Assembly: GCF_005298075.1 (NCBI RefSeq)
Contig: NZ_SZZH01000006.1
Coordinates: 248,001-312,000, forward strand
Origin: Nakamurella flava
GTDB lineage: Bacteria; Actinomycetota; Actinomycetes; Mycobacteriales; Nakamurellaceae
DNA length: 64,000 bases
Direction of reading: 5' to 3'
Part shown: positions 1 to 64,000 of the stretch, in pieces
Layout: each line of letters opens with the position of its first letter
Position numbering within the stretch: position 1 is the stretch's first letter
The notes under the pieces: model-generated
The model's database searches: none
What the model saw: the letters and a program-made list of their open reading frames with translations, nothing else
What the model was told of the DNA's origin: nothing
Position numbers and translations under genes: made by a program

Positions 1-613
1 GCGCGGCCAGGCCGGCCGCGGCCAGCAGCAGGCCGATGAGCGCGGCGGCGTCCTCGGCGAACACGGCCCGTAGGGTCGGGTCGGAGGTCGCCAGCACCTG
101 GTCCAGCAGGTCACGGCGGGTGGCGGCGGCCTCGGACCGCGCCTGCTTCACCGACTGTCGGAACGAGATCCCCTCCAGCACGAACGAGACGGCCAGCACG
201 ACGTAGCCGATGACGAAGTCCGTGGCCGGTTCCGGGTCGATCAGCCCCTGCACGCCGTGGGTGATCGACACGGCCGCGCCGGCGACGAACAGGCCGAGCG
301 CGGCGAACAACGACCAGACGTAGGCCTCCCGGCCGTAGCCCAGGGGATGGTCGGGGTCGGCCGGCCGCCGGGAGCGGCGGTTGGCGGTGATGAGGAAGAC
401 CTCGTTGCCCGCGTCGGCCCAGGAGTGGGCCGCCTCGGCCACCAGTGACGCGGAACCGGTGAGCGCAGCGGCGACGCTCTTGGCCACCGCGATGAGCACG
501 TTGGCCACGAAGGCCACGATCACGGTCAGCGTGCTCTCGTCGCCGCCGTCCTTCGGCGCGGCCGGCAGGACCGGCGACGCGGACGGACGGTTCGGTTCGG
601 CCCGGCTGCTCAT
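1..613 (-). CDS. Cation diffusion facilitator family transporter (N-terminal part)
   Basis: The reverse strand from an ATG at 613 reads without a stop to the left window edge, so the C-terminus is missing. The protein begins MSSRAEPNRP and has a membrane segment rich in Val/Ala at about residues 27-45. This is followed by the family-typical stretch SLVAEAAHSWADAGNE, whose His and Asp match the metal-binding HxxxD of cation diffusion facilitators. Next comes HPLGYGREAYVWSLFAA, the conserved cytoplasmic loop and third helix. Such proteins export divalent metals (Zn, Fe, Mn, Co) across the inner membrane in exchange for protons; the metal cannot be read from this fragment. It is transcribed away from the NUDIX gene, with 71 bp between the two starts. 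Confidence 0.85.
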   Translation of the reverse strand, partial: MSSRAEPNRPSASPVLPAAPKDGGDESTLTVIVAFVANVLIAVAKSVAAALTGSASLVAEAAHSWADAGNEVFLITANRRSRRPADPDHPLGYGREAYVWSLFAALGLFVAGAAVSITHGVQGLIDPEPATDFVIGYVVLAVSFVLEGISFRQSVKQARSEAAATRRDLLDQVLATSDPTLRAVFAEDAAALIGLLLAAAGLAA

Positions 614-684
614 GCCGTCACTGTCACCCGCGTGGCCGCCCCCCACACTCGTCCGGACGTCGGTCGGCGTGTTCTGCTGGTCCG

Positions 685-1218
685 GTGGCGACCACCGTGA
701 CCAGTGCCGGACTCCTGCTCTACCGCTTCGCACCCGCTGAGTCGGGCGACGATCCGGCCGACGGGACCGCAGCCGGCGAACTGCAGGTGCTGCTCGGGCA
801 CATGGGCGGACCGTTCTGGATGCGCAAGGACGACCACGCCTGGTCCATCCCCAAGGGGGAGTACGACCCGGACGAGGAGGACCCGGCCGCCGTGGCGATC
901 CGGGAGTTCACCGAGGAGATGGGGTCGCCGCCGCCCGGGACCGCCGACGACGACCTGGATCTGGGCGTCGTCCAGCAGCGCGGCGGCCGCAAGACCGTGC
1001 GTGTGTGGGCCCGGCGAGGCGACTTCGATCCGACCACCGCGACCAGCAACACGTTCGACCTGCAGTGGCCGCCCGGCTCGGGCAAGACCAAGGCTTTCCC
1101 CGAGGTCGACCGGGTCGAATGGATGACGATCGAGCAGGCGAGGCCGCGGGTGGTGGCGGCCCAGGCCGAGTTCCTGGACCGCCTCGTCGCCGCGCTCGAC
1201 TCCCCCGCGACTCGGTAA
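685..1218 (+). CDS. NUDIX hydrolase
   Basis: A 177-residue protein starting with GTG. The Nudix signature is present at about residues 53-76: a Gly-Glu start, then REFTEEMG, giving the catalytic REUXEEXG helix. One residue more than usual lies between the first Gly and the first conserved Glu. The front part (LLLYRF...HMGGPFW...WSIPKGE) is typical of actinobacterial Nudix proteins that hydrolyse nucleoside diphosphate derivatives or damaged nucleotides. The substrate cannot be told. The gene is monocistronic, divergent from the cation transporter and convergent with the formamidase gene. Confidence 0.85.
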   Translation: MATTVTSAGLLLYRFAPAESGDDPADGTAAGELQVLLGHMGGPFWMRKDDHAWSIPKGEYDPDEEDPAAVAIREFTEEMGSPPPGTADDDLDLGVVQQRGGRKTVRVWARRGDFDPTTATSNTFDLQWPPGSGKTKAFPEVDRVEWMTIEQARPRVVAAQAEFLDRLVAALDSPATR

Positions 1219-1278
1219 AGCCCGCCGCCATTCCGTTGGCGTAACGGCGCGTTCCGCCCAGTCGCGAGGGGGCTGGGG

Positions 1279-2532
1279 TCAGCCCGCCGAGTGCGGCGCC
1301 CCCATGCCCGGGTCGATCTGCGTCGGGCCGCTGGCGGACGGCCGGACGTCGAAGTCGAAGATCGACGTCGGGATGTAGACGGTCGCGCAGGCGTTGGGGA
1401 TGTCGACGACGCCGGACAGCCGGCCCTCGATCGGCGCGGCCCCGAGCAGCAGGTACGCCTGCTCGGGGCTGTAGCCGAACTTGGTCAGGTAGTCGATGGC
1501 GTGCAGGCAGGCCCGCTGGTACGACAGGTGCGAATCCAGGTAGCGCTGCTCGCCCTCCAGCGTCACCGACGTGCCGGAGAAGGCGATGAACTCGCTGAAC
1601 CGCGGGTCGACGGTGCCGGGCATGAAGATGGCGTTCTCCTTGACGCCGTAGGTCTCCATCCCGCCGCTGATCACCTCGACGCGCAGGTCGATGAAGCCGC
1701 CCATCTCGATGGCGCCGCAGAAGGTGATCTCACCGTCGCCCTGGGAGAAATGCAGGTCGCCCAGCGACAGGTTCGCGCCGTGGACGAACACCGGATAGAA
1801 GACCCGGGTGCCCTTGGACAGGTTCTTGATGTCCTGGTTGCCGCCGTTCTCCCGGGGCGGGGCGGTGCGTGCGGCCTCGCCGGCGACCCGGTCGTACTCG
1901 GACTGCGGCAGCCCACCGAGGACGGCGAACTCCGGCTCGGGCGGCAGCGCCAGCGGCGGGACGCGGTCGGGATCGGTGTCGATGAGGGCCTGCTCGCGGC
2001 GGTTCCAGGTGGCCAGCAGGTCGGCCGACGGGGCGGTGCCCATCAGGCCGGGGTGGATGAGGCCGGCGAACGAGACCCCGGGGACGTGCCGCGAGGTGGC
2101 GATCTGGCCGGTGAAGTCCCAGATCGCCTTGTAGGCGTCCGGGAACTGGTCGGTGAGGAAGCCGCCGCCGTTGTGCTTGGCGAAGATGCCGGTGTAACCC
2201 CAGCCCTGGCCGGCCAGCGGGCCGGAGTCCTCGTTCGGAATCGGCCCCACGTCGAGGATGTCGACGACGAGCAGGTCACCCGGTTTGGCCCCCTCGACCC
2301 GGAACGGGCCGCTGAGCTTGTGCACGGTCTTGAGCGGGGCGTTCAGGATGTCGTCCGCGGAGTCGTCGTTGACGATCGCGCCGTCGAACCACTCCCGACA
2401 GTGCACGCGGAACGAGTCCCCGGGTTTGACCGTGGCCACCGGCGGGATCTCGGGGTGCCATCGGTTGTGGCCGATCTTCTCCTGGTCCTCGAACTTCTTG
2501 CTCGAATCGAGCGGGAAGATCAGTTCTGGCAC
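1279..2532 (-). CDS. fmdA: Formamidase (acetamidase/formamidase family)
   Basis: A 417-residue protein with a GTG start preceded by a GAAGGGAA ribosome site. The N-terminus (FPLDSSKKF...HNRWHPEIPPVATVKPGDSF) and the run HFSQGDGEITFCGAIEM are hallmarks of FmdA, which hydrolyses formamide to formate and ammonia. The C-terminal ACLHAIDYLTKFGYSPEQAYLLLGAAPIEG is also conserved. Length fits the family (about 400-415). The FmdB-type zinc-ribbon gene lies about 100 bp upstream on the same strand, the classical fmd arrangement. The probable role is nitrogen scavenging from formamide or short amides in the cytoplasm. Confidence 0.93.
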   Translation of the reverse strand: MPELIFPLDSSKKFEDQEKIGHNRWHPEIPPVATVKPGDSFRVHCREWFDGAIVNDDSADDILNAPLKTVHKLSGPFRVEGAKPGDLLVVDILDVGPIPNEDSGPLAGQGWGYTGIFAKHNGGGFLTDQFPDAYKAIWDFTGQIATSRHVPGVSFAGLIHPGLMGTAPSADLLATWNRREQALIDTDPDRVPPLALPPEPEFAVLGGLPQSEYDRVAGEAARTAPPRENGGNQDIKNLSKGTRVFYPVFVHGANLSLGDLHFSQGDGEITFCGAIEMGGFIDLRVEVISGGMETYGVKENAIFMPGTVDPRFSEFIAFSGTSVTLEGEQRYLDSHLSYQRACLHAIDYLTKFGYSPEQAYLLLGAAPIEGRLSGVVDIPNACATVYIPTSIFDFDVRPSASGPTQIDPGMGAPHSAG

Positions 2533-2634
2533 GGCGTTTCCCTTCGGTTGGTCCGGGCGACGGCGTTGTCGCCCGGGGGACGGTGCGGGCGTGCGGGGCC
2601 GACCGGCCGCGCCCGCAGGCCGGCCGGACCGACA

Positions 2635-2925
2635 TCAGGGGCGAGGCAGTTTCGCGTGCAACGGGTTTCGGGTGATCGGCGTGGGCCGGCGGGACCGGCC
2701 CGGGAGGCTGGTGACGACGGCGGGGGTGTCGGCGGTGGCTGCGGTGGCGTCGAGCAGGCGCCGGGACCGGCTGTCGCCGAGGGAGAGCCGGGGGGCGGTG
2801 ATGATGCGCCGGGCCTGGGCCGGACAGTGCGGGCAGTCCTGCGCGGACGGCGCGGTACCCAGGGCGTGGCTGGCGTCGAACGGCCCGCAGTCGGGGCAGC
2901 GGTAGGTGTAGGTGGTCATGGACAT
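2635..2925 (-). CDS. FmdB-family zinc ribbon protein
   Basis: A 96-residue protein. The start MSMTTYTYRCPDCG was chosen because FmdB proteins begin a few residues before the first Cys pair; a longer reading from 2967 only adds unrelated residues. Two Cys pairs, CPDC and CPHC, form the zinc ribbon (positions about 10-13 and 36-39). The remainder is Arg/Pro-rich and probably disordered. Such proteins accompany formamidase genes and have been proposed to be regulatory, but the mechanism is unproven. It is upstream of and in the same direction as fmdA, so the two are likely co-transcribed. Confidence 0.8.
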   Translation of the reverse strand: MSMTTYTYRCPDCGPFDASHALGTAPSAQDCPHCPAQARRIITAPRLSLGDSRSRRLLDATAATADTPAVVTSLPGRSRRPTPITRNPLHAKLPRP

Positions 2926-3134
2926 CGGCCTGTTCGGGCGCCGGTGGGGTCGACCACGTTCACACACTCCTGTCTCGACGATGAGGTTGCGGGAGGTTGC
3001 TGTGTGATCACGGTAAGTCCGGGAACGGGGGTCGGCAATTCGAGAGTGCGCTCCAGCCGGGGACTTTCATCGAGCACCGATCAGCCCAGGTGGACCGTTC
3101 GATCACCGACGGCACGACCGCTACCGTCCGGGTC

Positions 3135-4094
3135 ATGATCACGACCGGCGCGACGGACGACCGCGGCCTGCCGCGGGTGCTCGTCGAGAACGTCGTCCGG
3201 GGCTGGGGTGAGGCCGGGCGGCGGTGGCTGGACGAGTTGCCCCGGCTGCTGATCGAGATCGCCGACGCGTGGCGGCTGTCGGTGGACCCGCCCTACCCGC
3301 TGAGCTTCAACTACGTCTGCCCGGCCGTGCGGGCCGACGGCACCCCGGCCGTCCTCAAACTGGGCGTCCCCGGATCGCCGCTGCTGGAACGGGAGATGGC
3401 CGCGCTCGCCGTCTGGAACGGCCGGGGCGCGGCGCAGGTCCTCGACCACGACACTACCCGCGGCGCCCTGCTGCTGCAGCGGGCCGTCCCGGGCACCCGG
3501 CTGCGCGAACTGGTCCCGGGACGGGACGAGGAGGCGACCGCGGCGATCGTCGCCGTGCTGCGGGACCTGCACGCGGCGCCCGTACCGGAGCCCGGGTCAC
3601 CGCTGCCCGCGCTGGAGACCTACCGGTCGGCGTTCGCCGGGCACCTCGGGCACGACCCGGACGGCCGGCTGCTGCCGCGCCGGTGGGTGCAGGCGGCCGA
3701 CCGACTGTTCGCCGAGCTCAGCTCCGACGCCCCACGCCGCGCGGTGCTGCACGGCGATCTGCACCACGACAACGTGCTGGTCGCCGGCGACGCCCCGGGC
3801 GGCTGGCTGGCCATCGACCCGCACGGCGTCGTCGGCGACCCCGGATTCGAGATCGCCCCCGTGCTCTACAACCCCGACCCGGACCGCGTCGACCCCGATC
3901 TGTTGCACCTGATCCCGGCCCGGGTCGAGCAGCTGGCCGATGGTCTGGACCTGCCCCTGGAGCGGGCCCGGGCCTGGGGGTTCGTCGGCTGTGTGCTGTC
4001 CGCGGTGTGGAACTGCGAGGACGGCGCCGGGCCCGGCGGGCGGGAACTGGCCGTCGCCGAACTGCTGGCGCCTGCGGTCCTCCGTCCGGACTGA
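3135..4094 (+). CDS. Aminoglycoside/hydroxyurea antibiotic resistance kinase-type phosphotransferase
   Basis: A 319-residue protein. The start at 3135 (MITTGATDDRG) is preferred over an in-frame ATG-less extension to 2997, which gives atypical residues. The kinase-like fold is shown by VLKLGVPGSPLLEREMAALAVWNGRGAAQVLDHD split over the N-lobe. The catalytic loop is LHGDLHHDNVL (His-Gly-Asp...Asn) and the metal site is IDPHGVVGDPGFE. These match the APH(6)/hydroxyurea phosphotransferase family, which inactivates streptomycin or hydroxyurea by phosphorylation. Many chromosomal members have unknown substrates, so resistance is only a possibility. A strong hairpin follows the stop. Confidence 0.82.
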   Translation: MITTGATDDRGLPRVLVENVVRGWGEAGRRWLDELPRLLIEIADAWRLSVDPPYPLSFNYVCPAVRADGTPAVLKLGVPGSPLLEREMAALAVWNGRGAAQVLDHDTTRGALLLQRAVPGTRLRELVPGRDEEATAAIVAVLRDLHAAPVPEPGSPLPALETYRSAFAGHLGHDPDGRLLPRRWVQAADRLFAELSSDAPRRAVLHGDLHHDNVLVAGDAPGGWLAIDPHGVVGDPGFEIAPVLYNPDPDRVDPDLLHLIPARVEQLADGLDLPLERARAWGFVGCVLSAVWNCEDGAGPGGRELAVAELLAPAVLRPD

Positions 4095-4107
4095 CAGCAC
4101 ACGCCGA

Positions 4108-4139
4108 CGGCCCGTCACCGCCGAGGCGGGGACGGGCCG
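4108..4139. terminator. Bidirectional hairpin between convergent genes
   Basis: Arms CGGCCCGTC and GACGGGCCG (9 bp, perfect) enclose a smaller CCGCC/GGCGG stem. The hairpin lies between the APH-like gene and the ABC permease gene, which converge here. No U-tract is visible, as is usual in high-GC actinobacteria. Confidence 0.6.
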
Positions 4140-4156
4140 GTGGGACGGCGCAGCGG

Positions 4157-4969
4157 TTACTTGACCTCGCGCCGCAGGCTGCGGGCGACGCCGACGGCGG
4201 CGGGCAGGACGATCCAGACGCCGATCGCGACCAGGGTCTGCGGCAGCATCTCGGTCGGGGTGTCGGACATCAGGCGACCCTGGGCCGCGAAGACGTCGAG
4301 CCACTGGGCGTTCTCCCCGAAGACCAGCGGGCCCACGATCGACCAGATGGTGGGGGCGACCAGGAAGGCCCCGACGGCCACCGCGGTCTGCGCGAACAGC
4401 GCACCGAACCCGGCGGCCATGATCACCTGCAGCGTGGTGAGGATGTAGAGGCCGCGGACGCCGTCGACCAGACCGGTGTAGTCGGCGGTCGTGCCCTGCA
4501 GCACCGCGCCGAGCGCGACGGCGCCGGCGATCAACGCGATGACGGCGGCCAGCACCACCCACGTCAGGACCAGGGCGGCGGCGAACTTGGCGGCCAGCAC
4601 CCGGCCCCGCCGGGGCGACAGCAGGAAGGTGGACAGCGCGGTGCGCTGGGTCCACTCGGCGGTCATCGAGAACAGGCCGATCAACGGGATGATGACGCCC
4701 AGGATGGGCGTGAACATCGAGTAGCCCGACCAGGTGGGGTCGATTCCGCGGATCAGGACGTAGGCGACCGCGACGGCGGTGACCCCGATGCCCAGCCCGA
4801 TGAGGGCCAGACCGCTGCGGGTGTCGGTGGCCTTGCGGATCTCGACGCCGATCAGCCGGTGGAGCGGCTGTCGACGCAGGCCGGCCGACCCGGTACGCCG
4901 GACGGCGGTCGGGGTGGTGGTGGGCGCGTCGGTGATGTCGACGGCGAAGTCGTGGCTGGTGTGGCTCAT
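4157..4969 (-). CDS. ABC-2 type transporter permease
   Basis: A 270-residue membrane protein with ATG at 4969 preceded by AAGGAAG. The open frame runs on upstream into the ATPase region but that reading is a shadow. Several hydrophobic segments are visible, including LIGLGIGVTAVAVAYVLI, ILGVIIPLIGLFSMTA, LVLTWVVLAAVIALIAGAVAL and VAIGVWIVLPAAVGVA. The cytoplasmic loop WTQRTALSTFLLSPRRGRVLAAK is typical of ABC-2 permeases that export lipids, peptides or drugs. It lies 47 bp downstream of its ATPase gene and is probably one operon with it. The substrate is unknown. Confidence 0.85.
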   Translation of the reverse strand: MSHTSHDFAVDITDAPTTTPTAVRRTGSAGLRRQPLHRLIGVEIRKATDTRSGLALIGLGIGVTAVAVAYVLIRGIDPTWSGYSMFTPILGVIIPLIGLFSMTAEWTQRTALSTFLLSPRRGRVLAAKFAAALVLTWVVLAAVIALIAGAVALGAVLQGTTADYTGLVDGVRGLYILTTLQVIMAAGFGALFAQTAVAVGAFLVAPTIWSIVGPLVFGENAQWLDVFAAQGRLMSDTPTEMLPQTLVAIGVWIVLPAAVGVARSLRREVK

Positions 4970-5016
4970 CGGAAGCTTCCTTCGGCGGAGGGCGGAGAGT
5001 CGGGTGGGGGCGGCGG

Positions 5017-5919
5017 TCAGGCGGCGCGGCCGGCGGCCACGGCGACCGAGGCCCCGTCGGTCAACGAGAAGAACAGGTCCTCCAGGCCGCTGGACTGCTC
5101 GCGCAGTTCCAGGAGCACCTGGCCGGCGGCGGCCGCGGCCCGGCCGACCTGTTCCGGGCTGCCGGCCACGGTCACCGCACCGTTCGCGGCCGGGCTCACC
5201 GACAGTCCGGCGATCCGCAGCGCGGTGGTGAGGGCGGCCGGGTCCAGACCGCGGACGATGCTGCCGCTGCCGCGCAGCAGGTCGGACAGCACCCCGTCGG
5301 CGGCGATGCGGCCGCCGCCGATGACGACGAGACGGTCGACGGTGGCCTGCACCTCGGCCAGCAGGTGGCTGGACAGCAGCACGGTGCCGCCGCGGCCGGC
5401 GAAGTCCTGCAGCAGTTCCCGCATCCACCGGATGCCCTCGGGGTCCATGCCGTTGGCCGGCTCGTCCATGATCAGCACCGCGGGGTCGCCGAGCAGGGCG
5501 CTGCCGATGCCGAGCCGCTGGCGCATGCCCAGCGAGTACTGGCCGACCCGGCGGCTCGCGGCGCCGGCCAGGCCGACCCGCTCCAGCATCTCGTCGGCCT
5601 GGCGGACGGGCAGATCCAGCAGCCGGGCGGTGAGCCGGAGCGTCTCCCGCCCGGTGCGGCCGGGGTGGACCGCGGCGGCGTCCAGCAGCACCCCGACCTC
5701 GCGTCCCGGGTTGGGCAGGTCGGTGAACGGACGGCCGTCGACCAGGGCCCGACCGGAGGTCGGCGGGGTGAGCCCGGTGATCATCCGCAGGCTCGTCGAC
5801 TTGCCGGCGCCGTTCGGTCCGAGGAAGCCGGTGATGGTGCCCGGCTCGCAGCGGAAGGAGACGTCGTCCACGGCGAGGTGGTGGCCGTAACGCTTGCTGA
5901 GGTTCTCGACGGTGATCAT
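5017..5919 (-). CDS. ABC transporter ATP-binding protein
   Basis: A 300-residue ATPase. Walker A is GPNGAGKST (about residues 34-42), the signature is YSLGMRQRL and Walker B is AVLIMDEPANGMDP, followed by the switch His in LLSSHLLAEV. The order and the C-terminal extension resemble drug- or lantibiotic-exporting ABC-2 systems. It is the first gene of a two-gene operon with the permease. The pair is transcribed divergently from a histidine kinase/response regulator pair, an arrangement that usually means the two-component system controls the transporter. Confidence 0.9.
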   Translation of the reverse strand: MITVENLSKRYGHHLAVDDVSFRCEPGTITGFLGPNGAGKSTSLRMITGLTPPTSGRALVDGRPFTDLPNPGREVGVLLDAAAVHPGRTGRETLRLTARLLDLPVRQADEMLERVGLAGAASRRVGQYSLGMRQRLGIGSALLGDPAVLIMDEPANGMDPEGIRWMRELLQDFAGRGGTVLLSSHLLAEVQATVDRLVVIGGGRIAADGVLSDLLRGSGSIVRGLDPAALTTALRIAGLSVSPAANGAVTVAGSPEQVGRAAAAAGQVLLELREQSSGLEDLFFSLTDGASVAVAAGRAA

Positions 5920-5988
5920 GGCGAGAACGATGCCGGGGAGCGGTGGGCCGGCACATCGGTCGATCGTCCGGATCGACCCCCGACGAAA

Positions 5989-6017
5989 GTAGGGGGGTCC
6001 TCCGGGTGACCCCCTAC
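5989..6017. promoter_or_regulatory. Inverted repeat between divergent ABC operon and two-component system
   Basis: The arms GTAGGGGGGTC and GACCCCCTAC face each other across a 8-base centre in the 142-bp divergent intergenic region. The right arm ends about 45 bp before the kinase start. The position and symmetry fit an operator for the NarL-type response regulator encoded next door; this is inference. Confidence 0.45.
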
Positions 6018-6061
6018 CGTCGGCCGATCCGGTTCCGGACGCCCACTCCTACGCTGGCCGG

Positions 6062-7369
6062 GTGAGCACCCGTCCGGATCCCTCCCTGGTGGGTTCCGGT
6101 GAACCCGTCCGCCCGCGGTGGTGGTCGGCCCTGACCGGGCCCCGGGCCCGGATGGTGGGGGTTGTCGGCCTCAGCCTGCTCAACACCGCGCTGGCGGTCC
6201 TGGTCAGCCTGCGACAGTCCCCGTCCGGGGTCTTCGGCCTCCAGGCGCCGGTCCCGGTGGCCGTTGCCGTTGCGGTGATCGCCCCGTTCCTCCTGCTGTG
6301 GCGACGACGGGCCGCCGTTCCCGTCCTGGTGCTGACCGTGGCGGCGTTCCTGGTGTCGGGCGTGATGGTGCTGCCGGTCGGATTCGCCCTGCTCACCGTG
6401 GCGATCCAGCGCCGGGATCTAATTCTGGTGTTCTGCACGGCCGGGGTCGCAGTGGCCTTCTGGACCTCGCCGGGCTCGTCGACCTGGTGGGCCGACGGCG
6501 CCCTGTCGGTGGTGTTCGCCGCGTTCTGGGCGCTGTGGGGGTCCTACGTCGGGGCCCGGCGGGACCTGCTGCAGTCCCTGCGCGACCGGGCCCGCCGCGC
6601 CGAGGAGGAGCAGCTGGTCCGCGCCGATCAGGCCCGGCAGACCGAGCGGGCCCGCATCGCCCGGGAGATGCACGACGTCGTCGCCCACAAGGTCTCGCTC
6701 ATCGCGTTGCAGGCCGGCGGCCTGGAGGTCAACGCCCAGCTCGCTCCGGACCGGGTCGCCGGGACGGCCGCGCAGATCCGGACGACCGCCCGGGAGGCGC
6801 TGGAGGATCTGCGTAGCGTGCTCGGGGTGCTGCGGGCCGGGGAGACCGACGACGGGGCGGGGGCCGAACTGCTGCCCCAGCCGGGACTGGACGACGTGCC
6901 AACCCTGGTGGACCGGTCGCGCGCCGCGGGGCTGGCCGTCACCCTGGTCCGGGAGTCGGACGACGACGTCGGGCCGGTCTTCGCGGTCGCTCCGGCGGCC
7001 GGCCGGACCGCCTATCGGATCGTGCAGGAGGCGCTGACCAACGTGACCAAACATGCCCGCGGAGCCACCACCACGGTGTCGATCGGTCACCGGGCGTCCG
7101 CGCCGGCGACCGAGGCCGCGATCGATGGACCGGTGGTCACGGTGTCCGTGGTCAACCGCCGCCCGGTCGCGTCCGGGACGCTGCTGCCCGGCAGCGGCGC
7201 GGGGTTGATCGGTCTGCGGGAACGGGTCGAACTGGTCGGTGGCGTGCTGGACACCGGGCCGACCGGCGACGGTGGTTGGGCCGTGCGGGCCGTTCTGCCC
7301 GCCGCCGCCGGGGATGCGATCGGGACGGCCCCGGCCGGGCCGGGTGTCGTCCGCGGGGGTCGGGGATGA
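6062..7369 (+). CDS. Two-component sensor histidine kinase (HisKA_3 type)
   Basis: A 435-residue protein starting with GTG. Four or five N-terminal membrane segments (about residues 28-160) lead into the phosphoacceptor helix ARIAREMHDVVAHKVSLI, whose His is the expected phosphorylation site. A HATPase_c domain follows, with N-box RIVQEALTNVTKHA and G-box GAGLIGLRERVELVGG. This is the NarL/DesK-like architecture without a periplasmic sensor domain, often responding to membrane or cell-envelope stress. Its stop overlaps the start of the response regulator gene (ATGA), so the two are translationally coupled. Confidence 0.92.
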   Translation: MSTRPDPSLVGSGEPVRPRWWSALTGPRARMVGVVGLSLLNTALAVLVSLRQSPSGVFGLQAPVPVAVAVAVIAPFLLLWRRRAAVPVLVLTVAAFLVSGVMVLPVGFALLTVAIQRRDLILVFCTAGVAVAFWTSPGSSTWWADGALSVVFAAFWALWGSYVGARRDLLQSLRDRARRAEEEQLVRADQARQTERARIAREMHDVVAHKVSLIALQAGGLEVNAQLAPDRVAGTAAQIRTTAREALEDLRSVLGVLRAGETDDGAGAELLPQPGLDDVPTLVDRSRAAGLAVTLVRESDDDVGPVFAVAPAAGRTAYRIVQEALTNVTKHARGATTTVSIGHRASAPATEAAIDGPVVTVSVVNRRPVASGTLLPGSGAGLIGLRERVELVGGVLDTGPTGDGGWAVRAVLPAAAGDAIGTAPAGPGVVRGGRG

Positions 7370-8022
7370 CGCGGGTCCTGCTGGTCGACGACGACGCGCT
7401 GGTGCGCGCCGGTCTGCGGATGATCCTGGAATCGGCTCCGGACCTCGAGGTGGTGGGCGAGGCGGCCGATGGTGCGGACGTCCCGGAGGCGGTTGCCGCG
7501 CACCGTCCCGACGTGGTGCTGATGGACATCCGGATGCCCCGGGTGGACGGTCTGGCCGCCACGACCGCGCTGCTGTCCCGGCCGGACCCGCCGAGGGTGA
7601 TCGTGCTGACCACGTTCGACCTGGACGACTTCGTCTTCCGGGCCCTGGAGGCCGGGGCGGCGGGGTTCCTGCTCAAGGACACTCCGCCGTTGGAACTGGT
7701 CGCGGCGGTGCGGGTGGTCGCGGCCGGCGAGGCCATGCTGTCGCCGACCGTGACCCGCCGGTTGATCTCGCGGTTCGCCGAGGACCCCCGGGCGGCACGC
7801 CGACGCGCCGCCGTGAGCAGGATCTCAACGCTCACCGAGCGCGAGACCGAGGTGCTCCTGGAAGTGGGACGGGGGGCCTCGAACAGTGACATCGGACGCA
7901 CGCTGTACATGAGTGAAGCGACGGTCAAAGCGCACGTCAGCAAGCTGCTCGTCAAGCTCGGAGCGGCCAACCGGGTACAGGTCGCGATCGTCGCCCACGA
8001 TGCCGGTCTGCTCGACGAGTGA
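7366..8022 (+). CDS. LuxR/NarL-family DNA-binding response regulator
   Basis: A 218-residue protein. The start ATG at 7366 overlaps the kinase stop. The receiver domain shows the acidic triad DDD near residue 8-10, the phosphoacceptor Asp in VVLMDIRMPRVDG and the conserved Lys in FLLKDTPP. The C-terminal LuxR helix-turn-helix reads LTERETEVLLEVGRGASNSDIGRTLYMSEATVKAHVSKLL. Together with the kinase it probably regulates the divergent ABC transporter and itself through the inverted repeat between them. Confidence 0.94.
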   Translation: MTRVLLVDDDALVRAGLRMILESAPDLEVVGEAADGADVPEAVAAHRPDVVLMDIRMPRVDGLAATTALLSRPDPPRVIVLTTFDLDDFVFRALEAGAAGFLLKDTPPLELVAAVRVVAAGEAMLSPTVTRRLISRFAEDPRAARRRAAVSRISTLTERETEVLLEVGRGASNSDIGRTLYMSEATVKAHVSKLLVKLGAANRVQVAIVAHDAGLLDE

Positions 8023-8031
8023 CCCGCCGTT

Positions 8032-8048
8032 CCCTCTCCGGGTGAGGG
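8032..8048 (+). terminator. Possible weak terminator after the response regulator
   Basis: CCCTC and GAGGG pair across a 7-base loop ten bases after the stop. The stem is short, so the call is tentative. The rest of 8023-8395 (about 370 bp) holds only short frames with no convincing gene; it probably contains the promoter for the next pair. Confidence 0.35.
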
Positions 8049-8395
8049 GACGCTGACGGTATCGGTGCAGGTGAACGAGGGTCTCCGGGGCATTGTCGGG
8101 CGCCGCCACCAGCCGGCGGTCGGGGCGGCCGGGCCCGCCCAGGCCGCGCGGCCCGCGGTGGTCGGCTCGTGGGTCCGCGCCTGTGGAACGGGCGGCGACA
8201 CCGTCCGGCCGGCGGCCTGGGCGCCGCGGCGGGCCCACACCGTCTGGGCCATCTGAGTGACCGACGAGACAACGTTTTCCCGAATCGGTTCAGATGCGCG
8301 TGCTTACACTCGAAACCGGGGGGTCACCGCGGATCACCGTTCCCCGTCATCACCCGGCGCCGATGTCGCCCGCCGCCCATTTCCCGAGGACACAC

Positions 8396-8674
8396 ATGTA
8401 CACCGATCGCCCGATCAGCGGCGAGACGGTCGACACGGGCGTCGACACCGCTGCTTCTCCGTCCACCTCCGTGGCCACGTCTTCCGCCCCCGGCGCAGCC
8501 CACCCGTCGACCCCTGCGGGTGAGACGGCCGGCCGGCGCAGCTACCTGGACCCCCGTTCGACGACGGAACGGCTGCGCCTGCTGTGGTCGACGGGAGCCC
8601 GGGACGTCACCCTGGTCGCCCCACGCGACACTCCCCGTCTGCACGCCATCGATCCGCGGGGCTGGATCGCATGA
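8396..8674 (+). CDS. Small hypothetical protein, first of an unknown gene pair
   Basis: A 92-residue protein with ATG at 8396 preceded by GAGGA. The first 45 residues are rich in Ser, Thr, Ala and Pro and look disordered. The C-terminal half (SYLDPRSTTERLRLLWSTGARDVTLVAPRDTPRLHAIDPRGWIA) looks folded. No family is recognised. The stop overlaps the next start (ATGA), so the two proteins are probably made together. No signal peptide or membrane segment is visible. Confidence 0.55.
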   Translation: MYTDRPISGETVDTGVDTAASPSTSVATSSAPGAAHPSTPAGETAGRRSYLDPRSTTERLRLLWSTGARDVTLVAPRDTPRLHAIDPRGWIA

Positions 8675-9168
8675 CGGCCGGGCCCGCGGCCCGTAGCGGA
8701 CGGCCCGGTCGTCCCCCGGTGGCCTGGCTCCCGGCGCAGGTCGACGCGGAGTTCGCCGCCATCGTCTCCCGGGTCGCCGACACGGCAGTGTCCGGAGACC
8801 GGCTGCCCGCGGCGGAGTTGCTCCCCGAACCGCCCGCCGGCGCCGCACCGGGCGTCGCCGAACAGGCCGGGCGGATCGCCAGTGCGTTGTTCTGCACCGG
8901 ACGCCTGGACCCGTCGTTCGTCGCCTTCACCGTCCGCCGCACGGCCGAACACGGCCGGATGAGAGCCGAGGAGGTCGTCGACCTGGTGGCTGCCCGGGTG
9001 CTGGCGATCGCGGCCGGGCTGTTGGCCGCGACCCCGCCCGGGCCGGCAGCGGATCCCAGTGACCCGGTGCCGACGGACGAACCGGAGCTGATCCGATCCG
9101 CCGGTCGACGGTCCGGCGGCGGCAGCGGCCGTCGCCCCGGTGATGTCCGGGCAGCCGAAGCCGCCTGA
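8671..9168 (+). CDS. Hypothetical protein, second of an unknown gene pair
   Basis: A 165-residue protein, translationally coupled to the preceding small gene through ATGA. Its middle part (WLPAQVDAEFAAIVSRVADTAV, then EQAGRIASALFCTGRLDPSFVAF and EEVVDLVAARVLAIAAGLLA) is predicted helical by eye; the ends are Gly/Arg/Pro-rich. No catalytic motif or membrane segment is seen and no family is recognised. Third-position GC is high throughout, supporting a real gene. Confidence 0.6.
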   Translation: MTAGPAARSGRPGRPPVAWLPAQVDAEFAAIVSRVADTAVSGDRLPAAELLPEPPAGAAPGVAEQAGRIASALFCTGRLDPSFVAFTVRRTAEHGRMRAEEVVDLVAARVLAIAAGLLAATPPGPAADPSDPVPTDEPELIRSAGRRSGGGSGRRPGDVRAAEAA

Positions 9169-9251
9169 GGCGCGTCCCGCACCGGCGGCGAGACCCGCTC
9201 TGCGGTGACCTTCTGACGCCGTTGCGCGCTCGGGCGGTTAGCCTCCGGCCC

Positions 9252-9569
9252 ATGCCCGTCCCCGATCCCGCCGTGCCGCCGTCCGACCCCGGCCCGGTCG
9301 GGTCGCCGACGACCGGGTCGACGGAGGCGCCGGGGCCCGGTCCCGCTGATCGCCTGCGGGCGACCGCACCGGGGACGCGGGTGGTGGTACGCAGCCGGAT
9401 CGTCAGCGGGTTCACCGACACCCTCGGTGAGCTGCGCAGTTGCGACGGGACGGTGGCCGTGATCGACACCCGTGGGGGGCCCGCGCAGGTGGTCGTCGCG
9501 CACGTGGTGGCGATGCGGATCGTCCCGCCACCCCCACCGCGTCGATCCCAGCGCGTGCCACCCGGTTGA
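9252..9569 (+). CDS. Stand-alone SH3-like domain protein resembling the N-terminus of Rv0428c-type acetyltransferases
   Basis: A 105-residue protein. The start at 9252 (MPVPDPAV) follows an out-of-family N-terminal reading. The first 40 residues are Pro/Gly-rich. The folded part, GTRVVVRSRI followed by GFTDTLGELRSCDGTVAVIDT and VVVAHVVAMRIVPPPPPRR, resembles the small barrel domain that precedes the GNAT domain in Rv0428c-type proteins. Here no acetyltransferase domain follows: the frame stops soon after the PPPPPRR segment, the point where the GNAT domain would normally begin. Function unknown; assignment by remembered similarity, not by a search. Confidence 0.6.
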   Translation: MPVPDPAVPPSDPGPVGSPTTGSTEAPGPGPADRLRATAPGTRVVVRSRIVSGFTDTLGELRSCDGTVAVIDTRGGPAQVVVAHVVAMRIVPPPPPRRSQRVPPG

Positions 9570-9626
9570 CCGCCGGCGGTCGCCGCCGACCCGATGCCCG
9601 TAGGTCCGAACCGGGGCGGCGGTCCG

Positions 9627-10436
9627 TCAGGCGGCCAGGGCGTCCCGCAGCAGGGTGATCTCGCCGGCTCGCTCGGCCGGCCCGCCGGGGGTTTCCAGGA
9701 TGACCGGGGCGTTCGCGGCCCGGACCACGCCGATCAGCTGGGCGGCGTCGATCTCGCCGCCGACGAGCGGGGCGTGCCGGTCCCGGGCGGAGTCGAACTC
9801 GTCTCGGGAGTTGTTGCAATGCACCAGGTCGATGCGACCGGTGATGGCCTTGACGTCGTCGACGACGGTCTGCAGGTCCAGGCCGGCGGCGAACGCATGA
9901 CAGGTGTCGAGCACGAAACCGGCGCCGTACTGGCCGACCTCGTCCCACAGCCGCGCAAGCGCGTCGAGGTGCCGGGCCATCGCCCGGTCGCCGCCGGCGG
10001 TGTTCTCGATGAGCACCGGCAGCGGGAAGCCGCCCTCCTCGGCCTGCCGGGAGAAGACCTTCCCCCAGTTGGCGAACCCGACCTGCGGGTCGGTCTTCCC
10101 GGCCACATGCCCGCCGTGGACGACCAAGCCCTTGGCCCCCAGCGCGGCGGCCGCCGCGGCGTGCTGGCCCAGGATCTTGCGGCTGGGGATGCGGATGCGG
10201 TTGTTGTCGCTCGCGACGTTCACGATGTACGGGGCGTGCACGTAGATGTCCAGGCCGGAGGACTGCAGCGCCTCGGCGTGCGGGTGGGGCTTCGGCGCCT
10301 TCCACCCCTGCGGATCGGCCAGGAAGATCTGCACCGCGTCGGCCCCGGAGGCCCGTGCCTCGGCGACCGGGTCGGCATCGTCCTCGCGGGCCCCGGAGTG
10401 GACGCCCAACGGCGGTGTGCTGCGCTCGTTCGTCAC
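9627..10436 (-). CDS. nfo: Deoxyribonuclease IV (AP endonuclease, endonuclease IV family)
   Basis: A 269-residue protein. The GTG at 10436 was chosen because the family begins close to the LGVHSG strand (here PPLGVHSGAREDD); the open frame continues upstream without similarity. Metal-ligand motifs of the TIM barrel are visible: VHAPYIVNVAS, LVVHGGHVAG, PVLIENTAGG, FVLDTCHAFAAG, LVHCNNSRDEFDS and VILETPGG. The enzyme cuts 5' of abasic sites in base-excision repair. It is divergent from zwf with about 196 bp between starts. Confidence 0.93.
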   Translation of the reverse strand: MTNERSTPPLGVHSGAREDDADPVAEARASGADAVQIFLADPQGWKAPKPHPHAEALQSSGLDIYVHAPYIVNVASDNNRIRIPSRKILGQHAAAAAALGAKGLVVHGGHVAGKTDPQVGFANWGKVFSRQAEEGGFPLPVLIENTAGGDRAMARHLDALARLWDEVGQYGAGFVLDTCHAFAAGLDLQTVVDDVKAITGRIDLVHCNNSRDEFDSARDRHAPLVGGEIDAAQLIGVVRAANAPVILETPGGPAERAGEITLLRDALAA

Positions 10437-10632
10437 GAGGCCACGGTAGCGGCCACGTCCGACAGCCGGGCCGGTTGCAGCCGCCCCACGGTGCCCGCAC
10501 AGCAGCCGGGTCGGCGTCCCGGCCGGCGGCTCCCATGTGGCGACTTCGCCCCGGGCGACACGCATCCCCGTTCGATGGACCGACCGGACGACCCCCGGCG
10601 TCACCGGCAGTCTCGGGTGCGATCATCACGGC

Positions 10633-12126
10633 ATGTCGGAGACCCCGCAGACGATCGCCTATCCCGCCCCCGGTTCGCGCCCGCAGCGGCGGGAGTCCGA
10701 CCATGTCGCCCCGCACGTGGTCGTACTGTTCGGCGCCGGTGGCGACCTGGCCCGGCGCAAGCTGCTGCCCGGGTTGACGTTCCTGTCGCTGTCGGCGCTG
10801 ACCCCGGACATCCAGGTGGTCGCGACGTCGCTCGAGGACTACACCACCGAGACGTTCCGCGAATTCGCCTACCAGGCGGTCAAGGACTTCAGCACCCGCC
10901 CGATCACCCGCGAACAGTGGGACGAGTTCGCCGTCCGCCTGCAGTACGTGCCGCAGTCGGCCGGACCCGACGCCCTGGCCGCCGCCGTCGCCGAGGCCGA
11001 GGTGCAACTGGGCCCGGACGTCCGGCGGTTGCACTACCTGAGCGTCCCGCCCAAGGCCGCCCTGGCGGTGGTCACCATGCTTCGGGACGCCCACCTGGTC
11101 GAGCGCTCCCGCGTGGTGATGGAGAAGCCGTTCGGCACCGACCTGCAGAGCGCGATCGTGCTGAACGAGCAGGTGCACAGCGTCTTCGACGAGCGGCAGA
11201 TCTTCCGCATCGACCACTTCCTGGGCAAGGAGGCGGCGCAGAACATCCTGGCGTTCCGGTTCGCCAACGGCCTGTTCGAGCCGATCTGGAACCGGACGTT
11301 CATCGACCACGTGCAGATCGACGTGCCCGAGACGCTGGGCCTGGACCGGCGGGCCGGCTTCTACGAGTCGACCGGTGCGTTCAAGGACATGGTCGTCACC
11401 CACCTGTTCCAGGTGATGGCGTTCGTCGCGATCGAACCGCCGACCGCGCTGGAACCGCGAGCCATCAGCGAGGAGAAGAACAAGGTCTTCCGTTCGCTGA
11501 TGCCTCTCGACCCCCGCAACGTCGTCCGCGGGCAGTACAACGGCTACCGGCAGGCCGAGGGTGTCTCCCCGGAATCGGAGACGGAGACGTTCATCGCGCT
11601 CAAATGCGAGATCGACAACTGGCGCTGGGCGGGGGTGCCGTTCTACCTGCGGACCGGCAAGAAGATGGCCGAGGGGCAGCGCATCATCTCGATCGCCTTC
11701 AAGGAGGCGCCCAAGAGCATGTTCCCGGCCGGCTCCGGAGTGGGGTTGCAGGGCCCGGACCACCTGACGTTCGACCTCGCGGACGAGACGAAGGTGTCGC
11801 TGTCGTTCTACGGCAAGCGCCCGGGACCGGGGATGCGGATGGACAAGCTCTCGATGCAGTTCTCCGCGCACGACACCGACCGGGTCGGTGACGTCCTGGA
11901 GGCGTACGAGCGGCTCATCCTGGACGCCATGCGGGGCGACCACACGCTCTTCACCACGGCCGAGGGCATCGAGAGCCTGTGGGAGCGGGCCGCTCCGCTG
12001 CTGGAGAACCCGCCACCGGTGAAGCCGTACGCGCCGGGCTCGTGGGGCCCCAACGCGATCCACCAGCTCATCGCCCCGCACGCCTGGCGGCTGCCCTTCG
12101 AGCGCGCCTGGCGCGAGTCGAAGTAG
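10633..12126 (+). CDS. zwf: Glucose-6-phosphate 1-dehydrogenase
   Basis: A 497-residue protein starting MSETPQTIAYPAP. The NADP-binding motif is FGAGGDLARRKLLPG. The active-site segment is FRIDHFLGKEAAQN, with the catalytic His and substrate-binding Lys. VVMEKPFGTDL and the C-terminal block HTLFTTAEGIESLWE are also conserved. It oxidises glucose 6-phosphate to 6-phosphogluconolactone, the first step of the oxidative pentose phosphate pathway. The next NADPH-forming enzyme, 6-phosphogluconate dehydrogenase, is encoded 26 kb away beside dnaN. Confidence 0.96.
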   Translation: MSETPQTIAYPAPGSRPQRRESDHVAPHVVVLFGAGGDLARRKLLPGLTFLSLSALTPDIQVVATSLEDYTTETFREFAYQAVKDFSTRPITREQWDEFAVRLQYVPQSAGPDALAAAVAEAEVQLGPDVRRLHYLSVPPKAALAVVTMLRDAHLVERSRVVMEKPFGTDLQSAIVLNEQVHSVFDERQIFRIDHFLGKEAAQNILAFRFANGLFEPIWNRTFIDHVQIDVPETLGLDRRAGFYESTGAFKDMVVTHLFQVMAFVAIEPPTALEPRAISEEKNKVFRSLMPLDPRNVVRGQYNGYRQAEGVSPESETETFIALKCEIDNWRWAGVPFYLRTGKKMAEGQRIISIAFKEAPKSMFPAGSGVGLQGPDHLTFDLADETKVSLSFYGKRPGPGMRMDKLSMQFSAHDTDRVGDVLEAYERLILDAMRGDHTLFTTAEGIESLWERAAPLLENPPPVKPYAPGSWGPNAIHQLIAPHAWRLPFERAWRESK

Positions 12127-12133
12127 CCGGGCC

Positions 12134-12158
12134 GGCCCGGGCCGCTGCGGCCCGGGCC
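12134..12158. terminator. Hairpin between convergent zwf and kwaB
   Basis: Perfect 11-bp arms GGCCCGGGCCG and CGGCCCGGGCC with a three-base loop lie in the 44-bp gap between the two stops. It can serve both directions. Confidence 0.65.
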
Positions 12159-12170
12159 ACCGTGGGGCAC

Positions 12171-13379
12171 TCATCGGACGTCGCTCTTGGAGTTCGCCTC
12201 GTACCGGTACCCGGTGAGGTCCGAGCGCAGGTAGTCGTCGTCCAGCAGCTTGAGCAGGGCCCACCGCTGTTGCGGTCCCGGCTCGAACACCAGGGCCGGG
12301 CTGGGACCGCTGCGATCGACCGGCACCGTGACCTGGGGGTTGGTGGCCAGGAACGCCAGGACCCGGTCCATCGTCAGGGCGGCCCGGAACCGCGGGTCCT
12401 CCAGCCGGCGCCGGATGCTGAGCAGCTTGCGCATCATGTTGAGGTCGGACAGGCAGGCGACGCGGAGCTCGTCGACCCCCCGGACGAGCAATGCGTCCTC
12501 GAACGCGTCGGCGAAGGTCGCGGCGGCCTCGACCCGCACGGCCGTCGGCGGGCCGAACAGACCCTCGTACGCGGCCGCCGTCGGCATCAACGCCATTCCC
12601 TGCGCCACGACCACCCGGAACGCGCGGTCGATGACCAGCGGCGCGGTCAGCGCGGTGAACCGCTCACCCGACCAGAAGCCGACGAGCCGGCGACCGGTGC
12701 CGAGCGCCTTGTCCGGCGAGAAGCCCTGGTAGAGCCGGAGCAGATCGGTTCCGTCGTCCGCCCGTATCCGCAGCACCATCAGATTGGACCGGCCGAAGCG
12801 CACCGACCGCTGATAGGGGGCATGGGTGGGCCGGCAGATCTCCTCGTCCAACCCGGCCAACGGGGTGTGCGCGGTCGCCGTCCACAGCCACTGACCGGCG
12901 GCGGGCGTGAAACCGGGCGCTGCCGGGCGCCATTCCGCTTCGGCCGCGTCCGTGGACACCTCGGTGGCCAGCTCGACCAACTGCTCGGCAAAGGCCAGGT
13001 CGACCGGCGCCGCGAACACCCGCGGTCGGCTGGTGCGGTGGTCGGTGACCATCAGCAGCGAGGCCCGGCCGGACCCGGCGCCGGCCAGCGCCGCCCGGAC
13101 CGCCGTGCTGCGATCGTCCGGCGTCATCGACCCGATCCGCTCCCGGCCGGCCCGGTGGACGACCCGCACGGGCCGCCGCGGCCCGCGACCGCTGCGGCCG
13201 GCGACGCTGGTCCGCCCGGCCCCCCGACCCCGGACGGCATGACCGCGGTCGACCGGGTGCGCCGGAGCGTCCCGTCCCGCGCCGGCCTCCGGCGGAGGCG
13301 GTGCGGTGGGATCGGCCCACGCACCCACCCGGTCGATCGGATCCATCTGCTGCGTCATCGCGCTCCCCCTCGTCGTCAT
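12171..13379 (-). CDS. kwaB: Kiwa anti-phage protein KwaB (DUF4868)
   Basis: The DUF4868 domain covers the last 318 residues (from the internal Met at 13127). Recognisable parts are LLRLYQGFSPDKALGTGR, RAFRVVVAQGMALM, SDLNMMRKLLSI, ALTMDRVLAFLATNPQVTV and the C-terminal LLKLLDDDYLRSDLTGYRYE. KwaB is the DNA-binding effector partner of the membrane protein KwaA in Kiwa defence. Three in-frame starts exist. ATG 13379 overlaps the kwaA stop (ATGA), giving 402 residues. ATG 13358 has its own GGGGGAG site. ATG 13127 gives the usual family length. The first two add a Pro/Arg-rich 77-84-residue N-terminal extension whose third positions are still GC-rich, so it may be translated. Confidence 0.82.
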   Translation of the reverse strand: MTTRGSAMTQQMDPIDRVGAWADPTAPPPPEAGAGRDAPAHPVDRGHAVRGRGAGRTSVAGRSGRGPRRPVRVVHRAGRERIGSMTPDDRSTAVRAALAGAGSGRASLLMVTDHRTSRPRVFAAPVDLAFAEQLVELATEVSTDAAEAEWRPAAPGFTPAAGQWLWTATAHTPLAGLDEEICRPTHAPYQRSVRFGRSNLMVLRIRADDGTDLLRLYQGFSPDKALGTGRRLVGFWSGERFTALTAPLVIDRAFRVVVAQGMALMPTAAAYEGLFGPPTAVRVEAAATFADAFEDALLVRGVDELRVACLSDLNMMRKLLSIRRRLEDPRFRAALTMDRVLAFLATNPQVTVPVDRSGPSPALVFEPGPQQRWALLKLLDDDYLRSDLTGYRYEANSKSDVR

Positions 13380-13394
13380 GCCGATCCCCCTCGT
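13353..13394 (-). repeat. Tandem 21-bp duplication carrying ribosome site and start codon
   Basis: Two adjacent 21-bp units, each containing GAGGGGGA followed by an ATG, match at 18 of 21 positions. The first unit covers the end of kwaA and the ATG at 13379; the second gives the ATG at 13358. Either can start kwaB in the same frame. Confidence 0.7.
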
Positions 13395-14068
13395 CCCGCT
13401 GTCGCGGCGGCGGCGGCCGCCGTACCCCCCGAGCGCCGCCCCACCGAGCCGTCGACCGGGTCGCCGTCGGCGGACCCTCCCGCGCCGGTGGCCCGCTGCA
13501 ACCCGGCGGATCCCCGGTGCGCGTGGACGTAGCCACCGAGCGGCACCAGCTCCAGGACCTCCCGGGGCGCCAGGTACCGGCTCCGGGTCAGCACCAGCAG
13601 GAACCCGCCGTCGACGCGGTTGAGCTCGAAGACGCGGTAGCCGAGCAGGGCCAGCACCGGGTTCGCCGCGAACATCTCGCTCTGCAGGTAGAGCACGGCG
13701 ATCAGCACGAGGTAGACGATCAGCGCCCACCGGTGCGTCGGGGTGGCGGTCTGCAGGATGAAGAACGGGACGACATACGTCGCGAAGAACCGGATCGCCT
13801 CACCGTCCCGCGGACGGGCCTCGAAGACGACCTCGGGTTCCGTGGCACGACGGCGGACGGCCACCGCGACGAAGACCACCGTCACCAGCACGCCCGTCCC
13901 GGCCACCAGTGCCGGCAGCCAGCGCAGCCACGGCGCATCGCTCGACCCGAGCGCGAAAGAGTCGAGGACCGCGATCAGCACCAGAAGCGGCGCGTAGGCG
14001 GCCACCAGCATCAGCCCACGGACGCCCAGCGCGGGCTGGAAGTAGGTGCTCCGGTCACTCCGACTCAT
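13376..14068 (-). CDS. kwaA: Kiwa anti-phage membrane protein KwaA
   Basis: A 230-residue protein with four hydrophobic segments at about residues 18-41, 46-70, 90-107 and 111-140. The last two form FFATYVVPFFILQ and ALIVYLVLIAVLYLQ, followed by the family-like block SEMFAANPVLALLGYRVFELN. A C-terminal strand-rich part (GGFLLVLTRSRYLAPREV) and a Gly/Ala-rich tail follow. Four membrane helices, this topology and the downstream DUF4868 gene identify it as KwaA, the membrane sensor of Kiwa. No ribosome site precedes the ATG; TATCTT lies 7 bases upstream, so the mRNA may be leaderless. Confidence 0.75.
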   Translation of the reverse strand: MSRSDRSTYFQPALGVRGLMLVAAYAPLLVLIAVLDSFALGSSDAPWLRWLPALVAGTGVLVTVVFVAVAVRRRATEPEVVFEARPRDGEAIRFFATYVVPFFILQTATPTHRWALIVYLVLIAVLYLQSEMFAANPVLALLGYRVFELNRVDGGFLLVLTRSRYLAPREVLELVPLGGYVHAHRGSAGLQRATGAGGSADGDPVDGSVGRRSGGTAAAAAATAGRGGSA

Positions 14069-14134
14069 GTTCTAAAAGATAGACTCGAACACCGACAGCG
14101 AGTACTTCGGTGGCCGATCTGCGAGACCCATCTG

Positions 14135-14150
14135 ACGATCGTATGTTCGA
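14135..14150. promoter_or_regulatory. LexA (SOS)-box-like site upstream of kwaA
   Basis: ACGATCGTATGTTCGA matches 10 of 12 informative bases of the actinobacterial SOS box TCGAAC-N4-GTTCGA; the right half is perfect. It lies about 70-80 bp upstream of the kwaA ATG in a comparatively AT-rich 138-bp gap. Function is inferred only from similarity. Confidence 0.3.
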
Positions 14151-14206
14151 ACCCGGACAATACGCCCAGGGTCCCGGACGACGGGACGATCACGCCCCCC
14201 GACGGC

Positions 14207-17200
14207 TCAGCTGAGCAGGGCGCGGATGTCGGCAGCGGACAGGTGGGGGTCGCCGTCGGCCCGCAGATCGGCGCCCGCCACGCCGCCGCCGGCCGGACCG
14301 AGGACCGCGTCGAACAGGGCGGCCTTGCCCGCCTTGAGCGCCATGACCTTCTCCTCGACGGTGTCGGCCGAGACGTACCGGTAGACGACGACGGTGCGCT
14401 GCTGGCCGATGCGGTGGGCGCGGTCGACGGCCTGGTTCTCCGCGGCCGGGTTCCACCACGGGTCGAGCAGGATGCAGTAGTCGGCCTCGACCAGGTTCAG
14501 CCCGAAACCACCGGCCTTGAGGCTGATGAGGAAGACGGGCGCGGTCCCGGTCCGGAACCGTTCGATGACCGCCGGGCGGTCGCGGGTCGAGCCGTCCAGC
14601 CGGCAGCACTCGATGCCGGCCTGTTCCAGTTCGGCCTGCGCGCGGTCGAGGAAGCTCGTGAACTGGCTGAACACCAGCGTCCGATGCCCGCCGGCGGCGA
14701 TCTCGGTGACGTGCTCGACCAGCCGGTCGAGCTTGGCCGACCGCGGTGGCGTCCGCGTGTCCGGCGGGATCACCCCGTCGACCAGGGACGGGTCGAGGGA
14801 CAGCTGCCGCATCCGGGTGAGCGAACGCAGGATCTCCAGGCGGTGCGCCCCGCCGCCCTCGTCGGCGGCCAGCAAACCGAGCACCTTGCGCCGTTCGCGC
14901 TGCAGCTGCCGGTCGTACAACCGCCGGTGCCCGGGGGTCAGCTCGAGGTGCAGCACCTGCTCCTGCTTGGGCGGCAGGTCCGGGGCCGCCTCCTCCTTGG
15001 TCCGGCGGAGCAGGAACCGGGCGATCCGGCGGCGCAGCTGGGCCAGCCGTTCGGTGTCCCCGCGTTCGGCGGGCTGCCGGTAGTACTCGTCGAAGGCGTC
15101 CGGGTCGGCGAACAGGCCGGGCACGGTGATCGACAACAGCGCCCACAGTTCGCCCAGGTTGTTTTCCAGCGGGGTGCCGGTGACGGCGAACTTCACCCGG
15201 GCCGGCAGCCGCAGCGCGCAGTCGTAGGCCTGTGACGTGCGGTTCTTCACGAACTGCGCCTCGTCGAGGATCAGACCGGACCACGGCAGGGCCCGGTACT
15301 CGTCCTTGTCCAGCCGGAACAGCGCGTACGAGGTGACGACGATGTCGGCCCCGTCGACCGTCGCGGCCAGCGAACGGCCGCGGCGCCGACGACCGGCCGC
15401 GACGACCCGCACCTGCAGGCCGGGGGTGAAGGCGGCGGCCTCGGTCGCCCAGTTCCCGACGACGCTGGTCGGGGCGACGACGAGGAACGGACCGGCCGCC
15501 GGGTCCCGGCGTCGGGCGGCCGCGATCATGGCCAGGGTCTGCACCGTCTTGCCCAGGCCCATGTCGTCGGCCAGGATCCCGCCGACCCCGGCCTCCTCAC
15601 GGCGCCGCAGCCACTGCACCCCGGTGCGCTGGTACCCGCGCAGGGTGGCCCGGAAGTCGACGTCGAGGTCCTCGAACGCGGTCAGCTCGGCCGGGTCCTT
15701 TGCGGCCAGCCCACCGAGTTGCTGCTGCCAGCGCAGCGCCTGCCGGCTGAGCAGACCGGACGCGACCAGTTCGGCCCAGCGGGTGCCACCGTCGCCGGCG
15801 AACCGGACCTGCTGACCCGGCAGCTCGTACAGGCCGCGGGACTCCTCGATGAGCTGGCGCAGCGGACCCCACTGCTGTGCGTCGAGCGGGAAATAGGTGC
15901 CGCCAGGAGTGACGGCCACGTCGTCGCCGCAGGCCAGGGCGAGGAACACCGACTCGAACGGCACAGGCTCGTCGTCGACCAGGACGGTCAGATCGAGATC
16001 GAACCAGTCGGCGCCCGTCGGGTCCCGCGGCTCATCGGACGGTGAACCGCCGAGGTCGATCTGCACCGGGCCGGTCGCGGGACGGTGGCCCGGTGCGGCG
16101 CCGGTCTCCTCGGTGATGAGCCGAGGGTCGTCACGCAGTACCGGCCACTGCCGGTGGACGAACTCGGCGGCCGCCAGACCGGTGAGTTCGGTGGTCGGCG
16201 CCGGCAGGTCGGCCGAGTCGTCCGACAGCAGCACCGCCGGGACGAGCCCGTCGCCGGCCAACGCGGCGACCAGTTCCTGCAGCACGCCGCGTTCCGCCGG
16301 GCGCGCGGTCAGGGCGTCCCAGTTCCGCCACTCGCCCGACCGCGGATCCTGCCAGTCCCACCGGACGGTCACCCGGGGCCGCAGGTGCGCTCCCGCGGCG
16401 TGCCGCGCCGTCAGCCGGAGCCGGGGCCGGTCGGGGTCGGGCAGAGCGACCGTGCCGTCCGGGCTGGCCACGGCGGCGACCCGACGCAGCCGGGGCAGGA
16501 AAGCCTCCAGGAACCGGTCGGCGTCGGCCGCCGGGATGGTCATGGATGCGGCGCGGGCCAGGGCGGACAGCGCCGTGGGCACGACGCCGGCGACCGGGGC
16601 GAGCAGCAGCCGGCCGTCCGGACCGCCCCCTTCCGGCCAGGTCAGGACACCGGCGACCGGGTCGCCGAACCACCGGAACCGGGTGGGCCGCAGGTGCTCG
16701 CCGGCCAGCGACAGGCCCGTCGTCACCGTCAGGTCCCCGGTGTCGTCGGCGCGGACGACGTCGGTCCACAGAGTGGCCGGTTCGGTGCTGATCTGCACCG
16801 GCCGCAGGCCCTGCGCGGTGACGATCTCGACCCCGGCGAGGGCGGCGGCATCCAGCAGGGCCCACAACCGGCCGCCGCGGTCGGCCACGTCGAACCACCC
16901 GGAGACCTGACGCGGCGCGGCCAGCTCGGCCAGTTCGTGCAGGGCCGCGACGTGGTCCGGGGCGTACCGCAGCGCCGCGCCCGACGGCAGCAGATCCGTC
17001 CAGGTCACCCCGGTGCGGATCCACCGTCCGTGGGCGCCGCGGTGAGCCGGCCGCAGGGCGATGCGGGCGGTCCCGGCCGCGCCGGCCGCCCCACCGGACC
17101 GGCTCCGGGCGGCACCGCCGCCGAGAGTGATGTCGACCAGCAGGGCCAGAGGCTGGCCGGCCGAGCGGACCGGTCGAGGCAGGGCGAGCAGCCCCCGCAG

Positions 17201-17830
17201 CGACCGCTCCCACTCCGGCGCGGGATCGACCGCCGGCCCGTCCGCCTCCGGTTTGCGGCCCGGGCCGCGACCGCCCCAGCGGCGTTCGGTCAGCGACGAC
17301 AGCAGGTCGCGGGTGAGATCGGATCCCTCCGGCGCGTCCGGCTCGAAGGGATCGAGCTCACCCCACGCCGAGGGCTCCTCGGCCGCCCACCCCTCGCCGT
17401 CGGCCCACCAGGAATCGACCGTGGACCCGTCGGCGGTGTCCGGCTCGTCCGTCGCGTGAAGCTCGTCCTCCTCCCGCGCCAGGTGACTGATCAGCACGGC
17501 CACCGCGTGCTTGCAGTCCAACCCGACCGGGCACGTGCACTCGCCGGAGAAGGACCGGACCCGATCCTGGGCGTCGAGCGCGAACGACACCCGGGTGCGG
17601 TAGGGCCGCGCCCGGGTCCCGCGGACGGCGGCGACCAGCTCCCCGGGGCCGGACGACTGGATGTGCACGGCGTCGCTGAAGGCCAGGGACCGACCGCGGG
17701 CGTACGTCGCCGCCCCGACGATCCGCAGGAACTCCGCGTCGATGACCCGCAGGCCGGGGCGGGGCGTCGACCGACGGGCGGCGGCGGAACCGATCGCCCG
17801 GACACGGCTGGGCGGCCAGGATCCGGACAT
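14207..17830 (-). CDS. SWIM zinc-finger SNF2/Swi2-type helicase (HelZ-like)
   Basis: A 1207-residue protein. The ATG at 17830 has a strong GGGAGGTGA site. A SWIM zinc finger (C98-T-C100...C106-K-H108) lies near the N-terminus. The SNF2 ATPase core follows: motif I [9 protein letters not shown] near residue 754, motif II DEAQ near 856 and [10 protein letters not shown]. The helicase C-domain shows [29 protein letters not shown] and [21 protein letters not shown]. Such proteins are double-strand DNA translocases. SNF2 enzymes occur in several phage-defence systems, but HelZ-type proteins are also widespread without such links. It is 138 bp upstream of kwaA, same strand. Confidence 0.9.
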   Translation of the reverse strand: [1207 protein letters not shown]

Positions 17831-17980
17831 CGACGTCACCTCCCGGGGTCGGCCCCCGGGCGGCGCCGGGGGTCGAGTGGGACGGTAGGACGGACCACCG
17901 ACAGCGGGAAGTCGCCACACCGCAGCAGGCCCCGGACCAGCCCCGATACTGACGGACAGTCAGCGCGGCGGGCGGCGGGA

Positions 17981-18910
17981 TCAACCGAGGGTCAGCACGA
18001 CCTTGCCGGTCGAGGATCCGCCGTCGACATCGGTGAACGCCTCGCGCACCTGCTCCAGCGGGTACGTCGCGGCCACCCGGACCGTCACCGCACCGCGGGA
18101 GACGGCGGCGACCGCGTCCACCAGCGCGTGCTCGAATCCGGGTTCGCCGCCGGTGCTGACGTGCACGTTCGGGCCGCTCGCCGCGAAGTCGGCGATGGTG
18201 ACGATCGGGCCGCCGTCGCGCACCAGCGTGAGCGAGCCCTCGACGACCCCGCGGCCGGCGGCGTCGATGACCGCGTCGACCTGGTCGGGGCCGTCGGGGC
18301 GGTCCAGGACCGCGCGGACCCGCTCGACCCACCCGTCGCCGTAGACGACGGGCACGGCCCCGAGGGACCGCAGATAGTCCTGGTTGGCGGCCGATGCCGT
18401 GCCGATGACGGTGGCCCCGCGTTCCACGGCGAGCTGGGTGACGAAGGAGCCGACGCCACCGGCGGCCGCATGCAGCAGCAGCACCTGCCCGGGCTGCAGG
18501 TCGACCAGGCCCAGGGTACGGACCGCGGTGGTGCCGACGACCCCGATCGCCGCCCCCGTGACGTCGTCGACGTGATCGGGCAGCACCACCAGTTTCTCGG
18601 CGGTCGCGAGCACGAAGTCGGCGGCCGCCCCGGTGGCCTGCCCGACGACCCGCTCGCCCCCGGTGAACAGGTCGGAATGGCCGCCGAAGCCGTCGATCAC
18701 ACCGGCGAAATCGGTGCCGACCCGTCGGGGCCGCGTGATCGGCTTCCCGCCGGACATCGCGCCGCTGCGCACCTTGCTGTCGTACGGGTTCAGGCCGGCG
18801 GCGGTCACCCGCACCCGGATTTGCCCGGGTTCGGGTTCCGGCCGCGGGACGTCGACGACGTTCAGGACCTCCGGCCCTCCGTACGACTCGAACACGACGG
18901 CTCGGGGCAT
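17981..18910 (-). CDS. NADP-dependent zinc-free alcohol dehydrogenase/quinone oxidoreductase-like protein (MDR superfamily)
   Basis: A 309-residue protein; ATG at 18910 with an ideal AGGAGG site. The N-terminal GroES-like domain begins MPRAVVFESYGGPEVL. The Rossmann fold shows VLLLHAAAGGVGSFVTQLAVERGA (nucleotide-binding AAGGVG). The ligands of catalytic and structural zinc are absent, which fits the quinone-oxidoreductase branch. It probably reduces quinones or activated alkenes with NADPH. The next gene downstream is the SNF2 helicase, 150 bp away; the gap holds only a short CTGAC/GTCAG symmetry. Confidence 0.87.
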   Translation of the reverse strand: MPRAVVFESYGGPEVLNVVDVPRPEPEPGQIRVRVTAAGLNPYDSKVRSGAMSGGKPITRPRRVGTDFAGVIDGFGGHSDLFTGGERVVGQATGAAADFVLATAEKLVVLPDHVDDVTGAAIGVVGTTAVRTLGLVDLQPGQVLLLHAAAGGVGSFVTQLAVERGATVIGTASAANQDYLRSLGAVPVVYGDGWVERVRAVLDRPDGPDQVDAVIDAAGRGVVEGSLTLVRDGGPIVTIADFAASGPNVHVSTGGEPGFEHALVDAVAAVSRGAVTVRVAATYPLEQVREAFTDVDGGSSTGKVVLTLG

Positions 18911-19113
18911 GGCTTCCTCCTGGTTGCGTGCGCCGGTCACCTGACCCGGTACCGCAGGAGTACCACGACCCGGACGGATGCGATCGGGTCGCGGGCGGTG
19001 GAACCGCGACGGGCTGGGAAATGAAGGGGCGGGCGGTGCTGCCGATCCGCTCCTACGCTGGGCGTCCTGACCGGGGTCCGGCCAGTTCCCCGCCGCAGTG
19101 GATCGGAGCCGAC

Positions 19114-20103
19114 ATGCGCATCCCCGGACCGGGTGACGTCCTGAAGTTGGCCGGGGCCGGTTACGAGGCGGCAGAGCGGACGATCGCCCTGGTGCCCCGG
19201 CTGGTCGCGATGGTCGCCGAGGTCGGCACCCTGCTGCTGCGGGTGCAGGTGCTGCTGTCCGAGGCCGAGACACTGGTCCGGCGGGCGGCGGCCGCGGTGG
19301 ACCGGGTGGACGCCATCGAGGACAGCACCGAGCAGGTGCTGGCCCGGACGACCGGCATCGTCGACCAGGTCGACGGCGTGATGGTCCGGGTCGAGGAGGT
19401 ACTGGACGGCACCCAGTCGGCGATCCGCCGGACGTCGGGGATCCTCGCCGCGACCGAGGGGGCGGTGTCCCGCACCGGCGGCATCCTCGACAGCACCGAG
19501 ACCGCCGTCTCCCGGACCGGCGGGATCCTGGACTCCACCGAGAACGCGGTCGGCCGCACCGGGCACATTCTGGACTCGACCGAGGGCGCGGTCGCCCGGA
19601 CGGACGGCATCCTCAACCGCACCGACGGCCTGGTCGATCAGACGGCCGGCCTCACCGCGCAGGTGCAGCCGCTGCTCGACCGGTTCGTCCCGCTGCTGGA
19701 CCGGCTCCACCCGCTGGTCGCCAAGCTCGTCGACACCACGAGCGATCGGGAGATCGCCGCGGTCATCCAGCTGGTCGATGCGTTGCCGACGATCGTCGAC
19801 AAGCTCGACGCCGACATCCTGCCGGTGCTGGACACCCTGGCCACCGTGGCCCCCGACCTGCGCGACCTGCTGGACGTCTCCAAGGAACTCAACGAGCTGA
19901 TCGGATCGCTGCCGGGGCTCGGCCGGGTCAAGAAGCGCATCGAGGAGCAGCAGCGGGCCGAGGACGAGTACCGGGCGGCCGAGCAGCCGCCGTCGGCGCC
20001 GGGTCGGCGGTCGGTCCACCTGTTAGACGATCACGACCAGGCGGCCCACTCCGTCGACGGCCGGTCGGACGGGACCCGCAACGCCGAGCTGGTCGACCGG
20101 TGA
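19114..20103 (+). CDS. Coiled-coil repeat protein of unknown function
   Basis: A 329-residue protein from MRIPGPGDVLKL; the frame opens earlier but residues before this are not protein-like. After an N-terminal helix with a hydrophobic part (LVAMVAEVGTLLLRVQVLLSEAE), residues 106-175 consist of five 14-residue repeats of the type RTGGILDSTETAVS. Long helices with regular leucines follow (LLDRFVPLLDRLHPLVAKL, VVIQLVDALPTIVDKLD), then a charged tail. It probably forms a long helical rod, perhaps at the membrane. Similar actinobacterial proteins are known only as hypotheticals. It is translationally coupled to the deaminase gene (GTGA overlap). Confidence 0.75.
   Translation: MRIPGPGDVLKLAGAGYEAAERTIALVPRLVAMVAEVGTLLLRVQVLLSEAETLVRRAAAAVDRVDAIEDSTEQVLARTTGIVDQVDGVMVRVEEVLDGTQSAIRRTSGILAATEGAVSRTGGILDSTETAVSRTGGILDSTENAVGRTGHILDSTEGAVARTDGILNRTDGLVDQTAGLTAQVQPLLDRFVPLLDRLHPLVAKLVDTTSDREIAAVIQLVDALPTIVDKLDADILPVLDTLATVAPDLRDLLDVSKELNELIGSLPGLGRVKKRIEEQQRAEDEYRAAEQPPSAPGRRSVHLLDDHDQAAHSVDGRSDGTRNAELVDR
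19429..19638 (+). repeat. Five tandem 42-bp repeats inside the coiled-coil gene
   Basis: Units begin at 19429, 19471, 19513, 19555 and 19597, each starting CGSACS and containing ATCCT/ATTCT followed by a conserved ACCGAG or ACCGAC. They encode the 14-residue repeats without any frame change. Confidence 0.75.
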
Positions 20104-20594
20104 GCCCGGCAGCTGTGACCGAGGCCGACCTGGTGCATCTGCGCCGGTGCGTGGAGCTGGCCGGTGCGGCGTTGGCCGACGGCGACGACCCGTTCGGGTC
20201 GGTGCTCGTGCTGGCCGACGGCACGGTGGCGGCCGAGGACCGGAACCGGACGGCCGCCGGTGACCAGACCCGGCACCCGGAGTTCGAGCTGGCCCGGTGG
20301 TCGGCCGAGAACCTCCCGCCGCCGGAGCGTGCTCGCGCCACGGTCTACACCTCCGGCGAGCACTGCCCGATGTGCTCGGCCGCGCACGCCTGGGTCGGTC
20401 TCGGTCCGATCGTCTACGCCGGTTCGTCGGCGCAGTTGACGGCGTGGCGGTCGGAGTGGGGCGCGCCGCCGTCGCCGGTGGCTCCGCTACCGGTGGGCGC
20501 GGTGGCCCCCGGGGTCGCTGTCCGCGGTCCGGCGCCCGAACTGGCCGACGACCTGCGGGCGTTGCATCGGCAGGCCTTCGAGCGGATCGGCTGA
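20100..20594 (+). CDS. Cytidine/deoxycytidylate-type nucleoside deaminase
   Basis: A 164-residue protein; GTG overlaps the upstream stop. The zinc-dependent deaminase motifs are present as HPEFEL (metal ligand His and catalytic Glu with a Pro between) and SGEHCPMCSAAH (two Cys ligands). DDPFGSVLVLADG is the usual strand before them. The family includes guanine, cytosine and tRNA adenosine deaminases. The HPE form rather than HAE fits guanine deaminase-like or uncharacterised members. Substrate unknown. Confidence 0.88.
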   Translation: MSPAAVTEADLVHLRRCVELAGAALADGDDPFGSVLVLADGTVAAEDRNRTAAGDQTRHPEFELARWSAENLPPPERARATVYTSGEHCPMCSAAHAWVGLGPIVYAGSSAQLTAWRSEWGAPPSPVAPLPVGAVAPGVAVRGPAPELADDLRALHRQAFERIG

Positions 20595-20601
20595 CCGGAG
20601 G

Positions 20602-21096
20602 TCAGGCGTCGGTCGTGACGGGTTGCCGGGGCCGGGTGCCGAACATGATCGCGGCGATGACGAACCCGCCGACCGCGATGATCGCCAGCGCGACGAGCGA
20701 CATCATCAACGGCTCGGCGATGAACCAGGCCGGGACCCGGCGGGTCCGCACAGCCAGCACGCCGACGAACGCGCCGATCAGACCCAGGTAGGTGCCGACC
20801 ATGAACCCTCGGTGCCGGTCGATGCGGCCGCGGCGGGCCTGGACGACGGCCATGATCACGCTGAACGTGGTCCAGACGGCCAGCGCGCGCAGGAAGATGT
20901 CGATGGGGCTGTCGTAGCCGCCGAACAGCCACGACCCGAGGGCGACGTAGAGCATGAGGCCGACCCAGATCCGGCCGACGGCCCTGTGCGGTGGGTCGCC
21001 CTTGGCGGTGCGCAGGAACTGGAAAGCGCCGAGCACCAGGGCCAGGCTCGCCGCGATCGCGTGCAGGGCGATGAGCCACGTCCAGGCGGGCAACAT
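20602..21096 (-). CDS. DUF2306 family membrane protein
   Basis: A 164-residue integral membrane protein with four hydrophobic segments (about residues 7-28, 44-62, 68-86 and 130-152). LGAFQFLRTAKGDPPHRAVGRIWVG contains the conserved HR...GR pattern of DUF2306, and DRHRGFMVGTYLGLIGAF follows. The conserved histidines suggest haem or redox function, unproven. It sits 9 bp downstream of the flavin oxidoreductase gene on the same strand, so probably co-transcribed. Confidence 0.8.
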   Translation of the reverse strand: MLPAWTWLIALHAIAASLALVLGAFQFLRTAKGDPPHRAVGRIWVGLMLYVALGSWLFGGYDSPIDIFLRALAVWTTFSVIMAVVQARRGRIDRHRGFMVGTYLGLIGAFVGVLAVRTRRVPAWFIAEPLMMSLVALAIIAVGGFVIAAIMFGTRPRQPVTTDA

Positions 21097-21105
21097 GCCC
21101 GAATC

Positions 21106-22347
21106 CTAGGTATCCGCGAGGATCGACCGCACCGTCCGGGCGGCTCGCTTCCCCGAAACGAGGGCACCCTGGATCGACGGGGTGTCGATGTGGTCCCCCG
21201 CGACCACGATCCGGCCGTCGGCGCTGGTGACCAGGTTGGGTGACCGCAGCGGGGTGCCGGGCGGGAACGTCGGCAGTGCGGCGTGGATGACGTCGACGCG
21301 CAGCAGCTCCCAGCGGTCGGTCGGAGACCCGTAGACCCGGGCGCACTGGTCGCGGACGGCCCGTTCCAGGGTGGCGTCCGTGCCGAGCACGGTCGCGGCC
21401 ACCAGATGCCCGTCGGAGGCGTAGGTCGGGGCCACGTTGCTGACGACGCCGGTGTTGACCAGCGGCCCGTCCGCGTCCCCGTCGACGTGCAGGATCGCGC
21501 TGTCGGTCGGCGCCTCGTCGGCCCGGAACCAGAACGTGGTGAGTGCCTTCGTCGGCCGCGCCGGCAGGTGCAGCCAGGTCCGGGCGGTGGCCGCGTCGGT
21601 GGCGACGACGACGGCCTTCGCGCTGATCGGGCCCTGAGCCGTGTCGACCCGGTCGGGGCGGACGTCGGTGACCCGGGTGTTCAGGTGGAGGGTGCCGGCG
21701 GGTAGCGCGGCGGCCAGCTGGTCGGGCATCGCCTGCATCCCGGCGGCGGGCAGCGACGGGGTGCCCCGCAGGAACGCGCGCAGGAACAGTTCGCCCAGGC
21801 GGCGGGACGTGGAGAGTTCCCGTTCGGCCAGCACCCCGGCCAGGAACGGACGCAGCACCCGGTCGGTGACGGTGCGCAGCCCCCGCCGTTCGAGCTCGTC
21901 GGCCAGCGTCCGGTCGGTGGCGTGTTTGATCCGAGACGACGGCCCGTACCCGACCGGCAGCGCCCAGGCGACGAGCGCGAGCCGTTCCTTCAGCGAGGCG
22001 ATGGGGGCGGTCAGGTCCCCGGGCAGCGACGACGGCAACCGCAACGGGTCGCCCAGCGTGTGCCGCTTCCCGCCCATCGCCACCACCACCCCAGCCTGGA
22101 ACGGCCGCAGGTCGAGCGCCTCGAGGTCCAGCACCCGTTGCGCCTCGGAGTACGACGGGTTGAGCAACTGGAACCCGCGGTCCAACCGGAACCCGTCCAC
22201 CAGATCGGTCCGCACCCGCCCGCCCGGCGCGTCGGCCGCCTCGACCACGGTGGTCTCGATACCCGCTTCGGTCAGGGCCTTCGCGGTGGCCAGGCCGGCG
22301 AGACCAGCGCCGACCACGACGACATCGGAACGGGAAGGGGCGGTCAC
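21106..22347 (-). CDS. FAD-dependent amine oxidase/phytoene desaturase-like oxidoreductase
   Basis: About 413 residues from GTG 22347, chosen because the dinucleotide-binding strand begins six residues later (SDVVVVGAGLAGLATAKAL, GxGxxG). ATG 22407 is an alternative, but its extra residues look unrelated. The second flavin motif is EAADAPGGRVRTD. GFRLDRGFQLLNPSYSE and the C-terminal GRIVVAGDHIDTPSIQGALVSGKRAA complete the flavin amine-oxidase fold. The substrate could be an amine, carotenoid or porphyrinogen. No ribosome site is seen before the GTG, so a leaderless start is possible. Confidence 0.85.
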   Translation of the reverse strand: MTAPSRSDVVVVGAGLAGLATAKALTEAGIETTVVEAADAPGGRVRTDLVDGFRLDRGFQLLNPSYSEAQRVLDLEALDLRPFQAGVVVAMGGKRHTLGDPLRLPSSLPGDLTAPIASLKERLALVAWALPVGYGPSSRIKHATDRTLADELERRGLRTVTDRVLRPFLAGVLAERELSTSRRLGELFLRAFLRGTPSLPAAGMQAMPDQLAAALPAGTLHLNTRVTDVRPDRVDTAQGPISAKAVVVATDAATARTWLHLPARPTKALTTFWFRADEAPTDSAILHVDGDADGPLVNTGVVSNVAPTYASDGHLVAATVLGTDATLERAVRDQCARVYGSPTDRWELLRVDVIHAALPTFPPGTPLRSPNLVTSADGRIVVAGDHIDTPSIQGALVSGKRAARTVRSILADT

Positions 22348-22492
22348 GTTACGGAAGGTACGGCAGGCGCGGCACGGTGGGGGCCGGACCGTATTCGCCA
22401 TCGACATGCTGTTGGACGGGGCCGGACCGGCACAATTCGTTATCAGCTATCTTTATGTGTATCCGTTTTGTGTCAGACCGAGGGTGGTGGCG

Positions 22493-23050
22493 ATGGCGGC
22501 GGTCAGGCCGGGCTCGGCCGAGGAGGCCGGTATGTCGCGCAGCGGGCTGTACCGTGCAGCGCACGAGGGGCGGTTGAAGCGAATCGCTCGTGGGATCTAC
22601 CTTCCGGCGGATGCGGACGCGGCGGACTGGGATTGGATCGAGGCCGCGACTCGTCGCTCGGATGCCACGATCTGTTTGGCGTCGGCGCTCGCTCATCATG
22701 ACCTGACCGATGCGATCCCCGCGGCGTTGGACGTCGCGATCCCACGGGGGTCGCGCATACCGGCGAGCGATGGCGCTATCGCTTGGCATCAGTTCGATCA
22801 GGCCACGTTTGACATCGGCCGGAAGGAGATCCTGATCCCGGGCACGGGTCAGACGGTCGGTATCTACTCGCCCGAGCGGTCGATCGCGGACGCGTTCCGC
22901 CTGCGTGGAGAGGTCGGATACGAGCTCGCACGGGAGGCAGTGAAGGAGTGGCTGCGCCGCGGCGGGAAACCTACTTCGCTGATGGAGATCGCCTCTCGCC
23001 TCCCCCGGGCGAAGTCTCCCGTCCTCCAAGCGCTAGAGGCATTGGGATGA
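22493..23050 (+). CDS. AbiEi-type antitoxin (type IV toxin-antitoxin)
   Basis: A 185-residue protein beginning MAAVRPGSAEEAGMSRSGLYRAAHEGRLKRIARGIYLP. This is the AbiEi N-terminal winged helix that represses its own promoter. SDATICLASALAHHDLTD and SPERSIADAFRLRGEVGYELAREAVKEWLRRGG are also family-typical. It counteracts the nucleotidyltransferase toxin encoded next. Codon use is less GC-rich than in neighbours and the upstream 60 bp is unusually AT-rich, pointing to horizontal transfer. The stop overlaps the toxin start (ATGA). Confidence 0.87.
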   Translation: MAAVRPGSAEEAGMSRSGLYRAAHEGRLKRIARGIYLPADADAADWDWIEAATRRSDATICLASALAHHDLTDAIPAALDVAIPRGSRIPASDGAIAWHQFDQATFDIGRKEILIPGTGQTVGIYSPERSIADAFRLRGEVGYELAREAVKEWLRRGGKPTSLMEIASRLPRAKSPVLQALEALG

Positions 23051-23910
23051 GCCCAGGCGATGAGGCGTTCCGCCGCATCCAGTCCGCGGCACGGTCGGCA
23101 GCGGCGAAGACCGGAGTCGCTACGCCGACGCAGGAGTATTTGATCCGGCACACGCTGGAGTCGTTCCTGGATCGTCTCTCTCGCACGGCGCATGCCGATG
23201 ACTTCGTGCTCAAAGGCGGGATTCTGCTGGCCGCTTACGGGGTGCGGCGCCCGACGAAGGACGCCGATGCGAACGCCATCGGAGCAGACGTCACCGCCGG
23301 TCACCTCATCGACGTCGTCCATGACCTCGTCGCGGTCGAGACCGATGACGGGGTGGTGTTTGATCTCGACTCGGTCAGTGTGCAAGAGATCCGCGAGCAC
23401 GCCGCCTACCCTGGACTCCGGGTCCGGCTCGGTGTGTCGATCGGGCCGTGGAAGGGCGCGGCCGCGTGGGATGTCTCCACCGGAGATCCGATCGTGCCCG
23501 CCCCCCGCAAGGTGCGCATCGATCGCATCGTGGGCGACCCGTTCGTGCTGCTCGGGTACGCGTCCGAGACCACGATCGCCGAGAAGGGCGTCACCATCCT
23601 GGAGCGGGGCATCACCAGCACGACGTGGCGCGACTACGTCGACATCGTCCAGCTTGCCCGGCAAGGAATCGATGCTGACGAGCTGCTCCGCTCTGCGCAA
23701 GCCGTGGCCCGCTACCGCAACGTTTCCCTCGAACGCATCGCACCGCACGTTGCCGGCTACGGACAGATCGGCCAGGCCAAGTGGGCTGCCTGGCGTCGCA
23801 AGGAGCGACTGGAAGCGGTGTGCGAAGCGGACCTCGACCAGCAGATGGCGCTGGTGGCCTCGTACCTGGATCCCGTGTTCAGCCACGGTGACGCCGTGCC
23901 TCGCAGATAG
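23047..23910 (+). CDS. AbiEii-type nucleotidyltransferase toxin
   Basis: A 287-residue protein, translationally coupled to the antitoxin. The nucleotidyltransferase motif is DDFVLKGGILLAAYGVRRPTKDADANA (GG...D-A-D). TRP-like segments VRIDRIVGDPF and the conserved KGVTILERGITSTTWRDYVDIVQL follow, as in AbiEii/AbiGII. Related enzymes (MenT toxins) add nucleotides to tRNA 3' ends and stop growth on phage infection. The gene ends 15 bp from the CCA end of tRNA-Ala on the opposite strand. Confidence 0.9.
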   Translation: MSPGDEAFRRIQSAARSAAAKTGVATPTQEYLIRHTLESFLDRLSRTAHADDFVLKGGILLAAYGVRRPTKDADANAIGADVTAGHLIDVVHDLVAVETDDGVVFDLDSVSVQEIREHAAYPGLRVRLGVSIGPWKGAAAWDVSTGDPIVPAPRKVRIDRIVGDPFVLLGYASETTIAEKGVTILERGITSTTWRDYVDIVQLARQGIDADELLRSAQAVARYRNVSLERIAPHVAGYGQIGQAKWAAWRRKERLEAVCEADLDQQMALVASYLDPVFSHGDAVPRR

Positions 23911-23925
23911 CGCGCGAACAGCTTC

Positions 23926-24001
23926 TGGTGGAGACGAGGAGAATCGAACTCCCAACCCCCGCCTTGCAAAGGCGGTGCTCTGCCAATTGAGCTACGTCCC
24001 C
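23926..24001 (-). tRNA. tRNA-Ala (anticodon TGC)
   Basis: Read on the reverse strand from 24001: acceptor GGGGACG pairs with CGTCTCC, D-stem GCTC/GAGC, anticodon stem CCGCC/GGCGG around loop TTTGCAA, and T-arm GGGAG/CTCCT around TTCGATT. The CCA end is encoded (23926-23928). All stems close with at most G-U pairs. Confidence 0.97.
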
Positions 24002-24030
24002 GGGCCTGGATCCGAGGATCCAGATGCGGT

Positions 24031-24171
24031 TCAGGCGGTGGTGCGGGGCGGTGCCGGGGTGGAGGTGGCCTGGTCCCAGAGCGCGGCTTCGGCGGCGGCG
24101 GCCTGTCGGCGGCGGACCACCACGGCGGCCAGGGCGCCACCGGCGGCCAGCAGCAGAGCGAGCTTCTTCAC
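24031..24171 (-). CDS. DLW-39 family microprotein
   Basis: A 46-residue protein from GTG 24171, too short for usual ORF thresholds. It begins VKKLALLLAAGGALAAVVVRRRQ, a single membrane helix with a positive end. It then has AEAALWDQAT, which corresponds to the DLW...AT motif of the DLW-39 family. These tiny proteins are conserved next to gyrA and the tRNA-Ile/tRNA-Ala genes in Actinomycetota; function unknown. Here it sits between the two tRNA genes rather than after both. Confidence 0.8.
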   Translation of the reverse strand: MKKLALLLAAGGALAAVVVRRRQAAAAEAALWDQATSTPAPPRTTA

Positions 24172-24294
24172 GGGACACCGTCCTGGTTGTCGCGGGCACT
24201 TCCGGGTCCGAGGCTACCGCTGGACGTCCACACCGACGATGGCGGTGGGGGGAAGAGAACCGAACGGGACCACGTCCCGCCGAGCCGAACTGTG

Positions 24295-24371
24295 TGGTGG
24301 GCCTAGGAGGACTTGAACCTCCGACCTCTTCCTTATCAGGGAAGCGCTCTAACCGCCTGAGCTATAGGCCC
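24295..24371 (-). tRNA. tRNA-Ile (anticodon GAT)
   Basis: Read on the reverse strand from 24371: acceptor GGGCCTA/TAGGCCC, D-stem GCTC/GAGC, anticodon stem CTTCC/GGAAG around loop CTGATAA, and T-arm GGAGG/CCTCC. CCA is encoded (24295-24297). Confidence 0.97.
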
Positions 24372-24435
24372 GCACTACTTCGCACCCTCCGGACCAGCCG
24401 GAAGCAGCGACGAACGAGGTTACCCCAGAGCGCGA

Positions 24436-25383
24436 TCAGCTCCCAAATCGGTCACCGTCCGGATCGGCCCAGTAGGCCAGATGCGCACGGTGCAGGAACC
24501 CGTCGACCCAGGCCCGGTCGGGCTGGTCGGGCACCCGCGGCGATCGGTTGAGCGACTCCAATTCGGCGGCCACGTCGTCGATGCGACGCACCACCTGCTC
24601 CACCGGCACCTCGCCGCGCCGCACTGCCCGCAACTCGCCGAGCGCCGGTTCCGGCACCGGCAGCGTGATGCGCCCGGTCCTCAGCAGCTCGACGCCCTGG
24701 AATCCCAGACGGAGCGCGTGCATGGCGAACTTGGTGTCGTACCCGTGCGCGGCGACCAGCTCGGGCCGGTTCGTGCGGGCTCCGGCGCCGACCATCGACG
24801 CCCGCTGGGAGGCCAGGTACCCGAGGAACCGGTCGCCGGCCAGACGGGAGACGAAGCGGTGCCCGTTCTCGACGAGCTCGCAGCCGACGGTGTCCCGCAC
24901 GACCACCTCCTCGTCGGGGACGAAGAGCACCAGCAGCACGGTCGGATTGCCGGCCAGGGCCAACCGGCACCACTTGCGCAGCGAATAGACGACGACGTCG
25001 AGATCGCCGGCCCCGGACCGGTTGGCCAACCCGCCCGGCCGGTCCCACACGGTGTGCCGTTGGTACTGCTCGAACGCCACGGTCCCCGGCTGACCCAGCG
25101 CGGCACCGTCGTCCCCGGACCCGTCGGGTGGCGCCTCGGCCCGGACCCCGGCCGGCACCCGGGCCAGACCGGTGACGAACTCGGCCGGTTCCAGGCAGAT
25201 CCCCATCTCGTCGCGGTCGTCCTGGCCGCCGATCGCGGTGCCGTGCACGCCGGACCCGACCTGTACCCGCAGGATCTGCCCGCGTTCGGCCAGCCGGCGG
25301 GCCGCCTCGGAGGCGTGCGGGTGGTCGTAGCCGGGCGGCAGGGTGCGGTCACCCCGGATGACCCGGGCCGGTCGGCCGGTCAC
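24436..25383 (-). CDS. Polymerase-beta-like nucleotidyltransferase of an RNA-repair operon
   Basis: A 315-residue protein; GTG at 25383 overlaps the pnkp stop (GTGA). Residues 41-62 read VQVGSGVHGTAIGGQDDRDEMG, a G-S...D-x-x-D nucleotidyltransferase motif of the predicted nucleotidyltransferase group COG3541. The remainder (VVVYSLRKWCRLALAGNPTVL, FLGYLASQRASMVG, GYDTKFAMHALRLGFQGVELL) is typical of that group. It is the third gene after hen1 and pnkp, so it probably acts in RNA repair. It might add nucleotides to a cleaved RNA end; the reaction is unproven. Its stop lies 64 bp upstream of tRNA-Ile on the same strand. Confidence 0.8.
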   Translation of the reverse strand: MTGRPARVIRGDRTLPPGYDHPHASEAARRLAERGQILRVQVGSGVHGTAIGGQDDRDEMGICLEPAEFVTGLARVPAGVRAEAPPDGSGDDGAALGQPGTVAFEQYQRHTVWDRPGGLANRSGAGDLDVVVYSLRKWCRLALAGNPTVLLVLFVPDEEVVVRDTVGCELVENGHRFVSRLAGDRFLGYLASQRASMVGAGARTNRPELVAAHGYDTKFAMHALRLGFQGVELLRTGRITLPVPEPALGELRAVRRGEVPVEQVVRRIDDVAAELESLNRSPRVPDQPDRAWVDGFLHRAHLAYWADPDGDRFGS

Positions 25384-28091
25384 AGCCGCGGGTCCACGGG
25401 CTCGGACTCCAGAGCCAGCACCGCGAACGCGCACTGGTGCACCCGCCACAGCGGCTCCCCGGCGACCAACCGGTCGAGGCCCTCCAGGCCGATCGCGTAC
25501 TCCCGCAGGGCCAGCGAGCGTTTCGCTCCGACCTGCCGGGACCGGAGCCGTTCGAGGTTCGCCGGCTGCCGGTACTCCGGCCCGTAGATGAGCCGCAGGT
25601 ACTCCGGCCCGCGCACCTTCAGACCCGGCTGGACGAGCCGTCGACCGTCGGGGGTGCGGGTCAGGTTGCCGGCCGGTTTGACGACCATCCCCTCCCCGCC
25701 GGCAGTGGTCATCTCCTCCCACCAGGTCACGGCAGCCGCCGCGGACTCCGGGTCGGCCAGGTCGACGACCCGCCGGTCCGTGCGCACGCCCAGCTCCGGG
25801 TCCGTGGCGACCAGCCGGTCGGCCACGTCCAGGTGCCAGGCGTGCGGGCGGTCGGCGAACGTCGCCCCCTCGGCGGCCAGCACCTGGAACACGGCGACCC
25901 CCACCCCACCGAGACGGTCCGGGTCGGTGTCGGCGCGATATCGCCGGTAGGCGTCCCGGAAACCGGCGACGTCCTCGACCCGTCGACGGGTGCGGTCCAG
26001 CAGGTCACCGACGTCCAGACCCGCCGCGGCCGCCTGCTCGAGCGCGGCCACCGACGCCGGCAACGCCACGCCCGCAGCCGCGGCCACCGACGCGTACTGC
26101 TCCCGGATCAACGGCTCGGCCTTCACGCTCCACGGCAGGATTTCGGCGTCCAGCACCAACCAGGACGTCCCGAGTTCGGCGAACAGCCCCGCCCGCTCGG
26201 CGGCCGCCCGCATGCGGTCGACCAGCAGCGCCGTCCGCTCGGGGCCGAAGAACGACCGACCGGTCCGCGTCCACACCGCCCCGTCCGGCACCCCGAACCG
26301 CTCGGTCAACGCACCCTTCGCGGCACCGATCAGCAGCGTCGCCCGGGAGCCCATGTGCTTCTCCTCGGCGACCACCTGGCCCACCCCGGCCTCCCGGAAC
26401 GTGGCGAACGCCTCGTCCGGGTGCTCCAGCAGACCCGGCCGCGACGACGTCGTCACCGGGCTCATCGTCGGCGGCAGGTACACCAGCGCCCGCGGATCGA
26501 TGGCGAACCGGCTCATCACCTCCAGCGCGGCCGCCGCCTGCTCGGTGCGCACCTTGACCCGCCCGGCGTACCGGGTGTGTACGCCGCGATTGCCCAGGAC
26601 GTCACCGATGTGCAGGTCCTGCGGGTCCCGCCGCTCCGCCGGCGCCTGGTCGACCGGTAGCGCGGATTCCGTGACCGCCTCGACCGGCGGAACCAGGTCC
26701 GGCGCCTCGATGGGAACAACCTCGGGTGCGTCCATCGGCCGCAGACCCGGGTGCACCGGGAACGGCCGGCTCGGCTCGTGGTGCACGGCCAGCGCCGGCA
26801 CCGCGACGAGCTCGCGCTCCGGGTACCGCAGCGCGGTCAGGTGCCCACCGAAGACGCACCCGGTGTCCAGGCACATCGTGTCGTTCACCCAGGTCGGCGC
26901 GGCCACCGGCGTGTGCCCGTAGAGCACGGTCGCGCGGCCGCGGTAGTCGCGGGCCCAGTCACCGCGGACCGGCAGCCCGTAGTCGTCCCGGGTGCCGTCG
27001 ACCTGCCCGTACAGGCAGAATTCGCGCACCCGCTTGGACGCCCGGTTCTGGTAGCGCTCCAGCACCCCGGCGTGGGCGACGGCCAGCCGACCGCCGTCCA
27101 GCACGTAGTGCGAGATCAGCCCGTCCAGGAAGGTGCGGACCTCGGCCTGGAGTTCGGCGGACTCCACCCTCAGTTGGTCCAGCGACTCGGCCAGGCCGTG
27201 CGACACCGTCACCTTCCGGCCCGCCAGCGCCCGGGCCAGCTTGTCCTCATGGTTGCCGGCCACACAGAGGGCGTGCCCGGCCGCCACCATGCCCATCACC
27301 AGCCGCAGCACCCCCGGCGTGTCCGGCCCCCGATCGACCAGGTCGCCGACGAAGACCGCCCGCCGCGTCGGGTGCGCGGCGTCGACGGCGCGGCCGTCCT
27401 CGTCCCGGGTGATCGCGTACCCGAGCCGGTCGAGCAGCGTCTCCAGCTCGGCCCGGCACCCGTGCACGTCGCCGATGACGTCGAACGGCCCGGTCTCGTC
27501 CCGCCGGTCGGTGCGCAGGCGCTCCCGGCGGACCGTCGTGACCGCATCGACCGCGGCGGCCGAACGCAGGAAGTGCACGCCGCGGAACCCTTCCCCGGAC
27601 AGCCCGCCGCGCTGTTTCATCCCCCGGCGCAGCTGGTCGTGCTGCCGGCGCACCACGTCCGCGCCGAACGGCCGGTCGGTGCGGGCGGCGTGCCGGGTCA
27701 GCAGGTCGTCCATCGGCAGGTCGAGGACCACGGCGATCGGCAGCACGTCGTGCGCCTTGGCCACGGCCAGCAGGGACGCCCGGGCCGCCGGCTGGACGCT
27801 GGTGGCGTCCACGACGGTCAGCCGACCGGCGGCCAGCCGGAGCCCGACGATGGTGTTGACCAGCTCGAACGCGGCCGCGGTGGCGTCCTGGTCGTTCTCG
27901 TCGTCGGCGACCATCGCCCGGCAGGCGTCGGACGAGACGATCTCGGTGGGCCGGAACAGTCGACGGGCAAACGACGACTTCCCCGACCCGGTGACCCCGA
28001 TGAGGATGATCAACGCGACCTCGGGGACGGTGAGCACGGTCGGGTCGCTCGGTTCCGGAGTCGACCCGCGGCCCGGTGCGGTCCGGTTCAT
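25380..28091 (-). CDS. pnkp: Polynucleotide kinase-phosphatase-ligase Pnkp (bacterial RNA repair)
   Basis: A 903-residue three-domain protein with a GGGAGGTGT site and ATG overlapping the hen1 stop. The kinase domain has P-loop GVTGSGKSS (32-40). The calcineurin-type phosphatase shows GDVHG (207-211), GDLVDRG (249-255) and GNHE (279-282). The C-terminal adenylyltransferase/ligase has EEKHMGSR, with Lys578 as nucleotide acceptor. It heals 2',3'-cyclic phosphate and 5'-OH ends and, with Hen1, seals RNAs cut by ribotoxins, typically in tRNA anticodon loops. Length and order match the Clostridium thermocellum enzyme. Confidence 0.95.
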   Translation of the reverse strand: MNRTAPGRGSTPEPSDPTVLTVPEVALIILIGVTGSGKSSFARRLFRPTEIVSSDACRAMVADDENDQDATAAAFELVNTIVGLRLAAGRLTVVDATSVQPAARASLLAVAKAHDVLPIAVVLDLPMDDLLTRHAARTDRPFGADVVRRQHDQLRRGMKQRGGLSGEGFRGVHFLRSAAAVDAVTTVRRERLRTDRRDETGPFDVIGDVHGCRAELETLLDRLGYAITRDEDGRAVDAAHPTRRAVFVGDLVDRGPDTPGVLRLVMGMVAAGHALCVAGNHEDKLARALAGRKVTVSHGLAESLDQLRVESAELQAEVRTFLDGLISHYVLDGGRLAVAHAGVLERYQNRASKRVREFCLYGQVDGTRDDYGLPVRGDWARDYRGRATVLYGHTPVAAPTWVNDTMCLDTGCVFGGHLTALRYPERELVAVPALAVHHEPSRPFPVHPGLRPMDAPEVVPIEAPDLVPPVEAVTESALPVDQAPAERRDPQDLHIGDVLGNRGVHTRYAGRVKVRTEQAAAALEVMSRFAIDPRALVYLPPTMSPVTTSSRPGLLEHPDEAFATFREAGVGQVVAEEKHMGSRATLLIGAAKGALTERFGVPDGAVWTRTGRSFFGPERTALLVDRMRAAAERAGLFAELGTSWLVLDAEILPWSVKAEPLIREQYASVAAAAGVALPASVAALEQAAAAGLDVGDLLDRTRRRVEDVAGFRDAYRRYRADTDPDRLGGVGVAVFQVLAAEGATFADRPHAWHLDVADRLVATDPELGVRTDRRVVDLADPESAAAAVTWWEEMTTAGGEGMVVKPAGNLTRTPDGRRLVQPGLKVRGPEYLRLIYGPEYRQPANLERLRSRQVGAKRSLALREYAIGLEGLDRLVAGEPLWRVHQCAFAVLALESEPVDPRL

Positions 28092-29617
28092 CGCGACACC
28101 TCCCGGGTGAAGACGGCCAGTTGGGTCGGGGCGCCGACGAGCTCGTCCACCGGCCCCACCGGGCGGCGGGTGACGGTGTAGCCGTGGACGGCGGCGACGC
28201 GGTCGGACCAGGCCGTGAACTCGGCGCGGGTCCATTCGAAGCGGTGGTCCGGGTGCCGTCGGCCGCCGGCGACCAGCGCCGGGTAGTGGACGTTGTACTC
28301 GACGTTCGGGGTGGTGACGACGACCGTCGACGGCGCCGCGTCGGCGAACACCGCCCGTTCCAGGGCCGGCAGCCGGTCGAGGTCGACGTGTTCGACGACC
28401 TCCATCAGCACGGCGACGTCCAGACCGGTCAGCCGCGGGTCGCGGTAGGTCAGGGCCGACTGGAAGAGCCGGATCCGGTGCTCCCGGCCCGGCGGCGGGT
28501 CGCCATGCCCGGGCCGATCAACCCCGTCGGCGTCGAACCGGTCGAGCCGGTCGGTGACGGCGTCGTCGTCCAGGTGGAGCCGGCGGGCGGCCGCGGCGAG
28601 CGCCCCGGCCGACACGTCGGTGGCTACCACCCGTTCCACGCCCGGCAGCGCGGCGAGGTCGGCCACCAGGGCCCCGGAGCCGCATCCGAGGTCGCCGACG
28701 ACCCGCGGCCGCGCGGCGCGCACCGCATCCAGCACGGCGGCGTGGCGCTGCTCCCGCAGCCGTCCCTTCGCCGCGACCGAGTCCGCCTCGGCCGGTCGAC
28801 TTGTCATACCCGCATCGTCGGCCCCCTTCGGAACATGCGGGTATGACAAGTCGGCGCCGACCACCGACGGCGCACCGGCGGCGACCCGGTGGGCCCCGTC
28901 GAGTCGTTCCCGGGCGTCCCGGGTCAGATCCCGTTGCCCGGCCAGGTAGCGGCGGGTGATGAAGTCGCGCTCCGGGTGGTCGGTCAGCCAGCCGGAGCCG
29001 GCCCGCACGAGCTTGTCGACCTCGGCCTCGTCCACCCAGTAGTGCTGGCCACCGTCGAGCACCGGCAGCAGGACGTACAACTGACGGAGGGCGTCGGCGA
29101 GCCGCAGCGTCCCGGACAGCCGCACGGAGACGACCGGTGCGGCACCCCAGTCCGGAACGTCGGGATCGAGCGGCGGCGCCGTGGCCTCGACGGACCAGCC
29201 GAGCGGGGTGAACAGTCGCCCTACCAGGTCGACGTCCCCCGGGAGCGCCGGAACGCCGATCTCCAACGGCAGCGGGGTCGCGGCGAGCTCCGGCCGGAGC
29301 TTGCAGACGCCGGCGGCGGCGGTGCCGAACACGCTCTGCAGCGCGACGGCCAGCAGGCTGGACGCCACGTACGGCCGGTCGTTGACATACCGACCGAGCG
29401 GGAAGCCGGTGTCGCCCTCCCGACGTCCGCGGACCAGGGCGATCGGGTCGACCTCGAGCAGCAGCGCCGCCGTGCACCGGACCTCGTCGGCCTGCGGATA
29501 GAAGACGTGCGCGGTTCCACTGGACTGCGGGAACGACTGCACGCGACCGGGGTGCTTGTGCAGCAGGAAGCCCAGGTCGGTGGCCGGTCGGTGCGTCGTG
29601 GTGATCGTGAGGAGCAC
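28088..29617 (-). CDS. hen1: 3' terminal RNA ribose 2'-O-methyltransferase Hen1
   Basis: A 509-residue protein. GTG 29617 was chosen because Hen1 proteins begin with the strand LLTITTTH; the frame extends to 29659 without similarity. Residues 1-250 are the domain that activates the Pnkp ligase (HKHPGRVQSF, GRYVNDRPYVASSLLAVAL). The methyltransferase shows SAM motif VVGDLGCGSG (307-314) and the metal site EVVEH (406-410) with a further His in HPDHRFEWT. It methylates the 2'-OH at the 3' side of a break before sealing, protecting the repaired RNA from re-cleavage. Residues 255-274 are encoded by a palindromic insert. Confidence 0.94.
   Translation of the reverse strand: MLLTITTTHRPATDLGFLLHKHPGRVQSFPQSSGTAHVFYPQADEVRCTAALLLEVDPIALVRGRREGDTGFPLGRYVNDRPYVASSLLAVALQSVFGTAAAGVCKLRPELAATPLPLEIGVPALPGDVDLVGRLFTPLGWSVEATAPPLDPDVPDWGAAPVVSVRLSGTLRLADALRQLYVLLPVLDGGQHYWVDEAEVDKLVRAGSGWLTDHPERDFITRRYLAGQRDLTRDARERLDGAHRVAAGAPSVVGADLSYPHVPKGADDAGMTSRPAEADSVAAKGRLREQRHAAVLDAVRAARPRVVGDLGCGSGALVADLAALPGVERVVATDVSAGALAAAARRLHLDDDAVTDRLDRFDADGVDRPGHGDPPPGREHRIRLFQSALTYRDPRLTGLDVAVLMEVVEHVDLDRLPALERAVFADAAPSTVVVTTPNVEYNVHYPALVAGGRRHPDHRFEWTRAEFTAWSDRVAAVHGYTVTRRPVGPVDELVGAPTQLAVFTREVSR
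28797..28853. repeat. 57-bp perfect palindromic insert within hen1
   Basis: Arms of 19 bp (28797-28815 and 28835-28853), including CTTGTCATACCCGCAT and its complement, are separated by a 19-base loop. The total length of 57 is divisible by three, and the reading frame passes through unbroken, in the linker between the two Hen1 domains. No second copy was seen in the window. Confidence 0.85.
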
Positions 29618-29698
29618 GAGGAGCCACTCTGCCGGACCGGTGTTCGCAACGCCGGTCAATTAGCCCGGTGGTGGCGCACCGGTCCGCCAGGACGACGA

Positions 29699-29744
29699 CA
29701 GCCGACCCGCTGTCACCCCGGTAGGCATGACGGCGGATCGGCTG
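29699..29744 (-). terminator. Hairpin downstream of the DUF3566 gene
   Basis: Arms of 17 bp starting CAGCCGACCCGC match at 15 of 17 positions around a 12-base loop. It follows the DUF3566 stop on the reverse strand and would separate the gyrase block from the hen1 operon. The hen1 promoter must lie in the remaining 29618-29698. Confidence 0.6.
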
Positions 29745-29766
29745 CGGTCGTTCAGGTGGAGCGGCG

Positions 29767-30425
29767 TCAGTCCCGTTCGCCCAGGGTCAGCTCGACCCCG
29801 CCGGACATGGCGGCGGCCGCGTTGTAGACGAACGCCCCCACGGTGGCCAGCAGCGTGAACAGCACGATGTTCACGGCGCCACCGACCGCGGTGATGCCGA
29901 ACACCCACAGCGGGGTGATGAGGTCGGTCTGCCCGGCCGCGGCGGTGTCCGGCGACGAGGTCAGCGTCGAGAACGTGTCGTTGATCTTCGACCAGACGCT
30001 CATCGCATCCAGCGTGTAGTAGAGGATCGCCACGGCGATCATCCACACGAAGAACATGACGACCGAAACGATGAGGCTGATCTTCAGCACCGTCCACGGG
30101 TCGACCCGCTTGAGCTGCAACGACGCCAGCCGCGGGGGCCGGCGCGGGGTCTTCGGCCGGCGGACGTCCGGTCGGCTCGCGGCGGTCCGGCCGGTCGGAC
30201 CGTTGGGTCCGTTGGGTCCGACGTGCTGCGGCGGGGCCAGACCCGGACCGCCGTTGCCGTCAACGGACGGCTCGGGACGCGCGTGGCTGCCCCGGGACCC
30301 GTCGGTCACCGCGCCGGGCCCACCCGCAGGGCGGGCGTCACCCCGCTGCCCGGCGTCCGGTTCGGCGACGTCGTCGCGGACCTGGCCCGACCCGGCCCGG
30401 GACGAGCCGGGCTGCTGCCGGGCGT

Positions 30426-30429
<4 letters not shown>
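29767..30429 (-). CDS. DUF3566 domain membrane protein
   Basis: A 220-residue protein; GTG overlaps the gyrA stop (GTGA). A long Pro/Gly/Arg-rich N-terminal part (about 110 residues) precedes [33 protein letters not shown] and a second helix [30 protein letters not shown]. The RVDPWSVLK entry and the two helices define DUF3566, which is conserved immediately downstream of gyrA in Actinomycetota. Function unknown; co-transcription with gyrase is conserved. Confidence 0.9.
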
Positions 30430-32933
<2,504 letters not shown>

Positions 32934-33001
32934 GGAATGCCTACCTCCGAGGCGGCGGAGTTCCCCGTCCGTGCGAGCCGATCACTCGGCCGGCCGGGGA
33001 T

Positions 33002-33015
33002 ATCCACATGTGGAT
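33002..33015. promoter_or_regulatory. Palindromic pair of DnaA-box-like sites in the gyrB-gyrA gap
   Basis: ATCCACATGTGGAT is a perfect 14-bp palindrome composed of two head-to-head TATCCACA-like half-sites, close to the DnaA box TTATCCACA. It lies about 70 bp upstream of gyrA in an unusually long 185-bp gyrB-gyrA gap that otherwise holds no gene. Confidence 0.4.
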
Positions 33016-33118
33016 GATCACTGTGCATAGCTTTGCGCTCCACGAAAGAGCGGCGCCGAATCACCGGATGGATACCTGGAGATCATTTCCCGGTCACCCA
33101 GGGGATTCGGCGTGACCC

Positions 33119-35455
<2,337 letters not shown>

Positions 35456-35789
35456 TCACGAGCGGCCACGGCGGCGCGGGAACGATCTTGAACCGGTCGG
35501 CTCACTGCGCCGTACGGGTGAACGACAGGCCCCGGTGACTCGTCCGATCCCGGACCGTGAAGGGCGGGCCCGATCGTCGCGGAACGCGGCAAGCGGAGCG
35601 CCTGCGATTACCGACCGTGTCCAGCGGGTAAAACCAGCGCACCGGCCGACCCCGTCAGGGACCGTCCGGACCGGCACCCGCCGGCGACCCGCCCCACCCG
35701 CACCCGCGGAAGCGGCCGGGTACCCCAGAGAGGACGGACCCGCCACCGCCCGCGGGACGTCCTCGAGTTCATGAGCAGGTGACCCGTCC

Positions 35790-36536
35790 ATGAGTGCGCT
35801 CGATCCCCGACCGCTGGTCGGTGACGGCCCCGCCGTCACCCTGACCGAGCGACCCACCGCCCGACCCACGGACCTGCGCGCCACCCTCGACGAGGCCGTG
35901 CACCACGCCGTCCGCCGCGACCTGCAACGACTCGTGCAGGTCCTGAGCGACCCCGTCACCACGGTGCGCCGGGCCGCGATCGTCGGACACATCGAGTTCC
36001 TCGTCCCCCGGCTGCTCGCCCACCACGCCGGCGAGGACCGCCGCTGGAACCGGCTGTGCGACCGCCGCCCCGACCTGGCCGGGCACGCCGCCGCCGCCCG
36101 ATCCGGCCACCGCGCCGTCCGCCGCGCCGGTCAGGACGTACTGTCCGCCGCCCGCACCTGGGCCGCCGACGGTGACCGGGACGCCCGCACCACACTGCGA
36201 CGTCGGGTGTCCGACCTCGCCGCCCTGGCCGCCGAACAGTTCGAGCACGACGAGCGGGACCGCGCCCTGCTGCACGAGCCGACACTCGCGCTCGACCGGC
36301 CCCGACGGACCACGACCGGCCCCGGACGGTCCCCGCGCCGCACCGGCCGACGGCCCGCCTCCGTCGCCCACGAGACGTTCTGGCTGGTCGACGAACTCGA
36401 CCCGGCCCTGGCCGCCCGCATCGTCGGCCGACACTCCCGGACCGCCCGCTGGGCGATGCGCAACCTGTTCAGCGGCGGCTACAACCGCTCCACCCACCTG
36501 ATGTGGGTCGGCGGCGGCGACGGCCCGGCGATCTGA
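35790..36536 (+). CDS. Hemerythrin (HHE) domain protein
   Basis: A 248-residue protein. The N-terminal four-helix domain has the expected spaced ligands: HHAVRRDLQRL, then GHIEFLVPRLLAHHAGEDRRWNRL with the HHxxE-like core, and QFEHDERDRALLH. Such domains bind a di-iron centre and sense oxygen, NO or iron. The C-terminal part (HETFWLVDELDPALAARIVGRHSRTARWAMRNLFSGGYNR) is a second conserved segment of unknown role. It is divergent from gyrB. Confidence 0.75.
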   Translation: MSALDPRPLVGDGPAVTLTERPTARPTDLRATLDEAVHHAVRRDLQRLVQVLSDPVTTVRRAAIVGHIEFLVPRLLAHHAGEDRRWNRLCDRRPDLAGHAAAARSGHRAVRRAGQDVLSAARTWAADGDRDARTTLRRRVSDLAALAAEQFEHDERDRALLHEPTLALDRPRRTTTGPGRSPRRTGRRPASVAHETFWLVDELDPALAARIVGRHSRTARWAMRNLFSGGYNRSTHLMWVGGGDGPAI

Positions 36537-36564
36537 GCCGGCGCCGTCCGGGCGGGTAGGCGAC

Positions 36565-36638
36565 TCGCTGCGCCATCCGCTCAGCGCCCGAAGCTCGCTC
36601 CCGGCTCCGCTCGTCCCTCGCTGCGCCGTCCGCTCAGC
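36565..36638. repeat. Pair of 21-bp direct repeats downstream of dciA
   Basis: Copies at 36565-36585 and 36618-36638 differ at one base (GCGCCATCC versus GCGCCGTCC) and are separated by further CGCTCCCGG-type simple sequence. The second copy overlaps the dciA stop codon. Probably a low-complexity slippage product. Confidence 0.5.
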
Positions 36639-37206
36639 CGTACGTGTCGCGGGGGCCGCGTCCCGGCACGTGCCGCTGACCGAACCGCCAGGTCGGACCG
36701 GACGGCCCACGCGCGGTCAGCCGCTTCACCGAACGATCGCCCATCTGATCGTTGATCCGCTTGACGATCGGCCCCGCCATCATCCGGATCTGCGTCGCCC
36801 ACGCCGTCGACTCCGCCTGCACCGTCAGCGCACCGTCCACCAGCGACACCGGCACGCAGTGGTCGGCGACCTCCGGGCCCACGATCTCGGCCCACCGGCC
36901 GAACAGCATCGCTTTGGTCAGGTCGGCGCCGGTACCGGCCGTCCGCACCCAGGTGCGCATGGTCGCCGCCAGCGGTTGCGGATCCCGCGCGTCCGGCCCC
37001 GGACCCGACCACCGGCGCCGACGCAGACCGGCCGCCCCACCCCGACGGACCATCGGGGTCCGCCCGGCCGCCTGCCGGCGCTGCGCGTTGGCCTCACGGG
37101 CGGCGGCCAACGCCGCCCGGGCCAGATCGACCCCCCTTGGCGGGGGCAGCAACCCCGGCGACTCCCCGTCCACCGGGTTCTGGGAGCTGTCCGCCTGATC
37201 AGCCAT
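36634..37206 (-). CDS. dciA: DciA-type helicase loader (DUF721)
   Basis: A 190-residue protein from ATG 37206, overlapping the recF stop by 8 bp. An Arg-rich, poorly ordered N-terminal half precedes the DUF721 domain: [52 protein letters not shown]. In bacteria lacking DnaC/DnaI this protein loads the replicative helicase DnaB. Its place after recF, close to dnaA and oriC, is the usual actinobacterial one. Confidence 0.9.
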
Positions 37207-38554
37207 CGTCGTCCCCTCGCTGCTCCACCGGTGCGGCCGGCACCGGCGCCGCCGGATCGGCCGTCTCCCGGACAGGATCGCCGGCCCCACCGACAGTGTC
37301 CGTCGGCGCACCAGCCTCCGGACCGGCCGGCACGATCGCCTCGGCCGAGACCGTGATGTGCCGACCGCCCAGCACCGCGGGCACGTCCCCGGGCACCGCC
37401 GCGGTGATGAGCACCTGCTCGGCGTCGGCGATCAGCCCGGCCAACCGCTCCCGCCGGGCGACGTCGAGCTCGGCGAACACGTCATCGAGGACGAGCACCG
37501 GGTCGATGCCGTCGATCCGGAGCAGTTCGAACGCCGCCAACCGCAGGGCCAGCGCGAACGACCACGACTCCCCGTGGGAGGCATAGCCCTTGGCCGGGCC
37601 GGCCCCGAGCTGCAGCTCCAGCTCGTCGCGATGCGGACCGACCAGCGACACCGCCCGTTCCAGCTCGACCGGCCGTCGCCGGCCCAGCTCGGCGAGCATC
37701 GCGACCCGGAGCCGTTCGGCCAGCTCCGGATCGACCAGGTCGCGGCCGCCCGGTGCCGTTCCGGCGTCCGGGTCCGGTGCGGTGCCGGACGCGGTGTCGA
37801 GCGGGACCGTGCCCCGGTAGACCAGGTCCGCCCGGGTCGCGTCACCGCCGGCCGGGAGCTCGTCGCCGTCCGGGTAGGGCCGGGCGCCCTCGGCCAGGTC
37901 GGCGTAGGCGGCAGCAACGTACGGCCGCAGCCGGTCGACCAGACCCAGCCGGCCGGCGATGAGCTCGGCCCCCGCGGTCGCCAGGTGCTCGTCCCACACG
38001 TCCAGGGTGGCCAGGCCGTCGGACCGTCCCCCGGCCGAACGAGATCCGCGGGCCGACTTCAGCAGAGCGTTCCGTTGCTTGAGCACCCGCTCGTAGTCGC
38101 TGCGCACGCCGGCCATCCGCGGGGACAACATGGTCAGCGTCTCGTCCAGGTACCGCCGCCGCTCACCCGGGTCCCCGCGGACCAGGGCCAGATCCTCCGG
38201 GGCGAACAGCACGGTGCGCAGCACCCCGAGGATGTCCCGCGGCCGGGTCAGCGGCGACCGGTTGATGCGGGCCCGGTTGGCCCGGCCGGCGTTGATCTCC
38301 ACCTCGAGCAGCAGCTCACGTTCCTGGGACACCACCGCGGACCGGACGAGCGCCCGCTCGGTCCCCCGCCGGATCAGCGGGGCGTCGGTGGCCACCCGGT
38401 GGGAGCCGAGGGTGGCCAGGTAGCCGAGCGCCTCGACGAGGTTCGTCTTGCCGATGCCGTTACGGCCGACCAGCACGTTGATCCCGGGTTGCAGCGGGAC
38501 CTCGGCCGTGGCCCAGGAGCGGTAGTCGCCGAGCGACAGGTGACGTACGTACAT
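37199..38554 (-). CDS. recF: DNA replication and repair protein RecF
   Basis: A 451-residue protein starting [43 protein letters not shown] (Walker A GRNGIGKT). The ABC-type signature region [20 protein letters not shown] and Walker [14 protein letters not shown] are present. It loads RecA at gaps through RecOR. It is longer than usual RecF (370-400) because of a Gly/Ala/Asp/Pro-rich insertion before the C-terminal lobe and a 50-residue acidic tail. Confidence 0.95.
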
Positions 38555-38594
38555 GCTCCGGGGGCGACGGGCCGGCCGGCCGAACGGCGGGCGT

Positions 38595-39500
<906 letters not shown>

Positions 39501-39686
39501 GTCTGTTCCTCTCCCCCGGGGGGCCGCTGTCGCGACTCCGTCGTGGTGATTGTGGGACAACGAGGCGGCCGGTGAGCCGGTCGGGGGTCGCAACCCACCG
39601 ACCGGGGACCGCCCCGGGGACTGCTGCGCGTGCGGTGGTGCCCGGGTGCCGAGCGGATCCTGCGCCCCGCCCGCCCCCGGCCGGGA

Positions 39687-40883
39687 TCAGCCGGGCAGAC
39701 GAGCGGGCATCACCAGGTAGCGGTAATCCGGTGCCGGGGCCTCCTGCTCGGCCGCGGCGGATCCGTCGGCGTCCGCCGCGCCGCCGTTGTCGGCCGGGAC
39801 GGGCAGCATCAGCGCCGGTCGCGACGGAGTGGTGAAGGCCAGGCGGACGGTCGGGGCGTGCACCACCCCCAGTCCGTCCAGCAGGTAGGCGGGGTTGAAG
39901 GCGATGAGCAGCTCCGCGCCGTCGGCCTCGACGGGCAGGGTCTCCTCGGCGCGGCCCTCGTCGTCGCCGCCGGCGGTCAGGGTGAGCGACCCGTCGGAGA
40001 CCTGCATCCGCAGGTGGTGGCCACGGTCGGTGACCAGGGCGACGCGCTTGATGGAATCGCCCAGCGCGGCCACCGGGACGTCGACCGTGGTGGTGTGGCT
40101 GGTCGGCAGCAACGAGCGGTACTTGACGAACTCGACGTCCAGCAGCCGGACGGTGGTCCGCCGGGACCCGGCCTTCAGGCCGAGCAGCCCGTCCCCGAGG
40201 GCGACGGTCACCTCGCTGGCGCCGCCGAGGGTCTTGGCCGCGTCGGCCAGGGTCCGGGCGGGGACCAGCACCGCGGTCGAGACGTCGGCCTGTTCGGGTT
40301 TCCAGTCGAGTTCACGCACGGCCAGCCGGAACCGGTCGGTGGCGGCCAGGGTCAGGCGGTCGCCCTCGATCTCGACCCGGACACCGGTGAGCATCGGCAG
40401 GGTGTCGTCGCGGCCGGCGGCGATGGCGGTCTGGGCCACGGCCTCGGCGAACGCCGAGGCATCGACCGTTCCGGAGGTCTCCGGGAGATCGGGCAGCGGA
40501 GGGTAGTCCTCGACCGGCATCGTCGGCAGGGTGAACCGGGCCGAGCCGCCCACGATGCTGACCCGGGCCCCGTCGACGGCCACGTCGACGGGCTTGGACG
40601 GCAGGGCACGGGTGATCTCGGCCAGCAGGCGGCCGGAGACCAGGACCCGCTCGGCGACGGGATCGTCGTCGGAGCTGTCCGGGTCGTCGAGCCCGCTGAG
40701 GCTGTCGACCGACACCGAGGCCCGGGTCGAGACCTCGTAGTCGAACCCGGAGACGGTCAGCGTGGACCCGACGACATCCAGCAGGATGCCGCCGAGCACC
40801 GGCACCGGCGGCCGGCTCGGGAGCGACTTGGCGACCCAGGCCACGGCATCGGCCAGGTCGTCGCGTGCGACACGGAACTTCAT
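39687..40883 (-). CDS. dnaN: DNA polymerase III beta subunit (sliding clamp)
   Basis: A 398-residue protein starting MKFRVARDDLADAVAWVAKSLPSRPPVPVLGGILLDV. Three repeated clamp domains follow; LPTMPVEDYPPLPDLPE and the C-terminal DYRYLVMPARLPG are conserved. The dimeric ring tethers polymerase III to DNA. A short acidic/Ser insertion (DDPDSSDDDP) occurs in the first domain, and a second (NGGAADADGSAAAEQEAPA) before the C-terminus. Confidence 0.97.
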   Translation of the reverse strand: MKFRVARDDLADAVAWVAKSLPSRPPVPVLGGILLDVVGSTLTVSGFDYEVSTRASVSVDSLSGLDDPDSSDDDPVAERVLVSGRLLAEITRALPSKPVDVAVDGARVSIVGGSARFTLPTMPVEDYPPLPDLPETSGTVDASAFAEAVAQTAIAAGRDDTLPMLTGVRVEIEGDRLTLAATDRFRLAVRELDWKPEQADVSTAVLVPARTLADAAKTLGGASEVTVALGDGLLGLKAGSRRTTVRLLDVEFVKYRSLLPTSHTTTVDVPVAALGDSIKRVALVTDRGHHLRMQVSDGSLTLTAGGDDEGRAEETLPVEADGAELLIAFNPAYLLDGLGVVHAPTVRLAFTTPSRPALMLPVPADNGGAADADGSAAAEQEAPAPDYRYLVMPARLPG

Positions 40884-41064
40884 CGACGGTCCTCCAGGGA
40901 CAAATGCGCCAAAACGGGCAGCGGGACACCGCCCGACGCAGGTTCATCGTCGGCTCGGGGCGTCCCACGGTACGGCCTTCCCGGCCTGTGATTCCAGCAG
41001 GGGTGAGTCGCTGCGTCCTTGGTGCCCTCGTTCAGGGAGCGAGCCCGATCCGGTGCGTAGCGAG

Positions 41065-41303
41065 TTGTCCCCAGAGTGACCACGGAGGGGATCTCTTCGG
41101 AAACTCTTTCAGTAACAGCAGTCGGGGGTGTGCACAGTGGGGACAAGCCATCGTCCGGGCAGATCGGGCCGCGTGTCGGCGCCGTGGACAACTCCGGGAC
41201 CGGTCCGGGACAGCCGGGGCCGATTGTGAATGCCATCGGACGGCCCGGTGGTTGTCCCCGTCCATCCCCAGTTGTCCCCAGGGTTGTCCACACGTTGTGC
41301 ATG
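41065..41303. other. Chromosomal replication origin (oriC) with DnaA-box cluster
   Basis: The 1.09-kb gap between dnaN and dnaA holds at least six DnaA-box-like sites: TTGTCCCCA at 41065 and 41272, its complement at 41138, the complement of TTGTCCACG at 41183, TTGTCCCCG at 41252 and the perfect TTGTCCACA at 41284. TTGTGCATG at 41295 is a weaker one. A mildly AT-richer stretch (about 41090-41125) could unwind. No gene is seen in 40884-41971; 41320-41971 shows nothing further. Confidence 0.85.
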
Positions 41304-41971
41304 GGTTGACTGTGGGTAGGTCGCGGCCGGGCCCGAATGACACGTTCGGGCGGATGGGGGGCCGAACGACGGGGCTGCCGGTGTATCGGCGTGCGCTGAC
41401 CGGGCGTTGGGCTCGTGATCGCGTCCCTGCATTGGGCAAGACAGGTGAATTTCTGGCCGGGATCCTCGGTCGGTACACGGATCCGTGAAATTCGGCGGCT
41501 CCATCGGGGGTGACGCGTCAGTTGGAGCGCTCTAACCGGGAGCAAACCGACACGAGCCGCGGTGGAACCCCGGAGACAGGGGTGCAGATGGGGACCCTGG
41601 GGGGGACCGGAGATGCGGTCGCTGGACTCGCGCGCCCTGGCGAGATGACGGGAATGTCCGGTTCAATGGTGCGACGTGGTCAGCCGAGTCGCGGGCCGGG
41701 CGCCTCTGATGGCTGTCTCCGGTCGGGGGATCAGGCCTACGGACGACCCCAGGGCGCTGCAGCGCGCCGCCGAGCACGGTCAGGGAGGGTGTGGATAGCC
41801 CGGCGAACCGGGTCGTCGGAGTGCGCCTGGGAGCCGACGCCGGGCGTCAGGGGCCGGAACGGGCCTGTGGTCAACGGGCCAGAGCTGAGGTCAGCCGGCG
41901 ACAGCGGGCGGAACCAGCGAGACGGATCGAGTGACGGGACGAACCTGGCGTCCGGCGAACATGGTCCGACG

Positions 41972-43624
41972 TCAGCGGCGGGCGCGGTCGCGCACGCGGG
42001 CGCTGAGCTCCTGCACGTGGTCATAGGTCTGCCGCCGCTCGGCCATCTCGGCCCGGATCTTCTTCGCGGCGTGCATGACGGTGGTGTGGTCGCGGCCGCC
42101 GAACGTCTGCCCGATCTTGGGCAGGGTCAGGTCGGTCATCTCCCGGCACAGATACATCGCGATCTGCCGCGCGGAGGCGATCTGCTTGGTCTTCACCGGA
42201 CCGCAGAGGTCCTCCATGGTCACCGCGAAATACTCGGCGGTGACGGCCATGATCGTGGCCGCGTCGACGTCGTTGCCGACCGGGTCCTGGATGAGGTCCC
42301 GCAGGACGATCTGGGCCAGGGCGAGATCGACGGGCTGCTTGTTGAGGGACGCGAACGCGGTCACCCGGATCAGCGCACCCTCGAGTTCGCGGATGTTGCG
42401 CTCGACCCGGCTGGCGATGAACTCCAGGACGTCGTCCGGGGCGTTCATCCGGTCCAGCGCCGCCTTCTTGCGCAGGATCGCGATCCGGGTCTCCAGCTCG
42501 GGCGGCTGGATGTCGGTGATCAGACCCCACTCGAAGCGGGTCCGCATGCGGTCTTCCAGGGTCTCCAGGCGCTTGGGCGGCCGGTCCGAGGAGATGACGA
42601 TCTGCTTGTTGGCGTTGTACAGGGTGTTGAAGGTGTGGAAGAACTCCTCCTGAGTACCTTCCTTGCCCTCCAAGAACTGGATGTCGTCGACCAGCAGGAC
42701 GTCGACGTCGCGGTACCGCCGCTGGAAGGCGACCTTGCGGTCGTCCCGCAGCGAGTTGATGAAGTCGTTGGTGAACTCTTCGCTGGAGACGTACCGCACC
42801 CGCATGCCCGGGAACAGCCGCTGCGCGTAGTGCCCGATCCCGTGCAGCAGGTGGGTCTTGCCCAGACCGGAGTCACCCCAGATGAAGAGCGGGTTGTACG
42901 CGACCGCGGGAGCCTCGGCGACGGCCACGGCCGCCGCGTGGGCGAACCGGTTGGAGGAGCCGATGACGAACGTCTCGAACGTGTACTTCTCGTTCAGCCG
43001 GGTCTGTGACGGGTGGGTCGACGCGGGGTGCGATCGTCCGCTGTAGGACGGCCACGCGGGGGGGACCGGGCCGGTCGGCTCGAACTCCTCCTCTTCCAGC
43101 TCCTCCAGGTCGGCGCCGCTGGCATCGGTCGCTCCGTATCCGGCGCCGGGGGCCGAGCGCGCGGCCAACGGCAGCTGGTCCGATTGACCGTTGCGCTGGG
43201 GTCCGCCGTAGCCATCGACGGACGCCCCGCCGTCGTATCGGCGTTCGCCCGGACCGCGACGGTGCTGCAACGGGAACGGGGCGTTGCCGTACCGGGTGCC
43301 GGGACCACCGTTCATCGGTCCCGGACCGGGATCGGTGTCGGCCGCGACGGGGGGCAGCGGGTCGTCGGTGACGGTGACGGCGAGGGTGATCGTCTGGTCG
43401 AGGTGCCCGGACAGCGCGGTGGCGATCGGTTCGCGCAGGTGGCGCTCGATCTCCTCCTTGACGAAGTCGGAGGGCGCCGCCAGCAGGGCGGTCGAGCCGA
43501 GCATGCCGATCGGTCGCGTTACCGACAGCCAGGCGCGTTGCCGGGAGGTCAGGCGGGGCGCGAGCTCGGCGACCATCGGGGTCCAGACAACCGTCAGGCG
43601 ATCGTCGTTGGCCAGGTCCGACAC
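41972..43624 (-). CDS. dnaA: Chromosomal replication initiator protein DnaA
   Basis: A 550-residue protein from GTG 43624 with GGGAGGA site. Domain I runs to about residue 90. A long Gly/Pro-rich and acidic linker (about 90-205) follows. The AAA+ domain shows Walker A GDSGLGKT (250-257), Walker [17 protein letters not shown] and sensor [21 protein letters not shown]. Domain IV carries the DnaA-box recognition motif [15 protein letters not shown]. It melts oriC and loads DnaB. The upstream gap contains clustered DnaA boxes, as expected for autoregulation. Confidence 0.97.
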
Positions 43625-43660
43625 CCGATGATCCTCCCTCGTCGTCGGCCCGGAATGAGC

Positions 43661-43691
43661 CGTCCACACAGTTGTCCACAGGTGTGGACGA
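43661..43691. promoter_or_regulatory. DnaA boxes upstream of dnaA
   Basis: CGTCCACAC (43661), perfect TTGTCCACA (43672) and the inverted TGTGGACGA (43683) are packed within 31 bp, starting 37 bp before the dnaA GTG. The 43625-44399 gap otherwise holds no credible gene and must contain the divergent dnaA and rpmH promoters. Confidence 0.7.
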
Positions 43692-44399
43692 AGGGAAGAC
43701 GGTACGGCGCCGGACGCACGGGTGTCGTGGCCGGGTCGAACGCCGGGGTGCTCAGCTGCGGTTGATGCTCGTACAGGCACGCGACCGTCGGACCGATCGA
43801 TGAAAGGAAGGCGAGTTCGTCGTCCCCCCTGGGACTCGCCGGTCCGTGTCGTGGTGCGCCCCGGGACGCTAACAACTCGACCCGCAGTCCCACAAGACGG
43901 CATGGGCCGCAACGATCATGGTCAGCGTGTTGCGCCACGAATGTGCGATTCGTCCGCCCCGGATGCCGGGGCTCGCTCACCGTCGGTGGTCGTTGTCGGG
44001 GCCGGCGACTGCTCCGTCGGGGCATCGCGTGGGGGGCTCGCCGCTCGCCCGGGTGGTGGGGCGGATGCGTGACCGGACGGGCTCGTGGGCCCGCTTCACC
44101 CCGTTCGCGAGTGCGACGGGACCGTGCAGGACCCGGCGACGATCGGACGGATCGGTCCTTCCCTGGGCAGATCGGGTTTGACCGTCCGGCTGCCGGGTCC
44201 GTACCCTGGGAAACGTCGGTCTGTCCGGCCGCTTTGTGCTGTCCGTGTGCCGATGCCAGTACGCGAGTCTTTCGGGTCTCGCGACAGCCGGTCCCTCCGC
44301 GGGCCGGTGTCGAGGCGCCCTGTGGACGGTGCCGACCGGGCGGTCGTGCTGACAGCCCGGACAGTAGTGACCAGCAGTGACGACAGTGGAGAGATTTCC

Positions 44400-44537
44400 G
44401 TGAGCAAGCGCACCTTCCAGCCGAACAACCGTCGCCGGGCCAAGACCCACGGCTTCCGCCTGCGCATGCGGACCCGCGCCGGCCGCGCCATCCTGGCCGC
44501 CCGTCGGCGCAAGGGTCGCGCCGAGCTGTCGGCCTGA
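44400..44537 (+). CDS. rpmH: 50S ribosomal protein L34
   Basis: A 45-residue protein from GTG 44400 with GGAGAG upstream: [20 protein letters not shown]... ending AELSA. The [12 protein letters not shown] start and [19 protein letters not shown] are universal L34 features. It opens the rpmH-rnpA-yidD-yidC-jag-rsmG run, divergent from dnaA. Confidence 0.97.
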
Positions 44538-44550
44538 TCCGTCCTTGGTG

Positions 44551-44922
44551 ATGCTGCCGGCCGACAGCCGCCTGCACACGCCGGCCGAGTTCTCGGCCGT
44601 CGTCAGGGGTGGCGTGCGGGTCGGCGGGCGTCGTCTGGTCGTCCATCTGCGACGTGACCCGGCCGGTGCCGGTGCGACTTCCCGCGCCCGCGCCGGTTTC
44701 GTGGTTTCCAGCAAGGTCGGCAACGCCGTTGTCCGGCATCGGCTGACCCGCCAGCTGCGACCCCTGTTGCGGGAGCGACTGGGCGGGCTGCCCGCCGGTA
44801 CCGATGTCGTGGTCCGCGTCCTGCCGGATGCGGTCGGCGCGGCCAGCCACGACCTCGCGGTCGATCTGGACGATGCTCTGGCCCGCGGCGGACGCCGGTG
44901 GGATCGACGGGTGTCCGGATGA
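44551..44922 (+). CDS. rnpA: Ribonuclease P protein component
   Basis: A 123-residue basic protein. ATG 44551 (MLPADSRLHTPAEF) matches the family start; two upstream in-frame codons, TTG and GTG, are alternatives. The RNR-type motif appears as ARAGFVVSSKVGNAVVRHRLTRQLRPLLRERL. It assists RNase P RNA in removing tRNA 5' leaders. The stop overlaps the yidD start (ATGA). Confidence 0.95.
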   Translation: MLPADSRLHTPAEFSAVVRGGVRVGGRRLVVHLRRDPAGAGATSRARAGFVVSSKVGNAVVRHRLTRQLRPLLRERLGGLPAGTDVVVRVLPDAVGAASHDLAVDLDDALARGGRRWDRRVSG

Positions 44923-45377
44923 GTGCCCCGGACGCGGCGACCGCGACTCGGCGGACGTCACCGGCGGCCTGGCTGTTGATCGCTCCGATCCGCTTCTACC
45001 AGCGGTTCATCACGCCGTACACCCCGGCGACCTGCCGGTACTACCCGACGTGCAGCGCCTACGCGGTGACCGCCTTGCGACGCCGGGGCGCGGTGGTCGG
45101 GTCGGTGCTGACGGGGTGGCGCCTGCTGCGCTGCAACCCGTGGAGCGACGGGGGCATCGATCACGTCCCGGTCCACGGCTGGCCCCGGCGCGGCGGCGAA
45201 CCCCGCCCCGACGCCGGCCCCACCACTGACGCTGCACCGCACGGTGCCCAGCCCGGTCGTTCGTCCGTGACGGACGACGCCGGATCAGGGCATCCTGTTG
45301 ACTACAAGTCGGATTCGACAGAGCTGACCCGGACGGCGACGGCCGGCAGTCAGACCACCGGGAGACCTGCCGCGTGA
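44919..45377 (+). CDS. yidD: Membrane protein insertion efficiency factor YidD
   Basis: A 152-residue protein, translationally coupled to rnpA. The conserved core is PIRFYQRFITPYTPATCRYYPTCSAYAVTAL followed by GWRLLRCNPWSDGGIDHVP. The three cysteines and this order define YidD. The C-terminal 60 residues are a polar extension not needed for the family. It is membrane-associated and supports YidC. Confidence 0.95.
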   Translation: MSAPDAATATRRTSPAAWLLIAPIRFYQRFITPYTPATCRYYPTCSAYAVTALRRRGAVVGSVLTGWRLLRCNPWSDGGIDHVPVHGWPRRGGEPRPDAGPTTDAAPHGAQPGRSSVTDDAGSGHPVDYKSDSTELTRTATAGSQTTGRPAA

Positions 45378-46516
45378 GCTTCAACTTTTTCTCGCTGGAC
45401 TACATCTACTACCCGGTCTCCGGGATCATGTGGGTCTGGCACAAGGTCTTCGGTTCGTTCCTGGGCGCCGACAGTGCGATCACCTGGGTGCTGTCGGTCG
45501 TCTTCCTGATCTTCACGCTGCGCGCGATCCTCTTCAAGCCGTTCATGAAGCAGATGGACTCGCAGCTGAAGATGCAGGCCGTGCAGCCCAAGATGAAGGC
45601 GCTGCGCGAGAAGTACAAGGACGACCGGCAGCGGTTGACCGAAGAGATGATGAAGCTGAACAAGGAGGCCGGGGTCAACCCGCTGGCCTCCTGTCTGCCA
45701 ATGCTCATCCAGGCGCCGGTCTTCATCGGTCTGTTCCACGTGCTGCGCATGTTCCAGCCGGTCAACGACGGTCCCGAGGGCCCGGCGAAGTGGTTCTACC
45801 GGATGAACGTCTACTTCTTCGGTCAGGCCGACGTCGAGTCGATGGGCAACGCCAAGCTGCCCGGCGGCGCCCCGCTGGTCGGCTACATGACGATGCCGCT
45901 GGACCAGCTGAACTTCATGGACGGCGTCCGTGAGGCGATCATCGTCTGGGGCATCCCGCTGACCATCCTCGCGGGCATTGCCACCCACCTGACGTCCCGC
46001 CGGTCGGTCGCCCGCCAGCGCGAGATGAACATCAACAACGACAATCCGCAGACCGCGATCATGAACAAGCTGATGCTCTACTTGTTCCCGTTGTTCGTGG
46101 TCGTCGGTGGTCCGTTCTTCCCGCTCGCCATCCTCTTCTACTGGCTGGCCAACAACTCCTGGACCTTCGGTCAGCTGTGGGTGGCCCACCGTCTGCAGGA
46201 CAAAAAGAAGGCGATGGCCGCGACGGTCGTCGAGGAGAACAAGCAGGCCAGTCGCTTCACCACCCCGAAGCCCGGGGCGAAGCCCAAGTCGACGCCGTCG
46301 GACCGGCCGGTCATCACGCAGTCCCCGGTCGACGGCGGGTCGACCAACGGAGTGAGCAAGGACCCCACCCCAAGCGCGAACGGTCAGGCCGGCGGCCCGG
46401 GCACCAACGGCTCGACCAATGGGTCCGCCGGGACGAACGGGGCCGCCAGTCGGCCCGCGGCCGGTGCGCGGCCGCCGGCCCGACCGAACCGCAAGAAGAA
46501 GCGCGGCTCACGCTGA
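45374..46516 (+). CDS. yidC: Membrane protein insertase YidC
   Basis: A 380-residue protein; GTG overlaps the yidD stop. It has the actinobacterial form: first helix GIMWVWHKVFGSFL, then AITWVLSVVFLIFTLRAILFKPF, a helical hairpin MKALREKYKDDRQRLTEEMMKL, and hydrophobic helices with ASCLPMLIQAPVFIGLF and ILFYWLANNSWTFGQ. A long Gly/Pro/Lys tail ends in RKKKRGSR, the ribosome-contact type. It inserts membrane proteins with or without SecYEG. Confidence 0.96.
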   Translation: MSFNFFSLDYIYYPVSGIMWVWHKVFGSFLGADSAITWVLSVVFLIFTLRAILFKPFMKQMDSQLKMQAVQPKMKALREKYKDDRQRLTEEMMKLNKEAGVNPLASCLPMLIQAPVFIGLFHVLRMFQPVNDGPEGPAKWFYRMNVYFFGQADVESMGNAKLPGGAPLVGYMTMPLDQLNFMDGVREAIIVWGIPLTILAGIATHLTSRRSVARQREMNINNDNPQTAIMNKLMLYLFPLFVVVGGPFFPLAILFYWLANNSWTFGQLWVAHRLQDKKKAMAATVVEENKQASRFTTPKPGAKPKSTPSDRPVITQSPVDGGSTNGVSKDPTPSANGQAGGPGTNGSTNGSAGTNGAASRPAAGARPPARPNRKKKRGSR

Positions 46517-46603
46517 TCGGCGCCCGGCGCCGCCGCCCTGGTGAGGGGCGAGGTCGGCATCGGCCGCCCAGACCTGAAGTACGTCGACGACGAGGGACAA
46601 CAC

Positions 46604-47161
46604 ATGAGCGAGGACACGATCGTGCCGGCCCAGGACGTGGCCGACGGCGCGGCCGCCGAGACGCCGGAGACGGCGCCGTCGGCTGGCGGTTCCAAGCACG
46701 ACCACTTGGTCGCCGAGGGCGACGCGGCGGGCGACTACCTGGAGCGGTTGCTCGACATCCTCGATTTCGACGGGGACATCGACCTAGACGTCGAGGGCGA
46801 ACGCGCGGTCGTGTCGATCATCGGCGAGGGCGACATCGAGCGGCTGGTCGGTGACCGGGGCGAGGTGCTGGACGCCCTGCAGGAGCTGACCCGGCTCGCC
46901 GCGATGGCCGAGACGGGCCACCGTTCCCGGCTGATGCTGGACATCGCCGGCTACCGCGCCCGCCGCCGCACCGAGCTGCGCGAGCTCGGCCAGGCGACGG
47001 CCGAAAAGGTGCTGGAGTCCGGCGAGGCCGTCCGGCTGACCCCGATGAACCCGTTCGAACGCAAGATCGTGCACGACGCGGTCGGTGCGGTGGACGGCGT
47101 CGAGTCGTCGAGCGAGGGCGAGGAGCCTCGCCGGCGCGTCGTCGTCAGCCCGGTCTCCTGA
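46604..47161 (+). CDS. jag: Jag/KhpB-type RNA-binding protein (KH and R3H domains)
   Basis: A 185-residue protein from ATG 46604 preceded by GAGGG. After an acidic N-terminus, the KH domain contains the variant loop region [22 protein letters not shown]. The R3H domain contains [17 protein letters not shown] and [16 protein letters not shown]. It binds RNA, often as partner of KhpA, and influences cell shape and division. Downstream of yidC as in most bacteria. Confidence 0.93.
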
Positions 47162-47183
47162 CCACCCCGGCCGTGACGCGACG

Positions 47184-47894
47184 ATGACCGACGGATCGAC
47201 CGGTGTCGAACCGGAACCGGCGGTCGCCGGGGACCTGTTCGGCACCGGGTTGGCCGGCGCTCGGCAGTACGTCGAGCTGCTGGCCACGGCGGGCGTCGAA
47301 CGAGGACTGATCGGCCCCCGGGAGACCGACCGGCTGTGGTCCCGGCACGTCGTCAACTCGGCGGCCGTCACCGAGGTGTTCCCGGCCGACGTCCGGGTCG
47401 TCGACATCGGTACCGGGGCCGGGCTGCCCGGCATCCCCCTGGCGTTGGCCCGACCGGACCTCCGGGTCGATCTGGTCGAGACGCTCGAGCGTCGGGTCGT
47501 GTTCCTCCGCGAAGCCGTCGAGGCGTTGGGGCTGACGGGGCGGTGCCGGGTGGTGCACGGCCGCGCCGAGTCGGTCATCGACGAATGCGGCGAGGCGGAC
47601 GTGGTCACCTCGCGGGCCGTCGCTCCCTTGCACCGGCTGGCCGGCTGGTCCGCGCCGCTGTTGCGCGCCGGTGGGCTGCTGCTGGCGATGAAGGGACAGT
47701 CGGCCGCCGACGAGATCGTCCGCGACGCGGCGGCGCTGGACCGGGCCGGTCTGGTCGGTGCCGAGGTGGTGACCACGGGCGGCCGCTGGACCGATCCGGC
47801 TGTGACGATCGTGCGAGCGACCCGATCGGCCGGAGGCCCGCCGCGTCCGCGGAGCCGCACCCGTCCGTCGCGACGGAGTACCGGCCGAGGGTGA
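47184..47894 (+). CDS. rsmG: 16S rRNA (guanine-527 N7)-methyltransferase
   Basis: A 236-residue protein from ATG 47184. Family features are [11 protein letters not shown], the SAM motif [22 protein letters not shown], and [21 protein letters not shown]. It methylates G527 of 16S rRNA; loss gives low-level streptomycin resistance. The last 20 residues are Arg-rich. In relatives parA follows closely; here about 3.9 kb intervenes. Confidence 0.95.
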
Positions 47895-47947
47895 ATCGGC
47901 GCCGGGGCGCGCCGAGGGGTCGGCCGCCGTCGCGTACGGTCGCCCTC

Positions 47948-48973
47948 ATGTACGTGGGTATCGACAGCTTCGTCTCACAGGTGACCGACCCGTCGACCGG
48001 ACATGTGGTCGGTCCGGCCGAGCGGATGGCCCATCTGCTCGAGGAGATCGCCCTCGCCGACCGGGTGGGCCTGTATTCGTTCGGCATCGGTGAGCACCAC
48101 CGGGCCGAGTACTACGACTCGGCTCCGCCGGTCATTCTCGGGGCCGCGGCCGCATTGACGTCCCGGATCCGTCTGGGCAGTGCGGTGGCTGTGCTGTCGG
48201 CCAACGACCCGGTCCGGGTGTTCCAGCAGTTCGCCACCCTCGATCTCATCGCCGGGGGACGCATCGACCTCGTCGTGGGGCGCGGTTCGTTCACCGAGGC
48301 GTTCCCGCTGTTCGGTCTGGACCTGGCCGACTACAACGAGCTGTTCGAGGAGAAGCTGGATCTGCTGCTGAAGATCCGGGACTCGACGAAGGTCACCTGG
48401 TCCGGACGTCACCGGCCGGCCCTCACCGGGCAGGGCGTCTATCCGCGACCGGTGCAGGATCCGTTGCCGATCTGGGTCGGCGTCGGCGGGACCCCGGAAT
48501 CGTTCATCCGGGCAGGCCTGCTCGGTCTGCCACTGATGGTCGCGATCATCGGCGGGGAGCCGCGGCGATTCGCGCCGCTCGTCGACCTGTACCGGCGGGC
48601 CGGCGCTCAGGCCGGCCATGCCCCGGAGGTCCTCAAGGTCGGGCTGCACGTGTTCGGGTACGTGGGCGACAGCCGCCAGCAAGCCTCCGACGTCATCTAT
48701 CCCGGATGGCATCAGATGTTCACCAGCGTCTCCCGGGAGCGGGGTTTCCCGCCGCCGAACCGCGCCCAGTTCGACGCGACGAGCGGGCCGGATGGCGCGT
48801 TCTTCCTCGGTTCCCCGGACGAGATCACCGCCAAGCTCGGCCGCGTCGCGGACCAGTTGGGCGGGGTCGACCGCGTCTCCATCCAGATGACCAACCCCCG
48901 CCTCGCCCACGCGGATCTCCTGCACGGCATCGAACTGCTGGGCGAGGTGGCGCCGCGGGTGGCCGCGGTCTGA
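47948..48973 (+). CDS. LLM class flavin-dependent oxidoreductase
   Basis: A 341-residue luciferase-like monooxygenase fold protein. The start MYVGIDSFVSQVTD is 53 bp after rsmG. Segments typical of one LLM subfamily (Atu2307/SP_0267 type) are FGIGEHHRAEYYDSAPPVILGAAAA, VFQQFATLDLIAGGRIDLVVGRGSF, EAFPLFGLDLADYNELFEEKLDLLL and IWVGVGGTPESF. The cofactor may be FMN or F420 and the substrate is unknown. It is not part of the usual oriC gene set, so probably inserted between rsmG and the parS region. Confidence 0.88.
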   Translation: MYVGIDSFVSQVTDPSTGHVVGPAERMAHLLEEIALADRVGLYSFGIGEHHRAEYYDSAPPVILGAAAALTSRIRLGSAVAVLSANDPVRVFQQFATLDLIAGGRIDLVVGRGSFTEAFPLFGLDLADYNELFEEKLDLLLKIRDSTKVTWSGRHRPALTGQGVYPRPVQDPLPIWVGVGGTPESFIRAGLLGLPLMVAIIGGEPRRFAPLVDLYRRAGAQAGHAPEVLKVGLHVFGYVGDSRQQASDVIYPGWHQMFTSVSRERGFPPPNRAQFDATSGPDGAFFLGSPDEITAKLGRVADQLGGVDRVSIQMTNPRLAHADLLHGIELLGEVAPRVAAV

Positions 48974-49645
48974 CGCCGGTCGTCGAGCGCGCTGCCAGAC
49001 GCAGGATGCCCATGTCCGTACGTGATGTCCTAGATATGTCACGTGACGAATGGCAGGGATGAGCCCGCGCTGTGCGGACGCGCCGTTGTTGACCACTGGT
49101 CGCTGAGCTTCGGTCGGGCCTGATCGAGTGGCCGCCGGGCGTGGGTGTCCCGGGGTCCGTCGGGCAGCGCTCTGGGTGACGACGGATGCGTTTGTTCCGG
49201 GTCTCGGTTGTGCGATGAGCGGAAACGCGGTCTTCTGGTCGGCGTGGGGTGAGGTCTCGGTCCTCCTGACGAATCCGACAGACGCGCTCCCTCCGACGGT
49301 CGAGCCGCCGCCCGCAGACCTCCTGCGGAACGCCTGGGTCAGCGGGGCTGTCGGACCCGGGCTCTGAGTGGGGCTGTCGGGACCGTCCAACACGTTGGGG
49401 GTCGTCCGGGTTCTCCCGAACCGGGTTGCCCGTCCGGGGCGGAGCCAGCGACGAGGCGTGCGGCGATGCAGTCGGCGACGAGGGACATGCAGACACTGGC
49501 AGCCGATCAGCCCGGGCGGCGCTGAGGCGCGGCGCGTCAAGGTGCTGGCCGCTCCTCTGGTCTCGTGGACAGCCGCTTGTGAGTACCGCCGGGCAGGGTA
49601 CGAGGCAGCCCGGGCGATGGGAGGGCCGTGCGTCGACAGCGGGAC

Positions 49646-49659
49646 GTTTCACGTGAAAC
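49646..49659. promoter_or_regulatory. parS site 1
   Basis: GTTTCACGTGAAAC, perfect 14-bp ParB-binding palindrome. Confidence 0.92.
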
Positions 49660-50215
49660 TAGGCGCGTCCGCTGACCCGGCCACACCGGGCCCCGGGACG
49701 CGTCAGGCACTGATGCAGAAGGCGTGGCGAAGACAGCAGCGTCGTTCAACATGAGAGCCCGGTCTCGCGTTGTGGTCCCCGCGCGGATGCCCCTGGCCAG
49801 GCATCGGTTCGCCGTCCCTCGGTCCGGCCTGTCGGCGCAACAAGACCGTCAATGCCCGAGACGGCCGATTCCGAACTGTCGGGGCCTGCTGGCCGGCGCC
49901 TCGCGCGCGTGTCCTTCGGTCGGTCATTGCTGGTCGCTGGCATCGTGGGCGAACGAGAAGGTCCGAGGATTTCCAGGGCTCGGCTATTTGAGTTGAGCTG
50001 ATGTGCTTCTGCGGTGAAGGGTGTTGCGGCGCCGTGATCGTGGAGCGTCGGGCGCCGAAGAGCTGGGGGCACTGCGGCTGCCGAACTCAGCGGGGCGGGA
50101 CGAACCCCGGTATGGCCCGTCCTCCGCACCGGGCTGGTCGGGATGACGACGGTCCGGCATCAGGGGCGAAACGCCCCTGCCGGTTCGCTCAGAGATGTCG
50201 CCGCCTCGCACCCGC

Positions 50216-50231
50216 TGTTTCACGTGAAACA
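50216..50231. promoter_or_regulatory. parS site 2
   Basis: TGTTTCACGTGAAACA, perfect match to the full 16-bp bacterial parS consensus. Confidence 0.95.
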
Positions 50232-50582
50232 GCGCAGCGAGCAACCTGACAGTGGCGGCGCATTCGCTGAAGGCCCGGCCGGGGTCCGGCTGTGTCGGTC
50301 AGCGGGGCATCTTCCGACATGACCGAGCCCGCTCTGATGATCGACATCAACGGCCCGAGCAGTGCTCCCAAAACAGACAATAGGGATGCGGCAATTTCGC
50401 ATGCAGGAACACCAGCTCAATACGTCACGGTGACAATGCGGCGCAGCGCGTGATGTGGTTCCGACGCTGGCATGATTCACGCGGCCCGTCCACCGTGCAG
50501 ATTTTGCTCGAAGTCGCCTCTCGGGCCGAACAGAAGGCAAACCAAGATGCACACGATGAGGCTCCGGAACGACGCCGGTCGC

Positions 50583-50596
50583 GTTTCACGTGAAAC
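50583..50596. promoter_or_regulatory. parS site 3
   Basis: GTTTCACGTGAAAC, perfect 14-bp core. Confidence 0.92.
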
Positions 50597-50764
50597 TGGC
50601 CCCGTTTCCCAGCCCCCTCCCGTCTGACTACAGGCAATGCGCGGCGGAGGTAGAGGACCACGGCCGGACGAAACCCCGCATCTGCAAAGTGGCCCCACAC
50701 CCGTCGAGGTCCACACGTCCTGACCACTACGTCCGGACAGCGGCAATTCCTGAACGTAGCGCCC

Positions 50765-50778
50765 GTTTCACGTGCAAC
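50765..50778. promoter_or_regulatory. parS-like site 4
   Basis: GTTTCACGTGCAAC, one mismatch in the right half. Confidence 0.7.
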
Positions 50779-51085
50779 CCGGGGTTGTAATCAGCTTGAT
50801 CGGTCAATGCCGGCCAGGCGCGCGTCCCCCAACTCGGTCCGAAACGAAAAGCACGGGGAACAGGGCTGCCGGTTGGCCGGACAGACCGCCCGATCGTTGG
50901 CCAGTGCTTTGCGGGCGCGCTCCTGGTGCCCGCTCCGCCGGCACGTTGCTTTCCATGACTGCGGGCCTTTGAGGTGGGCATTACGTTCCTTGCCATAGAT
51001 GGTGATGCCCCCACCAGGAGATCGACGACGCCGGACGGAGCCGGCCCCAGGATCCGGACCTCGCAAGTCAGGATCTACAGCCGGT

Positions 51086-51099
51086 GTTTCACGTGGAAC
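51086..51099. promoter_or_regulatory. parS site 5
   Basis: GTTTCACGTGGAAC, one mismatch; flanked by T and A as in the 16-bp consensus. Confidence 0.85.
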
Positions 51100-51221
51100 A
51101 CCCCATGGCCGTTCATCCTCGAGTGCATCTCCGCTCGAGGGAGGCGGACCGCGGTGGCCACCGCCGGCGCTACAGGAACGCCCGGCACGCTGGTTCACTG
51201 GCCCACGCGAAGCCATGCCCC

Positions 51222-51235
51222 GTTTCACGTGAAAC
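51222..51235. promoter_or_regulatory. parS site 6
   Basis: GTTTCACGTGAAAC, perfect 14-bp core. Confidence 0.92.
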
Positions 51236-51407
51236 CTGGGCCAGTCCCGGGCGTTCCGTCAATCCACGTAGAACCGGCGAGCCTTTTGGTCGATCCCGGG
51301 CACGGCGTGTGCGCTGGCGATGCCGAGTGCAGTCCATTGATGAGGCACGCTGCAGATCGAGGGACACCCGGCAAGCTGGGTCAGCCGTCCACGGGAGACC
51401 AGGCCCC

Positions 51408-51421
51408 GTTACACGTGAAAC
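51408..51421. promoter_or_regulatory. parS-like site 7
   Basis: GTTACACGTGAAAC, one mismatch in the left half. Confidence 0.75.
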
Positions 51422-51547
51422 GCTGAACGGCCCGCCCCAAGCCCCGTCTACCTCGAACAACACAGCGGCGTGCGGACCCATCACCTGGCAAGGCCTCAGG
51501 GCGTACGGGCAACAAGCACCCACCGGCCCCGCACGCCGAAGCACCGT

Positions 51548-51561
51548 GTTCCACGTGAAAC
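51548..51561. promoter_or_regulatory. parS-like site 8
   Basis: GTTCCACGTGAAAC, one mismatch; about 200 bp upstream of parA. Confidence 0.8.
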
Positions 51562-51758
51562 AGCCCGGATGCCGGCGGGTCGACCGCGCTGAGGCCGATC
51601 AACGACCGGTGGACGGGCGAATTCGACGCCTGACTGGTGCGGATCCACCGAGATCAGACTCCCGCCCGGCGCGGCTCCCCGTGACCCGATCGTATGAACC
51701 GTAGCGTTGGCCACGCGCTGTCCACGCCCCACCGGACGGCCGTCGGAGAGGAGAGTGC

Positions 51759-52669
<911 letters not shown>

Positions 52670-52673
<4 letters not shown>

Positions 52674-53716
52674 GCAAGTCCCGCGGTGGGCTGGGCCGTG
52701 GCCTGGCCGCGCTGATCCCCAGCGGACCGGAGACCACCACCCTGCGCGACACGTTCTTCGAGAGCTCGTCGTCCCCCTCCGAGCGCGAGCCCCGTCCGCC
52801 GGCGACCGCCCGTGCCACGGGAAGTCGCCCCCGCCCGAAGCTGGCCGAAGCGTTCGATCCCACGACCCCGACGACCGCGTCGTTGCCGTCGTCTGATGGC
52901 CCCCAGTTCCGGGAGCTGCCCGTCGGATCGATCCGGCCCAATCCACACAACCCGCGGGACGTGTTCGACGAGGAGGCCCTCGACGAACTCGCGCACTCCC
53001 TGAAGGAGTTCGGCGTCCTGCAGCCCATCGTCGTCCGGCAGATCGGCCGCGACCAGTACGAACTGGTCATGGGTGAGCGTCGGTGGCGGGCTTCGCAGCG
53101 CGCCGGGCTGACGACCATCCCGGCGATCGTGCGGCGCACCGAGGATGCCGACATGCTGCGCGACGCGCTGCTGGAGAACATCCACCGGGCCAACCTGAAC
53201 CCCCTCGAAGAAGCGGCCGCCTATCAGCAGCTGCTCGAGGAGTTCGACGTGACCCAGGAGGAGCTGGCGTCCCGCCTAGGCCGGAGCCGCCCGGTCATCT
53301 CCAACACCATCCGGCTGCTGCGGCTGCCGGTCGCGGTGCAACGGCGGGTCGCCGCCGGGGTGCTGTCGGCCGGGCACGCTCGGGCACTGCTGGGCCTCAG
53401 CGCTGCGGAGGATCAGGAGCAGCTGGCCGCGCGCATCGTCGCCGAGGGCCTGTCGGTACGGGGCACCGAGGAGGCCGTGACCCTGCTGAACGGCCGGGCA
53501 CAACCGCGACGACGTCCGGCGCCCAAGGCCCGGTCGGTGGAGGGGCTCGACCAGATCGCCGGCTCACTGTCCGACCGGTTCGACACCCGGGTACGTCTGG
53601 AGATGGGCCGCTCCAAGGGCCGCATCATCGTGGAGTTCGCCACGCCGGACGACCTGCACCGGATCATGGGCGTGATGGCACCGGAGTCGCTGGCCACTCT
53701 GCGCAGCGGCGACTGA
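52670..53716 (+). CDS. parB: Chromosome partitioning protein ParB
   Basis: A 348-residue protein with GTG start overlapping parA. It begins [16 protein letters not shown], the Arg-containing ParA-contacting tail. The CTPase/ParB domain contains [33 protein letters not shown], then GERRWRAS (box II) and [17 protein letters not shown]. The helix-turn-helix is [25 protein letters not shown]. The C-terminal dimerisation part contains [17 protein letters not shown]. It loads on the parS array upstream. Confidence 0.96.
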
Positions 53717-53759
53717 CGCGTCCGCGCGCCCATGCCTGACGGCATCGTCACGTGACGCA

Positions 53760-53790
53760 ACGGCCCCCACCTCTCCGGGGTGGGGGCCGT
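53760..53790 (+). terminator. Strong hairpin after parAB
   Basis: Perfect 12-bp arms ACGGCCCCCACC and GGTGGGGGCCGT with a 7-base loop, 44 bp after the parB stop. Confidence 0.75.
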
Positions 53791-53927
53791 ACGCGTCTGT
53801 GACGACCACGAAGATGGGACACCGAGGCCACCGGCTGTGGCTGGTCGGGTACACCCGGCACGCAGCGGCCGTCACCACCCCGTCGAGGCCACGCCTATCC
53901 TGGCCAAGGGGTCCCCGCGGCGGTCAC

Positions 53928-54830
53928 ATGTCGACGACCGGTGTCAGCCCCCGCTCGACGCCGACCGACCCGAGGAGTTCCGTGACGCCCGTTGTCGTCC
54001 CGCTGACGATGAGCACCGTCCAGATGCTCCCGGCGGAGTGCCGGCGGTGCGTGGCGTGGGAACTCGACCCGGCAGGGGCCCGGGTCGCGCTCTCCTCCGG
54101 TGACACCGAGTTCGAGAAGGAAGTCTGGCTGTCCGGAGTCATGCTGACGTGGGGATCGGCCGGTCAGGTGATCACCGTCGACGACGAGCCCGTCGGGTTC
54201 GCGCTCTACGCGCCACCCACCGCCGTCCCCGGGGCGAACGCGTTCCCCACCTCACCCGTGTCCCCCGACGCCGTCCTGCTGACGGCCGCCCGGATCCGGG
54301 ACGACCACACCGGACAGGGTCTGGCCCGCTTCCTGATGAACGCCGTGGTCCGCGAACTCACCCGCCGCGGCGTCCGCGCCATCGAGCTCTTCGGCCGCGA
54401 GGACTCCGCCACCGAAGCCGAAAAGAGCGAGCCCATAACAGGTCTCGACACCGAAGGAAGACACGGTGACGACGTGCCGCAGTGTCTGGTGCCCGCCGGG
54501 TTCGCTCGCGCGGTCGGCTTCACCGTGGTGGCCCCGCATCCCCGCTACCCGCGCCTGCGTTATGAACTCGAACGCGAACTCGGGTGGAAGGCCGAGGTCG
54601 AGGCGGCGCTGGAAAAGCTGTTCACCACCATCACCGTGCCCGGTTCCCCGAGCCCGTTCCGCGAACTCGCCGGTGCCACCGCCAGCACGGCAGATCCGGT
54701 GCAGGTCAACGGATCTCGGGCCGAGACGACGACAGGCGCCCGGCCGGAGCCGAGCGCCTGTCACCGGAGGGTCAGCGAACCGCCGCGTCGTGGATCATCT
54801 GCTCGTGAGCCAGGAGATCCGAGAAGCTGA
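53928..54830 (+). CDS. GNAT family N-acetyltransferase
   Basis: A 300-residue protein from ATG 53928. The GNAT fold is indicated by VITVDDEPVGFALYA, then AVLLTAARIRDDHTGQGLARFLMNAVVRELTRRGVRAIELFG (acetyl-CoA binding Q/RxxGxG-like stretch) and CLVPAGFARAVGFTVVAPHPRYPRLRYEL. A GNAT gene next to parB and cwlM is also found near oriC in mycobacteria (Rv3916c region). The substrate is unknown. Its last 20 codons overlap the convergent cwlM-like gene. Confidence 0.82.
   Translation: MSTTGVSPRSTPTDPRSSVTPVVVPLTMSTVQMLPAECRRCVAWELDPAGARVALSSGDTEFEKEVWLSGVMLTWGSAGQVITVDDEPVGFALYAPPTAVPGANAFPTSPVSPDAVLLTAARIRDDHTGQGLARFLMNAVVRELTRRGVRAIELFGREDSATEAEKSEPITGLDTEGRHGDDVPQCLVPAGFARAVGFTVVAPHPRYPRLRYELERELGWKAEVEAALEKLFTTITVPGSPSPFRELAGATASTADPVQVNGSRAETTTGARPEPSACHRRVSEPPRRGSSAREPGDPRS
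54731..54762. terminator. Hairpin at the convergent GNAT/cwlM ends
   Basis: Perfect 9-bp arms GACAGGCGC and GCGCCTGTC around a 14-base loop, lying just before the cwlM stop and within the tail of the GNAT frame. Confidence 0.6.
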
Positions 54831-55926
54831 AGGTCCCGGTGTGCGGGTCGTCGCGACCGTCCAGGTACAACCGCTTCACCGCGACGAGCAGGCCGTCGGC
54901 CAGCCGGTTACGGAAGTCGTCGTCGAGCAGCAGTGAGCGCTCGTAGGGGTTCGACAGGTACCCCATCTCGACCTGCACGGCCGGCATCTTGGTCAACCGC
55001 AGGATGTCCCACGGGCGGTGGTGCACCCGGCAGTCCATGAACCGCGTCCGGGAGACCAGTTCGCGTTGGACCAGCGCGGCCAGCGTCTCCCCGATGGTGG
55101 ACGTGGCCCCGGAGTCGGTGCCGAAATGGAACGTCGCGATCCCGCAGGCCTGCGGCGACGGCGAGCCGTCGATGTGCAGGCTCAGCAGCAGATCGGCGCC
55201 CAGGGAGTTGGCGTACTCGGCGCGCTCCTCGGGGGACGGGTTGCCGTCCTCGTCGCGGGTCAGGAACGTGGTCATCCCGGCGGTCTGCATGCGGGACTGC
55301 AGACGGCGGGCGACGTCCATCACGAGATCGCTCGCCCGGGCCGAACCGTGCTGCCACCCGGCGTCGGCCCCACCGTGCGCGGGGTCGAGCACGATGCGCT
55401 TGCCCTGCAGGCGGGGACCGGACATCTGGATCAGCTGGTGCTCGCGGAGGTACTGCGGGCGGCCACCGGTGACCATCCGGCCGATACGGTTCAGTTCGCG
55501 GTAGGTGGCGGCGCCGAACACGCCGTCCTCGTCCAGGCCGCGGTGCCGCTGGAACTCGCGGACGCACCCGTCGGTCAGCGGACCGAAGATGCCGTCCGGC
55601 CGGCCGGTGTTGTAGCCGAGCTCGGCGAGCCGGGTCTGCAGAGCCATGACGTCGTCACCGGTCATGACGGCCGACAGCGTGTACGCCAGCGAGCGGTCAC
55701 CCAGCTTCCAGCGGGCATCGGTGAGGGAGCGCACCGTGACCGGGCCGACGACCCCGTCGACGATCAGGCCGCGCAACTGCTGGAACGAACGGACCGCCCG
55801 ATCGGTCGCCGCGTCGAACTCGGCGTACCGCCGGTCCTCCTCCGGTGGCGCCGCGAGCAGGTTCAGACTCGCCAACGCATCCCTGATATCGGCTACTGCC
55901 GGTCCCCGGTCGCCGCGTCGCAGCAT
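54772..55926 (-). CDS. cwlM: CwlM-type peptidoglycan-binding amidase-fold protein
   Basis: A 384-residue protein from ATG 55926 with GGAGA upstream; no signal peptide. Two peptidoglycan-binding_1 domains (about residues 5-70 and 85-148) precede an Amidase_3 domain. That domain has LDPAHGGADAG (His184), SLHIDGSP (His251) and VEMGYLSNP (Glu320). The usual Glu zinc ligand between them seems to be Ala198-Ser199 in ARASDLVMD. Mycobacterial CwlM in the same locus is a cytoplasmic, phosphorylation-controlled activator of MurA rather than a hydrolase; that role is likely here. Confidence 0.87.
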   Translation of the reverse strand: MLRRGDRGPAVADIRDALASLNLLAAPPEEDRRYAEFDAATDRAVRSFQQLRGLIVDGVVGPVTVRSLTDARWKLGDRSLAYTLSAVMTGDDVMALQTRLAELGYNTGRPDGIFGPLTDGCVREFQRHRGLDEDGVFGAATYRELNRIGRMVTGGRPQYLREHQLIQMSGPRLQGKRIVLDPAHGGADAGWQHGSARASDLVMDVARRLQSRMQTAGMTTFLTRDEDGNPSPEERAEYANSLGADLLLSLHIDGSPSPQACGIATFHFGTDSGATSTIGETLAALVQRELVSRTRFMDCRVHHRPWDILRLTKMPAVQVEMGYLSNPYERSLLLDDDFRNRLADGLLVAVKRLYLDGRDDPHTGTFSFSDLLAHEQMIHDAAVR

Positions 55927-56225
55927 TGTTCTCCTCGGATCAAGGGTCGACCCATCCGGATGAACCGGACAGTCGTCAACCCGCACTGTTCGGACCACCG
56001 ACGGGATGACGTCCGACCACTCGGACCCGCCGACGATGCCGTGCCGTGTGGTGCCGTTCGCCATTGTGCCCCGCTGGGGGACACCTGGCCGTGGGTGACA
56101 CCCGAAAGCGAGTCACCCGACAGAGGGCACCGCAGCCGATGTCAGCCGAGACACAGCCGGCTGTGAGACGCATGAGGGGCCGCCGGGTTCCCCCGGCGGC
56201 CCCTCATGACGTGACGATCAGGCGA
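55927..56225. other. Intergenic region between trxA and cwlM
   Basis: 299 bp without a credible gene. It contains the trxA terminator hairpin and presumably the cwlM promoter. Open frames crossing it are extensions of cwlM or shadows. Confidence 0.5.
56172..56207 (-). terminator. Terminator of the trx operon
   Basis: Perfect 16-bp arms beginning ATGAGGGGCCGCCGGG with a 4-base loop, about 20 bp downstream of the trxA stop on the reverse strand. Confidence 0.8.
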
Positions 56226-56549
56226 TCAGGCCAGCACGTCGGCGAACTCGGCCAGCAGAGCCGCCTTCGGCTTGGCCCCCACCACGGTCTTCACCGGCTG
56301 CCCGCCCTGGAAGACCATCATCGTGGGGATCGACAGGATCTGGTACTGCTGGGCGATCTCCGGGTTGGCGTCGATGTCGACCTTGGCCACCGTCACCTTG
56401 TCGGCGTTGGCCTTGGCGATCTCCTCGAGCACCGGGGCGACCATGCGGCACGGACCGCACCACTCGGCCCAGAAATCGACGATGACGGGCTTCTCGGACT
56501 GCAGGACGTCCTCGGTGAACGTGGCGTCCGTGACCTTGACGGTGGCCAT
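56226..56549 (-). CDS. trxA: Thioredoxin
   Basis: A 107-residue protein from ATG 56549 with AAGGAGAAA upstream. The active site is FWAEWCGPCRM (Cys31, Cys34), with the cis-Pro in LSIPTMMVF and the usual KVDIDANPEIAQQY. It reduces protein disulfides using electrons from TrxB, encoded 53 bp upstream on the same strand. The trxB-trxA pair next to cwlM matches the mycobacterial order. Confidence 0.96.
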   Translation of the reverse strand: MATVKVTDATFTEDVLQSEKPVIVDFWAEWCGPCRMVAPVLEEIAKANADKVTVAKVDIDANPEIAQQYQILSIPTMMVFQGGQPVKTVVGAKPKAALLAEFADVLA

Positions 56550-56602
56550 GGCTTTCTCCTTCGGGCTTGGTGGGTGCGGTGACGGTGGACGGGACGAGCG
56601 GA

Positions 56603-57694
56603 TCAGACGCCGGCGGAGACGGCGTCGTCGGTGCGGTCCGCGACGTGCTCGGCCGGCACCTCCAGACGCGGGTGGGCGGCGACGTAGTGCTGGGCGTCGA
56701 GGGCGGCGGCGCAACCGACCCCGGCGGCCGTGATGGCCTGCCGGTAGGTGTGGTCGACGACGTCGCCGGCGGCGAACACCCCGGACGCACTGGTCGCGGT
56801 GGAGACGTCGGAGCCGACCCGGTGACCGGTCAGCACGTAGCCCTCGTCGTCCAGTTCGATCTGCCCGGTGAACAGCGACGACCGCGGGTCGTGGCCGATG
56901 GCGACGAACAGGCCGGTCGCCTCCACCTCGGTGTGCTCACCGGTGCGGGTGTCGGTCAGCCGGACCCCGGACAGGGTGGTCTCGCCGTACAGCTCGGAGA
57001 CGACGGCGTTGGTGACCCAGCGGATCTTCGGGTTGTTGCGGGCCCGGTCGAGCATGATGGCGCTGGCCCGGAACTCCTCCCGGCGGTGCACGATCGTCAC
57101 GGTCGCGGCGAAACGGGTGAGGAAGGTGGCCTCCTCCATCGCCGAGTCACCGCCGCCGACCACGATGATGTGCTGGTTGCGGAAGAACGAGCCGTCGCAG
57201 GTGGCGCAGGCGGAGACGCCGCGGCCGATGTACTGCTGCTCGTTCGGCAGGCCCAGGTAGCGGGCCGCCGAACCGGTGGCCAGCACCAGCGCGCGGGCCC
57301 GGAAGGTCTTGCCGTCGACGGTGACCGTCTTGACCGCGCCGGTCAGGTCGACCGCGTCGACGTCCTCGGAGCGGAGATCGGCGCCGAAGCGTTCGGCCTG
57401 CTCGCGCATCTTCAGCATCAGGTCCGGTCCGAGGATGCCCTCGGAGAAGCCGGGGAAGTTCTCGACCTCGGTGGTGGTCATCAGGGCCCCACCGAACTGC
57501 GAGCCCTCGAAGACCAGCGGCTCCAGCTCGGCCCGCGCCAGGTAGACGGCCGCGGTGTAACCGGCCGGGCCGGACCCCACCACGATGACGTCCCGCACGC
57601 GGTCGTCGGCCTGCTCGCCACCGGCCGGCACGGATTCGCCGCTCGGCAGGGAAACCAGGCCGGAGGCCACCAGGCCGTTGAAGCTGTCGGTCAC
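56603..57694 (-). CDS. trxB: Thioredoxin reductase
   Basis: A 363-residue flavoprotein with GTG start after GAGGGATG. The FAD motif is [20 protein letters not shown], the redox centre is [11 protein letters not shown] (Cys163, Cys166), the NADPH motif is [17 protein letters not shown], and the C-terminal FAD motif is [30 protein letters not shown]. It transfers electrons from NADPH to thioredoxin. The N-terminus is about 30 residues longer than usual. Confidence 0.96.
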
Positions 57695-57845
57695 GTCGCA
57701 TCCCTCGATCTCGTGAACTACCCGGGCCGCGACGACCCGGCGGACGATGGGCCCGCCCGACGATCATCCCTGGCGGAACCGGTCCCGATGCACGTCAACG
57801 CAACCTTACCGAGCGGCATTCCCCACTCCGGGTGTCGAGCGCGGG

Positions 57846-60800
57846 TCAGCTGCCGGTGATCGAGACCTCGGTGATCTTGCTCTGGAACTGACCGTCCGAC
57901 GTCGGGGCCATGGCGGTGAGCCAGACCAGCAGGTACTTGGACTGCGGAGCGTTGTTCAACTGGATGGTCTTCGGGTCGTTGTTGTCGATGACCGCCGTCC
58001 CGATGACCGTCGTCTGGTCGAGCGTCGGGGTGGCGCTGGTCGCCGACCGCACCTCGATGCTCGTCTTCGGCGCGTTCGGGCTGGTGCCCGCCGGCACGGG
58101 GCTGGTGACCGTCACCGTGGCCGGGGTGACCGGCTTCTCGAGTTCCAGCAGCAGCCCGACGCCGGGCTTGAGCGTCGGGAACTGCTGCTTGTAGACCCAC
58201 GTGAGCCAGGCCGTGTCGGGGTTGCCGTCGAAGGCCCGGTCGACGTACGAGGCATAGTCGGCCTTGCCGTCCCCGCCCGGATCGAAGACCGTGCCCTTGA
58301 CGATCTTCACCGGGCCGGCGGTGGGGGCCGCGGCTGACGACGTACTGGGTCCGGGGTCGGCGGCCGCGGTGGTCGTCTCGGCCGGCGGCGCCTCGGCGGC
58401 CGTCGAGGACGAAGCAGCGGCACTCTCCACCGGCGCGACGTTCCCGACCGAGGCCAGCACCTGCTTGGTCACCCCGCCGGCAGCCACCACGATCAGCACG
58501 GCCAGGACGACCAGCACCGCCGAGGCCATCGACAGCTTGATGCGGCGATCCCGGACGAGCCGGCGGTCAGCGGCCGACAGCGTACGGATGACCGGTTCGT
58601 CGACCGGCGCGACCTCGTCCTTGTCCGGGGTGCGCAGCAGGGTCGCGATGGCCGCCATCGCGTGGATGCCGTTCGGCTCGTCCGGGTGCAGGGCGTGCTC
58701 GGCCAGCGCCGACAGCGCCTCGGGGACCTCCGGCCGGACCTCGTCGGCCGGCAGCTCGCGGCCCAGCCGGGTGGGGGCGGCGGGGATGGCGGCGGCCGTC
58801 CGGCCCGACCGGGACTCCGAGGTGCCGAACTCGGCGGCGTGGTCCAGCGGCTCGGCCAGCGGCCAGGTCCCGGTCACCATCAGATAGAGCAGTGCGCCGA
58901 CCGCGCGGATGTCCTGGTCGGGAGTGGCGGTCCCGTGCGCGATGACGTGGGAGATCCGCACCTGGCCGTCGAAGTTGACCCGGACCAGCGACGGGTTGAT
59001 CGCCCCCAGGGCGATGCCGTTGCGATGGGCCTCGGCCACCGCGTCGGCGACCTTGCCGGTGATGGACGTGGCCACGTCCGGGTCGAGCGGGCCGGCGCTC
59101 AGCAGATCCGTGACGGTGGCCCCGTCGACCCACTGACCGACGACGTACGACTGGCCGAGGTCGGTGCCGACGTCGAGCGTCTGCGGAAGGCCGATGTGGT
59201 GCAGGCGCCCGGCCCGCAACGTCCGGGCCACCGTCGCCGACGTCCCGGTGGTGTCCGGGAGGATCGTGACGGCCATGTCACGGGGCAGCACGGTGTCCTT
59301 GGCCCGCCAGAACCAGTTCCCGTTGGCGTCGGCCGAGATGAGGCTGACCAGCCGGTACCGGCCGCCGACCACGGTCCCGGGGGTCAACCGGGACGCGGCG
59401 TCGCCGGCCGTTCCCGGAGCGGCGTGGGCACCCGGACGGGTCGCCGGCAGGGTCAGCTCCGCCTCCCCGGTCGCCGGATCGTCCTGGCTCTGTTCGTCCC
59501 GGTCGGAGCCGTCGGCGGTGGGCTGCGCGGTCCCACCGTTCACGGCGGCCAGCGGCACGGCGACCGTGGCGGTCGCGTCGTCCGCCGGCGGCTGGTCGCG
59601 GTCGGCGCCCGGGCCCGTGGGTGTGGGTTCGTCGTCGTTGCGCACCGGTGGTGACACCTGCTCCCCATGGCTGTTGCGGTCGTCGGACGGTGGTTTCTGG
59701 GTGGTGGTGCCGCGGCGCAGAACCCGGCTCGCGAGGCCGGTGATCCGGCGGCGGAGCGGGATCAGCTCGGGCACCTTGAGCAGCGTGGCGACCGCGGCGA
59801 TGACGATCAGGCCGACCAGGCCGGCCACCAGGATGTACAGCAGAGCCTCACCGGAGGAGTCGACCGCCCCGGTGACGACCCGACTGCCGGCCAGCAGGGC
59901 CGCCCCGGCGCCGGCCAGCCCGGCGAGGGTCATCTTGGCCGCGGTGAGCAGGGTCCGCCGGGTGTCCATCGAGCCGTACCGGTGCCGCAGCCACAGCTCA
60001 CCGACGATCGCCCCGACCAGGTACGACAGCGCGGTCGCCGCCGCCATCCCGGGGATGATCAGCCGTTCGTCCAGGGCAACACAGGCGATCAGCAGCGGGA
60101 TCCGGACGCCGACCATGACCGCATTGATCAGGGTCGGCGTCCGGGCGTCCTTCATGGCATAGAAGACCCGCATCTGCACGAGGGTCATCGCGAACGGCAC
60201 CAGGCCCAGGGTGAGCGCGGCGAGTGTCGCGCCGAGTTCGATGGTGTCCTGGAGGCTCACCCGGCCGTATCCGGCGGCGAGGATGGCTAGTGAGGAGGCC
60301 AGGACGACCATGCCGGCGGCGACCGGAGTGAGCGCCACGATGGACAGTCGGTTGGCCAGGGCGGCGTCGCTCTTCATGGCGTCGACGTCGCCGGCGGCGG
60401 CGTTCCGGCTCATCCGCGGCATGATCGCCGTCAAGAGCGAGACGCCGATGATCCCGTAGGGCAGCTGGAACAGCAGCGACGCGAACGTATAGACCGCGAC
60501 CCCGCCGACCACGTCGCCGGCGATGTTGGTCAGCACGATGTACCCGGCCTGGGAGACCAGCACGTAGGCGACGGCCCACAGCAGCAGCTGACCGGCCTCG
60601 GTCAGCCGCTTGTCGCCGCCCCACCGCCAGCGGAAGCGGAAGCCACTGCGCAGCAGGGCCGGGATCATCACCAGCGCCTGCACGACGATGCCGGCCGTGG
60701 TGCCCAGGCCCAGGAACAGCACCTGGGCGGTGGTGAGCCCGGAGAGTGCGTCGCCCCCGTTCGGCGGCCAGGTGACGACGAAGCCGATGCCGACCGCGAT

Positions 60801-61499
60801 GACAATGACGTTGTTGACCACCGGCGCCCAGGCCGGGACGCCGAACTTCTCCTTGGTGTTCAGGATGGCCCCGAACAGCGCGGCCAACCCGTAGAACAGG
60901 ATCTGCGGCAGCAGCAGCACGGCCAGGTGGTTGGCCAGGTCGATGTCGACGACGGTGTCGCCGCCCAGGTAGAGACGGGTCAGGAGCGGCGCGGCGGCAA
61001 TGGCCAGCCCGGTGGCGGCGATGAGGCCCACGAAGGCCGCGGTCATCAGCCGCTGCGTGTACAGCTCCCCGCCGTCCGGGTCGCTGCGGGCCCGGGACAG
61101 CAGCGGGATCGCCACCGACGTCAGGACGCCGCCGATCAGCAGCTCGAAGACGATGTTGGGCAGCGTGTTGGACAAGGTGTAGGCGTCGTTGGCGACGCCG
61201 AAGCCGAGCACGGCGATGAGGACGACCTTGGCGCCGAAACCGGTGACCCGGCTGACCAGGGTGGCGATGGCCATCACCAGGCCGGCGCGGATGACCCCGC
61301 CGGTGCGGGCCGTCTTCATCCCGGAGATGTCGTCGGGGCTGGTGCGGTCGGCCGCGGCGATCTGCGCGGGTACCTCCGCGCCGACCACCCCGGCGGTGAC
61401 GGTCTCCTCGGCGAGCAGTCCCGGGTCCGGCGGCGGCGTCGGGTCCGGGGATGCGACGGCTCCGCGGAGGGGGCGGTGCTCGCCTCGTCCGTCGCTCAC
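57846..61499 (-). CDS. murJ: Lipid II flippase MurJ (MviN) fused to a pseudokinase and extracellular domain
   Basis: About 1217 residues from GTG 61499, chosen for its GGAGGGCCA site; another GTG five codons earlier is possible. Residues about 60-590 form the MurJ/MviN core of some 14 helices (RAGLVMAIATLVSRVTGFGAKVVLIAVLG, VLTSVAIPLLSRAR, PNIVFELLIGG). A protein-kinase-like domain follows (about 690-990). Its catalytic loop reads GIALGAINPSLVRVNFDG, without the HRD and DFG motifs. One helix (VLVVLAVLIVVAAGG) leads to an extracellular beta domain. Mycobacterial MviN has the same plan and is bound by FhaA through its pseudokinase. Confidence 0.93.
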   Translation of the reverse strand: MSDGRGEHRPLRGAVASPDPTPPPDPGLLAEETVTAGVVGAEVPAQIAAADRTSPDDISGMKTARTGGVIRAGLVMAIATLVSRVTGFGAKVVLIAVLGFGVANDAYTLSNTLPNIVFELLIGGVLTSVAIPLLSRARSDPDGGELYTQRLMTAAFVGLIAATGLAIAAAPLLTRLYLGGDTVVDIDLANHLAVLLLPQILFYGLAALFGAILNTKEKFGVPAWAPVVNNVIVIAVGIGFVVTWPPNGGDALSGLTTAQVLFLGLGTTAGIVVQALVMIPALLRSGFRFRWRWGGDKRLTEAGQLLLWAVAYVLVSQAGYIVLTNIAGDVVGGVAVYTFASLLFQLPYGIIGVSLLTAIMPRMSRNAAAGDVDAMKSDAALANRLSIVALTPVAAGMVVLASSLAILAAGYGRVSLQDTIELGATLAALTLGLVPFAMTLVQMRVFYAMKDARTPTLINAVMVGVRIPLLIACVALDERLIIPGMAAATALSYLVGAIVGELWLRHRYGSMDTRRTLLTAAKMTLAGLAGAGAALLAGSRVVTGAVDSSGEALLYILVAGLVGLIVIAAVATLLKVPELIPLRRRITGLASRVLRRGTTTQKPPSDDRNSHGEQVSPPVRNDDEPTPTGPGADRDQPPADDATATVAVPLAAVNGGTAQPTADGSDRDEQSQDDPATGEAELTLPATRPGAHAAPGTAGDAASRLTPGTVVGGRYRLVSLISADANGNWFWRAKDTVLPRDMAVTILPDTTGTSATVARTLRAGRLHHIGLPQTLDVGTDLGQSYVVGQWVDGATVTDLLSAGPLDPDVATSITGKVADAVAEAHRNGIALGAINPSLVRVNFDGQVRISHVIAHGTATPDQDIRAVGALLYLMVTGTWPLAEPLDHAAEFGTSESRSGRTAAAIPAAPTRLGRELPADEVRPEVPEALSALAEHALHPDEPNGIHAMAAIATLLRTPDKDEVAPVDEPVIRTLSAADRRLVRDRRIKLSMASAVLVVLAVLIVVAAGGVTKQVLASVGNVAPVESAAASSSTAAEAPPAETTTAAADPGPSTSSAAAPTAGPVKIVKGTVFDPGGDGKADYASYVDRAFDGNPDTAWLTWVYKQQFPTLKPGVGLLLELEKPVTPATVTVTSPVPAGTSPNAPKTSIEVRSATSATPTLDQTTVIGTAVIDNNDPKTIQLNNAPQSKYLLVWLTAMAPTSDGQFQSKITEVSITGS

Positions 61500-61551
61500 T
61501 GGCCCTCCGCTCACTGCTCTTCCGTCCCTGTCGGCCGCTGTGCGGGCCCGG

Positions 61552-64000
61552 TCATCCTGGTGTCCGGTCCGGCTCCCGGTCGCCGCCGTCCTCGTCCGTC
61601 ACTGGTGGTTCGCCGGCGGCCTCCGCGGCGATCCGGGCCCGCCGGGCCTGCAGGCGCTGCCGGACCCGCAGCACGACCATGATCAGCAGCACCGCCCCGG
61701 CGACCGCGATGATCACCACGGTGACCGCCCCGAACGCCGACGATTGCACCGAGAGTGGCACGGTCTGCCCCCAGACCGCGCCGTCCGCGCCGACGACCTG
61801 GGCCGAGACCTGGAACTGACCGGACCGGCTGACCTCGGTGGCGATCCGGAAGGGCACCGACCGCCCGGCCGGCACGACCTGCGGTTCCGGGTCGGTGGCG
61901 TCCAGACCCACGTACTCGCCGCCGACGATCCGCACGGTGACGGTGACGTCGTACGGCAACGTGTTCTGCACGGTCACCAACAGGGGGGAGGACGACGAGG
62001 CCAGTGTGTAGGTTGCGTTCGTCGTGGCGATCCGCACCCCGCTGTGCACCTCGTCCAGGGTCGCCCGGACGGTGTCGAGGTTCGCTCGTCCACCCGTCGG
62101 GCGGCTCCGGTAGGCCGTCGATCCCGCGGTGAGCAGGGCCTGGTCGAGGGCGTCCAGCACCGGGGCCGGGTCCTGGGGTTGGGTCTGCGCCGCGAACGAG
62201 GCCCGTAGCTGCGCCACTTCGGCCTGCGCGGTGCGGACGGCGTCGAGGTAGCCGGCGTCCAGTTCGGCGTTGCGCGCCGACTCCGGGTACTGCAGCGTCG
62301 CAGACGTGGTGGCGCGCCCCAGGGTGGTCCCGAGGTCGACGCCGCTGATCAGGCCGCCCTGGCCGAGGGTGACGAGCACGTCCTGCAGTCGCTGAATCGA
62401 CGCCAGGCTGGGCGACCACTGGCGGTTGGGCACGATGATCGCGGTCGCTGGCGTGCGGCCCGAGCTGGTCGTGCTCTCGTCCCGGATCTGCTGGTAGAGC
62501 AGTCCGGTCAGCGCGTTGACGCGCACCGACCAGTTGTTGCCCGATTCCTGGCCGGCGAGCACCGCCAGATCGCCGAGACCGCCGCTCTGCGCCAGCGCCG
62601 CGCGCAGGCCGGTGTCGGCGCCGCCGTCCGTCGTGACGACCACGGCATCGGGCTGCGATCCGTCATCGGCGCCGCTCACCCCGGCGGCGGCGAGGATCGT
62701 GCCGGTGAAACCGGCCTGCCCCAGGAAGGTGGCGGTGGCGTCGTCCAGCAGGCCCTGCGCCGGGAAGGCGGTGGTCGTGGTGAGACGGGCCGCCAGATCG
62801 GTTCCCAGGACCCGCTCGGCGACGGCCTGGCCGGCGGTGACGGCGCCCGGGATGTCGGCGGTCAGGCCGCTCCGGGTCAGGGCGACGGTGTCGGGGTCGG
62901 CCAGTGGCAGCAGCAGGGTCGGGAACCGCTGGACGACTGTTCGCAACCCCTCCAGGTACCGCCGGGCGTCCGCGCTGCCCGCGCCGGTGGTGACCTGGTT
63001 GCCGTCGGCGCCGACCGCGGTCGTGCCGGTGCCGGGCGTCGCCGCTCCGGTCGTCGTGGCCGGCGCGGCCGAACCGGACGTCGTCGGGCTCGCCGACGAG
63101 CTGGCCGGGACACTGCTGGTCGGGGTCCCGGACGATCCGGAGGGGGTCAGGGCGAGCGGCTGCTGCGGCCCGGTCAGCACCTCGTAGCCGCCGCTCATCC
63201 GGTCCAGCTCGTCGAGCAGCTGGGGGTCGAGCACCAGGGTGATCGCCCCGGCCGGCAGTTGCTCGGCCGTACTGCCCCGCAGGCCCTCGAGCAGCACGGC
63301 GAGGCGACCACCGGGGGCGATCGCGGTGGCCAGGTCGTCGTTGCGGAAGACCCCGCCGACCCCCAGGTGCGGGGTGTCGACGAACGGCCACAGCATCCCC
63401 ACCCCGAGCGCGCCGACCGTCGGCTCGCTCGGAGTGCTGCTCGACGACCCGGGGACCCCGAGGACGGGCAGGACCAGGTGCAGTTCCCCGACCCGGGCGG
63501 CCAGCGGACCGGACTCCAGGGCCACGTCGCCGTTGACGTTGAGCAGCAGGGGGTAGACGCCGGCGCTCTGCACCCCGATACCCCCGGTGCCGCTGAGCGG
63601 CACGGTGGCGGTGAACGGCGCCGACTGCCCGGGGTCGAGCCGACCCAGCAGCGAGCTGAACCGCGGCGGCACGGCCGCGGTGGGTTCACCGGGTTCGCTC
63701 AGTTCGCGTTCCAGGGCGGCGGTCGAGTCGACGGCGGTGCCCCGCTGGAAGCGGTAGATGAGGTCGGTGATGGCCTCGGACCCGGTGTTGGTGACCGACC
63801 CGGTGACGGTGACCGAGGTGGGACCGGCCGTGGTGACCAGGACGGGGTCGACGGAGTCGACGGTGAACGCGAGCCGGCCGGCGTAGTCGTCCTCGGGCGC
63901 GGTGCGGGTCAGCGATCCGGCGGCCAGGGCCGGTCCACCGGCGGCGATCAGCAGCAGCGCCGCGACCATCAGCAGGATGGCCGCCCGGGCCGCGCGACGC
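61552..64000 (-). CDS. DUF6049 family membrane-anchored protein (5' end beyond window)
   Basis: The frame is open to the right edge, so the start is outside; ATG 63969 is internal to a signal-peptide-like stretch RRAARAAILLMVAALLLIAAGGPALAAG. A large extracellular part of about 720 residues contains low-complexity Ser/Thr/Pro/Gly linkers and repeated beta-rich segments (PTSVTVTGSVTNTGSEAITDL, LLVTVQNTLPYDVTVTVRI). A C-terminal helix VTVVIIAVAGAVLLIMVVLRVRQ and a charged tail end the protein. Its position upstream of murJ matches Rv3909 in mycobacteria. Its function is unknown. Confidence 0.85.
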   Translation of the reverse strand, partial: RRAARAAILLMVAALLLIAAGGPALAAGSLTRTAPEDDYAGRLAFTVDSVDPVLVTTAGPTSVTVTGSVTNTGSEAITDLIYRFQRGTAVDSTAALERELSEPGEPTAAVPPRFSSLLGRLDPGQSAPFTATVPLSGTGGIGVQSAGVYPLLLNVNGDVALESGPLAARVGELHLVLPVLGVPGSSSSTPSEPTVGALGVGMLWPFVDTPHLGVGGVFRNDDLATAIAPGGRLAVLLEGLRGSTAEQLPAGAITLVLDPQLLDELDRMSGGYEVLTGPQQPLALTPSGSSGTPTSSVPASSSASPTTSGSAAPATTTGAATPGTGTTAVGADGNQVTTGAGSADARRYLEGLRTVVQRFPTLLLPLADPDTVALTRSGLTADIPGAVTAGQAVAERVLGTDLAARLTTTTAFPAQGLLDDATATFLGQAGFTGTILAAAGVSGADDGSQPDAVVVTTDGGADTGLRAALAQSGGLGDLAVLAGQESGNNWSVRVNALTGLLYQQIRDESTTSSGRTPATAIIVPNRQWSPSLASIQRLQDVLVTLGQGGLISGVDLGTTLGRATTSATLQYPESARNAELDAGYLDAVRTAQAEVAQLRASFAAQTQPQDPAPVLDALDQALLTAGSTAYRSRPTGGRANLDTVRATLDEVHSGVRIATTNATYTLASSSSPLLVTVQNTLPYDVTVTVRIVGGEYVGLDATDPEPQVVPAGRSVPFRIATEVSRSGQFQVSAQVVGADGAVWGQTVPLSVQSSAFGAVTVVIIAVAGAVLLIMVVLRVRQRLQARRARIAAEAAGEPPVTDEDGGDREPDRTPG

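Follow-up and report, generated by a model that had tools for sequence, protein, structure and literature searches.

The window, the whole stretch of 64,000 nucleotides of Nakamurella flava DNA that was analysed, carries on its minus strand a pair of adjacent genes with the following features.

13376–14068, minus strand: kwaA, encoding a membrane protein of 230 amino acids, assigned from PADLOC, NCBIfam, solved KwaA and Foldseek matches
13376–13519, minus strand: Gly/Ala-rich C-terminal tail of KwaA (residues 184–230 and the stop), defined by alignment and absent or short in relatives
13376–13379, minus strand: ATGA overlap of the kwaA stop and the kwaB start, read in the sequence
13353–13395, minus strand: 21-base tandem duplication (two copies, 86% matches), which doubles a Shine-Dalgarno-like stretch and ATG
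13128–13379, minus strand: Pro/Arg-rich extension of KwaB (residues 1–84), predicted to be disordered and not conserved in the alignment
12171–13379, minus strand: kwaB, encoding 402 amino acids when read from the ATG overlapping the kwaA stop, assigned from Pfam, PADLOC and NCBIfam matches

The PADLOC search proposed in a preliminary description of this DNA recovered both proteins, KwaA matching 14 KwaA models (best 1.7e-16) and KwaB matching three KwaB models (best 1.1e-11). KwaA also matched the NCBIfam KwaA model NF041622 at 4.9e-18, with a score of 65.6 bits as compared with a cut-off of 100. Searched against solved structures, the single sequence found KwaA (9mrg) at E 1.6e-7, and a profile of the KwaA proteins of seven relatives found KwaA at E 2.4e-12. 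The predicted model of KwaA had a mean pLDDT of only 60 and contained four helices of at least 18 residues (14–42, 46–73, 90–107 and 110–129). Hydropathy peaks coincided with all four, the third being barely above the threshold of 1.3, in agreement with the four-helix architecture described earlier. A Foldseek search with the model gave six matches at E ≤ 0.001, every one a cryo-EM KwaA chain, the next match being at E 0.66; identity in the fold alignments to solved KwaA was 16–19%. Both the similarity and the topology thus fit KwaA.

KwaB matched the Pfam family PF16162 (‘Kiwa protein KwaB-like’) over residues 198–389, at E 4.3e-10 and 40.3 bits, above the cut-off of 26.3. The DUF4868 match is therefore significant, in Pfam as in PADLOC, but the likeness to KwaB is moderate, not close as had been claimed. 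Against the NCBIfam model NF041623 the score was 44.7 bits (cut-off 200). The single KwaB sequence had no significant match to solved KwaB (E 0.88), and a profile of six Nakamurella KwaB proteins reached a marginal E 0.0036. The predicted model was poor (mean pLDDT 54): helical C-terminal blocks from approximately residue 281 to 380 were confident (pLDDT 84–92), and residues 1–85 were of very low confidence (pLDDT < 50). No match at E ≤ 0.001 came from a Foldseek search with this low-confidence model, and the best 50 of its 366 matches included no KwaB entry. An LKLLDDD block in the C-terminal part was invariant in all six aligned KwaB proteins, the broken KwaB of one relative (G013) having been left out of the alignment. 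In that genome (L021, 10001–10971) KwaA is intact and KwaB is split between two frames, by a frameshift or a sequencing error. Two loci outside the genus, L066 and L067, matched the Nakamurella KwaB profile at positions 22–338 and 23–338 of 341, and their match to a PADLOC KwaB model began at position 36 or 40. On these alignments, it is solely through L066 and L067 that the N-terminal half of KwaB appears to be tied to the family.

In all seven Nakamurella genomes that carry the pair, kwaA and kwaB are adjacent on one strand with a 4-base overlap; in the six relatives, with kwaB starts as placed by the gene caller, this reads GTGA in G010 and ATGA in the other five. Such an overlap would couple the translation of kwaA and kwaB. 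Because of the matches of both proteins, the gene order, the overlap and the fold of KwaA, we regard the pair, on its sequence, as a genuine, divergent Kiwa; it is very probably an operon for anti-phage defence of the Kiwa (KwaA-KwaB) type, from a divergent clade of Nakamurella. The preliminary description of a Kiwa pair overlapping at ATGA on the minus strand is borne out by the two reading frames, the profile matches and the KwaA fold. Neither protein reached the curated naming cut-off of its NCBIfam equivalog (NF041622 for KwaA and NF041623 for KwaB), and the pair is filed as divergent Kiwa rather than under these names because both scores fell below the cut-offs. In terms of novelty it is a divergent, otherwise ordinary copy of the known two-gene Kiwa defence.

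The pair lies between zwf and a gene for an SNF2/SWIM helicase. By Pfam, its neighbours in the window are glucose-6-phosphate dehydrogenase, a TIM-barrel isomerase, the SNF2/SWIM helicase and a zinc-binding dehydrogenase. Surroundings were compared over 20 kb around the pair in six relatives and over part of the window. In G004, G005, G006, G008 and G010 the flanking genes, taken one per side, encode an isomerase, a short-chain dehydrogenase, an F420 oxidoreductase, a mycothiol-dependent isomerase domain, and EAL/GGDEF, ABC transporter, LON-domain, LigD polymerase, transglycosylase and glycosidase proteins; in G013 they encode a transglycosylase and a lactone oxidase. PADLOC was applied to 67 of the 79 listed flanking proteins, and 63 families were matched at 1e-4, 25 of which are listed. 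No defence island was evident, the neighbours examined singly being the SNF2 helicase and ABC transporters (with 25 of the 63 matched families listed). Among these 25, the AriA, AbiLi and ATPase-Toprim models matched two or three members each, at 1.9e-14 to 2.9e-5. The SNF2/SWIM helicase gene itself (14207–17830, minus strand) matched PADLOC DpdE at 2e-184. It was rejected as part of a Dpd system or of Kiwa: a homologue at E ≤ 1e-100 occurs in 11 of the 17 genomes of the genus, and the 25 listed families include no further Dpd member. Genes of this kind may give rise to spurious DpdE assignments.

Only G010 and G013, sisters on the GyrB tree, share surroundings, with six genes upstream of kwaA in common (52–85% identity), and the seven carriers therefore represent six kinds of place, the others having different surroundings. 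Two resemblances cut against complete independence of these places: a TIM-barrel isomerase gene near the pair in both the window and G004 (61% identity) and a LON-domain gene, by Pfam, near it in both G006 and G008 (51%). In G003, which lacks Kiwa, zwf and the SNF2 gene lie approximately 1.6 kb apart in the window orientation, the gap holding what by eye is a membrane-transporter-like ORF; this region was considered as an empty site and rejected, being too diverged for exact insertion ends. In G010 and G013, which have Kiwa elsewhere, zwf and SNF2 are still no more than approximately 4.2 and 2.2 kb apart, respectively.

The placement near oriC in the preliminary description is reasonable for the window, in which Pfam matches identified gyrA (30426–32873), gyrB (33119–35119) and dnaN (39687–40883). 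The distance from the pair to gyrB was approximately 19 kb in the window, 135 kb in G008 and 204 kb in G006; it rose to 1.43 Mb in G010 and to 1.6 Mb or more in G013, and in G004 and G005 the two were on different contigs. Closeness to oriC is not a trait of the system, because these distances differ among the carriers. Elsewhere in the window, an RNA-repair cassette (24436–29617, minus strand) lies between tRNA-Ile and gyrA.

24436–25383, minus strand: RlaP, from Pfam
25380–28037, minus strand: Pnkp, with P-loop kinase-type, metallophosphatase and ligase domains, from domain matches
28088–29617, minus strand: Hen1, from domain matches

An AbiEii-like nucleotidyltransferase gene (23140–23910, plus strand; Pfam PF08843, 3.5e-28) is preceded, within 22400–23910, by an ORF that by eye resembles the AbiEi antitoxin, and tRNA-Ala and tRNA-Ile adjoin. 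The interval 3090–4094 (plus strand) encodes a protein with a match to the aminoglycoside/hydroxyurea phosphotransferase family (PF04655, 5.5e-42).

KwaA was found in seven of 17 Nakamurella genomes, that of the window included, and KwaB in the same seven; each gene occurs once in the genome of the window. A profile built from the genus sequences, which favours members of the genus, found matches in 12 of 397 genomes of the order, seven of them Nakamurella, and thus in five of the 380 others, with scores of 289–313 bits in Nakamurella as compared with at most 112 bits outside. This distribution is consistent with a clade specific to the genus in which the pair has been gained and lost. The NCBIfam KwaA model matched nine of 396 genomes of the phylum, again including that of the window, and its cut-off was reached in none; on 14 control genomes it gave one match, in Lactococcus lactis. 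These order and phylum searches matched KwaA in twelve genomes outside the genus, nine of which were examined. Inspection of the kwaA stop by eye gave ATGA or GTGA in five of these, an ambiguous reading in two and neither in two. At E ≤ 0.01, the Nakamurella KwaB profile identified a KwaB gene next to that of KwaA in six of these genomes; it had no match at this threshold in L069, L070 and L074, where the downstream ORF is KwaB-like by eye only. Neither the 72,556 plasmid records nor the 50,697 phage records searched by tblastn at 1e-3, with the window KwaB as the only query, contained a match. Viral contigs gave 46 pattern matches, none of which was confirmed, and none of 409 was confirmed when a public genome collection was scanned with KwaA; when the KwaB alignment was used on this collection, 22 loci from several phyla emerged. 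No report of Kiwa in Nakamurella was found in the open-licence literature, which was the scope of the search.

At the junction of the two genes the window pair differs from its relatives, KwaA being 230 residues long as compared with 172–190, as called, in relatives, and 94 residues preceding the KwaB core as compared with 17, 23, 29, 47 and 65 in the five relatives with intact KwaB. The tandem duplication creates two candidate starts for KwaB, M1 and M8, each with a Shine-Dalgarno-like sequence. M1 is supported as the start because the 4-base overlap is common to relatives, and the extension is therefore probably translated. Both it and the KwaA tail (pLDDT < 50 over residues 195–230) are open reading frame, as the preliminary description had it, and both are probably translated; its suggestion of a lineage-specific variant fares less well, since neither length nor charge is conserved in relatives. 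Should the basic Pro/Arg/Gly extension and the Gly/Ala tail add a function, such as a DNA-binding tether or a link between sensor and effector, the pair would be a mechanistic variant of Kiwa. The extension is in frame behind two possible ribosome-binding stretches, its codon-position GC over residues 1–84 (0.81/0.71/0.87) is coding-like as a whole, and the 94 residues before the core contain 16 R+K as against 9 D+E. However, codons 21–60 lack a coding pattern (0.90/0.78/0.80), the gene caller placed the start at residue 71, and translation from M85 would give a protein of 318 residues, close to the length of solved KwaB (315). Moreover, the five intact relatives show no basic excess in this region (R+K/D+E of 1/8, 3/4, 4/10, 4/8 and 1/2). 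A variant of this kind is accordingly unlikely. More specifically, the junction may have grown in the window's species into a Gly/Ala tail on KwaA and a basic, disordered tail on KwaB that act as a nucleic-acid tether; if true, KwaB would capture phage DNA at a greater distance from the membrane than in known Kiwa, but we give this idea very little credence. On sequence grounds, the extension and tail are most likely low-complexity linkers, rich in GC and subject to drift, where the two genes meet. A search for the junction DNA as a repeated element gave matches at E ≤ 0.001 in 14 of the 17 genomes, the best besides itself, in G001, covering 69 bases of the query with 80% identity. These matches were only short and GC-rich, and a mobile repeat was rejected. 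A search of 12050–14400 revealed no sigma-70-type promoter and no terminator-like site. By eye, TATCTT (within 14069–14081, minus strand) lies seven bases before the kwaA ATG, with no obvious Shine-Dalgarno sequence, and the kwaA start is possibly leaderless.

Defence itself might also be questioned, in that a membrane and DNA-binding pair derived from Kiwa could have been turned into a housekeeping or regulatory module. The metabolic and otherwise ordinary neighbours of the pair, the lack of an evident defence island and the divergence of the clade within its genus are what such a module would lead one to expect. The distribution points the other way. On a GyrB tree of the 17 genomes the carriers are scattered and require five gain or loss changes (4–5 over bootstrap trees), a number no lower than is common when the labels are shuffled (206 of 500). 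Trees of KwaA and KwaB had weak support, and no conclusion is drawn from them. G009 and G015, the nearest GyrB relatives of the window genome, both lack the pair (G015 being 88% complete), and one relative has its KwaB split between two frames. Patchiness, absence from close relatives and the split KwaB are thus better fitted by a dispensable defence that is gained and lost, and conversion to housekeeping is very improbable. That an unrelated membrane gene and a DUF4868-like gene resemble Kiwa by chance might be argued from the insignificant match of the single KwaB sequence to solved KwaB. It is, however, hardly conceivable when two independent families stand side by side, in order, in seven of 17 genomes of the genus and a fold search with KwaA returns KwaA; the PADLOC, Pfam, solved-KwaA profile and Foldseek results are decisive against it.

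If the divergent Kiwa of Nakamurella works as published Kiwa does, KwaA, the four-helix inner-membrane protein, would sense phage attachment or injection, and KwaB, held to KwaA at the membrane, would bind incoming phage DNA and block phage replication and late transcription. The KwaA-KwaB complex, its sensing, its DNA binding and its defence are most likely here by homology with the published systems. The Pfam family PF04257, which we take to be RecC, was matched in all seven carriers, and a RecBCD partner could therefore exist in them. The match is compatible with such a partner rather than discriminating, because seven of the ten non-carriers also have it (14 of 17 genomes in all).

The mechanism, including the membrane supercomplex and DNA binding, is summarised in the Kiwa passages of PMC12904381, and those of PMC13190303 give the same account more briefly and more cautiously. 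An older account, in PMC11514479, involves RecBCD, and, against DNA binding, a table in PMC12322248 lists DNA degradation as the mode of Kiwa; the accompanying passages describe its activity as narrow. Kiwa occurs in 1.8% of genomes according to the frequencies in PMC9090908, and among the strains of PMC10740426 it is reported solely in a Pseudomonas. The preliminary description had implied that Kiwa is a gammaproteobacterial matter. This is not supported, given the S. thermophilus system and the protection reported in Lactococcus and S. thermophilus tests (PMC11514479), the PADLOC prediction in Corynebacterium (PMC12542688) and the nine KwaA matches among 396 genomes of the phylum. Kiwa is now documented in Nakamurella, in seven of 17 genomes, and the NCBI KwaA equivalog cut-off apparently misses actinobacterial copies. 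The parts kept in divergent copies (the KwaA core, the C-terminal block of KwaB and the overlap) hint at what matters, and nothing is changed about how Kiwa is thought to work.

The Kiwa systems with solved structures (PDB 9mrg, 9mrr, 9mrx, 9o0i, 9mtn and 9nyu), presumably from E. coli, likewise pair a four-helix KwaA with a DUF4868 KwaB. Identity to the window pair is low (16–19% for KwaA), the N-terminal half of KwaB is not directly alignable, and the long low-complexity junction belongs to the window pair. The Kiwa of the Gram-positive Streptococcus thermophilus 90730 consists of the same two neighbouring genes and is protective when cloned, strongly against lactococcal phages and by approximately 1 log against streptococcal phages, as described in PMC11514479. 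Its KwaB is described as an alpha/beta N-domain followed by a C-domain that is helical throughout, an architecture resembled by the low-confidence model of the window KwaB; unlike the window pair, the S. thermophilus system lies in a CRISPR-linked defence island and is listed in the order kwaB, kwaA. The actinobacterial Kiwa loci L066, L067, L071, L072 and L073 likewise have adjacent KwaA and KwaB, with a PADLOC KwaB match in all five scanned. The kwaA stop reads ATGA or GTGA in four of them, and in L072 an ATG lies two bases behind it. The KwaB proteins of L066 and L067 have no long N-terminal extension, unlike that of the window.
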